In this document: positions 1 through 44,422 of the stretch, piece after piece
How the letters are laid out: the number at the start of each line of letters is the position of its first letter
Position numbering within the stretch: position 1 is the first letter of the stretch
From: Flavobacteriales bacterium
GTDB lineage: Bacteria; Bacteroidota; Bacteroidia; Flavobacteriales_D; Crocinitomicaceae
Direction: 5' to 3'
Length of the DNA: 44,422 nucleotides
Assembly (NCBI GenBank): GCA_947476955.1
Contig: CANJSS010000006.1
Coordinates: 1 to 44,422, forward strand
Program-made: the position numbers and the translations under genes
Notes under the pieces: model-generated
What the model saw: the letters and a program-made list of their open reading frames with translations, nothing else
What the model was told of the DNA's origin: nothing
The model's database searches: none

Positions 1-801
1 GGGAAAAGCAGAAACGCATCTATTCCGAAAACTATAGCGGAAGCAAAAAAAATCAGCGAAACTGCAGTGAAAGAAGTTGTTTTGACTGGTGTGAATATTG
101 GTGATTTTGGTCAAGATGGCGATGAGAATTTCTTTCAACTTTTACAGGAATTGGATTGTATTAAAGGTATAGACCGTTTCCGGATTTCTTCAATTGAACC
201 AAACTTATTGAGTAACGAAATTATCCATTTTTGCTTACAGGAGTCTAAGCATTTTGTTCCCCACTTTCATATTCCGCTCCAGTCTGGTAGTAATCGATTA
301 CTTCAAGTAATGCGCCGGAAATATTTGCGAGAATTGTATGCTGAACGCGTAGCATTCATTAAGTCACTTCGTCCTGACACTTGCATTGGAGTGGATGTTA
401 TCGTTGGGTTCCCTGGTGAAACAGACGAGGAATTCTTGGAAACTATGGACTTTTTAAAAGATTTAAATATTTCGTATTTACATGTTTTTACCTATTCAGA
501 ACGCGCAAATACGACAGCGGTAAAACTTGGTGAACCTGTGCCAATGTCTATTAGACGCGAGCGCAGCAAACAATTACATATTTTATCCGACAAAAAAAAA
601 CGTGCGTTTTATGAACAAAATTTAAGATCGCTGAGGACCGTACTTTTTGAACACGAGGAAGATAATGGAATCATGTATGGTTTTACTGAAAATTATGTAA
701 AAGTAAAAATGGCATACGATGCTCAAATGGTAAATACTTTCCAACAAATTGAATTGACGGAAATTGACAGAGATGGCATTATGAAATGTGCCTTGATTTG
801 A
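1..801 (+). CDS. mtaB: tRNA t6A37 methylthiotransferase MtaB, 3' part
   Basis: The gene enters from the left edge already in frame, so about the last 266 residues are visible and the start, the [4Fe-4S] cluster Cys motifs and the N-terminal domain lie outside. What remains is the second half of the radical SAM barrel (SSIEP, HIPLQSGS and VDVIVGFPGET are typical MTTase motifs) followed by a C-terminal TRAM-like domain from about residue 205. MtaB converts N6-threonylcarbamoyladenosine at tRNA position 37 to its 2-methylthio form. The first visible residues, GKSRN, match the segment after the radical SAM cluster in MtaB. RimO and MiaB are relatives; the visible motifs look more like MtaB, but the family call is less certain without the N-terminus. 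The 3' end overlaps convergent mnmD by 23 bp. Confidence 0.85.
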   Translation, partial: GKSRNASIPKTIAEAKKISETAVKEVVLTGVNIGDFGQDGDENFFQLLQELDCIKGIDRFRISSIEPNLLSNEIIHFCLQESKHFVPHFHIPLQSGSNRLLQVMRRKYLRELYAERVAFIKSLRPDTCIGVDVIVGFPGETDEEFLETMDFLKDLNISYLHVFTYSERANTTAVKLGEPVPMSIRRERSKQLHILSDKKKRAFYEQNLRSLRTVLFEHEEDNGIMYGFTENYVKVKMAYDAQMVNTFQQIELTEIDRDGIMKCALI

Positions 802-1456
802 TTGCTCGCGTCATTTCTCGCTTTCCTGGCGGACCTTCTAAAATTTCCAATTCGAATCCGAGCGACTTTAAATCGCGTTTTACTTGACCTTTTGCGCAAT
901 AAGTTACAAAAACCCCACCTGGCTTTAGGATTCGATGCATTTTTTCTAGAATGCTAATTCCCCAAATTTCCTCCTGCGCCCGAGGTCCAAAAGCATCAAA
1001 ATAAACCAAATCCTTCGTATCTTCTAATACGGCATAATCTTGTATTTTAGCGTGAATTTTTTCAAAGGAAAAGGTGTCTGAAAAGGTGTGTTTTTGATCC
1101 CATTTGGAAAGATGCATTTCTTTAAAGCTTTTATTAAACTCATTATCAACAAATGATTCATATCCAATTTTTTGTATAATTTCCATTTCCAGCGGAAAAG
1201 CTTCAATTCCGGTGTAAAAAATTTTTTGATTTACCCGATTGCCTTCCACCATCGAAAGTAGAGCATTTAGGCCTGTGCCAAATCCCATTTCAAAAATATG
1301 AACCTCCTTTTTTTCTTTGAACAATTGCAAACCATTTTTAATAAAAACATGCTGCGCTTCCTGCAATGCTCCGTGATAGGAATGGTAATTCTCTGACATT
1401 TCAGGAATGTAGATGGTATTTGAACCATCTGCCGTTTCGATTACCTCTCTTTTCAT
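779..1456 (-). CDS. mnmD: tRNA (mnm5s2U34)-methyltransferase MnmD
   Basis: A 225-residue SAM-dependent methyltransferase of the MnmC N-terminal type (DUF752). Visible motifs are the SAM loop GFGTGLNALL near residue 58 and the family signature DLVYFDAFGPRAQEEIW near residue 150, followed by LKPGGVFVTYCAKG. It lacks the FAD-dependent oxidase half found in enterobacterial MnmC, so it is the stand-alone MnmD form that methylates nm5s2U to mnm5s2U at wobble position 34. The ATG at 1456 is the first Met before the conserved core. It is convergent with mtaB and overlaps it by 23 bp. Both enzymes modify the tRNA anticodon loop, but opposite strands exclude a shared operon. Confidence 0.85.
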   Translation of the reverse strand: MKREVIETADGSNTIYIPEMSENYHSYHGALQEAQHVFIKNGLQLFKEKKEVHIFEMGFGTGLNALLSMVEGNRVNQKIFYTGIEAFPLEMEIIQKIGYESFVDNEFNKSFKEMHLSKWDQKHTFSDTFSFEKIHAKIQDYAVLEDTKDLVYFDAFGPRAQEEIWGISILEKMHRILKPGGVFVTYCAKGQVKRDLKSLGFELEILEGPPGKREMTRAIKSRHIS

Positions 1457-1623
1457 CTTGTAAAAATAGAAATTTGCCTTACAAATTTCGATAACTAGTG
1501 AATATTACTCAAATATTATGTCTGCTTCAATTCATAAAACCTAGTAAAGAATAGGGTTTAAATTTCATTAACAATTGTTAATAACCTTTCTTTATATCTT
1601 TTTAGAAAAGAAATTAAAATCCA

Positions 1624-1655
1624 TTCGAAAAAAGAAAATTCATTCCCTATCTTTG
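1624..1655 (+). promoter_or_regulatory. candidate dnaB promoter
   Basis: TATCTTTG at 1648-1655 matches the Bacteroidota -7 consensus TAnnTTTG. A one-mismatch -33 element TTCG lies at 1624-1627 with a 20-base spacer. The dnaB ATG at 1660 is only 5 bases past the -7 box, so the transcript would be leaderless or nearly so. Confidence 0.45.
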
Positions 1656-1659
1656 TTTT

Positions 1660-3231
1660 ATGGACATACAACCAGAAAACAGCAGAAAACCTGCTTCAAG
1701 AATTAAAAATGCTTCTGTATCGATCAATGATCTCGGCAAAGTTCCGCCGCAAGCCGTTGATATTGAACAAGCTGTGCTCGGAGCAATGATGCTAGAAAAA
1801 AATGCGGTTACGGACACAATCGATATTTTAAAACCGAGTAGCTTTTACGATCCAAAGCACCAGTATATTTACAATGCTATTCGCGAACTTTTTGGTAGTT
1901 CTAGTCCAATTGACTTATTAACGGTCATAAATAAATTAAAGCAAAATGGCGAACTTGAAGCATCCGGTGGTGCAGCATATATTTCACATTTAACAAGCCG
2001 CGTTGCATCAACTGCGCACATTGAGTTTCATGCGCGTGTAATTTCAGAAAAACACATCAAGCGGGAATTGATTCGTATGAGTAGCGAAGTTATTCGGGAT
2101 GCCTTTGAAGATACGAACGATGTTTTTGATGTGTTAAACAAGGCAGAAAGTGATTTATTTAAAATTGCGGAGAACAATATGGGGAAACATGGAGATTCCA
2201 TGCAGAACATTGTGCGACAAGCAATCGAAGAAATTGAAAAAGCATCCCTAAATTCGGATGGTATTTCTGGCGTACCAACTGGTTTTCACGCTTTGGATAA
2301 ACTTACTTCCGGTTGGCAACGTTCAGATATGATTGTCATTGCAGCAAGACCAGCAATGGGAAAAACTGCTTTCGTACTTTCAATGGCACGAAATACTGCC
2401 GTAGATCACGGAAAAGGTGTAGCGATTTTTTCACTGGAAATGTCGGCCGTTCAATTGGTGAAACGTTTAATCGCTTCGGAAACTCGTCTGAGTGCGGAAA
2501 AATTGCGAAAAGGTGATTTACGGGAACATGAGTTTCAACAGTTACATTCTAGAATCACTAAATTAGCAACTGCTCCAATTTTCATCGACGATACACCTGG
2601 AATTTCGGTTTTTGACCTTCGTGCAAAATGCCGTCGTTTGAAAATGCAACACAACATCGATATGGTTATTATTGATTACTTGCAATTGATGACAGCGGGA
2701 AGCTCGAAAGGTGGAAATGGCAATAGAGAACAGGAAATTTCTACAATTTCGCGCTCTATCAAAGAAATTGCCAAGGAGCTGAATATTCCAGTAATAGCGC
2801 TTTCTCAGTTGAGTCGTTCTGTAGAACAACGTGGAGGCGATAAACGTCCAGTTTTGTCAGATTTACGCGAATCTGGGGCAATTGAACAAGATGCTGATAT
2901 CGTTTCGTTTATTTACCGGCCAGAATATTATGGTTTAATGGTGGATGATGAAGGGAATTCAAATGCAGGAATTGGCGAAATAATTGTTGCGAAACACAGA
3001 AATGGTGCGCTTGACAGAGTACGTTTGCGTTTTATTGGTGAATTTGCGCGGTTTGATAATATAGAAGGTTTTACAGAAGATCCGAATGTATCATCGCATA
3101 CAAATATCGCCGCTAATTCAGAATTTGATGATGCAAATCCTGCGGTATATCGAATGGCTAGTAAAATGAATTCCTTTGATGAAGATATCACAGATTTCGA
3201 CCAGTCTATGCAAGATGAAACACCATTCTAA
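1660..3231 (+). CDS. dnaB: replicative DNA helicase DnaB
   Basis: A 523-residue hexameric helicase that unwinds DNA ahead of the replisome. The N-terminal DnaB domain begins near residue 29 (PPQAVDIEQAVLGAMM) and the RecA-like domain spans about 200-470. It carries Walker A ARPAMGKT at 229-236, Walker B with MVIIDYLQLM near 335-344, the SQLSRSVEQR motif near 382-391 and SGAIEQDAD near 405. Length is slightly above the usual 450-500 because of a polar, acidic C-terminal tail of about 50 residues ending DETPF. No intein interrupts the P-loop or motif H4. The ATG at 1660 follows a good -7 box. It stands alone, with mnmD divergent upstream. Confidence 0.97.
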   Translation: MDIQPENSRKPASRIKNASVSINDLGKVPPQAVDIEQAVLGAMMLEKNAVTDTIDILKPSSFYDPKHQYIYNAIRELFGSSSPIDLLTVINKLKQNGELEASGGAAYISHLTSRVASTAHIEFHARVISEKHIKRELIRMSSEVIRDAFEDTNDVFDVLNKAESDLFKIAENNMGKHGDSMQNIVRQAIEEIEKASLNSDGISGVPTGFHALDKLTSGWQRSDMIVIAARPAMGKTAFVLSMARNTAVDHGKGVAIFSLEMSAVQLVKRLIASETRLSAEKLRKGDLREHEFQQLHSRITKLATAPIFIDDTPGISVFDLRAKCRRLKMQHNIDMVIIDYLQLMTAGSSKGGNGNREQEISTISRSIKEIAKELNIPVIALSQLSRSVEQRGGDKRPVLSDLRESGAIEQDADIVSFIYRPEYYGLMVDDEGNSNAGIGEIIVAKHRNGALDRVRLRFIGEFARFDNIEGFTEDPNVSSHTNIAANSEFDDANPAVYRMASKMNSFDEDITDFDQSMQDETPF

Positions 3232-3294
3232 GTTTCTTATCGCTTAAAAAATTGATAAGTAATTGCAGAATATTTTAAAAACACACACGTACAA

Positions 3295-4560
3295 ATGCTT
3301 AAAATAGTTGCCATTTTTCTTTCGCTGTTTGTTTCCTTTAATGGATTCTCTACACAGATTTTAATCCCAATGGATGATACGCAGTCTAATCATTTAAAAG
3401 CCTATGGATTAGCATTTTGGTCACTTGAAAATAATGTAACTCTTGAATGGTTATTAAACTACAGAGGAGGCTCTTTCTTGTTGCCCCATATGCGCGCAAT
3501 TGAAGAAGAATTACTAGTTAGAAATGTGAAATACGAAGTTTTAGCAGACGGACAAGTCAATCAAATCCGTTCGCAAATTTCAAACCCGGAGGTGAATATG
3601 GAAATTGTACAATTGGAAAAGGCACCAAAGATTGCAGTTTATACACCCCCTGGAAAACAACCTTGGGATGATGCTGTAACACTTGTTTTGGAATACGCGG
3701 AAATTCCCTACGATAAAATTTATGATTCTGCAATTGTAATGGGAGTTCTACCAAAATACGACTGGCTACATCTTCACCACGAAGATTTCACGGGACAATA
3801 CGGGAAATTTTATTCTGCTTACCGCTCCTATCCTTGGTATAAACAACAAGTGGTAGATGCAGAAGCAGAAGCAAAAATGCTTGGTTTCAATAAAGTTTCA
3901 GAGCTAAAATTGGCAGTTGCAACAAATCTTAAAAACTTTGTATTAGGTGGCGGCTTTTTATTTACCATGTGCAGCGGAACAGATAGTTTTGATATTGCAC
4001 TTGCAGCGCACGACACAGATATTTGCGAATCAATTTTTGACGGCGACGGTTCTGACCCCAAGTGCCAGGAAAAGTTGGATTTTGAACGTACATTTGCTTT
4101 CGAGAACTTTAAATTGGAAAGAGATCCTATGGTATATGAATACTCCAATATCGATGGAACAGAATTACACAGACAAAACCGCGTCACTGAATCAACGGAC
4201 AAATTTACGCTCTTTGATTTTTCTGCGAAATGGGACGTTGTTCCAACAATGTTAACCCAATGCCATACACCTGTTATTGATGGTTTCATGGGACAAACAA
4301 CAGACTTTAGAAAGGAATTTATCAAACCAAATGTATTGATTCTAGGCGAAAACAAAGCTTTAGGAACAGCGCGTTATGTGCACGGAGAAATGGGTCAGGG
4401 AACTTGGACATTTTATGGCGGTCACGACCCCGAAGATTATGAGCACCGAGTTGGTGATCCTCCAACGGATTTAACCTTGCACCCAAATTCTCCTGGTTAC
4501 CGTTTAATTTTGAATAATATTCTTTTTCCCGCGGCGAAAAAGAAAAAAAGAAAAACATAA
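3295..4560 (+). CDS. conserved exported Bacteroidota protein (usually labelled asparagine synthetase B)
   Basis: A 421-residue protein with an N-terminal signal peptide (hydrophobic residues 4-18, likely cleaved before TQILIPMDD). I recognise it as a Bacteroidota family commonly labelled asparagine synthetase B, with conserved stretches LNYRGGSFLLP, YDWLHLHHEDFTGQYGKFY, SATDS-like CSGTDSFD and FYGGHDPEDYEHRVGD. The label looks wrong: there is no N-terminal catalytic Cys of a class II amidotransferase, no ATP-binding SGGxDS loop in proper context, and the protein is exported, away from ATP. The pattern of a Rossmann-like first half and GGHDPEDY suggests a carbohydrate- or peptide-related periplasmic role, but no function is known to me. 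It ends in a Lys-rich tail (KKKKRKT). It follows dnaB by 63 bp. Confidence 0.75.
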   Translation: MLKIVAIFLSLFVSFNGFSTQILIPMDDTQSNHLKAYGLAFWSLENNVTLEWLLNYRGGSFLLPHMRAIEEELLVRNVKYEVLADGQVNQIRSQISNPEVNMEIVQLEKAPKIAVYTPPGKQPWDDAVTLVLEYAEIPYDKIYDSAIVMGVLPKYDWLHLHHEDFTGQYGKFYSAYRSYPWYKQQVVDAEAEAKMLGFNKVSELKLAVATNLKNFVLGGGFLFTMCSGTDSFDIALAAHDTDICESIFDGDGSDPKCQEKLDFERTFAFENFKLERDPMVYEYSNIDGTELHRQNRVTESTDKFTLFDFSAKWDVVPTMLTQCHTPVIDGFMGQTTDFRKEFIKPNVLILGENKALGTARYVHGEMGQGTWTFYGGHDPEDYEHRVGDPPTDLTLHPNSPGYRLILNNILFPAAKKKKRKT

Positions 4561-4644
4561 ATCAATTTCACTTTAAGCTTAGGATTAATTGTTTTTTTTG
4601 GTTAACTTTTGTTATGGATTGTTCCTAAACTTAAAATTAAAAAC

Positions 4645-5097
4645 ATGAAAATTTCTGACGTTTTAAAGAAAGCATACCACGAAGCACGCATGCGATTTAC
4701 AAATCAGCTTTCCTTAATTAAGAAGGGAGATCTAACAAAAACGATTGAAGGAACGCCAAATAGTGCTGGTTTTTTAATTCGCCATATTGGCGATGTAGAA
4801 CTACTTTTCGCTAAAAATGTTTTCGGTGCAAAAGACATACACGTTCATGCTCAAACAGTAATCGATCGAAAAGATTCTGGAAGCTGGACAAACTTAGAAG
4901 AATTAGTGAGCTACCTTATGACTTCCGAGCAAACTATCCTGAAAATAATAGATGAACAATCCGATTCCGACTGGGAAACTAATATTACCACAAATGAGTT
5001 TGGAACAAAAACAAAAGCAGAAGCCTTTGGGAGAATAATTTCACATACAGCCTATCACGCTGGACAATTGGCAATGATTCTGAAATATGGTAAATAG
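4645..5097 (+). CDS. DinB-like four-helix protein
   Basis: A 150-residue cytosolic protein with the DinB / DUF664 layout: an N-terminal helix, HIGDVELLF near residue 47, and a final HTAYHAGQLAMILKYG helix. The spaced histidines (RHIGD, then HTAYH) fit the metal-binding triad of the DinB/YfiT superfamily, whose members include thiol-dependent transferases and many of unknown role. The substrate cannot be read from sequence. The ATG at 4645 is preferred over a TTG 36 bases upstream, because the alignment to the family starts at MKISDVLK. It sits alone between the exported protein and the GH97 gene. Confidence 0.75.
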   Translation: MKISDVLKKAYHEARMRFTNQLSLIKKGDLTKTIEGTPNSAGFLIRHIGDVELLFAKNVFGAKDIHVHAQTVIDRKDSGSWTNLEELVSYLMTSEQTILKIIDEQSDSDWETNITTNEFGTKTKAEAFGRIISHTAYHAGQLAMILKYGK

Positions 5098-5157
5098 CCA
5101 TTTGAAAAAATAATTTTAATGCACTTCAATTATATATAATTTAGAGTTTTGCAGAAC

Positions 5158-5188
5158 TTTACGCTTTAACAAAAAACACGTAAGTTTG
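5158..5188 (+). promoter_or_regulatory. candidate GH97 promoter
   Basis: TAAGTTTG at 5181-5188 fits TAnnTTTG. TTTA at 5158-5161 is a one-mismatch -33 element with a 19-base spacer. Initiation would fall near 5193, which places the TTG at 5186 inside the promoter and supports the ATG at 5207. Confidence 0.4.
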
Positions 5189-5206
5189 AACTACTATTTA
5201 ATTTCT

Positions 5207-7228
5207 ATGCGCATTCTGCTCTTAATTTTATTACCGATATTCATTTTTAGTAATTCAGTACTTGGATTGGTTAGTGATTTTCAAAAAGAATTTTATTCAC
5301 CCGAAAAAAAAATAAAAGTTTCGTTTCAATTCAAAAATGGAAAAATCCAATACGCTGTTTTTTATAAGGAAAAATCGGTACTCGAAAATGGGGAACTTGG
5401 AATAGTAACAAAGGAAGACAATTTATCTATTTTTCAGGATGTTAAAATTTCAGAACGGCAATTCAATAATATATGGAAACCAGTTTGGGGGCAATCTTCG
5501 GAGATAAAAGAAGCCTATACCGAATTGTGTCTAGAGTTAACTTCCGTTTCGAATAATCGAAAATTAAACGTTTTTCTGCGGGCATACGACGATGGATTTG
5601 CTTTTAGGTATGAAGTTCCCAAACAAAATAGACTAAATAAAATCAATATTATTTCGGAAGAAAGTGCCTTCGATTTTGTTGGAAAATATATATGTTGGTG
5701 GAATTGGGCAGATTACAATACTTTAGAAAAAACCTATTTCAATACGCCGCTGGACAGCGCAAAACATGTTGCTACACCTTTTACGTTGGAAGGGCAAAAC
5801 GGTGTTTTTGTGAGCGTTCATGAATCTGCAATTTTAGATTATTCGACTATGACGTTACTGCAGGATTCTACCCGTAAAAATTTATTTAAAGTGAACCTCG
5901 TTCCATGGTCCGACGGAATATTGGTGAAGACAAAAAAAACTGTATGTTCCCCATGGAGAGCATTTATTTTTGGGGATAAGCCTGGAGATCTAATTCAATC
6001 CAATTTAATTTTAAACTTAAATGAGCCTTGCAAGATTAAAGATGTTTCATGGATTCAACCTATACTTTATTCCGGTATTTGGTGGGAAATGCATCTTGGA
6101 ATTTCCACTTGGAAGGAGGGTTTAAAGCATGGCGCAACTACTGAAAACGCAAAGAAATATATCGATTTCGCCTCTGAAAACGGCATAAAAGGTATTTTGA
6201 TCGAAGGTTGGAATACTGGTTGGGAAAACTGGGGGGAAAAAGACGCATTCGATTTCACAACTGCCTCGTCAGATTTCAACCTAAAAGAAGTTGTTTCATA
6301 TGCAAATTCGAAAGGTGTGGAAATTATCGGCCACCATGAAACTGGAGGAGATACGGAATCGTATGAAAAACACGTGAAAAAAGCATTTAAAATGTACCAT
6401 AAACTTGGAATTAGAATAGTTAAAACCGGCTATGCAGGACCAGTAACACCAATAGGGGAAAACCACCATGGTCAAAGAATGGTTCAACATTACAATAGAA
6501 TTATGAAACTCGCTGCGAAATATGAAATAATGCTAGACGTACATGAACCAATTGTGCTTTCAGGATTGAGCAGAACCTATCCCAATCTAATGACAGCTGA
6601 AGGAGTTCGTGGCATGGAATGGAATGCTTGGAGCGAAGGAAATACTCCGTCGCATACTTGCATTTTGCCTTTCACACGGGGAATTGCTGGCCCAATTGAC
6701 TATACAGCAGGGATTTTTGATATCGACTTATCAAATTTCGCAAATCAACGCGTAAAATGGAACGGTTTAGATATCGGAAAAACGGCTGTTCATAGCACCC
6801 TTTCCAACCAACTTGCTTTACTCGTGATTTTATATAGCCCTTTGCAAATGGCAGCAGATTTACCCGAAAATTATAAAAATCATCCAGCGTTTAAATGCAT
6901 CCAACAACTGCCAGCAACTTGGGATGAAACAATAGTTCTAGACGCGAAAATTGGGGAGTATGTTATTATTGCCAGAAGATATAATTTAACCTGGTTTATA
7001 GCCGCGATAACAAATGAAATCGGGAGGGATTTGGAAATTACATTTCCAAATTTGAACCAGAATATTCCATATAAGTCAAGCTATTTTTTAGATGGAAAAG
7101 ATGCGCATTTCGAGGAAAATCCGGAAAGCTATTTAATTGAAGAAAAAATAAATGAAACAACACTCAAGAAAACCATAAAACTTGCGCCAGGTGGCGGTTT
7201 CGTAATACTACTTGAACCTATAAACTGA
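5207..7228 (+). CDS. glycoside hydrolase family 97, inverting alpha-glucosidase type
   Basis: A 673-residue exported enzyme (signal peptide residues 1-20) with an N-terminal beta-sandwich, a central (beta/alpha)8 barrel from about 280 to 560 and a C-terminal beta domain, as in GH97. Motifs include HHETGGDTESY, VKTGYAG, DVHEP and GVRGMEWNAWSEG. Three glutamates stand at E378, E447 and E471, spaced 69 and 24. This matches the spacing I recall for the Bacteroides SusB catalytic residues (439, 508, 532), so an inverting alpha-glucosidase is likely. The nucleophile Asp of retaining GH97 enzymes appears to be Gly in KTGY. It would cleave glucose from alpha-glucans or maltooligosaccharides in the periplasm. 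No susC/susD or regulator lies beside it, so it is not part of a visible polysaccharide utilisation locus. Confidence 0.9.
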   Translation: MRILLLILLPIFIFSNSVLGLVSDFQKEFYSPEKKIKVSFQFKNGKIQYAVFYKEKSVLENGELGIVTKEDNLSIFQDVKISERQFNNIWKPVWGQSSEIKEAYTELCLELTSVSNNRKLNVFLRAYDDGFAFRYEVPKQNRLNKINIISEESAFDFVGKYICWWNWADYNTLEKTYFNTPLDSAKHVATPFTLEGQNGVFVSVHESAILDYSTMTLLQDSTRKNLFKVNLVPWSDGILVKTKKTVCSPWRAFIFGDKPGDLIQSNLILNLNEPCKIKDVSWIQPILYSGIWWEMHLGISTWKEGLKHGATTENAKKYIDFASENGIKGILIEGWNTGWENWGEKDAFDFTTASSDFNLKEVVSYANSKGVEIIGHHETGGDTESYEKHVKKAFKMYHKLGIRIVKTGYAGPVTPIGENHHGQRMVQHYNRIMKLAAKYEIMLDVHEPIVLSGLSRTYPNLMTAEGVRGMEWNAWSEGNTPSHTCILPFTRGIAGPIDYTAGIFDIDLSNFANQRVKWNGLDIGKTAVHSTLSNQLALLVILYSPLQMAADLPENYKNHPAFKCIQQLPATWDETIVLDAKIGEYVIIARRYNLTWFIAAITNEIGRDLEITFPNLNQNIPYKSSYFLDGKDAHFEENPESYLIEEKINETTLKKTIKLAPGGGFVILLEPIN

Positions 7229-7287
7229 TTGTATTTTTTATTTTCTATGAATCAGATTTTAAATTTAAAACAGTAAAAATTAAGCAT

Positions 7288-7316
7288 AAAAAAAACGGTA
7301 TCCTAAATGGAAACCG
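7288..7316 (-). terminator. terminator after clpC
   Basis: On the minus strand an 8-bp stem CGGTTTCC/GGATACCG (one T-T mismatch, 5-base loop) is followed by eight T. It lies 28 bp past the clpC stop. Confidence 0.75.
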
Positions 7317-7343
7317 CTCTTAATATATCAAAAAACTATTCTT

Positions 7344-9869
7344 TTATTCTTTTAGTTTTTTAGTTTTCGCTTTTATCTTTTCAATTTTAATAGTCAATTC
7401 TTCTTTTCCTTCTTCGATATCAATTTTAATCAAATCTCCTTCTTGCAACGTTGCTTTAATTATCTCTTCAGCAAGCGGATCTTCAATGTATTTCTGAATT
7501 GCTCTTTTTAATGGGCGAGCACCGTATTTCTCATCGTAACCTTTATCCACAATAAAATCTTTGGCTTTCTCGGTCATTTCAATGCGGAAACCTAAATCAT
7601 TGATTCTACCATATAATTTAGTTAATTCCAAATCGATGATTTTATGTATACTATCCCGCTGCAATGATTTAAATAAAATCATATCGTCAATTCGGTTTAA
7701 GAATTCTGGAGAGAAGGCCTTTCTAAGTGCATTTTGAATTACAGATTTTGCATTATCGTCACGGGATTCTTCTTTTGCTTTCGTTCCAAAACCAACACCT
7801 GAACCAAAATCAGCCAATTGACGGGCTCCGATATTGGAAGTCATAATTAGGATAGTGTTTTTGAAATCTATTTTCCGTCCTAATCCATCCGTCATGTGCC
7901 CATCATCCAAAACTTGTAAAAGCAAATTGAAGACATCAGGGTGTGCTTTTTCAATCTCATCTAGAAGAATAATGGAATACGGTTTGCGACGCACTTTTTC
8001 CGTCAATTGCCCACCTTCTTCGTACCCAACGTACCCTGGAGGCGCACCAACCAATCTAGAAATTGAGAATTTCTCCATGTATTCAGACATATCAATACGA
8101 ATCAATGCGTCATCTGAATCAAACAAGTATTTCGCCAAAACTTTTGCTAACTGAGTTTTTCCGACTCCTGTTGGACCGAGAAAGAAAAAAGAACCGATTG
8201 GTTTATTTGGATCCTTCAATCCTGCTCGATTTCGTTGAATTGCCTTGACAACTTTAGATACCGCTTCATCCTGTCCAATTACCTTGTTTCGCAAATCCTC
8301 CGCCATGTTCACAAGTTTTCCCGTCTCGGATTGCGAAACACGCGTCAAAGGAATTCCGCACATCATCGAAACCACCTCTGCCACATGTTCTTCGGTTACA
8401 ACGACGCGATTTGTTTTGGAATCATCTTCCCACTTTTTCTTTGCTAGCTCTAATTGATCTTGAAGTTTGCGTTCACTATCTCTTAATTCCGCTGCTTTTT
8501 CATATTGTTGGGATTTAATAACCTCGTTTTTTTGGTCTTTCAATCCTTCAATTAATGCTTCAACGTCCAAAATTTCTTTTGGCACATTTATATTTTTTAA
8601 GTGAACACGCGAACCGACCTCGTCCAAAGCATCAATTGCTTTATCCGGTAAATGCCGATCTGTAATATAGCGTTCCGTTAATCTTACACATGCATTTATG
8701 GCTTCAGGAGTGTATGTTACAGAATGGTGATCTTCATATCTTTCCTTGATATTATTAAGAATTTGAACCGTTTCCTCCATAGAAGTTGGTTCAATAATAA
8801 CCTTTTGAAAGCGGCGTTCCAAAGCACCATCTTTCTCAATATATTGTCTGTATTCATCCAAAGTAGTAGCCCCAATTGCTTGCAGTTCTCCCCTCGCCAA
8901 AGCTGGTTTAAACATATTGGAAGCATCTAATGAACCACTTGCACCACCAGCGCCTATAATCGTGTGAATTTCATCAATAAACAATATAACATCTGGATTT
9001 TTTTCCAATTCCTGCATCACTGCTTTCATCCGCTCTTCAAATTGACCTCGGTATTTTGTACCGGCTACCAATGAAGCTAAATCCAAAGAAACGATTCGTT
9101 TATTAAAAAGAACCCGAGAAACTTTGCGTTGCACAATTCGCAATGCCAGTCCTTCAGCAATTGCACTTTTTCCAACACCTGGTTCTCCGATTAAAATCGG
9201 ATTATTTTTCTTTCTTCGGGATAAAATTTGGCTCACGCGCTCAATTTCTTTTTCACGACCTACAATTGGGTCCAATTTTCCAACTTCCGCCATTTTCGTT
9301 AAATCCCTTCCGAAATTATCTAAAACTGGCGTTTTTGATTTTGGATCTGTTGGTTTGCGCTGTGCAGCAAATTGCTCTGCACCTTCCTCTTCTTGACCTC
9401 CTGGGAACTCGGCCCGCGGACTTGTGTTTTCTTCTACCATTGCTTCTAGTTCGTCTTTAACATTATCGTAAATTACGCCATATTTATTTAATACGCGGCA
9501 AGCAAAGCTATTCTCATCTTTCAAAATTGATAATAGCAGGTGTTCCGTACCAATCAGTGGACTTTTGTAAAGTTTTGCTTCAAGGTACGTCATTTTCAGA
9601 ACTTTTTCAGCTTGTTTAACCAATGGAATATTTGCCAAGGGTGCAGTATTCAGATTACCTGACTTATTTAAACTCTTCTCTATTTCCGTTTTAATTTGCT
9701 TTAGATCCAAATGAAACTCATTCAGCAACTTAATTGCCGTTCCTTCTCCATCGCGGATAATCCCTAATAGAAGGTGCTCTACACCAATGAATTCATTTCC
9801 TAGTCGAAGCGCCTCCTCCCTACTATAGCTGATTACATCTTTTACTCTCTGTGAAAATTTTGCCTCCAT
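7344..9869 (-). CDS. clpC: ClpC ATPase, Clp protease unfoldase
   Basis: An 841-residue class I Clp/Hsp100 ATPase. It has a double Clp-N domain (about 1-145), a first AAA module with Walker A GEPGVGKS at 228-235 and Walker [11 protein letters not shown] near 294, and a UVR-containing middle region around 443-475 ([11 protein letters not shown]), which separates ClpC from ClpA and ClpB. The second AAA module has Walker A GPTGVGKT at 565-572 and Walker [11 protein letters not shown] at 633-642. A VGFG loop near 691-695 corresponds to the ClpP-docking loop, so it should feed ClpP; no clpP is in the window. In other bacteria ClpC uses adaptors such as McsB or MecA; none is visible. It is divergent from gyrA across 215 bp and is a single-gene unit with its own terminator. 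Confidence 0.95.
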
Positions 9870-9915
9870 AACATTCAGATATTCGGGGATAAAAATGTGC
9901 TATTATCCTTAATTA

Positions 9916-9923
9916 CAAATATA
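9916..9923 (-). promoter_or_regulatory. candidate -7 element for clpC
   Basis: TATATTTG on the minus strand fits TAnnTTTG and lies 46 bp before the clpC ATG. No convincing -33 TTTG is seen at the right distance. The rest of the 215-bp clpC-gyrA divergent region is AT-rich with no clear operator; a heat-shock CIRCE element (TTAGCACTC inverted repeat) was not found. Confidence 0.3.
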
Positions 9924-10084
9924 AAACGAAAAAATTGTTAATAAGTACTCGATAAAGTCAATTTTCCACAGATTTTTGTTAGTAAAAACAAGACAACCCC
10001 CGTTTTCATTGGATAGAAAATTACTAATTTCGAAACTTGCTTTAACCCGCACAATTTACGTGCTAAAAATAAATATGTGACAAG

Positions 10085-12655
10085 ATGGCAGATGGAGAAA
10101 AAATAATCCAAATTAACATCGAAGACGAAATGAAGTCTGCTTACATTGATTATTCAATGTCAGTAATAGTTTCTCGTGCGCTTCCTGATGTGCGTGACGG
10201 TTTTAAACCGGTGCACAGACGTGTATTATATGGTATGCAGGATCTTGGAGTATTCTCCAATCGTCCGTATAAAAAATCCGCAAGAATCGTTGGGGAAGTT
10301 TTAGGAAAATACCATCCGCACGGCGATAGTTCTGTATATGATACTATGGTGCGAATGGCACAGCCTTGGTCTCTTCGTTACCCGCTGGTAGATGGTCAGG
10401 GAAACTTCGGGTCTGTTGATGGCGACAGTCCAGCTGCAATGCGGTATACGGAAGCGCGTTTCAAAAAGATTACAGAGGAAATGCTTAATGATCTGGATAA
10501 AGATACAGTTGATTTTGCACCAAACTTTGATGATAGTTTAGAAGAGCCAACGGTACTTCCCTCTAAAATCCCCAACTTACTTGTAAATGGTGCGTCCGGA
10601 ATTGCTGTTGGTATGGCAACTAACATGGCTCCGCATAATCTTACAGAGGTTATAGATGGAATTGTCGCTTATGTTGACAATAAGGATATCGATATTGAGG
10701 AACTAATTAAGTACGTAAAAGCGCCAGATTTCCCTACAGGTGGTATTATATATGGTTATGAAGGTGTGCGTGAGGCACTTTTAACGGGGCGCGGGAGAAT
10801 TGTAATGCGCGCGAAAGCGGAAATTGAAGAAGCAAATGGTCGCGAGCAGATTATTGTAACAGAGATTCCTTATCAGATTAATAAGGCGGACATGATTAAA
10901 AAAACCGCTGATCTTGTTAATGACAAAAAAATTGAGGGAATTTCTGATATTCGCGATGAATCAGATAGAAACGGAATGCGTATCGTTTATGAAATCAAAC
11001 GGGATGCAATTGCCAATGTAGTACTGAATAAATTATACAAATTTACTTCGCTTCAAACTTCTTTTTCAGTCAATAATATATGTCTTGTTGATGGTCGTCC
11101 AGTAATGGTAAACTTGAAAGATATGATTGTTCATTTTGTGAATTTCCGTCACGAAGTAGTTATTCGTCGAACGAAATTCGAATTGCGTAAAGCAGAGGAA
11201 AGAGCACATATCTTAGAAGGCCTTATTATTGCATCCGATAATATAGACGAAGTAATTAAAATTATCCGAGCATCTAAATCACCAGAAGAAGCACGCGAAA
11301 ATTTAATGGTTCGTTTTGCGTTGTCTGAAATTCAATCACGCGCAATAGTTGAAATGCGTTTGCGTCATTTGACTGGATTAGAGCAAGATAAACTGCGCAC
11401 TGAATTTGATGAGTTAATGAAGTTAATTGCTGATTTAAAGGATATTCTTGCTAACGAAGATCGCCGAATGCAGATAATCAAAGATGAGTTAACAGAAATT
11501 AGAGAAAAATACGGAGATGAGCGTCGTTCGCGGATAGAATATTCCGCAAGCGAGATGCGCATGGAAGACTTAATAGCAGATGAAGAGGTTGTTATAACGA
11601 TTTCACATGCTGGTTATATAAAGCGCACGAGTTTAAGTGAATATAAAGTTCAAAATCGCGGTGGAATGGGCTCGAAAGGTTCCACTACACGAGATAAGGA
11701 TTTCTTGGAGCATTTATTTGTAGCAACAAACCACAATTACCTTTTGGTATTTACTGAAAAAGGACGTTGTTTCTGGATGCGCATTTACGAGATTCCAGAA
11801 GGAAATAAATTAGCGAAAGGTAGAGCAATTCAAAACTTGATTAATATTCCACAAGACGATAAAGTTAAAGGATATGTTAAAGTTCTAGACCTAACGGATA
11901 AAGAATATACAGACAACAACTTTATTGTAATGTGTACGAAGGAAGGAATAATTAAAAAAACCTCCCTTGCGGCATATTCTCGACCAAGATCAAATGGAAT
12001 TAATGCCATTACGATTCGAGACAATGATGAATTATTGGAAGCGCGTTTAACAAATGGCACGAATGAAATTGTTTTGGCAACAAGTTCAGGACGTGCAATT
12101 CGATTCAACGAATCTAAAGTTCGGCCAATGGGCAGAAATGCTTCAGGCGTGCGTGGAGTGACATTAACAAGCGAAACGGACCAAGTTATTGGAATGATTT
12201 GCGTTGAAGATATTTTCTCTACTATTTTGGTTGTTTCCGAAAAAGGGTATGGAAAACGAACGTATTTGAATGATCCAGAAGACAAGGAGCCTGTATACAG
12301 AATTACGAATCGCGGAGGAAAAGGTGTAAAAACATTGAACATCACAGAAAAAACTGGACCACTTTTATCCATACAAAATGTTACGGATGAGGAAGATTTG
12401 ATGATTATTACAAAAGCTGGGATCACGATTAGAATGCACATTGACACGATTCGTACAATGGGGCGTGCGGCACAAGGGGTGAAATTGATAAACCTTAAAA
12501 ACAGTGCTGCAATTGCTGCAATAGCAAGAGTTCCGCGAACGGAAGATGAGGATGAAATTGAATTGGATGAAGATGGAAATCCAATTGAAATTGAACCACT
12601 AGCAGATACAAATACGGAAAATGGCACGGAAATTGAAAACGACGAAGCAGAATAA
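10085..12655 (+). CDS. gyrA: DNA gyrase subunit A
   Basis: An 856-residue type II topoisomerase subunit. The breakage-reunion domain carries catalytic Tyr121 in AAMRYTE and the quinolone region [10 protein letters not shown] at 77-86, with Ser82 and Asp86 in the drug-sensitive form. A C-terminal beta-pinwheel begins near residue 500; the GyrA box there reads [10 protein letters not shown], which indicates negative supercoiling activity rather than ParC. The last 40 residues form a very acidic tail ([13 protein letters not shown] and beyond) that probably tunes DNA wrapping. GyrB is not in the window. A weak -7-like TAATTTCG lies at 10025-10032. The TPR gene follows after 44 bp without a terminator, so both are probably co-transcribed. 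Confidence 0.96.
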
Positions 12656-12699
12656 ATTTTAATTGTAAAACGATTTTTTAAAAATCAAACTAATAAAAA

Positions 12700-13908
12700 A
12701 TGAAAAATAGTATAAAAAAATCTACACTGATTGTTGGAACTTTTGTTCTTGCTTCGGTATCGATCGCTCAGAAAAAAAACGAAACGAGCGCTGCTGTTGA
12801 ATTTAAAAACAAATACCAGATGGCTGTTGCATCTGGAGATATGGAAACAGCAAAAAAATCTCTTATTAACGCAAAAAATTTCATCGATCTTGCAGCGGAA
12901 AATCTAGAAACGAAAGATAGTCCAAAAACACTGTGGCTCAAAGGAGAAATCTATGCCAACTTCCTTACGGTAGCGACACTATCAATGGACACAACTTTTG
13001 CGAAAATTGCAGGAGAGGATGCATTAAAAGTTTCAATTGCTTCCTTTAAAAGAGGTTTTGAAATCAGTGATAAATACGATTCTGATATTCGTGAGTCCGT
13101 TTACCAAAAACACGACCAATTAGATGGTATAGCAAATATGCTTTATAAAAGCAATATGTTAAAAGAAGCGGCAGAAATATATACAACTGAAGCTGATTTT
13201 TATACTGCAATTGGAGAATTGGATAGTTCATCCATTTTTAATTCTTCGCTGTGCTATGAAAAGTCAAATAATTTTGGATTAGCAGCAATCGGTTATGAAA
13301 AACTTGCTAAAATTGGCTACAAGGGTCCAACTACGTATGCTCTAGCATCTGTTGCATACAGAAAAAACGGACAAATTGCCGAAGCGAAAGCAGTTATAGT
13401 TGAAGGTAGAAAAAAACACCCTTCAAACCGTGATTTATTGCTTGAGCAAGTGAATACAAACATAGAAGCGGGTGACGCAGCAGGCGCAGAATCCGCATTA
13501 AATGAAGCAATTACTGCGGATCCAAATAACAAACAATTGTTTTACACGATTGGAACTATTTATATCGATTTAAAGCAAAATGAAAAAGCGGAGATGTCTT
13601 TGAATAAAGCATTGGAAATTGATCCTGATTATATCGATGCGCAATATCAATTAGGTGCCCATTTAGTTACTTGGGGAACGGATACCAAAATTGCAGCAAA
13701 CCAGTTAAAATTTGGTGATCCAAACTACGACAAAATGTTGAAGTCTGCTGATGAAATTTACAAACGTGCACTAATTCCTTTGGAAAAATACATTGCTAAA
13801 AGCCCTAATGACAAAGATGTATTGAACATCCTTTTTCAAATCAATAAGAATATTGGAAATACCGAAAAAGCGTTAGAATATAAAAAACGAGCGGATGCTT
13901 TAAAATAA
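12700..13908 (+). CDS. exported tetratricopeptide repeat protein
   Basis: A 402-residue protein with a signal peptide (residues 1-23, ending SIAQ). The body is all-helical with TPR-type repeats. The clearest are near 255-320 (AGAESALNEAITADPNNKQLFYTIG and then KAEMSLNKALEIDPDYIDAQYQLG in successive units), and a further one at the C-terminus (NKNIGNTEKALEYKKRADA). It is probably a periplasmic scaffold; no enzymatic motif is visible and the partner is unknown. It lies 44 bp after gyrA and is followed by a strong terminator, so it closes the gyrA transcript. The pairing of gyrA with a TPR gene recurs in Bacteroidota as I recall, but no functional tie is known to me. Confidence 0.85.
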   Translation: MKNSIKKSTLIVGTFVLASVSIAQKKNETSAAVEFKNKYQMAVASGDMETAKKSLINAKNFIDLAAENLETKDSPKTLWLKGEIYANFLTVATLSMDTTFAKIAGEDALKVSIASFKRGFEISDKYDSDIRESVYQKHDQLDGIANMLYKSNMLKEAAEIYTTEADFYTAIGELDSSSIFNSSLCYEKSNNFGLAAIGYEKLAKIGYKGPTTYALASVAYRKNGQIAEAKAVIVEGRKKHPSNRDLLLEQVNTNIEAGDAAGAESALNEAITADPNNKQLFYTIGTIYIDLKQNEKAEMSLNKALEIDPDYIDAQYQLGAHLVTWGTDTKIAANQLKFGDPNYDKMLKSADEIYKRALIPLEKYIAKSPNDKDVLNILFQINKNIGNTEKALEYKKRADALK

Positions 13909-13925
13909 TTTTTTTGCACTACTTT

Positions 13926-13955
13926 AAAAGGTCATCGAAAGATGGCCTTTTTTTT
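13926..13955 (+). terminator. terminator after the gyrA-TPR unit
   Basis: Stem AAGGTCATC/GATGGCCTT (9 bp with one G-T wobble), loop GAAA, then a run of T. It is 18 bp after the TPR stop. Confidence 0.9.
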
Positions 13956-13963
13956 GTTTAAAT

Positions 13964-13994
13964 TTTGCCGTTATCAATTATATAATTACCTTTG
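13964..13994 (+). promoter_or_regulatory. rpsA promoter, full Bacteroidota consensus
   Basis: TTTG at 13964-13967, a 19-base spacer and TACCTTTG at 13987-13994 match the Bacteroidota housekeeping promoter exactly. Initiation near 13999 would give a leader of about 89 bases before rpsA. Confidence 0.75.
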
Positions 13995-14045
13995 CACCCT
14001 TAAAACAAGACTGTTGCCCTAATTAAACAGTTTAGTATTCATCAC

Positions 14046-14069
14046 TTTCGAGTTATTGGGCGCTCGAAA
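14046..14069 (+). promoter_or_regulatory. hairpin in the rpsA leader
   Basis: A perfect 7-bp inverted repeat TTTCGAG/CTCGAAA encloses a 10-base loop (TTATTGGGCG) and ends 18 bases before the rpsA ATG. There is no T run, so it is not a terminator. A translational autoregulatory site for S1 is plausible, since S1 represses its own mRNA in other bacteria. This is inference. Confidence 0.45.
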
Positions 14070-14087
14070 TACAATTTAAAAAGCCAA

Positions 14088-15884
14088 ATGGCAAAAACTA
14101 CAAACACGCAGGGATCTGCAGACTTTGACTGGGATGCATTAGCATTAGACGGTTATTCTCACATCCAACGTTCTGAGTTATCAGACAAGTATGAAGTAAC
14201 ATTGACTTCCATCAACGAAAAAGAAGTTGTTGAAGGAACAGTTGTTCTTGTTACTAAAAAAGAAGTAATCATTAATATTGGTTACAAATCCGAAGGTGTT
14301 GTTGCAGCATCTGAATTTCGTTATAATCCGGAATTAAAAGCAGGCGATACAGTAGATGTATTCGTTGAATGCCAAGAAGACAAAACAGGTCAATTGGTTG
14401 TTTCACACAGAACAGCGCGTATGCACAAAGCATGGCTTCGTGTGAACGATGTATTACGTACAGGTGAAGTTATCACTGGTTTCGTGAAATGTCGTACGAA
14501 AGGCGGTTTAATTGTTGACGTTTTTGGAATCGAAGCATTCTTGCCAGGTTCTCAAATTGATGTTAAACCAATTCGTGACTACGATATATATGTTGGTAAA
14601 AACATGGAATTCAAAGTGGTTAAAATCAACCAAGAATTCCGCAATGTTGTTGTTTCTCACAAAGCGCTTATTGAAGCGGAATTGGAAGAACAGAAAAAAC
14701 AAATTATCTCTGGTCTTGAGAAAGGTCAAGTGTTGGAAGGAACAGTTAAAAACATTACATCTTACGGTGTATTCATCGATTTAGGTGGTGTTGATGGTTT
14801 GATTCATATAACTGATTTATCTTGGGGACGTGTTAATCATCCAGAGGAGATCGTTGAATTAGACCAAAAAATAAATGTTGTTATTCTTGACTTTGATGAT
14901 GATAAGAAAAGAATTGCACTTGGACTTAAGCAATTACAACCACATCCATGGGATGCTTTGAACACAGACTTAAATGTTGGTGATAAAGTTCAAGGAAAGG
15001 TTGTTGTTATGGCTGATTATGGTGCTTTTGTTGAAATCGCTGCAGGGGTTGAAGGTTTGATTCACGTTTCAGAAATGAGCTGGTCACAACATTTACGTTC
15101 CGCACAAGATTTCATGTCTGTTGGAGATTCAGTTGAAGCTGTAATTTTGACTTTGGACCGTGAAGAACGTAAAATGTCATTGGGTATCAAACAATTGATG
15201 CCAGATCCATGGTCTGATATTGAAGGAAAGTATAAAGTTGGAACGAAGCACAAAGCGAAAGTTCGTAACTTCACTAATTTCGGTGTATTCGTTGAATTAG
15301 AAGAAGGTGTTGACGGATTAATCCATATTTCAGATCTTTCATGGCAAAAGAAAATCAAGCACCCATCAGAATTCTGTAAGGTCGGAGATGAAATGGAAGT
15401 TGTTGTATTGGAAATCGATAGAGACAACAGAAGAATTTCTTTAGGTCATAAACAATTAGAAGAAAATCCTTGGGATGTATTTGAAACTATCTTCGGAGAA
15501 GGTTCTGTTCACCAAGGAACAATAATTGAGAACAAAGACAAATCTGGAATTGTTGCTCTTCCTTATGGTGTAGAAGGTATTTGTCCTTCTAAGCACTTGA
15601 GAAAAGAAGATGGACAAAACGCGAAAGTGGAAGAAACACTTGATTTCAAAGTCATTGAATTCAATAAAGATTCCAAGAAAATCGTTGTTTCCCATACACG
15701 TACATTCGAAGAAGGTGAAGATAAACCAACTGCATCTTCAGCGAAAGCGAGCAGCAAAAAAGGAAGCGCTGTCTCTTCTACATCTCAAGCAGTAAAAGCA
15801 ATCAACCAAAATACAGAGAAATCTACATTAGGTGATTTTGATGCTTTATCTGCATTAAAAGAAAAAATGGAAAAAGGAAAATAA
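14088..15884 (+). CDS. rpsA: 30S ribosomal protein S1
   Basis: A 598-residue protein with six S1 (OB-fold) domains: near 45-110, 125-190, 210-280, 295-365, 380-450 and 470-535. The repeated signatures are YGVFIDLGGVDGLIHITDLSW, YGAFVEIAAGVEGLIHVSEMSW-like and FGVFVELEEGVDGLIHISDLSW-like stretches; domains 1, 2 and 6 are the more divergent ones. The C-terminus is a low-complexity Ser/Ala/Lys segment followed by an acidic-basic helix. S1 recruits mRNA to the 30S subunit, which matters particularly in Bacteroidota, where the anti-Shine-Dalgarno sequence is largely occluded. It has its own consensus promoter, structured leader and terminator, so it is a monocistronic unit. Compared with E. coli S1 (557 residues) it is longer at both ends. 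Confidence 0.96.
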   Translation: MAKTTNTQGSADFDWDALALDGYSHIQRSELSDKYEVTLTSINEKEVVEGTVVLVTKKEVIINIGYKSEGVVAASEFRYNPELKAGDTVDVFVECQEDKTGQLVVSHRTARMHKAWLRVNDVLRTGEVITGFVKCRTKGGLIVDVFGIEAFLPGSQIDVKPIRDYDIYVGKNMEFKVVKINQEFRNVVVSHKALIEAELEEQKKQIISGLEKGQVLEGTVKNITSYGVFIDLGGVDGLIHITDLSWGRVNHPEEIVELDQKINVVILDFDDDKKRIALGLKQLQPHPWDALNTDLNVGDKVQGKVVVMADYGAFVEIAAGVEGLIHVSEMSWSQHLRSAQDFMSVGDSVEAVILTLDREERKMSLGIKQLMPDPWSDIEGKYKVGTKHKAKVRNFTNFGVFVELEEGVDGLIHISDLSWQKKIKHPSEFCKVGDEMEVVVLEIDRDNRRISLGHKQLEENPWDVFETIFGEGSVHQGTIIENKDKSGIVALPYGVEGICPSKHLRKEDGQNAKVEETLDFKVIEFNKDSKKIVVSHTRTFEEGEDKPTASSAKASSKKGSAVSSTSQAVKAINQNTEKSTLGDFDALSALKEKMEKGK

Positions 15885-15903
15885 TTCCTTCTCTATAAAA
15901 TTT

Positions 15904-15937
15904 AAAAGCCGTCTTACTTAGTAGGACGGCTTTTTTT
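15904..15937 (+). terminator. terminator after rpsA, probably bidirectional
   Basis: A perfect 10-bp stem AAAAGCCGTC/GACGGCTTTT with an 11-base loop, followed by T. On the minus strand the flanking A residues give a shorter T run, so it may also end the convergent thioredoxin transcript. Confidence 0.92.
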
Positions 15938-15999
15938 AGTTTGGTATTTTTGCTCCGCACTCGATACTGCATGCAGAGGAAAGAATTATAAAGCAATAA

Positions 16000-16434
16000 T
16001 TAATCTACCGATTTTGCAAGTGAAATTAATCTATCAGCAGCCTGAAAACCTACAACTTGCTTCACTAATTTTCCATCCCCATCAATTACCAATAAAGTTG
16101 GATATGCACGAACCTTATACATTCTAGCTAATTCAGGTCCATCTGCATCTTTTTCACAATCGATTTTTAAATTGATGAATTTTTCATTGAATAATTCGCC
16201 AACTTCAGCATCTTTAAAAGATGTGGCTGCCATTTTTTTGCAAGGTCCGCACCAACTTGTATATGCATCTATAAAAATCAACTGGTCATTTTCCTTCGCC
16301 AAAGACTTAGCCTTTTCAAGTGAAAGGTTGGCGAATTTTATCCCATTATTTTCTTGTTTAGAAAGGGTTTCTTTTTTTGTTACAAAGGCTAATGAGATCA
16401 CGCCAAGTGCAAGTATTCCAATTGTTTTTTTCAT
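16000..16434 (-). CDS. exported thioredoxin-family protein
   Basis: A 144-residue thioredoxin-fold protein with an N-terminal hydrophobic signal (residues 4-18) and the redox motif WCGPC at 61-65 in IDAYTSWCGPCKKM. A cis-Pro segment (VRAYPTLLVIDGDGKLV) follows near 110. It should act as a thiol-disulfide oxidoreductase in the periplasm or on the membrane; the Thr-Ser before WCGPC and the ATSFKD segment resemble the thioredoxin_7/DsbD-gamma-like group (DUF255-like) rather than cytosolic TrxA. The signal lacks a lipobox Cys. It is divergent from menE and convergent with rpsA. The physiological electron donor is not visible nearby. Confidence 0.85.
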   Translation of the reverse strand: MKKTIGILALGVISLAFVTKKETLSKQENNGIKFANLSLEKAKSLAKENDQLIFIDAYTSWCGPCKKMAATSFKDAEVGELFNEKFINLKIDCEKDADGPELARMYKVRAYPTLLVIDGDGKLVKQVVGFQAADRLISLAKSVD

Positions 16435-16539
16435 TTTTTTTCAATTTTGAGATTAATTTAAAACTATTTTTTGATTAAACAGCCGATACATTTCAATTTT
16501 AGCTATTTTTAATTTAGAAATAGCAGTAAGTAAAGTTCT

Positions 16540-16547
16540 TACCTTTG
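16540..16547 (+). promoter_or_regulatory. candidate -7 element for menE
   Basis: TACCTTTG, identical to the -7 box of rpsA, lies 25 bp before the menE ATG. A matching -33 TTTG at the standard distance is absent. Confidence 0.35.
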
Positions 16548-16572
16548 TTTCAAAAATTATTCCAAAAATATA

Positions 16573-17595
16573 ATGGCATTTTCAATTCAATTTATTCATG
16601 CTTCTGAAGAAACGACGAAAGAAGTAAATACTTTTTTGGAAGAATGGGAAAATGAAAATGACTATATCGAAGTGCAAACAAGCGGTTCAACAGGAAAACC
16701 AAGCATGATTGTATTAAAAAAAGTAAAAATGCTTATTTCCGCAAAAAATACGCTTAATTACCTAAATATTAGCAAAAACGCTACAGCACTGCTTTCCTTA
16801 TCTCCAACTACGATTGCTGGAAAAATGATGGTTATTCGTTCGATTGTAGGAGAATTAAATTTAATTGTAGGGCCAGTAAATTCCAATCCATTGGAAAACA
16901 TTGATTTACCAATTGAATTTGTTGCAATGGTTCCTATGCAGTTGAAAAATGCGCTCGAAAATTGCGCAAACAAATTAAAAAAGATTCCAGCCATATTGAT
17001 CGGCGGAGGCCCTATTTCCAATAGTCTTTCTGCATTGCTAAAAGAAAATCAAATTACCGTATTTCATACATACGGCATGACGGAAACTATTTCACATGTT
17101 GCTATGCGCAAAGTTGGGAAAAACCAGCAAACTGAATTTCAAGCACTTCCTGGAATAACCTTTAGCGAGGAAAACGAACAGCTGGTGGTGCATTACCCTG
17201 CGATTAATATTGATTTCTTAAAAACAAATGACCAAGTTCTTTTAACAAGTAAAAGGACTTTTCAATGGATTGGAAGAACGGATTTCTTGATCAATTCTGG
17301 GGGGAAAAAGTTGAATCCAGAAGAAATTGAAGACACTATTTCGGAACTACTTGACATTCCTTATTTTATAAGTAGTTTACCGGATGACAAATTTGGACAA
17401 AAAGTTATACTTGTTATAGAATCTACCTATTCTTTGAAATTAACGAAGGAAGTATTACATACCAAACTTTCCAACTATTCTATCCCTAAAGAAATTTACT
17501 ATTTGGAGAAATTTACACGAACCGCAAGTGGAAAAATAAACAGAGGATTAACAATGCAACAGATTGGCTCGCATGTCGTTAAAGAAATACTTTGA
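16573..17595 (+). CDS. menE: short AMP-binding enzyme, o-succinylbenzoate-CoA ligase (MenE) type
   Basis: A 340-residue adenylate-forming enzyme. It has the P-loop TSGSTGKP at 36-43, the YGMTET motif near 172, the hinge GRTDFLINSGGKKLNPEE near 236 and the catalytic lysine motif TASGKINR near the end. It begins almost directly at the P-loop and so lacks about 120-150 N-terminal residues of full-length acyl-CoA synthetases; this compact form is what I know as MenE in Bacteroidota, which activates o-succinylbenzoate in menaquinone synthesis. No other men gene is in the window, so the substrate is inferred. The last 23 bp overlap the J-domain gene in another frame, so the two are probably translationally coupled. 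Confidence 0.75.
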   Translation: MAFSIQFIHASEETTKEVNTFLEEWENENDYIEVQTSGSTGKPSMIVLKKVKMLISAKNTLNYLNISKNATALLSLSPTTIAGKMMVIRSIVGELNLIVGPVNSNPLENIDLPIEFVAMVPMQLKNALENCANKLKKIPAILIGGGPISNSLSALLKENQITVFHTYGMTETISHVAMRKVGKNQQTEFQALPGITFSEENEQLVVHYPAINIDFLKTNDQVLLTSKRTFQWIGRTDFLINSGGKKLNPEEIEDTISELLDIPYFISSLPDDKFGQKVILVIESTYSLKLTKEVLHTKLSNYSIPKEIYYLEKFTRTASGKINRGLTMQQIGSHVVKEIL

Positions 17596-18415
17596 TATTT
17601 TAGGGTTATCTGAAAAGGCTACCTCGCTGGAAATTAGAAAACAATTTCGATCACTTGCCATGCGCTATCATCCTGACAAGAATACAACTCCGGATGCCAA
17701 AGAAAAATTCCTACAACTTACGGAGGCGTATGAGATTTTGATTGGTAAAAAAAATGCACCAGTTGAATCGACAGCTCGAAATAGAGCTAAAAAAGAAAAA
17801 AGTGCAGAAGAGCGAATGCGTGAAGCAAAAAAAAAACACTACGATCAGCTTTACAATGAACAACAAGAGAATGAGCGGTATTTCAAGAGTTTATTTACCG
17901 GGAGAAAATGGAGAATACTGAAGAGAGTTTCTATTATCGGACCGATTCTGAGTATTTTACTCCTATTGGATATGTTTCTGCCAAATCATTACGAAAACGA
18001 TACAATTATATATTTCGACGAAATTCTTCCAAGCGGTGATGGATTGCATCAAAATTCATTGGTTCGAACAGAAAAAGGAAACAGCTATTGGATTTCGGGA
18101 ATAAATTACGCGCGTTGTTCCGAATTTCCTGCTATTGTAATTGAACGTTCCTGGTTGTTTCACATTCCAAAAAATATTGTTTCAAAGCAAATTTTAACAA
18201 AAAAATCGTATGCTGTGCAGTTTACTTTTTTGTCTAACTTTTTTGTTGTGTGGCTTTTCTTTTGTTTACCTTTATTTGTTCGGATCTATAAAAAAAAGAC
18301 TGTTTTATATACGGTTTTATACCATATAAGCCTTTATTTATCAACGACTTTATTAATTTGGTTTTTGCTTTGGGATGATCATTGGGCACATTTAATAGTG
18401 CTAGGATTTTTATAA
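17573..18415 (+). CDS. membrane-anchored J-domain protein
   Basis: A 280-residue protein. Residues 3-65 form a J domain with HPD at 33-35 in MRYHPDKN, so it should stimulate a DnaK ATPase. A charged helix follows (about 70-105), then a membrane segment (ISIIGPILSILLLLDMFLP-like, about 120-142), a roughly 75-residue probably extracytoplasmic part (ILPSGDGLHQNSLV) and two or three hydrophobic segments at the C-terminus. There is no Gly/Phe region or zinc finger, so it is a class C J-protein that localises Hsp70 to the inner membrane. The ATG at 17573 is preferred over a TTG three codons upstream. It overlaps menE by 23 bp and is convergent with smpB 4 bp away. Confidence 0.8.
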   Translation: MSLKKYFDILGLSEKATSLEIRKQFRSLAMRYHPDKNTTPDAKEKFLQLTEAYEILIGKKNAPVESTARNRAKKEKSAEERMREAKKKHYDQLYNEQQENERYFKSLFTGRKWRILKRVSIIGPILSILLLLDMFLPNHYENDTIIYFDEILPSGDGLHQNSLVRTEKGNSYWISGINYARCSEFPAIVIERSWLFHIPKNIVSKQILTKKSYAVQFTFLSNFFVVWLFFCLPLFVRIYKKKTVLYTVLYHISLYLSTTLLIWFLLWDDHWAHLIVLGFL

Positions 18416-18419
18416 AAAA

Positions 18420-18872
18420 TTATTTTTTCATTGCCCGATCCATATCTCTACGATCGTCTTTTTCCTTTAAATCCTGTCGTTTATCGTGAAGTTTTTTACC
18501 TTGAGCACACGCGATTTCTACTTTAATCCATCCTTTTTCAGATAAATACATCCGCAACGGAATTAGAGTATTTCCTTTGGACATCAAGAATTTATCAATT
18601 TTAACGATTTCTTTCTTATTCAGCAATAATTTACGGTCTCCCCTTGGTTTATGGTTGTAAAATGATGCATTTTCATATTCTGAAATATGCATATTTCTCA
18701 TCCAAACTTCACCCCGATTCATCACGCAATACGCTTCTAAGATACTTGCCTTGCCTAAACGAATACTTTTTATTTCTGTCCCTGCCAATTGAATTCCAGC
18801 AACATAAGTTTCCAGCAAATGGTATTCGAACCTAGCCCGCTTATTTTTTATGTTTACCTCGTTCTTTGACAT
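18420..18872 (-). CDS. smpB: SsrA-binding protein SmpB
   Basis: A 150-residue OB-fold protein that delivers tmRNA to stalled ribosomes. Family motifs are present: NKRARFEYHLLETYVAGI at the start, LAGTEIKSIR, GEVWMRNMHISEYENAS and HDKRQDLKEKDDRRDMDRA in the basic C-terminal tail that enters the ribosomal mRNA channel. Length is normal. The tmRNA gene ssrA was not seen in this window. It is convergent with the J-domain gene. Confidence 0.97.
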   Translation of the reverse strand: MSKNEVNIKNKRARFEYHLLETYVAGIQLAGTEIKSIRLGKASILEAYCVMNRGEVWMRNMHISEYENASFYNHKPRGDRKLLLNKKEIVKIDKFLMSKGNTLIPLRMYLSEKGWIKVEIACAQGKKLHDKRQDLKEKDDRRDMDRAMKK

Positions 18873-18996
18873 TGTTTAATATTACCCCGACAAAAGTAGT
18901 CTTTTTGAATGAAACTTCGATTTACTAAAGGCTGAGTGTTCAAAACATCTCTATCAAAAGCGACTTTGAATATTTGGATTTTTGTAAATTTACTAT

Positions 18997-19602
18997 GTGA
19001 AAATTCCTTCTAAATACATCGAAAATGCTGTTGAGCAGTTGTCCTCCCTACCTGGAATTGGAAAAAGGACGGCTTTGCGATTGGTTTTGCAATTATTAAA
19101 CCGGACAGAAAGTGAAATTGAGCAATTCTCACTTGCCTTTACTGAAATGAAAAGTCACGTAAAAAAATGTGCCTCTTGTGGAAATATTTCCGATACACGT
19201 ATTTGTACTATTTGTTCGGATCCGAAACGAGATCATTCTATAATTTGCGTTGTGGAAGATATTCGAGATGTTTTGGCAATTGAAGGGACAGAATCTTACC
19301 GAGGAATTTACCATGTTTTAGGTGGAATTATTTCACCAATGGATGGCGTTGGACCTTCCGACTTGAATATTCCAAGTTTGGTAGATAAGGCAAACACAGG
19401 TGAATTAATTGAAATAATTTTCGCGTTAAGTCCAACAATGGAAGGAGATACAACAAATTTTTATCTTTATAAAAAACTAGTTAACAAGGAGTTAATTATT
19501 TCTACATTATCTAGAGGTGTAACTGTAGGAACAGAATTGCAGTATGCAGATGATGTTACTTTGAGCCGTTCCCTATTACAAAGACAACCTTTTAAAGTCT
19601 GA
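18997..19602 (+). CDS. recR: recombination protein RecR
   Basis: A 201-residue recombination mediator that works with RecO/RecF to load RecA at gaps. It has an N-terminal helix-hairpin-helix (LSSLPGIGKRTALRL), a zinc finger with Cys58, Cys61, Cys70 and Cys73, and a Toprim domain starting at IICVVEDIRDVLAIEGT. The start is GTG at 18997: the nearest ATG (18995) runs straight into TGA, and the conserved N-terminus begins at MKIPSKYIENAV. The mscL gene follows after 42 bp and may share its transcript. Confidence 0.95.
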   Translation: MKIPSKYIENAVEQLSSLPGIGKRTALRLVLQLLNRTESEIEQFSLAFTEMKSHVKKCASCGNISDTRICTICSDPKRDHSIICVVEDIRDVLAIEGTESYRGIYHVLGGIISPMDGVGPSDLNIPSLVDKANTGELIEIIFALSPTMEGDTTNFYLYKKLVNKELIISTLSRGVTVGTELQYADDVTLSRSLLQRQPFKV

Positions 19603-19644
19603 GTTATATTCAAAATAAGCTATATTTATTTAAAAAAAATAAAC

Positions 19645-20034
19645 ATGATCAAAGAATTTAAAACCTTCATTTTACGTGGAAACATAATAGATTTGGCAGT
19701 TGCAGTAATAATTGGCGCAGCTTTTAGTGCAATAGTTGGATCTTTTATTGTGGATGTGATAACACCTTTATTATTGAAACCCGCGATGGATTCTCTGGGT
19801 GTTTCTCAATTGGAAAAACTCTCATGGAATGGCGTTTTATATGGTAAATTTATTGCTGCTGTAATCAATTTTTTCGTCACTGCATTTATAATATTTCTTC
19901 TTATTAAAGCATCAAACAAGGCGAAAATAAATAAGAAAGATGCGCTAGCTCCTGAAATTCCACCAACAAAAGACCAACAATTATTATCAGAAATCAGAGA
20001 TATACTTAAGGTTAAATCTGCGGAATCAAAATAA
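19645..20034 (+). CDS. mscL: large-conductance mechanosensitive channel MscL
   Basis: A 129-residue homopentameric channel that vents solutes on hypo-osmotic shock. It shows the N-terminal amphipathic helix (IKEFKTFILRGNIIDLAVAV), the pore-lining first membrane helix with small residues (IGAAFSAIVGSFIVDVITPLLL region), a short periplasmic loop, a second membrane helix (FFVTAFIIFLLIKA) and a C-terminal cytoplasmic helix (LLSEIRDILKVKS). The periplasmic loop has no aromatic/charged excess and length is normal. Confidence 0.96.
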   Translation: MIKEFKTFILRGNIIDLAVAVIIGAAFSAIVGSFIVDVITPLLLKPAMDSLGVSQLEKLSWNGVLYGKFIAAVINFFVTAFIIFLLIKASNKAKINKKDALAPEIPPTKDQQLLSEIRDILKVKSAESK

Positions 20035-20061
20035 TTTTCTTCCATAGAAAGTAACTTTTAT

Positions 20062-20760
20062 CTAATTTTCTTGTTGAAAATCAGCTGAATTATTGAATTC
20101 GTCCTCTGTATATATTTTGGCGTATTCCATTATTTTTGAGGATGAAATTTCATGTGTCCCATTGGGTAAATCAAGTAAACTTTGCACCATACATTTTGCG
20201 ACATTAATCGATTCAACAGGCTTGTACTTATTTATTAAACCAGTTTTGCCGATTGCATTGCCCAGCAGAATTGACCATTTTTCAGTGGTACGTTCTTCCA
20301 CTCGAGGGCCTTCCAATATGGACGGTTTAATTAAAATCAATTGTTTGAACCCAATTTTCTTTGCATTTTCATCCAATTGCGCTTTCATTCTGGAATAGAA
20401 GAAAGGAGATTTTAAACTTACACCCAAAGCGGAAATCAAAACACATCGTTCCACTCCTTTCTTCTTAGCGAGTTTCATCACTAAAGTTGGAATATCAACA
20501 TCAATTTCAAATTGTTTTGCCTGTGATCCTGCTTTTTTTAAGGTAGTTCCGAATGTTATAAATAACACATCCATTTTATCGTAGATTGGTAAATCCAACA
20601 AATTAGAAAAATCCACCAAGTGGTTGGTAACTTTAATTTCGCGGATATCCAATTCACGCCTAGACAATAATTCTATCTTCTCAAATCGCTTATCGGAAAT
20701 CAGTAATTCCAATAAATCATGCCCTACAAGTCCTGTTCCACCTAGAATTAATGCGTTCAT
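20062..20760 (-). CDS. NAD(P)-binding Rossmann oxidoreductase (HTATIP2/atypical SDR-like)
   Basis: A 232-residue protein starting with the dinucleotide-binding motif LILGGTGLVGHDLLELL at 4-20. It continues with DVLFITFGTTLKKAGS, CVLISALGVS and FYSRMKAQLDENAK, where Tyr and Lys occupy the YxxxK positions of short-chain dehydrogenases. LILIKPSILEGPR is typical of the NmrA/HTATIP2-like group. The substrate is unknown. The ATG at 20760 is preferred over one eight codons upstream (MYFYKKKT), because the beta-strand of the Rossmann fold starts right at MNALILGG. It is divergent from the RRM gene and convergent with mscL. Confidence 0.78.
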   Translation of the reverse strand: MNALILGGTGLVGHDLLELLISDKRFEKIELLSRRELDIREIKVTNHLVDFSNLLDLPIYDKMDVLFITFGTTLKKAGSQAKQFEIDVDIPTLVMKLAKKKGVERCVLISALGVSLKSPFFYSRMKAQLDENAKKIGFKQLILIKPSILEGPRVEERTTEKWSILLGNAIGKTGLINKYKPVESINVAKCMVQSLLDLPNGTHEISSSKIMEYAKIYTEDEFNNSADFQQEN

Positions 20761-20872
20761 TGTCTTTTTTTTATAAAAATACATTTCAATTACCTTAAAC
20801 TTAAAAAAAAAATCTTATTTTCGAATCATTATTAACATTTAAAAAAAAAAGTAAAAAAACTTTTACATTTTT

Positions 20873-21499
20873 ATGACTAGTATTTTTGTGGCCAAATTAG
20901 ATTTTGGCGTAACTGGTGAACAGTTGAAGCAAGCATTTCAAGATTATGGTACAGTGCTTAAAGCAAGTGTTGCAATGGATCGAGAAACGGGAAAATCAAG
21001 GGGTTTTGGTTTCGTAGAAATGGCAGATCGCGAGGAAGCGTTAAAAGCAATTGATGAATTGGATGGTTCAATGATGAACGGAAGACCAATTGCTGTAAAA
21101 GAAGCTGAACAGCGAACAGATAGTCGACCACCGCGGGATTCAAATTCTCCTCGCCCAGATTTTAATCGTAACAATGATAGTGGTGCAACCAGAACGCCTT
21201 TTCAAAGAACAGAGACAAGTGTAGATTCAGAATCAACCGGTTTTGTGCCACCAGCAGTAGATTCTTTAAAAACGCTGGAGCAACGAAAAAAGGAAAAAGA
21301 AAAAAAATTAAAAGATTGGGGGGATACAGAAGGTCGCGCTAAAAAACCCAAAATGAACGCGTATAAAAAAAGTGGGAAATCAAACCGATTTTTTGATGAC
21401 GAGGAAGACGATGATTTTGATATTCATTCAGTAAATCATTTCGATGAGGATGAAATGGATGAAGATGATGAAGATTTTGAAGAAGAAACAGAAGATTAA
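20873..21499 (+). CDS. RNA-binding protein with one RRM domain and a charged tail
   Basis: A 208-residue protein. Residues 3-80 are an RRM with RNP2 IFVAKL at 4-9 and RNP1 RGFGFVEM at 43-50, so it binds single-stranded RNA. The remainder is disordered: a Pro/Arg/Asn-rich linker (about 82-130), a Lys/Glu helix around QRKKEKEKKLKDWGD, and an extremely acidic C-terminus (DEDEMDEDDEDFEEETED). Small RRM proteins of this kind are common in Bacteroidota and have been linked to post-transcriptional control, but the long tail is unusual. It has its own terminator. Confidence 0.88.
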   Translation: MTSIFVAKLDFGVTGEQLKQAFQDYGTVLKASVAMDRETGKSRGFGFVEMADREEALKAIDELDGSMMNGRPIAVKEAEQRTDSRPPRDSNSPRPDFNRNNDSGATRTPFQRTETSVDSESTGFVPPAVDSLKTLEQRKKEKEKKLKDWGDTEGRAKKPKMNAYKKSGKSNRFFDDEEDDDFDIHSVNHFDEDEMDEDDEDFEEETED

Positions 21500-21520
21500 G
21501 AGATACTTTAAACGAATTGA

Positions 21521-21553
21521 AAAATACCTTACACTAGTGAGGTATTTTTTTTT
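21521..21553 (+). terminator. terminator after the RRM gene
   Basis: A 12-bp stem AAAATACCTTAC/GTGAGGTATTTT (one wobble) with a 4-base loop, followed by T. It lies 21 bp past the stop. Confidence 0.9.
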
Positions 21554-21613
21554 GTTCAAATTCGAGTTAATTAAAACTCACTCTATTCATATAGAAATTA
21601 AGGAAACTAATCC

Positions 21614-22909
21614 ATGGAAATCCTAATTATTTTCACATTGACACTTTTGAATGGTTTTTTCGCCCTTTCAGAAATAGCTTTGATTTCAGTTAAACGCAGT
21701 AGAATAGAATATTTATCCGAACAGGGAAATTCAAGAGCCAAAATAATTCTTGCGTTATTGGATAAACCCGAAAACTTTTTGTCTTCTGTTCAAGTCGGGA
21801 TAACCTTAATTGGAATAATATCAGGAGCGTATGGTGGAGCAACTTTAACCGACGATTTAAACAGCATTTTAATACAATTTTCTTTTCTTAAAGACTATTC
21901 CCATTCGATTTCATTGTTCTTTGTGATTGGAAGTGTTATTTATTTCACGATAGTAATTGGAGAACTTGTTCCAAAAACAATTGCGATTAATAACGCAGAA
22001 AAAATCGCGTTATTTTGTGCTCCTATTATCCAATTTTTCACAAAAGCTACCTATCCATTTGTGAAGTTACTTACTCTTTCAACTAGAATTCTAATTAAAG
22101 CATTCCGAATAAATGAGGCCACAACAAATCATATCAATGAAGAGGAATTGAAATTAATATTATTTAATGCAGAAAAACAAGGCGTTTTGGAAACGGATGA
22201 AACTCAAATCCATCAAAATTTGTTCTTTTTTACGGATCAAACAGCCAAAACATTAATGACGAAAAATTCTGAGATTGATTGGATAAATCAAAAGTTGCCA
22301 ATTGCACATACCCTAAAATTTATTTTAAAAAGTGTGCATTCAAAGTTCATTGTTTGTGATGGTCTAATTACCAAAGTAAAAGGCGTTATCAGTAGTAAAG
22401 ATTTTATGGAAAACTATCAAAATAAAGATTTCACGCTAGATTCAATAATGCAATCGCCTCTCTTTGTAATTGAAAACACACCAACGCTCAAAATTCTCAA
22501 TCTATTTAAAAGTAAAAAAGAACACATTGCAATTGTTACCGATGAACAAAGTAATATCACTGGAATTATTACCCTTCATGATCTAATTGAAGCAATTGTT
22601 GGAGAACTTCCAAACGAGGAAGAGCTTAAAGTTCAAAATATTATTAAACGCTCGGATAACAGTTTTTTAGTAAACGGGGAGACACTTATTTTTGAGATAA
22701 ATACTTTTTTTAAAAAGGAAATAATGGATGAAAAAAGTCCACTTTACAAAACAATATCAGGATTTATTCTTGAAAATATCAAAAAAATTCCGCAGGTTGG
22801 CGATTCCTTCGTGTCAGGCAATTACTACTTCGAAGTGATTGATTTAGATGGACTTAGGATAGATAAAGTTTTAATTCGGGAAAAAACTAAAATGACTGAA
22901 TTTCCTTGA
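21614..22909 (+). CDS. CNNM/CorC-type membrane protein (HlyC/CorC family)
   Basis: A 431-residue protein with an N-terminal DUF21 membrane domain of about four helices (residues 1-160; NGFFALSEIALISVKRSR is the family signature), a linker, a pair of CBS domains (about 200-330; the ITGIITLHDLIEAIVGELP end is typical) and a C-terminal CorC_HlyC domain (about 345-425; GDSFVSGNYYFEVIDLDGLRI in two adjoining motifs). The family includes Mg/Co exporters, possibly sodium-driven; the older hemolysin name is misleading. Its 3' end overlaps convergent nnrD by 23 bp. Confidence 0.88.
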   Translation: MEILIIFTLTLLNGFFALSEIALISVKRSRIEYLSEQGNSRAKIILALLDKPENFLSSVQVGITLIGIISGAYGGATLTDDLNSILIQFSFLKDYSHSISLFFVIGSVIYFTIVIGELVPKTIAINNAEKIALFCAPIIQFFTKATYPFVKLLTLSTRILIKAFRINEATTNHINEEELKLILFNAEKQGVLETDETQIHQNLFFFTDQTAKTLMTKNSEIDWINQKLPIAHTLKFILKSVHSKFIVCDGLITKVKGVISSKDFMENYQNKDFTLDSIMQSPLFVIENTPTLKILNLFKSKKEHIAIVTDEQSNITGIITLHDLIEAIVGELPNEEELKVQNIIKRSDNSFLVNGETLIFEINTFFKKEIMDEKSPLYKTISGFILENIKKIPQVGDSFVSGNYYFEVIDLDGLRIDKVLIREKTKMTEFP

Positions 22910-23735
22910 AGGCTTTTGGTATATATTGAATAATATCACTTGCTAAAAGTCCATATTCTGTTTTTTTAATAACTGCAAGATCTGCAGCTAATCCGTGCAA
23001 ATAAACAGCAAGAATTGCTGCATTTTTCGAAGAGTAACCTTGCGAGAAAAAAGCCAAAAGTATCCCAGTTAATGTATCACCACTTCCTCCTTTTGCTAAG
23101 CCGGGATTTCCGGTTGTATTAATAAATAGTTCCCCATTTGGTGAGCACAATATTGTTTTGGAGGATTTGAGTAACACATAGACAGAAAATTCATTACAAA
23201 ATTGTTTGAGTTTTTGAATTTTCACTTTATTCGAATTCCATTTCCCTACCAATCGTTCAAATTCTTTTGGATGCGGCGTTAAAAGGGAATTTGTAGGAAT
23301 TAATTTTAACCATTCCGGATGCAGACTCAAACAATTTAAACCATCAGCATCAATTATCAAACGGCTTTTGCTGGTTACAAGTAATTCATAAAGAGCGTTT
23401 TGTGTTACTGGATTCGTGGAAATCCCAGGACCAATTGCAATGGATGTGTATTTTTCGTCAGTTACAATTTTACTGCAAAAAGCATCATTTTTATCTTTAC
23501 TGACAATTGCTTCCGGAGTGGATATTTGAAGAATTGCAACTCCACATGCCGGAGTGTGCGTTGTAAGTATTCCAATTCCACTTCTGAGGCACGCCTTTGA
23601 AGCCAAAACAGCACTTCCCATCATTCCTTCACTTCCAGCCACCAGTAAACCATGTCCGAAATCTCCTTTGTGCGCGTCTTTTTTGCGTGGCAAAAGAATT
23701 GATTGCAACAATTGTTTCGTAATATAGACTTCCAT
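22887..23735 (-). CDS. nnrD: ADP-dependent NAD(P)H-hydrate dehydratase
   Basis: A 282-residue ribokinase-like enzyme that repairs hydrated NAD(P)H. Motifs are GDFGHGLLVAGSEGMMGSA near 27-45, IIDADGLN, LLTPHPKEFERL near 175 and the phosphate-binding GGSGDTLTGILLA near 225. The NnrE epimerase domain that is often fused in front is absent, so an epimerase must be encoded elsewhere. It is convergent with and overlaps the CorC gene by 23 bp. The next gene upstream on the same strand (CstB-like) ends 75 bp before its start; joint transcription is possible but not shown. Confidence 0.92.
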   Translation of the reverse strand: MEVYITKQLLQSILLPRKKDAHKGDFGHGLLVAGSEGMMGSAVLASKACLRSGIGILTTHTPACGVAILQISTPEAIVSKDKNDAFCSKIVTDEKYTSIAIGPGISTNPVTQNALYELLVTSKSRLIIDADGLNCLSLHPEWLKLIPTNSLLTPHPKEFERLVGKWNSNKVKIQKLKQFCNEFSVYVLLKSSKTILCSPNGELFINTTGNPGLAKGGSGDTLTGILLAFFSQGYSSKNAAILAVYLHGLAADLAVIKKTEYGLLASDIIQYIPKAFKEIQSF

Positions 23736-23810
23736 AAAACAAATTAAACTAAAAAAGTAAGTTAATATGAATTAAAAAGCAACCAACCCAATCCTAAAAA
23801 ATAGAGTCTG

Positions 23811-25226
23811 CTATGCTTTTGTCACTGTTGTCGGGCAAACATAGTCCGTTTTTGGGACATCTGTTTTGGAAATCGCACTGTAACCGCCCGCAACTTCTAT
23901 GAAATTATCGTACCCTCTCGATTTCAAAATAGAAGCTGCAATCATACTTCGATACCCTCCAGCACAATGAATAATAAAGGGTTTTTCTTTAGGAAATTCA
24001 GCCATATCTTCATTTATGAAATCTAGAGGAATACTTTTAGCACCATCAACATGTTCCGCAGCGAACTCTCCCGGTTTGCGGACATCGATTACAATTGGCT
24101 CATTTTTAAAGCGCTCTGCAAATTCATCCGCAGTAATTCTTTTAACGGAATCCAATTCATTACCTGCAATTTTCCAAGAATTAAATCCGTCTTTTAGATA
24201 ACCAATAACGTGGTCATATCCAACGCGCGCAAGTCGTTTTACAGTTTCCTCTTCCTGCCCAATTTTAGTCACCAATAGTAATTGCTGATTTACATCCGGC
24301 AACATTGCTCCTACCCAAGGAGCAAATTGACCATCCAAACCTATATTTATACTATTTGGGATAAAACCTTCCGAGAAAACTTGTGCATTTCGCGTATCGA
24401 GAATAACAGCACCAGTTTCATTTGCTGCAGCTTCAAATCCTTCAGGAGTTAGTGCCTGCATTCCTCTTTCCATTACATCATTAATATTATCGTAACCTGA
24501 TTTATTCATCATTACGTTCATTCCAAAATAACCTGGAGGCGGCAATAAGCCATCTGTAACCTCTTTTACAAATTCCGATTCTGTCATATTTGCCCGCAAA
24601 GCATAATTTAGCTGCTTTTGTTCTCCAATTGTAGAAACTGTTTCCTTGCTCATATTTTTCCCACATGAACTTCCTGCTCCATGTGCTGGATATACGATAA
24701 CATCGTCCGCAAGCGTCATTACTTTATCACGAAGCGAATGGTATAATATCGAGGCTAATTCTTCTTGCGTCATAGATGCAGCTTTTTGGGCTAAATCCGG
24801 GCGGCCAACATCCCCAATAAAAAGGGTGTCACCGGAAAATAAAGAATGATTTTTTCCATTTTCATCTATCCATAGAAAACAAGTACTTTCCATTGTATGA
24901 CCTGGCGTATGTAAAACTTTAAATGTTCCATCACCTAGCTTGATTTCCTCCCCGTCAGTTGCTATATGCGCATCATATTCAGTTTTCGCGTTGGGACCAA
25001 AAACAATTTTCGCGCCTGTAGCTTTAGCGAGGTCAACATGTCCTGAAACAAAATCTGCATGAAAATGGGTTTCAAAAATATATTTTATTTTAACGTTATC
25101 TTTTTCCGCACGCTCCAAATAGGGTTCAACATCGCGTAAGGGATCGATAATTGCAGCTTCGCCATTTGAGGTAATATAATATGCCCCTTGCGCCAAACAT
25201 CCAGTATAAATTTGCTCTATTTTCAT
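23811..25226 (-). CDS. CstB-like persulfide dioxygenase with two rhodanese domains
   Basis: A 471-residue protein with three modules. The first (1-245) is a metallo-beta-lactamase fold with THFHADF at 53-59, HTPGH at 106-110 and SGDTLFIGDVGRPD at 131-144; His56, His110 and Asp133 fit the single-iron site of ETHE1-type persulfide dioxygenases. The second His of the usual HxHxDH motif is Phe59, which fits a mononuclear site. GAGSSCGK near 185 is a further family mark. The middle rhodanese (about 265-350) has no catalytic Cys (LLVTKIGQEEE), and the last one (about 370-460) has Cys421 in IIHCAGGYRS. This order is that of Staphylococcus CstB, which oxidises persulfides to sulfite/thiosulfate. A TauE exporter lies directly upstream, as in the cst operon. 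Confidence 0.88.
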   Translation of the reverse strand: MKIEQIYTGCLAQGAYYITSNGEAAIIDPLRDVEPYLERAEKDNVKIKYIFETHFHADFVSGHVDLAKATGAKIVFGPNAKTEYDAHIATDGEEIKLGDGTFKVLHTPGHTMESTCFLWIDENGKNHSLFSGDTLFIGDVGRPDLAQKAASMTQEELASILYHSLRDKVMTLADDVIVYPAHGAGSSCGKNMSKETVSTIGEQKQLNYALRANMTESEFVKEVTDGLLPPPGYFGMNVMMNKSGYDNINDVMERGMQALTPEGFEAAANETGAVILDTRNAQVFSEGFIPNSINIGLDGQFAPWVGAMLPDVNQQLLLVTKIGQEEETVKRLARVGYDHVIGYLKDGFNSWKIAGNELDSVKRITADEFAERFKNEPIVIDVRKPGEFAAEHVDGAKSIPLDFINEDMAEFPKEKPFIIHCAGGYRSMIAASILKSRGYDNFIEVAGGYSAISKTDVPKTDYVCPTTVTKA

Positions 25227-25476
25227 ATTCTTGATCTTGTTATTTAATACAAAGTTTTTCTAAAATATAAAGAGATAAGTTAATTTTTACTCTCAACTAT
25301 TTATATTTTATAAAGGTCGCGAAATTAAAGGTTTCCAGCTCTCGTAATTCTATTTTTTTTCTGTTAATTTCTTATAAAATTTTTCATTTTTTGAAGACAA
25401 CCAATCTATAAAGCGAAAAAACTATGCCTGATGTAGCGTGAATTTTAACTTTTTAACTCGCTTCTTATTTTTGATT
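25227..25476 (-). other. 250-bp intergenic stretch between tauE-like and cstB-like genes
   Basis: This is the longest gap in the window. It is very AT-rich and holds no open reading frame of note, no strong hairpin with a T run and no full TTTG/TAnnTTTG promoter that I can see. Its length suggests that the cstB-like gene has its own promoter rather than relying only on read-through. Confidence 0.4.
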
Positions 25477-26277
25477 TTAAGTATAAAAAAGTTCTTTGAC
25501 AATTATATAAATTCCCATTATTAAAACAAACCAACCAAAGGATGTTTTTAACTTTTCACCCGGAACTTTTTTTGCTAGAAGTATACCGAGAATTATGCCA
25601 ACAATAGAAGCAGCAGTAAATAGTAGTAATAAATTCCAATCGATAATTTCAGAACCTTTTAAATCCCCTGTGAAACCTATAAGAGATTTCGCTGCAATAA
25701 TAAATAAGGAGGTTCCAACCGCCTTTTTCATTGGCATTTTTGCCAAAAGCACCAAAGCGGGAATAATTAAGAATCCACCCCCTGCGCCAACCAAACCAGT
25801 CAAAACACCAACTAAAGCACCTTCGATTAAAATCAAAGGATAATTATATGAAATTGGAAACTCCTGCTCCATCGCTAATTTTTTTTGTGGTTTTATCATG
25901 GTAATTGAGGCTGCAATCATGACGCAGGCAAAAATCACCATTAAAAAAATAGATTTTGTGACTTCGAAATCAAACAGAGTAAATACACTTTCTGGAATAA
26001 TTGGCACAAGATATGCGCGCGATAAGTAGACGGCAATTATAGAAGGTATTCCAAAAAAAAAGGCCGTTTTAAAATCGACTCGACCAATTCTAGCATTTTG
26101 AATTCCACCAACCAAGGCAGTTGCTCCAACAATAAATAGCGAGTATGCGGTTGCTAAAACCGGATTTACGCCCATTACATAAACTAGAATCGGGACAGTC
26201 AAAATAGATCCTCCACTGCCTATCAAACCTAAAGAAATCCCTACAAGAATTGCTAATAAAAATCCTATTATAATCAT
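25477..26277 (-). CDS. sulfite exporter TauE/SafE family membrane protein
   Basis: A 266-residue protein with about eight membrane helices and the two-fold family repeat: GISLGLIGSGGSILTVPIL at the N-terminus is echoed by GVLTGLVGAGGGFLIIPAL near residue 158. The charged loop around 118-140 separates the halves. The family exports sulfite, sulfonates or other small anions. Because a CstB-like enzyme that produces sulfite or thiosulfate is the next gene downstream, export of these products is the likely job here. The PLP gene is divergent upstream. Confidence 0.88.
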   Translation of the reverse strand: MIIIGFLLAILVGISLGLIGSGGSILTVPILVYVMGVNPVLATAYSLFIVGATALVGGIQNARIGRVDFKTAFFFGIPSIIAVYLSRAYLVPIIPESVFTLFDFEVTKSIFLMVIFACVMIAASITMIKPQKKLAMEQEFPISYNYPLILIEGALVGVLTGLVGAGGGFLIIPALVLLAKMPMKKAVGTSLFIIAAKSLIGFTGDLKGSEIIDWNLLLLFTAASIVGIILGILLAKKVPGEKLKTSFGWFVLIMGIYIIVKELFYT

Positions 26278-26340
26278 TAAATAAACATATTAAATGGCAA
26301 TTAGCCTCTGTAAAGATGTAGCTAACAAATCAAACGATTG

Positions 26341-26356
26341 GTTACACGTGTTACAC
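26341..26356. repeat. direct repeat GTTACAC in the tauE / PLP divergent region
   Basis: Two copies of GTTACAC are separated by GT; the junction also forms the palindrome ACACGTGT (26344-26351). It lies 64 bp before the TauE start and 78 bp before the PLP start. It could be a regulator site for either gene, or chance. Confidence 0.3.
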
Positions 26357-26433
26357 AAGAACCAAATTATACATTTTTCTTGTGTTTTTGACTGTATTTT
26401 TTATGTAGATTTAACTTATTGTAAAATATTTGA

Positions 26434-27588
26434 ATGAAAAATCTATTTCAACTTCGTGAAGATATTACCTTTTTAAACTTTGGTTCTTTTGGCGCTTGTC
26501 CTAAAGAAATATTCGAAGACTATATGCAATGGCAATATCTATTGGAAAAGGAACCTGTCCAGTTTATAACTCGAAACGGGTATGAATATATCAAAAAGGC
26601 AGCTATTGCTTTAGCAGAATTTATTCACTGTTCGCCCGAGGATCTTATTTTTGTTCCGAATCCAACACATGCCATTAATTTAATTGCTAAAAACATTATT
26701 CTACGGCCAGGAGATGAAATTTTAACCACCAATCTCGAGTATGGAGCAATGGATAAAACTTGGAGTTACTATTGTGAAAAGAACCAATTAAAATACATTA
26801 GGCAAAATATTAGTTTACCAATTAAATCGAAGGAAGAATTTTTAGCGGAATTTTGGAAAGGATTTAGTGATAAAACAAAAGTTGTTTTCATTAGCCAAAT
26901 CACTAGTAGCACAGCCTTGATTTTACCCGTAAAAGAAATTTGTGCAGAAGCAAAAATTCGTGGTTTAATTACAATTGTAGACGGTGCGCATGTCCCAGGA
27001 CATATTCCACTGGATCTTTCGGACATGGAAGCAGATTTTTATACTGGCGCTTGCCACAAATGGATGATGACACCGAAAGGTTCCTCCTTTTTATTTGTAA
27101 AAAAGGAATTTCAAGGGATTTTAGATCCTTTGATTATAAGTTGGGGCTATGATAGCATTGCTCCCAGTGAATCAACATTTTTTGATTACCACCAATTTAA
27201 TGGAACGCGTGATTTTTCCGCTTATTTAACGCTTCCAAAAGCAATAGAATTCAGAGAGAAATATGCTTGGGAGGATGTTTCAACCAGTTGCAAATTAGCA
27301 CTGTTAGAATGTGCACCTAAACTCTTTAACGAACTAAAAACACAACCTCTTGCGCCTTTAAATTCGACTTATTTTGGACAGATATGCAGCTCTGAAATTC
27401 AGACGGAGAAGCCAGAGCAATTGCAAAGATTACTCTACGAAAAGTATAAAATTGAAATTCCAATAATGCGACATGGGCTAAAAAATTATATTCGTTTTTC
27501 ATTTCAAGCATTTAATACCGAAGCAGAAATCGATTTTCTAATCTACGCTTTGCAGGATATTAAAAAGCAATCGAATCTACTATTTTAG
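26434..27588 (+). CDS. class V aminotransferase-fold PLP enzyme (isopenicillin N epimerase-like)
   Basis: A 384-residue fold-type I PLP enzyme. NPTHAINLIAKNI near 75 binds the cofactor phosphate, VDGAHVPGHIPLDL near 183-196 contains the Asp that contacts the pyridine nitrogen, and Lys209 in GACHKWMMTPKGSSFL is the Schiff-base lysine. GTRDFSAYLTLPKAIEF near 268 is typical of the isopenicillin N epimerase / cysteine desulfurase-like subgroup. The substrate is not evident; no beta-lactam genes are nearby, so the name indicates fold only. A desulfurase-like role next to sulfur genes is possible, but the protein lacks an obvious mobile active-site Cys loop. It is a single-gene unit, divergent from tauE. 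Confidence 0.83.
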   Translation: MKNLFQLREDITFLNFGSFGACPKEIFEDYMQWQYLLEKEPVQFITRNGYEYIKKAAIALAEFIHCSPEDLIFVPNPTHAINLIAKNIILRPGDEILTTNLEYGAMDKTWSYYCEKNQLKYIRQNISLPIKSKEEFLAEFWKGFSDKTKVVFISQITSSTALILPVKEICAEAKIRGLITIVDGAHVPGHIPLDLSDMEADFYTGACHKWMMTPKGSSFLFVKKEFQGILDPLIISWGYDSIAPSESTFFDYHQFNGTRDFSAYLTLPKAIEFREKYAWEDVSTSCKLALLECAPKLFNELKTQPLAPLNSTYFGQICSSEIQTEKPEQLQRLLYEKYKIEIPIMRHGLKNYIRFSFQAFNTEAEIDFLIYALQDIKKQSNLLF

Positions 27589-27689
27589 ATAATTTTACTT
27601 TTAAAAATCCTATTTTCTATTAACAAGTTAGGTGAAAATCAAAATTAATACCATAATAAACCGTATCTTGGGTTTCATTTTTAACACTA

Positions 27690-27757
27690 TAAATATTTAA
27701 TATTTCCATTTTATGCAATGTTGGTATATTAATAAATTGTTAACTATTAAATATTTA
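27690..27757. repeat. two palindromes TAAATATTTA before the surface-protein operon
   Basis: Identical 10-bp palindromes stand at 27690-27699 and 27748-27757, 58 bp apart, about 30 and 90 bp before the GEVED gene. A -7-like TATATTAG follows at 27761-27768. The region is very AT-rich, so an operator role is only a possibility. Confidence 0.3.
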
Positions 27758-27786
27758 GTCTATATTAGCAAATCTATAAACGTGCT

Positions 27787-28920
27787 ATGAAAAATTATTA
27801 CCTTATTCTATTCTTGTTTTTTAATTCCTCATTGTTTTCACAATACTGCTCTACTGGAGGACCAACTTCAGGTGTTGACTCAAATGTTCAAACAGTAAGT
27901 TTAATCGGAGAAAGTGGAGCTATAAATTTTACCGGTTGTCCAGGAGTTATTGGAGTGCAAAACCTAACAAATTTAGGAACAACCCTAAACGCAGGAAGCA
28001 ACTACACAAGCCAGATAAAATTTGGAACATGCGGTGGAAATTATACCGGAGCAGGTCAAGCTTGGATTGATTTTGATCAAAGCGGCTCTTTTGATGCATC
28101 AGAATCTATTGGAACGTGGAGTGGAATTCCACCAGTTGCTACCTCCATTTTTAACTTTATTGTTCCGTTTGGAGCTCAAAATGGCATTACTAGAATGCGT
28201 GTAAATCAGCAGGAAGGCGGAACATTACCACTGAATCCTTGTGCTTCCTTTTCTTGGGGTTCCGTAATGGACTTTAGCATCACAATTACAAATGGTGTGG
28301 ATTGCAGCGGTTATATTGGCGATGACATTAACGATCCAATTGTAGTGTCAAGTTTGCCATATTCGAATACTGGAGATAATTCGTACTGTTATTCCAACCA
28401 AAACCCAGTTTATTCCTCTCCAGATGTTTATTACCGTCTTTTACCTAATCCATTAATGGAATCAATCTCTGTATCGCTATGCGGATCCCTTTTCGATACT
28501 TTTCTGAGTGTGATCGATGCAAACGGAAACATTTTAGCTTTCAATGACGATTCAGATGAATGTGGCTCTCAATCTTCTTTAACATTTAATACAAATGGAG
28601 TTGGAATTGCTTACATTATAGTTGAAGGTTGGGGAAGTCAAATGGGAAATTACTCCATTTTAATCGAAGGAAACTATCTGGCTGCTGAAGAATTAGAATT
28701 GCAAAATTTGGTTTTGTTTCCAAATCCAACAGCAGAATTTATTCAGTTGAGAAATATAACAGGTAAAATAGAACTATTTGATGCAAGCGGCACGGCACTA
28801 CTTTCCGTTTCTAATTACGCTGGTGAACAAATTGATTTGAAAAAATATTCCCGAGGCTTATACTTTGTGAAATTCGTGAAAAATCAAAAGCAATTTTCCG
28901 AAAAATTTATTTTAAACTAA
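27787..28920 (+). CDS. secreted GEVED-domain protein with T9SS sorting domain
   Basis: A 377-residue protein. Signal peptide 1-18 is followed by a GEVED domain (about 40-170; AWIDFDQSGSFDASESIG and MRVNQQEGG are typical), a PPC/Ig-like beta domain (about 178-295; DVYYRLLPNP, DTFLSVIDANGN, FNDDSDEC) and a type A T9SS C-terminal domain from about 305 (LVLFPNPTAEFIQLRN, ending KFILN). The calcium-binding-looking DFDQSGSFD loop lies in the GEVED part. The protein should cross the outer membrane by T9SS and be attached to or released from the surface. It is the first gene of a five-gene unit; its TAA shares its last A with the ATG of the next gene. The ligand is unknown. Confidence 0.85.
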   Translation: MKNYYLILFLFFNSSLFSQYCSTGGPTSGVDSNVQTVSLIGESGAINFTGCPGVIGVQNLTNLGTTLNAGSNYTSQIKFGTCGGNYTGAGQAWIDFDQSGSFDASESIGTWSGIPPVATSIFNFIVPFGAQNGITRMRVNQQEGGTLPLNPCASFSWGSVMDFSITITNGVDCSGYIGDDINDPIVVSSLPYSNTGDNSYCYSNQNPVYSSPDVYYRLLPNPLMESISVSLCGSLFDTFLSVIDANGNILAFNDDSDECGSQSSLTFNTNGVGIAYIIVEGWGSQMGNYSILIEGNYLAAEELELQNLVLFPNPTAEFIQLRNITGKIELFDASGTALLSVSNYAGEQIDLKKYSRGLYFVKFVKNQKQFSEKFILN

Positions 28921-30080
28921 TGAAAGTAAAGTACACTTTTCTACTGTTTCTTTTTCTCAATTGTTCCGTTTCACTTGCAAATACGTGGCAACAAAAAGCT
29001 AGTTTTGGGGGAATTGGAAGACATCGAGCAGCAGGAATATCTATTGGAAACAAAGGCTATATGGGCTTAGGGCATGTAAATGGCACAGGACAAGATATTT
29101 CTTATAAAGATTGGTGGCAATATGATCCTGCGTCTGACTCTTGGACTCAGAAAGCAAATTTTCCGGTAAGTGTGCATGGCGCTGTAACTTTTTCGACGGA
29201 TACGAAAGGATATGTTGGTGGCGGATCTTCGTTAAATGGGGAATTTTTTGAATACAATCCCCAAACGAACACATGGATTGCTGTGGCTAGTTGTCCCTTA
29301 AATGTTGGTGATGTGCAAGGTTTTTCTGTTCAAAACAAAGGATACGTATATCTTGGAAATCAACTTGCGGAGTTTGATCCATTGAGCAATAGTTGGACAA
29401 TAAAAGCACAATCACCAGTTTCCTATGGACAATGGACTTGCTCTTTTTCCACAGAATCTAGTGGTTTTGTGAAATCAGGGACTAACTTTTACGAATATAA
29501 ACCAGCAGTAAATCAATGGATGCAGCGCGCAACTTTTCCGGGATTAATGAGTAATGGAAGTTCTGCTTTTACGATGAATCAAAAAGGATATGTCACGTGC
29601 GGATATGTTGGTGGTTTGGCAAACGTAACGGATCAGGTTTGGGAATTCAATCCAGGAAATAACCAATGGAATATGGTAGCCGAATTTCCAGGAACAAAAA
29701 GGAGGTTTCCAGTTGCTTTTTCAATTAATAACAAAGGATATTTTGGAACTGGAACAAATGGCATTAATTTGAATGATTTCTGGCAATTTTATGAAAATCC
29801 GCTTTCACTTTCTGAACAGGAAATTGCAGCTATTCAGTTAAATGTATTTCCAAACCCAGCAACAGAATCCGTACAGTTTTCATTCGAAGGAATCAATTCC
29901 TCCCTTTTAACGGAATGTTCAATTCTTCTCTATTCATTAGATGGAAGAATACTAAAAGAAGAAAAAATAGAATCACAAAATCATATTTTAAAGCGCGGAA
30001 ATGAAAGAAATGGAATATATTATTATTCTATTGTACACCGTTCAAAGCAGCTAAAAACAGGGAAATTAATTTACTATTAA
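28920..30080 (+). CDS. secreted Kelch six-bladed propeller protein 1 with T9SS sorting domain
   Basis: A 386-residue protein with signal peptide 1-20. Six Kelch-like blades follow (about 21-300), each opening with a W-containing strand: TWQQKA, SWTQKA, TWIAVA, SWTIKA, QWMQRA and QWNMVA; most contain a KGY(V/F)xxG strand and an (W/F)E(Y/F)(N/D/K)P strand. The final NDFWQF strand after the last blade probably closes the ring with the N-terminal strand. The T9SS type A domain starts near 305 (LNVFPNPATESVQF, ending GKLIYY). Blades 3 and 4 are shorter than those of its two neighbours. Start and upstream stop overlap as TAATG. Such propellers usually bind protein or glycan; no catalytic site is evident. 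Confidence 0.85.
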   Translation: MKVKYTFLLFLFLNCSVSLANTWQQKASFGGIGRHRAAGISIGNKGYMGLGHVNGTGQDISYKDWWQYDPASDSWTQKANFPVSVHGAVTFSTDTKGYVGGGSSLNGEFFEYNPQTNTWIAVASCPLNVGDVQGFSVQNKGYVYLGNQLAEFDPLSNSWTIKAQSPVSYGQWTCSFSTESSGFVKSGTNFYEYKPAVNQWMQRATFPGLMSNGSSAFTMNQKGYVTCGYVGGLANVTDQVWEFNPGNNQWNMVAEFPGTKRRFPVAFSINNKGYFGTGTNGINLNDFWQFYENPLSLSEQEIAAIQLNVFPNPATESVQFSFEGINSSLLTECSILLYSLDGRILKEEKIESQNHILKRGNERNGIYYYSIVHRSKQLKTGKLIYY

Positions 30081-30081
30081 C

Positions 30082-31302
30082 ATGACAAAATTAGTTGCTT
30101 CAATTTTATTATTTTGTCCATTTGTAATCTTTGGTCAAACAGAAAATTTTTGGCTTAAAAAAAATGATTTTGGAGGTCTAAAGCGCGAGCGAGCGATTTC
30201 CTTTTCTATTGGCGATTACGGATATGTTGGAACGGGTGTAGATACTGGAGAAGTTGTTTTGAATGATCTTTGGCAATACGACGCCTCCAATGATTCTTGG
30301 ATGCAAAAAGCAAATTTACCCGGTTCCGTGCGAAGAGATGCAGTTGGTTTTTCGATCGGATCAAAAGGCTACGTAGGAACAGGAATTGACAGCTCAGAAT
30401 CTGTAGGTGCTTCTGTGTTGAAAGACTTTTGGGAATATGACCCTCAAACGAATACCTGGCTTCAAAAAGCAGACTTCCCCGGCGGTGGCGGATTGGGCAT
30501 TTATTTTTCTACTGGATTCAGTATAGATTCGAAAGGATATATCTGTTGTGGAAAAATTGGACCTTCCTTATATTCCAACGAACTTTGGGAATATAAGCCA
30601 AACATAGATCAATGGACACAGCGCACTAATTTCCCTGGTGGCCTGCGCTATCAACTTGCTTCATTTACTATTGAAAATCATGCATACGTAGGACTTGGTG
30701 CTACGCAGGATGTCTATAAAAAAGATTTTTGGAAATACAATCCTGGTTCAAATCAATGGTCTGCAATTGCCGATCTTCCTGGGAGTAATCGTGCCGAAGC
30801 ATGCAGTTTTACAATCGGTGATTTCGGATATGTTTGTCTTGGTTCCGATGGCGGTTTATTATCCGACCTTTGGGCCTATAATCCAACCGCAAATCAGTGG
30901 TCCATTCGGGCGCCATACGGAGGGAGTGAGCGCAAAAATGCAGTTTCTTTCGTCGTAAACAATAAGGCATATGTTGGAACCGGAAAAGGGTATTCTGGAA
31001 AAAAAGCAAGTATGCAGGAATACACGCCACATACCGTTTTGGATCTTGCTAATTTACATTCGGAATCGCTTCAAATTTATCCTAATCCAGCAAGTAGTTT
31101 TTTTACTATTGTTTCCGAGAATCCTTTGGTAGAGAAATTTGAATTACATACAACGGATGGCCGAAAAGTAAAAGAAATAGAATCTAATTCACTTCAAACG
31201 CAATCTATAAATTGTGCTGATTTAAATCCTGGAATTTATATTCTTGTTGCTTTGGACAATTCAAAATCAGTAGTAAAAACCAAACAAGTTATTTTATTGT
31301 AA
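30082..31302 (+). CDS. secreted Kelch six-bladed propeller protein 2 with T9SS sorting domain
   Basis: A 406-residue paralogue of its neighbours. Signal peptide 1-18 ends at FGQ. Six blades open with FWLKKN, SWMQKA, TWLQKA, QWTQRT, QWSAIA and QWSIRA, and five contain the KGYVGTG-type strand followed by (D/N)xWxY. The most regular of the three propellers, it fits the consensus PGxxRxxAVxFSIxxKGYVGTG closely. The T9SS type A domain begins near 330 (LQIYPNPASSFFTI, ending KQVILL). It begins one base after the previous stop (TAACATG). Function is unknown; similarity to the other two points to tandem duplication. Confidence 0.86.
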   Translation: MTKLVASILLFCPFVIFGQTENFWLKKNDFGGLKRERAISFSIGDYGYVGTGVDTGEVVLNDLWQYDASNDSWMQKANLPGSVRRDAVGFSIGSKGYVGTGIDSSESVGASVLKDFWEYDPQTNTWLQKADFPGGGGLGIYFSTGFSIDSKGYICCGKIGPSLYSNELWEYKPNIDQWTQRTNFPGGLRYQLASFTIENHAYVGLGATQDVYKKDFWKYNPGSNQWSAIADLPGSNRAEACSFTIGDFGYVCLGSDGGLLSDLWAYNPTANQWSIRAPYGGSERKNAVSFVVNNKAYVGTGKGYSGKKASMQEYTPHTVLDLANLHSESLQIYPNPASSFFTIVSENPLVEKFELHTTDGRKVKEIESNSLQTQSINCADLNPGIYILVALDNSKSVVKTKQVILL

Positions 31303-31303
31303 C

Positions 31304-32521
31304 ATGAAAAAAATTAGTCTTTCGGTAATTTTTCTTTTTGGGATTTTCCTTTTTTCTTTCGGACAAAATTTCTGGATTCAGAAAGATTCCGTCAATGGTT
31401 CAGGAAAAGGTAGTTGTTCAAATTTTATTTTATTTAATGAAGGATATATTCTCGGAGGTTTGGATGATTTTAGTTTCAAACGCAAGATGTATTCCTATTC
31501 TCCATTTCAAAACGATTGGGACAGTGAACTTTCCATCGGTGGACTAAATAATGATGGATTAGAACGGGCTTCGGCAAGTTCATTTTCAATTAACAACAAA
31601 GGATATCTTTGTCTTGGTCAAGGCTCTTCAAGTGCTTACTTGAATGATTTATGGGAATTCAACCCTGAAACGCAATCATGGACACAAAAAGCTGATTTTA
31701 TTGGAACAGCAAGAAAACAAGCTGTTTCTTTCTCCATAAATAATTTTGGTTACGTTGGAACCGGGCAAGATGCAACAGGTTTAAAAAAAGATTTTTATAA
31801 ATATGATCCTCTGTTAAATGTTTGGACACAGTTGAGTGATTTTGCTGGAACAGCTCGAAGACAAGCAGTTGGATTTTCCATGGATGGGAATGCATTTGTT
31901 GGAACGGGTGACGATGGTGTTTTGCAAAACGATTTTTGGATGTATGTTGGCTTAACAGATACATGGATTCAAAAAGCAAATTTTCCAGGAACACCACGAG
32001 CTGGAGCAACAGGTTGGGGAACATTTCCTACTGCCTACATTGCAACTGGAGAAGATGTTAATTTTGAATTTAAAAAGGATGTGTGGGAATATAATTATTT
32101 CCTGAATTCATGGGTTCAGGTCGCTGATTTAATGGGTCCTGCACGAAAAAATGCTGTTTCCTTTGCAATTGATGGTATTGGATATTTAGGAACAGGATAT
32201 AATGGCGTTTTCCTAGACGACTTTTATGCGTATTACGGAATTGTAGGTACAGAAGAAATTGAAAATAATTTTACCTCTACCATTTTTCCAAATCCTGCAA
32301 AAGAATTGGTATATGTGCAAATGGATCTTGAAAATATTTCCGATTTAACACTTCAATTATTTTCTATTACAGGAACAAACGTTACTTCTGCAATAACTTA
32401 TGTAATTAAGGAAAAAACGATGGAAGTAAATATTTCTAATTTGCAATCTGGAAATTATTATTACGAGCTGAAGAATCAGAAATCAACGCATAAGTCAACT
32501 GGAAAACTGATGATATTATAA
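31304..32521 (+). CDS. secreted Kelch six-bladed propeller protein 3 with T9SS sorting domain
   Basis: A 405-residue paralogue with signal peptide 1-20 ending SFGQ. Blades open with FWIQKD, DWDSEL, SWTQKA, VWTQLS, TWIQKA and SWVQVA. The first blade (NFILFNEGYILGG, MYSYSPFQ) is the most diverged; blades 3-5 share GTARxQAVxFSxxxxxxVGTG almost unchanged, which suggests recent internal duplication. The T9SS type A domain starts near 324 (STIFPNPAKELVYV, ending GKLMIL). It starts one base after the previous stop (TAACATG), and its own TAA overlaps the ATG of the lipoprotein gene (TAATG). Confidence 0.86.
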   Translation: MKKISLSVIFLFGIFLFSFGQNFWIQKDSVNGSGKGSCSNFILFNEGYILGGLDDFSFKRKMYSYSPFQNDWDSELSIGGLNNDGLERASASSFSINNKGYLCLGQGSSSAYLNDLWEFNPETQSWTQKADFIGTARKQAVSFSINNFGYVGTGQDATGLKKDFYKYDPLLNVWTQLSDFAGTARRQAVGFSMDGNAFVGTGDDGVLQNDFWMYVGLTDTWIQKANFPGTPRAGATGWGTFPTAYIATGEDVNFEFKKDVWEYNYFLNSWVQVADLMGPARKNAVSFAIDGIGYLGTGYNGVFLDDFYAYYGIVGTEEIENNFTSTIFPNPAKELVYVQMDLENISDLTLQLFSITGTNVTSAITYVIKEKTMEVNISNLQSGNYYYELKNQKSTHKSTGKLMIL

Positions 32522-32880
32522 TGAAAAAAACGTTTGTAATTCTTAGTATATTGGTTTTGTTTTCGTGCGAAAACAGTGAATCAAAAGAATCTTTAAACCC
32601 TTCTAATGACCGGGATGTTTATTCGGGAAAAGTTCAAGAACCTGCATATACGATGGAAGTTTTAGAGGATGTTGAATTCGGATGGGGGTACCAATTGTTT
32701 AAAGATGGAAAACTCATGATTGATCAAAAACACATTCCAGCAATTCAAGGCGAACAAGGATTCTCATCAAAAGAAAATGCAGAAATAACGGGCAATTATA
32801 TTTTAAAAAAAATCAAAAATAACGAATTCCCTCCTACTGTTTCGATAGAAGAATTAGACAGTTTGCACGTATTAGATTAA
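32521..32880 (+). CDS. small lipoprotein, DUF4907-like
   Basis: A 119-residue protein with a signal sequence and lipobox LFSC, giving Cys16 as the lipidation site, followed by an acidic/Ser linker (ENSESKES) that could act as a surface-export signal. The mature part is one compact domain: YTMEVLEDVEFGWGYQLFKDG, a DQKHIPAIQG strand with FSSKENAEITGNYILKKIK, and PPTVSIEELDSLHVLD. I recall this as DUF4907, but this is unverified. It is the last gene of the unit and the only one without a T9SS domain, so it may anchor or cap the secreted propellers. It is convergent with the NTF2-like gene. Confidence 0.7.
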   Translation: MKKTFVILSILVLFSCENSESKESLNPSNDRDVYSGKVQEPAYTMEVLEDVEFGWGYQLFKDGKLMIDQKHIPAIQGEQGFSSKENAEITGNYILKKIKNNEFPPTVSIEELDSLHVLD

Positions 32881-32917
32881 GAAAAACGGATTCCTTAAAT
32901 CTAATTTTATTCTGCAT

Positions 32918-33367
32918 TTACTGTTTATCTCTCAATTGGATAAATTCCTTCATCTTTTCATTTTCAACAAGAACAGTTAGGTTGTAATAAACCAATTTCC
33001 ATTCTCCTTTTTCCTTTACCAAAATCCCGCTTCCTCTGCAACCGCGCATCCAAGTGTCTAAATCCTCATCGAACCATGCGGTTTTTTTATTTACAGAATA
33101 AGACCAATTTCGGTTTTTTGCTTTAAAATCCCAGGCCTTTTCAGCATCAAAATAAGGTTTTGAAAATTCGGCAAATTCTGATTTAGACCACCTTTCTCCT
33201 GGTGCAGTTCCAAGAAAGACAAACGAAGTACCCAAGATATCAAAATATGCTTTAAAATTTGCATTTGTTGCGGATAAATGCCATTGGTCAACCAATTTAT
33301 CGAGTTCATTCTGCGCAGTGGCAATATGCATCAAACCTAGGAAAACAAGTGTTGAAATAATTTTCAT
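32918..33367 (-). CDS. exported NTF2-like (SnoaL_3/DUF4440) protein
   Basis: A 149-residue protein with signal peptide 1-18 (cleaved after ATAQ). The rest is an alpha+beta cone fold of the NTF2/SnoaL-like group: VDQWHLSATNANFKAYFDILGTSFVFLGT-type helix and strand, then WSKSEFAEFSKPYF, and the paired strands GSGILVKEKGEWKLVYYNLTVLV. The WKLVYYNLT end is typical. No catalytic residues can be assigned. It lies after the subtilase gene on the same strand but is separated from it by a terminator, so it has its own start signal in the 73-bp gap or downstream read-through. Confidence 0.75.
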   Translation of the reverse strand: MKIISTLVFLGLMHIATAQNELDKLVDQWHLSATNANFKAYFDILGTSFVFLGTAPGERWSKSEFAEFSKPYFDAEKAWDFKAKNRNWSYSVNKKTAWFDEDLDTWMRGCRGSGILVKEKGEWKLVYYNLTVLVENEKMKEFIQLRDKQ

Positions 33368-33390
33368 TCTTTAAAGAATTTACGTGTATT

Positions 33391-33418
33391 AAAAAAGGCT
33401 ACCCATACGAGTAGCCTT
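33391..33418 (-). terminator. terminator after the first subtilase
   Basis: A perfect 8-bp stem AAGGCTAC/GTAGCCTT with an 8-base loop, followed by further T on the minus strand. It sits 23 bp past the subtilase stop and before the NTF2-like gene. Confidence 0.85.
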
Positions 33419-33440
33419 AAAAGTAGTTTTATTTTTAAAC

Positions 33441-35102
33441 CTATTTAGCTTGCGCTTTAGATTTCTCCAAATCCAAACACATTTTTACAGCATTTTTAAC
33501 ATTTATAACACCACCTGTAACAGACAATGTTGCAAAATCAACCAACTCTTCCGATCCTGGTTTTACATGGTTTGTTCCTTTGTAAGATCGCGCAGACTTT
33601 AAAAGTATCGCTTTAATTTCATGCATCGTCAACGCTGGAAAATAACTCTGTAACATTGCAGCCACGCCAGATACCATTGGCGCTGCCATGGAAGTGCCCT
33701 GTAAACTTTTATAATCACTTTGTGGAACAGAATTATAAATTTCATTTCCTGGAGCAAAAACATCGACACTTTTTTGACCGTAATTTGAAAAAGGAGCTGC
33801 TAAATGTGCTTTATGGTCTCTTTTAACTTTTCCAAATGAAAAAAGCACCTGCCAAAAAGATGCTGCATCCATGGATTTAGAATTTCGAGTAGAGGCACCT
33901 ATTGTAAGAAATAAATCCAATTTCTCCGATTGAAAACTATACATTGAAGTTGGAAAGTTTGGATTAACATCGACATCTGCATTGTCGTTTCCCGACGCGT
34001 GTACAAGTAAAACGCCTTTTGAATCGGCGTATTTAAACGCTTCAAAGACTTCTTTTTGGTGCGGTGAATATCCTTTCCCGAATGACATATTGATAACTTT
34101 CGCACCATTATCCACTGCATAAATAACGGCTAAAGCAATATCTTTATCAAATTCATCACCATTTGGAACCGCTCTTAAAACCATCAGTGAAACATTTTCC
34201 GCGACGCCATCACCACCTAAATCATTTCCTCTGACTGCGCCAATAATTCCACCGACATGCGTTCCATGCATCGCATCAGGACCTTCGACATCTGGATTTC
34301 CGTATTTTCTATCCTTAAAATCATTTGGATTATCTCCAATAATTGCGCGGTCATCAAAATCAACATTCAGATTGTAATTAACCATCTGTTCAATTGATTT
34401 CTTTTGCTCAGCAATTACACCATCGGTTAATTCACCTGTAGCAATTGCCATTGCAAAGCTTTTCATCTGCGCCATCTGCTCGTCTGCGGGTTTCCACTTT
34501 TTTAAATCCTTTAGCGTATAATTAGGTTTTCCCATAGCGGATCCAACCATTGCAGGAACCTGACCAATCATCCTATTCACCATTTCCAATTGAGCAAGGT
34601 AAGAAGTGTAATTTTTCAATTCATCCTCCACTTCCTCCTTCACTTTCATATAAAGTTTATATTCAACTTTCTCACTTGCAGATAAAGTCTCTGGATCCAC
34701 TGATTCAAACTTTGCTGTCAACTCGCGCAAGATTCTAGTTTTCTCCAAACAGGCCTCGTTCATGTTTGCACCATTTGCATTGCCTAAAAAATTCCAACCA
34801 TGCACATCATCGATGTAGCCGTTTTTGTCGTCATCAATACCGTTATTTGCTTTCTCATCCGAATTAATCCAAATCTTTCCAGCAAGATCCTTGTGCTCAA
34901 TGTCCACACCGGAATCAATAACCGCAACAATTACAGTTGACGATTTCCGCTTTTTAAGCATTTTGTATGCCTTTTCGGTTTCCATACCGGGTCCTTTCCC
35001 GTTGTACCAATTTAATGTTTCCTTACTCTCTTGTGCTACACTTAAATTGGAGATTCCAATAGTCAGAATAATTAGACTTAGTTTCATGCTGTTTGTACTC
35101 AT
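33441..35102 (-). CDS. S8 family serine peptidase (subtilase), no T9SS domain
   Basis: A 553-residue exported subtilase. Signal peptide is about residues 6-24. The catalytic triad is Asp63 (AVIDSGVD), His279 (MHGTHVGG) and Ser471 (GTSMAAPMVSG), with oxyanion Asn372 (SGNDNAD). Asp and His are about 216 residues apart, against about 35-45 in subtilisin, because of a helical insertion (roughly 110-245) seen in a Bacteroidota S8 subgroup. There is no C-terminal sorting domain, so it is probably periplasmic or membrane-bound. The ATG at 35102 is chosen; a later ATG at 35087 (MKLSLIILT) is equally good, and a GTG at 35165 is unlikely. It is divergent from the second subtilase. Confidence 0.85.
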   Translation of the reverse strand: MSTNSMKLSLIILTIGISNLSVAQESKETLNWYNGKGPGMETEKAYKMLKKRKSSTVIVAVIDSGVDIEHKDLAGKIWINSDEKANNGIDDDKNGYIDDVHGWNFLGNANGANMNEACLEKTRILRELTAKFESVDPETLSASEKVEYKLYMKVKEEVEDELKNYTSYLAQLEMVNRMIGQVPAMVGSAMGKPNYTLKDLKKWKPADEQMAQMKSFAMAIATGELTDGVIAEQKKSIEQMVNYNLNVDFDDRAIIGDNPNDFKDRKYGNPDVEGPDAMHGTHVGGIIGAVRGNDLGGDGVAENVSLMVLRAVPNGDEFDKDIALAVIYAVDNGAKVINMSFGKGYSPHQKEVFEAFKYADSKGVLLVHASGNDNADVDVNPNFPTSMYSFQSEKLDLFLTIGASTRNSKSMDAASFWQVLFSFGKVKRDHKAHLAAPFSNYGQKSVDVFAPGNEIYNSVPQSDYKSLQGTSMAAPMVSGVAAMLQSYFPALTMHEIKAILLKSARSYKGTNHVKPGSEELVDFATLSVTGGVINVKNAVKMCLDLEKSKAQAK

Positions 35103-35167
35103 AAATTGAATTTGTAAATTATTTTTACTTAAGTTGCGAAAAATATAAATAAACTTTGGATTCACGC

Positions 35168-35197
35168 TTTATTTTTTTGAACTTTAAGATATATTTG
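35168..35197 (+). promoter_or_regulatory. candidate promoter of the T9SS subtilase
   Basis: TATATTTG at 35190-35197 fits TAnnTTTG; TTTA at 35168-35171 is a one-mismatch -33 element with an 18-base spacer. The ATG lies 27 bp past the -7 box. Confidence 0.4.
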
Positions 35198-35224
35198 CAT
35201 TTCATTGATCAACATTCATTACAA

Positions 35225-37783
35225 ATGGTTCGATTCATTATTTTACTCCTAGGCTTCATCTTATTGCATACACAAAGTGCAGTTTTTTGTCAACATATTA
35301 AATTTGGTTTTCAGCAACTATTAGATAAATCACCGCATTCAATCTCAACTTTTTGTGTTCCAAATGATTCCAAAACCATTACTTTACTTGAAAAAGAAGG
35401 TGTTAAAATAAAATATTATTCCGGGAATTATTTATTTATTTCATCCACAGCAAGTTGGATTCATGCGAAAACAAAATCAAACGAATTAGAAGATTTTTAT
35501 TTCGAATTTGCGCCTCCAATGGCATTAGCGGATACGGTTCGCTCAATGCATTCTGTAAATCAAGTTCACTTAGGATCCGATGGTTTATCTTCTCCCTACT
35601 TGGGGGAAAATATTATTATTGGTTACGTTGACCAAGGAATTGACTGGAATCATCCCGATTTTAAAGATGAAAATGGAGAAACACGCGTTTTAAGGTATTG
35701 GGATCAGACAACGAATTCTGGCGGAATAATTCCCCAACCGTACAATTATGGTATTGTTTGGGATAATAATTCAATTAACAGTGGGATTTGTACAAGTTTA
35801 GAAACTGTCACTGCACATGGAAGTACAGTAGCTGGAATGGGCTCTGGAAATGGTAAAGCAAATGGAACAAATACAGGTATTGCTCCAAAATCAAAAATAA
35901 TTATTGTGGAATCCAATTTTGATTTACCAAATTGGACTTTAACGATAGCCGATGCTTGTGATTATATCTTTAAAGTTGCAGATTCACTTGGTATGCCTGC
36001 AGTTATAAATTTAAGTCTTGGAACTTATCTGGGAAGCCACGATGGAAATGATCCTGCAGCAGAATATATGGAAGATCTTCTAACTGAAAAAGCGGGAAGA
36101 ATTATCGTTTGTGCTGCTGGAAATTCCGGTGCAAAAGGGAAATACCACGTGACTGGAGATGTAGATGTTGATACTTCATTTGTTTGGTTAATGAATAATC
36201 CTTCCTCCAATGCTGCATTTGGAGCGAACAAAGTGTTTTTTGATTTATGGTCGGATGGCAGCGATGCAACCTATAATTTTGCTTTGGGAGCAGATTTACC
36301 TTCTCCAACGTATGGCTTGCGCGGAAAAACTATTTTTAGACCTGCACAGTCCAATTTAAATACATTAATCTACGATACAATTTATTCTGATCTTGGATTT
36401 CGTATCGCGACACTGGAAATTTACACCGAATTGGAAAATGGAAATTACCACATGCAAGTATATTTTAGTTCAATTGACTCGACTTCTTACCTCTTTCGCT
36501 TCATGACAACTGGCTCTGGTAAATATGATTTATGGAGTGGCGCTTGGCTTGGACTGAACGATTTGGTAACTTCCCTTCCATCCTTTTCAGTGCTCCCTGA
36601 AATAACAAATTACCACCAACCCGATTTAAATCAATCGATTGTTTCATCTTGGAATTGTTCTGAAAAAATCATTTCTGTTGGAAACTTCCGAAATCGACTG
36701 GGCCATATAGATAATAATGGAAATCAATATTATCCGATTGGAGATATGACACAACCGGGGAAATTAAGTCCAAATTCTAGTAAGGGTCCAAATCGTCACG
36801 GTTTAATTAAACCAGATATTTCTGCTGCTGGAGATGTTTCTTTATCCGCAGGACCGATTGCTTTTTTAAATAATCCTGTTAATAATGCATCAATAGATTC
36901 AGGTGGTTGGCACGTTAGAAATGGAGGAACTTCAATGGCTTCTCCAGTTATCTCTGGAATCGCAGCGCTATTTCTCGAAAAATGCAGCAAGGCGAATTAT
37001 GCATATTTCAAAACTCAATTGCTAACAACTTCTTTTTCAGACAGTTATACCAGCTCTGTGCCTAACAATAGTTATGGATTCGGAAAAGCAAATGCATTAA
37101 CTATTTTACTACAGAACGAATTCAATACCAGTATAATTGGGAATGGTGCTTTTTGTTCCGATCCAATTCCTTTAACTGCGATTTCTGCTTCTCCAATTAT
37201 GACTGTTGATTGGTCAAATGGCTTTGTAGGAACAACCAATTACGTTCCTACAGTTGGCGAATATAGCGCAACCGTATACAATACAAACGGCTGTAGTTCA
37301 AACACAGACACTTTTACGGTGTATCAAACCAATCCATTGCCAATGCTTCCAATAATTCAAACAGGAAATACTTTAGCAACACTTTCTTTTACAACCTATC
37401 AATGGACGCTTAACGGGCAAGATATTCCTGGAGCGACAAGCTCCACACTCCAAATTTTCCCACCATACGGAACATATACTTGCTATAGCTATAATGATGA
37501 AGGATGTATTTCTGTTACAGCACCATTTTTGGTCACAGCGGGAACAGATATTCTTTCAATAAATGAAATTATCGTTTCACCTAATCCAACGAATGATAAA
37601 TTTTCTATTCTTTCGGATCACATAATCGAAAAAATTCAGTTATTTTCGGTTATCGGCGAAGAAATTTTTCCAGAGAAAATTGGAGTAAATTCCTACTCTA
37701 TATCTACCCTGCCACAAGGAATTTACCACTTAATTGTTTACATAGAAAAAGAAAAGTTTCATACCAAAATAATTAGAATGTAA
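35225..37783 (+). CDS. secreted S8 peptidase with Ig-like and T9SS sorting domains
   Basis: An 852-residue protein. Signal peptide 1-23 (ending FCQ) is followed by a short propeptide-like region and the subtilase domain: Asp136 (IGYVDQGID), His198 (TAHGSTVAG), oxyanion Asn300 (AAGNSG) and Ser570 (GGTSMASP). An insertion of about 250 residues between Asn and Ser (a beta-rich domain, about 310-480) is characteristic of Bacteroidota S8 enzymes. The C-terminal third has two Ig-like units (PLTAISASPIMTVDWSNG; YQWTLNGQDIPGATS) and a type A T9SS domain (IIVSPNPTNDKFSILS, ending KIIRM). The ATG at 35225 is preferred over a TTG 69 bp upstream, because of the signal peptide and promoter. It is likely secreted through T9SS. 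Confidence 0.9.
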   Translation: MVRFIILLLGFILLHTQSAVFCQHIKFGFQQLLDKSPHSISTFCVPNDSKTITLLEKEGVKIKYYSGNYLFISSTASWIHAKTKSNELEDFYFEFAPPMALADTVRSMHSVNQVHLGSDGLSSPYLGENIIIGYVDQGIDWNHPDFKDENGETRVLRYWDQTTNSGGIIPQPYNYGIVWDNNSINSGICTSLETVTAHGSTVAGMGSGNGKANGTNTGIAPKSKIIIVESNFDLPNWTLTIADACDYIFKVADSLGMPAVINLSLGTYLGSHDGNDPAAEYMEDLLTEKAGRIIVCAAGNSGAKGKYHVTGDVDVDTSFVWLMNNPSSNAAFGANKVFFDLWSDGSDATYNFALGADLPSPTYGLRGKTIFRPAQSNLNTLIYDTIYSDLGFRIATLEIYTELENGNYHMQVYFSSIDSTSYLFRFMTTGSGKYDLWSGAWLGLNDLVTSLPSFSVLPEITNYHQPDLNQSIVSSWNCSEKIISVGNFRNRLGHIDNNGNQYYPIGDMTQPGKLSPNSSKGPNRHGLIKPDISAAGDVSLSAGPIAFLNNPVNNASIDSGGWHVRNGGTSMASPVISGIAALFLEKCSKANYAYFKTQLLTTSFSDSYTSSVPNNSYGFGKANALTILLQNEFNTSIIGNGAFCSDPIPLTAISASPIMTVDWSNGFVGTTNYVPTVGEYSATVYNTNGCSSNTDTFTVYQTNPLPMLPIIQTGNTLATLSFTTYQWTLNGQDIPGATSSTLQIFPPYGTYTCYSYNDEGCISVTAPFLVTAGTDILSINEIIVSPNPTNDKFSILSDHIIEKIQLFSVIGEEIFPEKIGVNSYSISTLPQGIYHLIVYIEKEKFHTKIIRM

Positions 37784-37802
37784 TTTTACCGCAAAGAATT
37801 TA

Positions 37803-37810
37803 TATTTTTG
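37803..37810 (+). promoter_or_regulatory. candidate -7 element for the DUF5606 gene
   Basis: TATTTTTG fits TAnnTTTG and lies 24 bp before the ATG. No -33 element is evident at the standard distance. Confidence 0.3.
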
Positions 37811-37834
37811 ACACCGTAAACAGATAAAATACGC

Positions 37835-38422
37835 ATGAATTTAACAGGAATAATAGCAATTTCAGGAAGACCAGGCCTTTACAAAGTAATAGCACAAGGT
37901 AAAAATAACATTATTGTAGAATCATTAATTGATAACAAACGTTTTCCAGCGTATGCTACAGATAAAATATCAGCTTTAGATGATATCAGTATTTATACAT
38001 ACGATGAAGATGCCTCTCTGAAAGAATTGCTAACTGCAATTTATAAAAAAGAAGGCGGGGAAATGTGTCCTTCTCACAAAGAGAGTTTAACTGTGTTGCA
38101 AAATTATTTATTGGAATTACTTCCTAACTATGATCAGGAACGCGTTTATTCATCCGATGTAAAAAAAATGTTCCAATGGTACAACCTTTTGCATAAATCC
38201 GGAAATCTAAAATTAGAGGAAGTAGCTGCGGAAGTTAAAGAAATAGAAGCAGAAGAAATAAAGTCAGAAACAGCAACTAAAAAACCAGCTGCTAAAAAAG
38301 TTGCTGCACCTAAAGCTGCTGCGAGTGTGAAAGCTAAACCAGCGGACAAAGCAAAATCTGCTAAACCAGCTGCCGGTAAAAAAGTTGCTGCGCCAAAGAC
38401 AAGTTCAAATAGAGGAAAGTAA
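37835..38422 (+). CDS. DUF5606 protein with histone H1-like basic tail
   Basis: A 195-residue cytosolic protein. Residues 1-135 are a compact domain I recognise as DUF5606, a Bacteroidota-specific family: NLTGIIAISGRPGLYKVIAQ, FPAYATDKISALDDISIYT and the helical CPSHKESLTVLQNYLLELLPNYD. After an acidic helix (VAAEVKEIEAEEIKSE) come about 55 residues of Lys/Ala/Pro repeats (KKPAAKKVAAPKAAAS) that resemble histone H1 tails and would bind nucleic acid. The acidic helix could shield the tail. The function of the domain is unknown to me. A terminator follows 110 bp downstream. Confidence 0.8.
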   Translation: MNLTGIIAISGRPGLYKVIAQGKNNIIVESLIDNKRFPAYATDKISALDDISIYTYDEDASLKELLTAIYKKEGGEMCPSHKESLTVLQNYLLELLPNYDQERVYSSDVKKMFQWYNLLHKSGNLKLEEVAAEVKEIEAEEIKSETATKKPAAKKVAAPKAAASVKAKPADKAKSAKPAAGKKVAAPKTSSNRGK

Positions 38423-38531
38423 GTTTTAATTCATTTCTTTCATCTTAATATAATTAAATTATAAATAAATGATTCACTGCTACCCCGAAGTCTTTTCGAA
38501 TTTAGGTGTTTAGTGAAACTAAAACAACAAG

Positions 38532-38558
38532 AAAAGTCGGTAATGCCGGCTTTTTTTT
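38532..38558 (+). terminator. terminator hairpin just before the M3 peptidase gene
   Basis: Stem AAAAGTCGG/CCGGCTTTT (one G-T wobble), loop TAATG, then eight T. It is 110 bp past the DUF5606 stop, but its T run ends only 12 bases before the next start codon. Confidence 0.85.
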
Positions 38559-38570
38559 ATTCAAGAAAAT

Positions 38571-40280
38571 ATGAAAATAGTAAAATCGCCAAGAACATTT
38601 GTTGCCGAAAACTTAGTAATTGATTCGTGGGAATCCATTCAAAATTACTTTGAAGAATTATCTAATCGCATATTGAATTCTAAAGAAGAATACGTAAAAT
38701 GGCTGCACGATAAAAGTGAATTAGAAGCAGTATTAGAGGAAGATGCAGCCTGGCGCTATATCAAGATGACAATTGATACGCGAGATGTAAATTTAAGTAA
38801 TGCATATACTTTTTTTGTGACTAAAATTCAACCAGAATTAGCGCCTTTTGAGGATAAACTGAATAAAAAATTGGTGGATTCACCCTATTTTGAATCCCTA
38901 AATAAAGAAGAACCCTATCGCATCTATTTTCGATCGGTAAAAACTGCTTTAGAGTTGTTCCGAGAGGAAAATATTCCATTGGAAGCCGAATTGAATGAAA
39001 AAAGCCAATTGTTTGGATCAATTTCCGCAGCGCAATCGATTGAGCACGATGGGAATATATTGACAATGCAAAAAGCGTCAGCTCTATTGAAAGAAACAAA
39101 TGAAGAATTACGTCGAACAATCTTCGAGAAAATGGCTATCCGCAGAAGAAAGGACATCCATAGTTTAGATCAATTGTTCACAGAATTGATCGACAAAAGA
39201 CACCAAATAGCAAGAAACGCTGGGTTTGATAATTTCCGAGATTACAAATTTCTAGCTTTGGGAAGATTTGATTATACCAAGGAAGATTGCTTTAATTTTC
39301 ACAAGGCAATCAAATCGCAAATCGTTCCTTTGGTGAAAGAAATTCAACTTGAAAAACTCATAAAGTTAGGAAAGGCGAAATTTAAACCGTGGGACTCAGA
39401 AGTTGATCCGGAAGGAAAACAACCTTTAAAACCTTTTGAAACGGGTGAACAATTATTGAAAGGAACAACTGCTATGTTTGACAAAATCGATTCCTATTTC
39501 GGTGATTGTTTGCGCACGATGGACGAAATGGGATATTTGGATTTAGATTCAAAAGAGGGGAAATCGCCAGGTGGATATAATTATCCATTGTATGAAATTG
39601 GCGTTCCTTTTATTTTTATGAATTCAGTTGGAGCACAGCGCGATTTAGTGACAATGGTGCACGAAGGTGGACATGCTGTGCATTCTTTTCTGAGCAGAGA
39701 TTTGGAATTGACAGGTTTCAAAAATGTTCCATCTGAAGTTGCAGAATTGGCTTCTATGTCGATGGAAATGCTCACAATGGAACTTTGGAATGAATTTTAC
39801 TTGGATAGCGATAATTTTAAACGAGCAAAAAGAGAACAGCTCGAGTCGATTCTGAAAATTCTTCCGTGGATTGCTCAAATAGATGAATTCCAGCATTGGG
39901 TATATTCCAATCCAGCGCATACCGTTTTAGAAAGACATACTAAATGGTTGGAAATTTCGAAGGAATATAGCACAGGATTAACAGATTGGACTGGATTTGA
40001 AGACATGCAAGCAACCGCATGGCAAAAACAATTACACCTGTTCGAAGTACCATTTTATTATATCGAATATGGAATTGCACAACTTGGCGCGCTGGGCGTT
40101 TGGAAAAATAGCCAGGAAAATTTCCCGAAAGCGATCGAAGATTATAAAAATGCGCTGCGATTAGGTTATACCGCTACCATTCCTGAAATTTATAAAGTTG
40201 CTGGAATTTCGTTCGATTTCACCGAAAGCTATTTAAAGGAATTAGCAGGTTTCGTTCAATCAGAATTAAGGAAAATTTAA
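38571..40280 (+). CDS. pepF: M3 family oligoendopeptidase (PepF-like)
   Basis: A 569-residue zinc metallopeptidase. The zinc motif HEGGH is at 364-368 (MVHEGGHAVHSF), and the third ligand is probably Glu in the SEVAELASMSME helix about 25 residues later. The N-terminal half is helical as in thimet-like oligopeptidases (FRDYKFLALGRFDY). There is no signal peptide, so it degrades short peptides in the cytosol. Length is normal. The start at 38571 gives the conserved MKIVKSPRTFVAENL N-terminus but lies 12 bases past a terminator, which leaves little room for a promoter unless it overlaps the hairpin. No neighbour suggests a specific substrate. Confidence 0.92.
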   Translation: MKIVKSPRTFVAENLVIDSWESIQNYFEELSNRILNSKEEYVKWLHDKSELEAVLEEDAAWRYIKMTIDTRDVNLSNAYTFFVTKIQPELAPFEDKLNKKLVDSPYFESLNKEEPYRIYFRSVKTALELFREENIPLEAELNEKSQLFGSISAAQSIEHDGNILTMQKASALLKETNEELRRTIFEKMAIRRRKDIHSLDQLFTELIDKRHQIARNAGFDNFRDYKFLALGRFDYTKEDCFNFHKAIKSQIVPLVKEIQLEKLIKLGKAKFKPWDSEVDPEGKQPLKPFETGEQLLKGTTAMFDKIDSYFGDCLRTMDEMGYLDLDSKEGKSPGGYNYPLYEIGVPFIFMNSVGAQRDLVTMVHEGGHAVHSFLSRDLELTGFKNVPSEVAELASMSMEMLTMELWNEFYLDSDNFKRAKREQLESILKILPWIAQIDEFQHWVYSNPAHTVLERHTKWLEISKEYSTGLTDWTGFEDMQATAWQKQLHLFEVPFYYIEYGIAQLGALGVWKNSQENFPKAIEDYKNALRLGYTATIPEIYKVAGISFDFTESYLKELAGFVQSELRKI

Positions 40281-40344
40281 AAATTCTATGTAAATTGACT
40301 AATTAATCAAAGTATTTATTCCTTCATCCCAATGTTTAAACTGT

Positions 40345-40962
40345 ATGCTTGTAGAAATAAACCCAAGAAATATCGATAAAAGATTGATACAACAAACTGT
40401 AGATGTATTAAAAAAAGGTGGGATTATTATCTTTCCAACGGATACAGTATATAGTATGGGCTGCGATTTATACAATAAAAAGGCGCTCAATAATCTTGCA
40501 AAAATGAAAGGTTTGAAGTTAAATAAAACAAACTTCTCAATTATTTGTGCAGATATGAGTGATTTGTCAAACTATGTGCAGCAATTGGATCGACCAACAT
40601 TTAAGCTGCTAAAACATTCTTTGCCCGGTCCTTTTACCTTTATTTTAAATGCAACGAGTGAAGTTCCTAAATTATTCGATTCTGGTAAAAAAGAAATTGG
40701 CATTAGAATTCCAAACAATGAAATTGTATTGGAAATTGTAAGACAACTTGAAAACCCGCTAGTAACAACTTCTTTGCACAACGATGCAGATACAATTTTA
40801 GATTACTACGCAGATCCGAATACCATTTATGAACATTTTGACGACAGCGTAGATTTAATTATCGATGGTGGATATGGAAATCTAGATGCTTCGACAGTAA
40901 TTGATTGCACGAGTGGTGCTCCGATAATCGTGCGACAGGGAATAGGGAAATTGGATATTTAA
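40345..40962 (+). CDS. L-threonylcarbamoyladenylate synthase (TsaC/YciO/YrdC family)
   Basis: A 205-residue YrdC-domain protein. Motifs are KKGGIIIFPTDTVYSMGCDL near 27-46, KMKGLKLNKTNFSIICAD, LPGPFTFIL and GIRIPNNEI, with STVIDCTSGAPIIVRQG at the end. TsaC condenses threonine, bicarbonate and ATP into threonylcarbamoyl-AMP for t6A37 of tRNA. The KLNKTNFSI sequence deviates slightly from the usual KxRPxxxPL/KRP motif, as in YciO; a paralogue role therefore remains possible. A Sua5 C-terminal domain is absent. The next gene starts 9 bp downstream and is co-transcribed. Confidence 0.82.
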   Translation: MLVEINPRNIDKRLIQQTVDVLKKGGIIIFPTDTVYSMGCDLYNKKALNNLAKMKGLKLNKTNFSIICADMSDLSNYVQQLDRPTFKLLKHSLPGPFTFILNATSEVPKLFDSGKKEIGIRIPNNEIVLEIVRQLENPLVTTSLHNDADTILDYYADPNTIYEHFDDSVDLIIDGGYGNLDASTVIDCTSGAPIIVRQGIGKLDI

Positions 40963-40971
40963 AACAATTTT

Positions 40972-41532
40972 ATGGTGCTTATTTTGAATTGTGGAAGTAG
41001 TAAAATCGATTTTATAGAAGAAATTGTTGATGGATTTTGTGATTTCAGAACTGTTCCAATACTAGATTTTAACGAACAGGATTTAAAAAATTACACTGGC
41101 GTTATAATCTCAGGAGCGCCATTGCTGATTACGGAGCAAAATATTTCGCCTTTTCTGGAAAAAATAAGCTGGATAAAAAACACAACAATTCCAGTATTGG
41201 GGATCTGTTTCGGTCACCAATTAATTGGATTGACGTTTGGCTCTTTTGCTTCTAGAATGCGTGAAGATCGCGATTGGCAGACGATTGAAGTCTACGAAAA
41301 TTGTTCGCTTTTCGATAAATTACCAACAGAATTTGAGATGATGGAAGATCACTGTGAAACAATTTCAATTCCCGCAGGATTTCAACTGGTTGCCTCTTCA
41401 GACGCTTGTGTAAACGAAGCAATGCAGCACCTTTCGTTGCCAATTTTCGGTGTTCAATTTCACCCGGAAGTTTCTGGAAATCTCGGCAGCGTACTAATTG
41501 AAAACTTCATAAAATTAACACCTAAAAACTAG
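40972..41532 (+). CDS. class I glutamine amidotransferase
   Basis: A 186-residue stand-alone GATase1 domain. The nucleophile is Cys79 in LGICFGHQLIG, and the remaining triad is His164 and Glu166 in FGVQFHPEVSG; the oxyanion region ISGAPLL precedes. It is close in form to the amidotransferase half of GMP synthase (GuaA) and archaeal GuaAa. The synthase half is missing and no guaA lies in the window, so the ammonia acceptor is unknown. The gene starts 9 bp after the threonylcarbamoyl synthase stop, so the two are co-transcribed. The protein is not PdxT- or HisH-like in the residues around the Cys. Confidence 0.8.
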   Translation: MVLILNCGSSKIDFIEEIVDGFCDFRTVPILDFNEQDLKNYTGVIISGAPLLITEQNISPFLEKISWIKNTTIPVLGICFGHQLIGLTFGSFASRMREDRDWQTIEVYENCSLFDKLPTEFEMMEDHCETISIPAGFQLVASSDACVNEAMQHLSLPIFGVQFHPEVSGNLGSVLIENFIKLTPKN

Positions 41533-41621
41533 CCATGCATAATTCTCCTATAGACATTTCATTGTTAATATAAAGTTGAAACGTTCAAAATCCCTTTCAA
41601 ATAAAAGCGGATATTAGCACT

Positions 41622-42854
41622 ATGGTATTAAATAGAATTTGGATCGGAATGTTTGTAATCGCGATTACAATGGGTTTTTCAAAGCTCATTTTTTGGCAAG
41701 ACACATTTATTCTTCAAAAAATGATGGACGCGCTTTTCGATTCCGCAAAAACAGGTTTTGAAATTGCAATTTTCATGACTGGTATATTATGCTTGTGGAT
41801 GGGTTTCATGAAAATTGGTGAAGACGGCGGAGCAGTGCGCGTTATGTCAAAATTGGTTTCTCCATTATTTTCCAGACTTTTCCCAGAAGTTCCAAAAGGG
41901 CATCCTGCAATCGGGTCTATAATGTTGAATTTTTCAGCGAATATGTTAGGATTAGACAATGCAGCGACACCTGCAGGTTTAAAAGCCATGAAGGATTTAC
42001 AGGAATTAAATCCAAATCCAAAGACAGCAACAAACGCACAAATTATGTTTTTAATGCTCAATGCTTCCGGACTGACGATTATTCCAGTGAGTATTTTGGC
42101 AGCGCGGGCGGCGAACGATTCTGAGTCACCTGCTTCCGTCTTTTTACCAATCCTTATAACAACCTTCTTTGCAACACTTGGCGGTCTGATTTACGTTTCC
42201 ATTAAACAAAAAATTAATCTATTCGATAAAGTAATTTTAGCATATATCGGCACGTTAACTTTAGCTGTTTTCGGCTTGATTTCCGCTCTAAATTCCTATC
42301 CTGAAAATATAGACGTTATTTCCTCCGTTGTAAGCAATACCATTATTTTTGGAATTATTGCCTTTTTCTTTGGCTTGGCAATTCGTTCCAAGATTAATTT
42401 ATACGATTCCTTTATCGAAGGAGCAAAAGGTGGTTTTGAAGTTGCACTGAATATCGTTCCGTATTTAATAGCAATTCTCGCTGCTGTTGCATTATTTCGT
42501 GCTTCTGGTGCTTTTGGCGATTTAATGACCGGAATTCGGGAAGTATTATTTTTCTTTGGTATGCGTGCACTTGAGTTTGTTGATGCGTTGCCCGTAATTT
42601 TTATGAAGCCATTCTCTGGTTCTGGTGCGCGCGGTTTAATGATTGAAACCTTTGAGAATTTTGGAGTAGATTCATTTACCGGTAAACTTGCAGCTACATT
42701 TCAGGGCAGCACGGAAACGACATTCTATGTGTTGGCAGTTTATTTTGGAGCGGTTAAAATCACTAACACGCGCTATGCGGCTTGGGCAGGATTGATTTGC
42801 GATATCATTGGTGGTGTTACGGCGATAATAGTAGCATATTTGTTTTATGCATGA
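41622..42854 (+). CDS. fused SpmA-SpmB (nucleoside-recognition/Gate domain) membrane protein
   Basis: A 410-residue protein with about ten membrane helices. The first half matches SpmA (WMGFMKIGEDGGAVR, LFPEVPKGHPAIGSIMLN, LGLDNAATPAGLKAM) and the second matches SpmB (GAKGGFEVALNIVPYLIAIL, FMKPFSGSGARGLM, FQGSTETTFYVLAVYFG). Each half has one Gate domain. In Bacillus the two are separate and affect spore core dehydration; in Bacteroidota, which do not sporulate, the fusion probably transports a small molecule across the inner membrane. The substrate is unknown. It follows the amidotransferase gene by 89 bp and precedes the hypothetical gene by 64 bp. Confidence 0.85.
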   Translation: MVLNRIWIGMFVIAITMGFSKLIFWQDTFILQKMMDALFDSAKTGFEIAIFMTGILCLWMGFMKIGEDGGAVRVMSKLVSPLFSRLFPEVPKGHPAIGSIMLNFSANMLGLDNAATPAGLKAMKDLQELNPNPKTATNAQIMFLMLNASGLTIIPVSILAARAANDSESPASVFLPILITTFFATLGGLIYVSIKQKINLFDKVILAYIGTLTLAVFGLISALNSYPENIDVISSVVSNTIIFGIIAFFFGLAIRSKINLYDSFIEGAKGGFEVALNIVPYLIAILAAVALFRASGAFGDLMTGIREVLFFFGMRALEFVDALPVIFMKPFSGSGARGLMIETFENFGVDSFTGKLAATFQGSTETTFYVLAVYFGAVKITNTRYAAWAGLICDIIGGVTAIIVAYLFYA

Positions 42855-42918
42855 TTTTTCATTAATTTAACTATTCAAAATAAGTATTTCCAAAGTAAAC
42901 TCAACTCATTTTTATGCA

Positions 42919-43407
42919 ATGCTAAATTGGTTTAAAAAGAAACAAAAAACAGAGATCCATAAACCGTCGGCCATTCAAAATGTGAACATAAAACCTTTGG
43001 ATTATCATCCTAAAGTGATCCTCGCCTGGGCAAAAGCGATTGACGGAAGCAAGGATTTTCTTCTTTGGTTGAAAGACAACAGTTTCATGGAATTAGCGAT
43101 GGCAACGCATGCTATTTACCTTCGAGAAGATGCACGTAAATGGCTAATTGATTCGGGATATCCGCATTTAATGGCAATGATAAATGCAGCAGAAGGAAAC
43201 AAATTAGCGCAAAAATGGTTGTTGTTGCACGACTATGAAATATTGTACCACATGGCATTAGCAATAGAATCCGAAGATGAAAGTTGGGAATGGCTCGGAA
43301 AAAATGTTACGCCAGATATTTTCCTTCTGACGCAATCCATCAAAAAAGTCAAAGATAGAATTGAAGAAGGGCACAATGACGTGCACACCTTCGGGAAAAT
43401 AACGTAA
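42919..43407 (+). CDS. unrecognised soluble helical protein
   Basis: A 162-residue protein without signal peptide or membrane segments, which I do not recognise. The N-terminus is basic (LNWFKKKQKTE). The body (about 30-125) is all-helical and shows an internal repeat of W-containing units: KDFLLWLKDNSFMELAMATHAI, ARKWLIDSGYPHLMAMINAA, AQKWLLLHDYEILYHMALAI and ESWEWLGKNVTPDIFLLTQS in turn, each with a (K/E)WL-type start and spaced about 35 residues apart. This looks like a helical-repeat scaffold for protein-protein contact. It lies 64 bp after the SpmA-SpmB gene and is convergent with the Smr gene. Confidence 0.7.
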   Translation: MLNWFKKKQKTEIHKPSAIQNVNIKPLDYHPKVILAWAKAIDGSKDFLLWLKDNSFMELAMATHAIYLREDARKWLIDSGYPHLMAMINAAEGNKLAQKWLLLHDYEILYHMALAIESEDESWEWLGKNVTPDIFLLTQSIKKVKDRIEEGHNDVHTFGKIT

Positions 43408-43421
43408 TTCAGCTGTAAAAT

Positions 43422-43994
43422 TTATATTTGAGTATAGCGAATTTCGATTGCAGTTGCACCTTTTCCATATTCTCTGAAATCAGCATCGTAGTATTCAACT
43501 CCGTCCTTTTTATCCAAAAATAATCTCACATCCTCTTTTAGCACGCCGGCTCCTACTCCATGGATTACAATTAATTTCCGAACATTCTTTGCTTTTGCAC
43601 GATTGAAAAAATTTCGAAATTCTTTCATTTGAACAGCTAATATTTCAGAATTACTCATGCCTAAATTGGATTCAAGAAGCGATTCAATGTGTAAATCAAT
43701 TTCCCATACGTCCATTGACTTGTTTGTTCCGCTTTGTTTCTCTTTTCGAATCGTGTGTTGGGAGGTTGAGATTGTATCCTCTTCAATTAAATGCGCGAGA
43801 TTATCTTCCGGTAAATGGTAATCCGATCCATAAATTTTAACTAATTCATTAGAAGGAAAAGGGCGTTCAAAACCATCTTCATCTTCAACGAAAATTAGAC
43901 CATCTGTTTCAAAACGACGCACAATACCACCACCTTTTTCATAAAGAAAAGCTACTTTTTCATTTATTTGAAAGGGACTTGAGATACCACTCAT
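43422..43994 (-). CDS. DUF2027 and Smr domain protein
   Basis: A 190-residue protein. The N-terminal part (about 8-60) has the small beta-barrel look of DUF2027 (FQINEKVAFLYEKGGGIVRRF). The C-terminal part (about 97-190) is a Smr domain with DLHIESLL at 100-107 and HGVGAG at 145-150. Smr domains are the nuclease-like end of MutS2, but here MutS2 itself is not attached; recent work links Smr domains to mRNA cleavage at collided ribosomes. The DLH motif keeps its His. It starts inside the end of the membrane-protein gene, overlapping by 35 bp, so the two are co-transcribed. Confidence 0.82.
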   Translation of the reverse strand: MSGISSPFQINEKVAFLYEKGGGIVRRFETDGLIFVEDEDGFERPFPSNELVKIYGSDYHLPEDNLAHLIEEDTISTSQHTIRKEKQSGTNKSMDVWEIDLHIESLLESNLGMSNSEILAVQMKEFRNFFNRAKAKNVRKLIVIHGVGAGVLKEDVRLFLDKKDGVEYYDADFREYGKGATAIEIRYTQI

Positions 43995-44422
43995 AATTTT
44001 CTTGAATATAATCGTTATATAAAACCAACAAAATAAAAGGCAATGCCAAGGCTGCCATCCATAAAATTACCATTCCAAGTTTGAACAAAAAAGAAGCATC
44101 TCTTTCCACCGGACTGACTAAAACACTATTTACTTGACTTGCCAAAAGCGGATCCGCCTCGTCTGCCGAAATCTGATCAATATAGGAACGAAGCGCTGGT
44201 GTTTTAAGGAGTAAAATAGCTTTAATCTTTGAAAAATCCTTGTTCGATAATAATTTATAGGTGGTGCGATAATTCACCTCTTCTTCCTTTAATTCTTTTC
44301 GGAGATTGTACTGATTTTGGAGCGATTTCACTCGGAAGCCCATAATGAAACCAAAAATCATCATTACCCAACTATCAATGTAGAATCCAACTCCAATTAA
44401 AACAAGGGAAGAAAAAAAGGAA
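43960..44422 (-). CDS. membrane protein, 5' end outside the window
   Basis: The reading frame stays open to the right edge, so the annotated Met at 44364 (MMIFGFIMGFRV) need not be the start. Upstream codons encode SFFSSLVLIGVGFYIDSWV, which with the next residues forms a good membrane helix, and a second one lies near the C-terminus (FKLGMVILWMAALALPFILLV). Between them is a soluble helical part with a charged coiled segment (LRKELKEEEVNYRTTY). At least 153 residues are visible. I do not recognise a family. It overlaps the Smr gene by 35 bp and probably leads that operon. Confidence 0.65.
   Translation of the reverse strand, partial: SFFSSLVLIGVGFYIDSWVMMIFGFIMGFRVKSLQNQYNLRKELKEEEVNYRTTYKLLSNKDFSKIKAILLLKTPALRSYIDQISADEADPLLASQVNSVLVSPVERDASFLFKLGMVILWMAALALPFILLVLYNDYIQENYEWYLKSLSNK

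Follow-up and report, generated by a model that had tools for sequence, protein, structure and literature searches.

In a bacterium of the Crocinitomicaceae (Flavobacteriales), five adjoining genes encode a GEVED-domain protein, three Kelch propellers and a small DUF4907 lipoprotein, and their order is conserved in related genomes. We propose that this operon builds an assembly at the surface of the outer membrane, in which propellers delivered by the type IX secretion system (T9SS) would meet a lipoprotein partner, and that it stems from a module that stands elsewhere in the phylum beside genes of the BamG2/BamH2 type. We put the probability of this reading at about one half.

The operon and its conservation in the order

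The window, i. e. the whole stretch of 44,422 nucleotides that was analysed, contains the following features:

27737..27768, + strand: possible Bacteroidota-type promoter, weak; TTG-N21-TAnnTTnG, 18 bases to the first ATG
27787..28920, + strand: GEVED protein, 377 aa; N-terminal signal, GEVED domain at residues 91-166, T9SS type A tail at residues 310-376, i. e. 28714-28911
28920..30080, + strand: K1, 386 aa; six-bladed Kelch propeller at about residues 19-294, then a T9SS type A tail
30082..31302, + strand: K2, 406 aa; Kelch propeller and T9SS type A tail (Pfam/NCBIfam matches)
31304..32521, + strand: K3, 405 aa; Kelch propeller and T9SS type A tail (Pfam/NCBIfam matches)
32521..32880, + strand: DUF4907 lipoprotein, 119 aa; PF16250 with an E-value of 4.8e-20, lipobox with Cys16

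An earlier note on this DNA, made from the letters alone, had described five genes on one strand without gaps. The five open reading frames were confirmed, and their junctions measure -1, +1, +1 and -1 bp from 5' to 3'. The families that the note had named, i. e. a GEVED/T9SS protein, three Kelch/T9SS proteins and a lipoprotein, were likewise recovered by Pfam and NCBIfam matches and by the lipobox. The promoter candidate owes its place in the list to its position only, since the motif, which we take to be the consensus of the Bacteroidota type, occurs three times across the window as compared to 3.6 occurrences expected by chance. No terminator was found on the plus strand between 27400 and 33500. 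The four flanking genes that were scanned encode an aminotransferase class V protein, a SnoaL-like protein and two subtilases; only the aminotransferase gene recurs near the set, in one of 35 relatives (L068).

Of the 199 genomes of the taxonomic order, 36 contain the DUF4907 family (PF16250), with a single match in each. Within the genus it is present in 20 of 26 genomes; among the 14 with a completeness of 90% or more and a contamination of 5% or less, 13 have it. A looser profile revealed a second DUF4907-like open reading frame in L048, in a genome for which PF16250 gives one match. Around the 36 loci of the order (the window and 35 others), a Kelch gene lies within 7 kb in 35 and a GEVED gene in 30; in G011, DUF4907 is on a different contig from the Kelch genes. 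Moreover, a scan of a one-genome-per-species collection with a K1 alignment gave 120 confirmed loci, of which 80 were kept; 56 of the latter had enough flanking sequence upstream as well as downstream. In 49 of these 56 loci, the arrangement GEVED-(extra Kelch)-K1-K2-K3-DUF4907 is intact, with the extra Kelch gene in 24; it fails in L115, L117, L132, L154, L180, L182 and L184. When only one side is considered, K2, K3 and DUF4907 follow in order in 53/61 loci with room downstream, and GEVED, or one more Kelch gene and then GEVED, precedes K1 in 68/72 loci with room upstream. The scanned loci are mostly labelled Crocinitomicaceae, Fluviicola, other Flavobacteriales or Bacteroidota metagenome-assembled genomes, with few other groups, and L105-L184 seem partly to overlap L038-L072, so that the two sets of loci are not independent. 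The genes do not scatter among relatives, and the set looks co-transcribed with a conserved gene order. This agrees with the earlier proposal of a surface set whose genes are expressed together.

K1 and DUF4907 also occur together at the level of genomes. A protein of K1 grade was found in none of the 21 DUF4907-negative genomes searched (best score 185 bits), a sample of 20 genomes of the family that was not drawn at random (with one genome entered twice), plus G044 from another family. All three DUF4907-positive genomes searched contain one, with at least 354 bits, even though the copy of G011 groups with the extra Kelch protein K0 in the tree (see below).

Genes for T9SS cargo are usually scattered. 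In the host genome (2.70 Mb), 90 matches to T9SS tails are spread across many contigs, and a search with the K2 propeller matched K1, K2 and K3 only. The operon resembles the type A cargo of the Bacteroidota in that four of its five proteins carry a C-terminal type A sorting domain; it differs from the usual cargo by a gene order that is fixed across genera and that closes in a lipoprotein.

Propellers, lipoprotein and export signals

The predicted structure of K1 is a six-bladed propeller (mean pLDDT 92) that begins at about residue 19-24 and is followed by the T9SS tail. Of the three six-bladed Kelch proteins announced earlier, K1 is thus backed by a model; K2 and K3 would have six blades as well, judging from homology. 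The K1 model shares its fold with the Kelch domains of Keap1, NS1-BP and the KLHL family (among the best 50 matches, Z 31-34, rmsd 1.6-2.3 and 14-21% identity), but the propellers of the operon are bacterial, predicted to be secreted, and devoid of partner domains such as BTB.

The residues that are conserved in the alignments differ between the propeller series. In K1, the invariants over 53 sequences include R34, H35, R36, H52, N54, D64, R261, T279, N283 and D286, and the series conserves the motifs RHR, GxGHxN and TxGxN; the Arg that opens one of its repeats lines up with the recurrent Arg in the repeats of a designed Kelch protein. In K3, an Arg opens five of the repeats and is kept in at least 95% of 35 relatives. 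Two unrooted trees, with SH-aLRT as the sole support value, order these proteins by their place in the operon. Among 141 Kelch proteins, all 35 K3 proteins (adjoining DUF4907) form a single clade, and so do all 35 K2 proteins (second place), each with a support of 100. The other tree has 90 rows. Here, a single clade (100) unites 15 of the 17 proteins from the third place (K1), and most of those from the fourth place make up another, K0, the extra Kelch protein (94); the two remaining third-place rows group with K0, and two rows, L052_p4 and L062_p4, are remote from the rest. Since K2 and K3 each make up one clade by operon position in 35 genomes, they are old, specialised paralogues. By these phylogenies, the Kelch genes seem to have diverged before the genera concerned and to have retained their place and character since. 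The paralogues are orthologous series of old age that differ in their conserved residues, in line with the earlier suggestion that their specificity can differ. Recent duplication as the origin of K1-K3 was ruled out, as the orthologues of K2 and K3 fall into separate clades.

The propellers might instead be enzymes, i. e. secreted mutarotases or epimerases of the NanM type or oxidases resembling galactose oxidase. In favour of this, K1 has invariant His, Arg and Asp residues, and the Pfam NANM model is passed by K1 (50.7) and K2 (72.8 against 45 bits), whereas K3 fails at 38.4. The best scores with the NanM-type models of NCBIfam, however, stay far below the cut-offs (77.8 against 256 for TIGR03547, 76.4 against 416 for NF010730, and 63.5 against 243 for a third model), and a single reaction does not call for several different propellers in a fixed order. 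We therefore regard enzymatic activity as very improbable. The specific assignment to NanM or another mutarotase was rejected because the family cut-offs of NCBIfam are not reached, and matches to galactose oxidase are limited to the short repeat models named "galactose oxidase, central domain".

The lipoprotein that closes the operon belongs to the DUF4907 family, an assignment that the earlier note had missed along with the occurrence of the Kelch-DUF4907 pair in several families of the phylum. In its predicted structure, three strands and two helices make up a compact domain at the C-terminus, with a block of pLDDT of at least 95 from residue 41. A Foldseek comparison of the model with the PDB gave no match at an E-value of 0.001 or better (best 0.81), and a search of the PDB with the sequence gave nothing better than 0.23. 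The GEVED protein matched solved structures with its tail only, and weakly (Endonuclease I, E-value 0.031). Surface lipoproteins have been recognised by a lipobox together with two or more acidic residues among the six that follow the Cys (PMC12578637). The DUF4907 protein of the window has such a signal, as Cys16 is followed by ENSESK. Among the loci of the K1 scan, 59 of 60 DUF4907 proteins have a lipobox and 22 of 60 the acidic export signal; outside the order of the host, a recognisable lipobox is present in 15/29 and the acidic signal in 1/29. These counts of lipobox and acidic signal make an outward-facing position of DUF4907 uncertain.

The GEVED protein, K1, K2 and K3 all exceed the TIGR04183 cut-off for the type A sorting domain. 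The tail of K1 scores 29.4 against 23 bits with this model and 26 against 27 bits with Pfam, i. e. one bit under the cut-off, and all of the 53 K1 sequences match PF18962 at E-values up to 0.001. Within the order, a T9SS-like tail is present in 108 of 113 Kelch proteins, and the acidic signal is absent from all of them. Outside the order, where 28 of 30 Kelch proteins (L080 and the 738-aa protein of L099 were omitted) and 29 of 30 DUF4907 proteins entered the analysis, 25/28 Kelch proteins have a lipobox, 18/28 have at least two acidic residues after the Cys, and a T9SS-like tail occurs in 0/28. The rules for both lipobox and tail are simple patterns: The lipobox pattern also fires in 22 of the 113 Kelch proteins of the order, including K1 of the window, and in 35 of 77 K1 proteins, never together with the acidic signal, and we take these calls as noise. 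Export by the T9SS and export of surface lipoproteins both end at the cell surface.

The Kelch-DUF4907 module elsewhere and the BAM canopy

In the phylum, PF16250 is present in 32 of 392 genomes, again with a single match per positive genome. The host genome and G008 are counted with the order, and the remaining 30 loci come from several families; in every one of them, a Kelch gene adjoins DUF4907. Outside the order of the host, this pair lies mostly beside paralogues of BamG and BamH and often beside a two-component pair, an association that the earlier note had likewise missed. Within 7 kb, a DUF4270 gene is found in 27 of the 30 loci (absent nearby in three), a BamG-like protein of about 411 residues in 25, both BamG/BamH paralogues in 25, and a LytS-type kinase together with a LytTR regulator in 22 (pair incomplete in eight). 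The loci are usually divergent. L087, L094 and L100 are arranged otherwise with partners from the same set. This favours a functional tie over a position that was simply inherited.

The protein of about 411 residues matches BamG of F. johnsoniae (9n2d, E-value 7.7e-33) as well as its counterparts from B. thetaiotaomicron and P. gingivalis. The linked DUF4270 protein that was scanned is a member of PF14092, the Pfam family of BamH. A single linked sequence had no match among solved structures at an E-value of 1 or better, but when 15 linked copies were combined in a profile with the copy of the host genome, BamH was matched at 3e-10. The PF14092 copy of G418 that is not linked to Kelch is BamH itself (9n2d, E-value 3e-209), and the Kelch-linked copy is thus a paralogue. 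A second DUF4270 gene is present in 21 of 30 DUF4907-positive genomes (one only in the other nine) as compared to 0 of 19 negative genomes, a sample that was not drawn at random. We refer to the linked genes as putatively of the BamG2/BamH2 type by family and profile match.

BamG2 and BamH2 themselves were reported as homologues of BamG and BamH in two 2025 studies on the BAM complex, which found no appreciable expression in rich medium or did not detect them and leave their role open. BamG2/H2 of F. johnsoniae showed no appreciable expression in rich medium, and the B. thetaiotaomicron study argues against a rescue of the bamH deletion by a BamG2H2 complex. BT1786 is given there as BamH2, and a published expression table lists BT1785-86 as "hypothetical protein, DUF4270 family protein". 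In addition, BamI of the B. thetaiotaomicron complex is described as a surface lipoprotein with a six-bladed propeller that contacts BamH (PMC12578637).

The canopy of BamG, BamH and BamI in F. johnsoniae and B. thetaiotaomicron is a surface-side assembly, as we propose for the operon, and paralogues of its BamG and BamH are encoded with relatives of the module in the window. The operon differs from it in having no BAM gene within 7 kb, three propellers, and T9SS tails on these propellers. Moreover, DUF4907 and GEVED proteins are not among the BAM subunits named in the available text of both studies. BamI consists of an N-terminal Ig-like domain and a C-terminal propeller; the K1 model lacks the Ig-like domain and has a T9SS tail, so that the canopy reading, which draws on BamI, builds on a likeness rather than on membership. 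In the order of the host, DUF4270, BamG-like, histidine kinase and response regulator genes are found within 7 kb in none of the 36 loci (a few of them shortened by contig ends), hence encoding with BamG/BamH paralogues is seen in 0/36. Exactly one DUF4270 copy is present in each of the 37 genomes of the order that were searched, and the relatives of BamH and BamG in the host genome lie on contigs other than that of the operon. With one DUF4270 gene in 37/37 genomes and none near the operon, any role in BAM would here have to involve the ordinary BamG and BamH.

It is tempting to speculate that Kelch and DUF4907 proteins have so far escaped notice as subunits of a second BAM canopy, which would be regulated and built on BamG2/BamH2 across much of the phylum, and that this canopy was rebuilt in the family of the host with three or four T9SS-delivered propellers that either dock on the ordinary BamG and BamH or stand alone. 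We consider this extended reading doubtful. The word "kelch" is missing from the main text of both BAM studies. In the open literature, a scope that leaves aside the figures and supplements of the BAM studies, the gene map included, no paper was found that ties Kelch or DUF4907 to BAM. Searches of the open literature likewise yielded nothing on the module or on its association with BamG/BamH paralogues, on DUF4907, on Kelch in Flavobacterium T9SS, in F. johnsoniae lipoproteins or in the Crocinitomicaceae, or on surface export of lipoproteins in Bacteroidota since 2023. As far as their listing shows, the papers on Kelch proteins and type IX secretion are unrelated; judged by titles and the openings of abstracts, no Kelch lipoprotein or outer-membrane operon in Bacteroidetes was found.

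The lack of BAM genes within 7 kb in the 36 loci of the order, the T9SS tails and the different conserved residues of each propeller would all suit independent surface lectins or adhesins for adhesion or glycan capture that are merely co-expressed, with DUF4907 as a helper in export or folding and without any connection to BAM in this family. Such loose adhesins would need neither the conserved gene order nor the old orthologous series nor the co-occurrence with DUF4907, and the link to BamG2/BamH2-type genes elsewhere would call for another reason. We judge this explanation to be rather unlikely. A signalling receptor has also to be considered: Kelch and DUF4907 would bind a ligand outside the cell and inform LytS/LytTR, with this pair being encoded elsewhere or lost in the family of the host. 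The kinase and regulator within 7 kb of 22/30 phylum loci, where the junctions in L087 measure -4 bp, speak for such a role; yet the pair is incomplete in 8/30 of these loci and was not seen in the 36 loci of the order, and we regard a receptor as improbable.

Proposed function of the operon

According to the surface assembly that we favour, three specialised Kelch propellers and the GEVED protein, all with recognisable T9SS tails, would be exported via the T9SS and their tails cleaved. DUF4907 may anchor or seat the delivered propellers, a role suggested by the constant pairing of the genes, and the propellers may serve as binding modules for ligands, each with its own conserved residues. The operon would be a derived form of the Kelch-DUF4907 module that recurs in several families of the phylum. 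Elsewhere, the module has mostly one Kelch protein that resembles a surface lipoprotein and is encoded beside BamG2/BamH2-type genes and often LytS/LytTR, and there it probably contributes to a canopy of an alternative or conditional kind. In the order of the host, the Kelch genes appear to have multiplied and to have acquired a T9SS tail, and no second DUF4270 gene was found. Gene pairing and order, domains, tails, lipobox and paralogy are observed, and from these we infer the contact between the partners, their position at the surface, the binding of ligands and the direction in which the module evolved.

The operon offers a natural case of a protein family that has apparently switched between lipoprotein and T9SS export. 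For the BamG2/BamH2-type genes, the genomic link names candidate partners, i. e. the Kelch lipoprotein, DUF4907 and the LytS/LytTR pair, and it opens a route to finding the condition that switches these genes on. If the canopy reading is true, one secretion system would supply parts to a machine that builds the outer membrane. In the family of the host, the old and specialised propellers belong to a surface operon that is conserved.

Subtilase genes beyond the window operon

Shortly past the operon lie two divergent subtilase genes (window 33441-37783), one of which encodes a T9SS tail; neither was seen at that place in the 35 order-level relatives.

Kelch genes without a neighbouring DUF4907 gene

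Genome G136, in which PF16250 (DUF4907) has no match, encodes a Kelch protein (L185:8693-9895) one gene away from its only DUF4270 gene, which is of the BamH type. In genome G011, relatives of K2, K3 and K0, the additional Kelch protein of some relatives, are found together on one contig (L186:4682-8400), and the DUF4907 gene is located on a separate contig (locus L048).

Flavobacteriaceae-type loci of family f17

One such locus (L079:7760-19501) holds Kelch-DUF4907 and BamG/BamH-paralogue genes. These are adjoined by genes that, judging from their sequences, we take to be murI, two skp/ompH genes and bamA.

In many loci of this family, the Kelch gene is directly preceded by a DUF6268 gene, as in L079:

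L079:11148-11990, DUF6268 protein (PF19783), directly ahead of the Kelch gene

It is possible that the DUF6268 protein is a further member of the Kelch-DUF4907 module.
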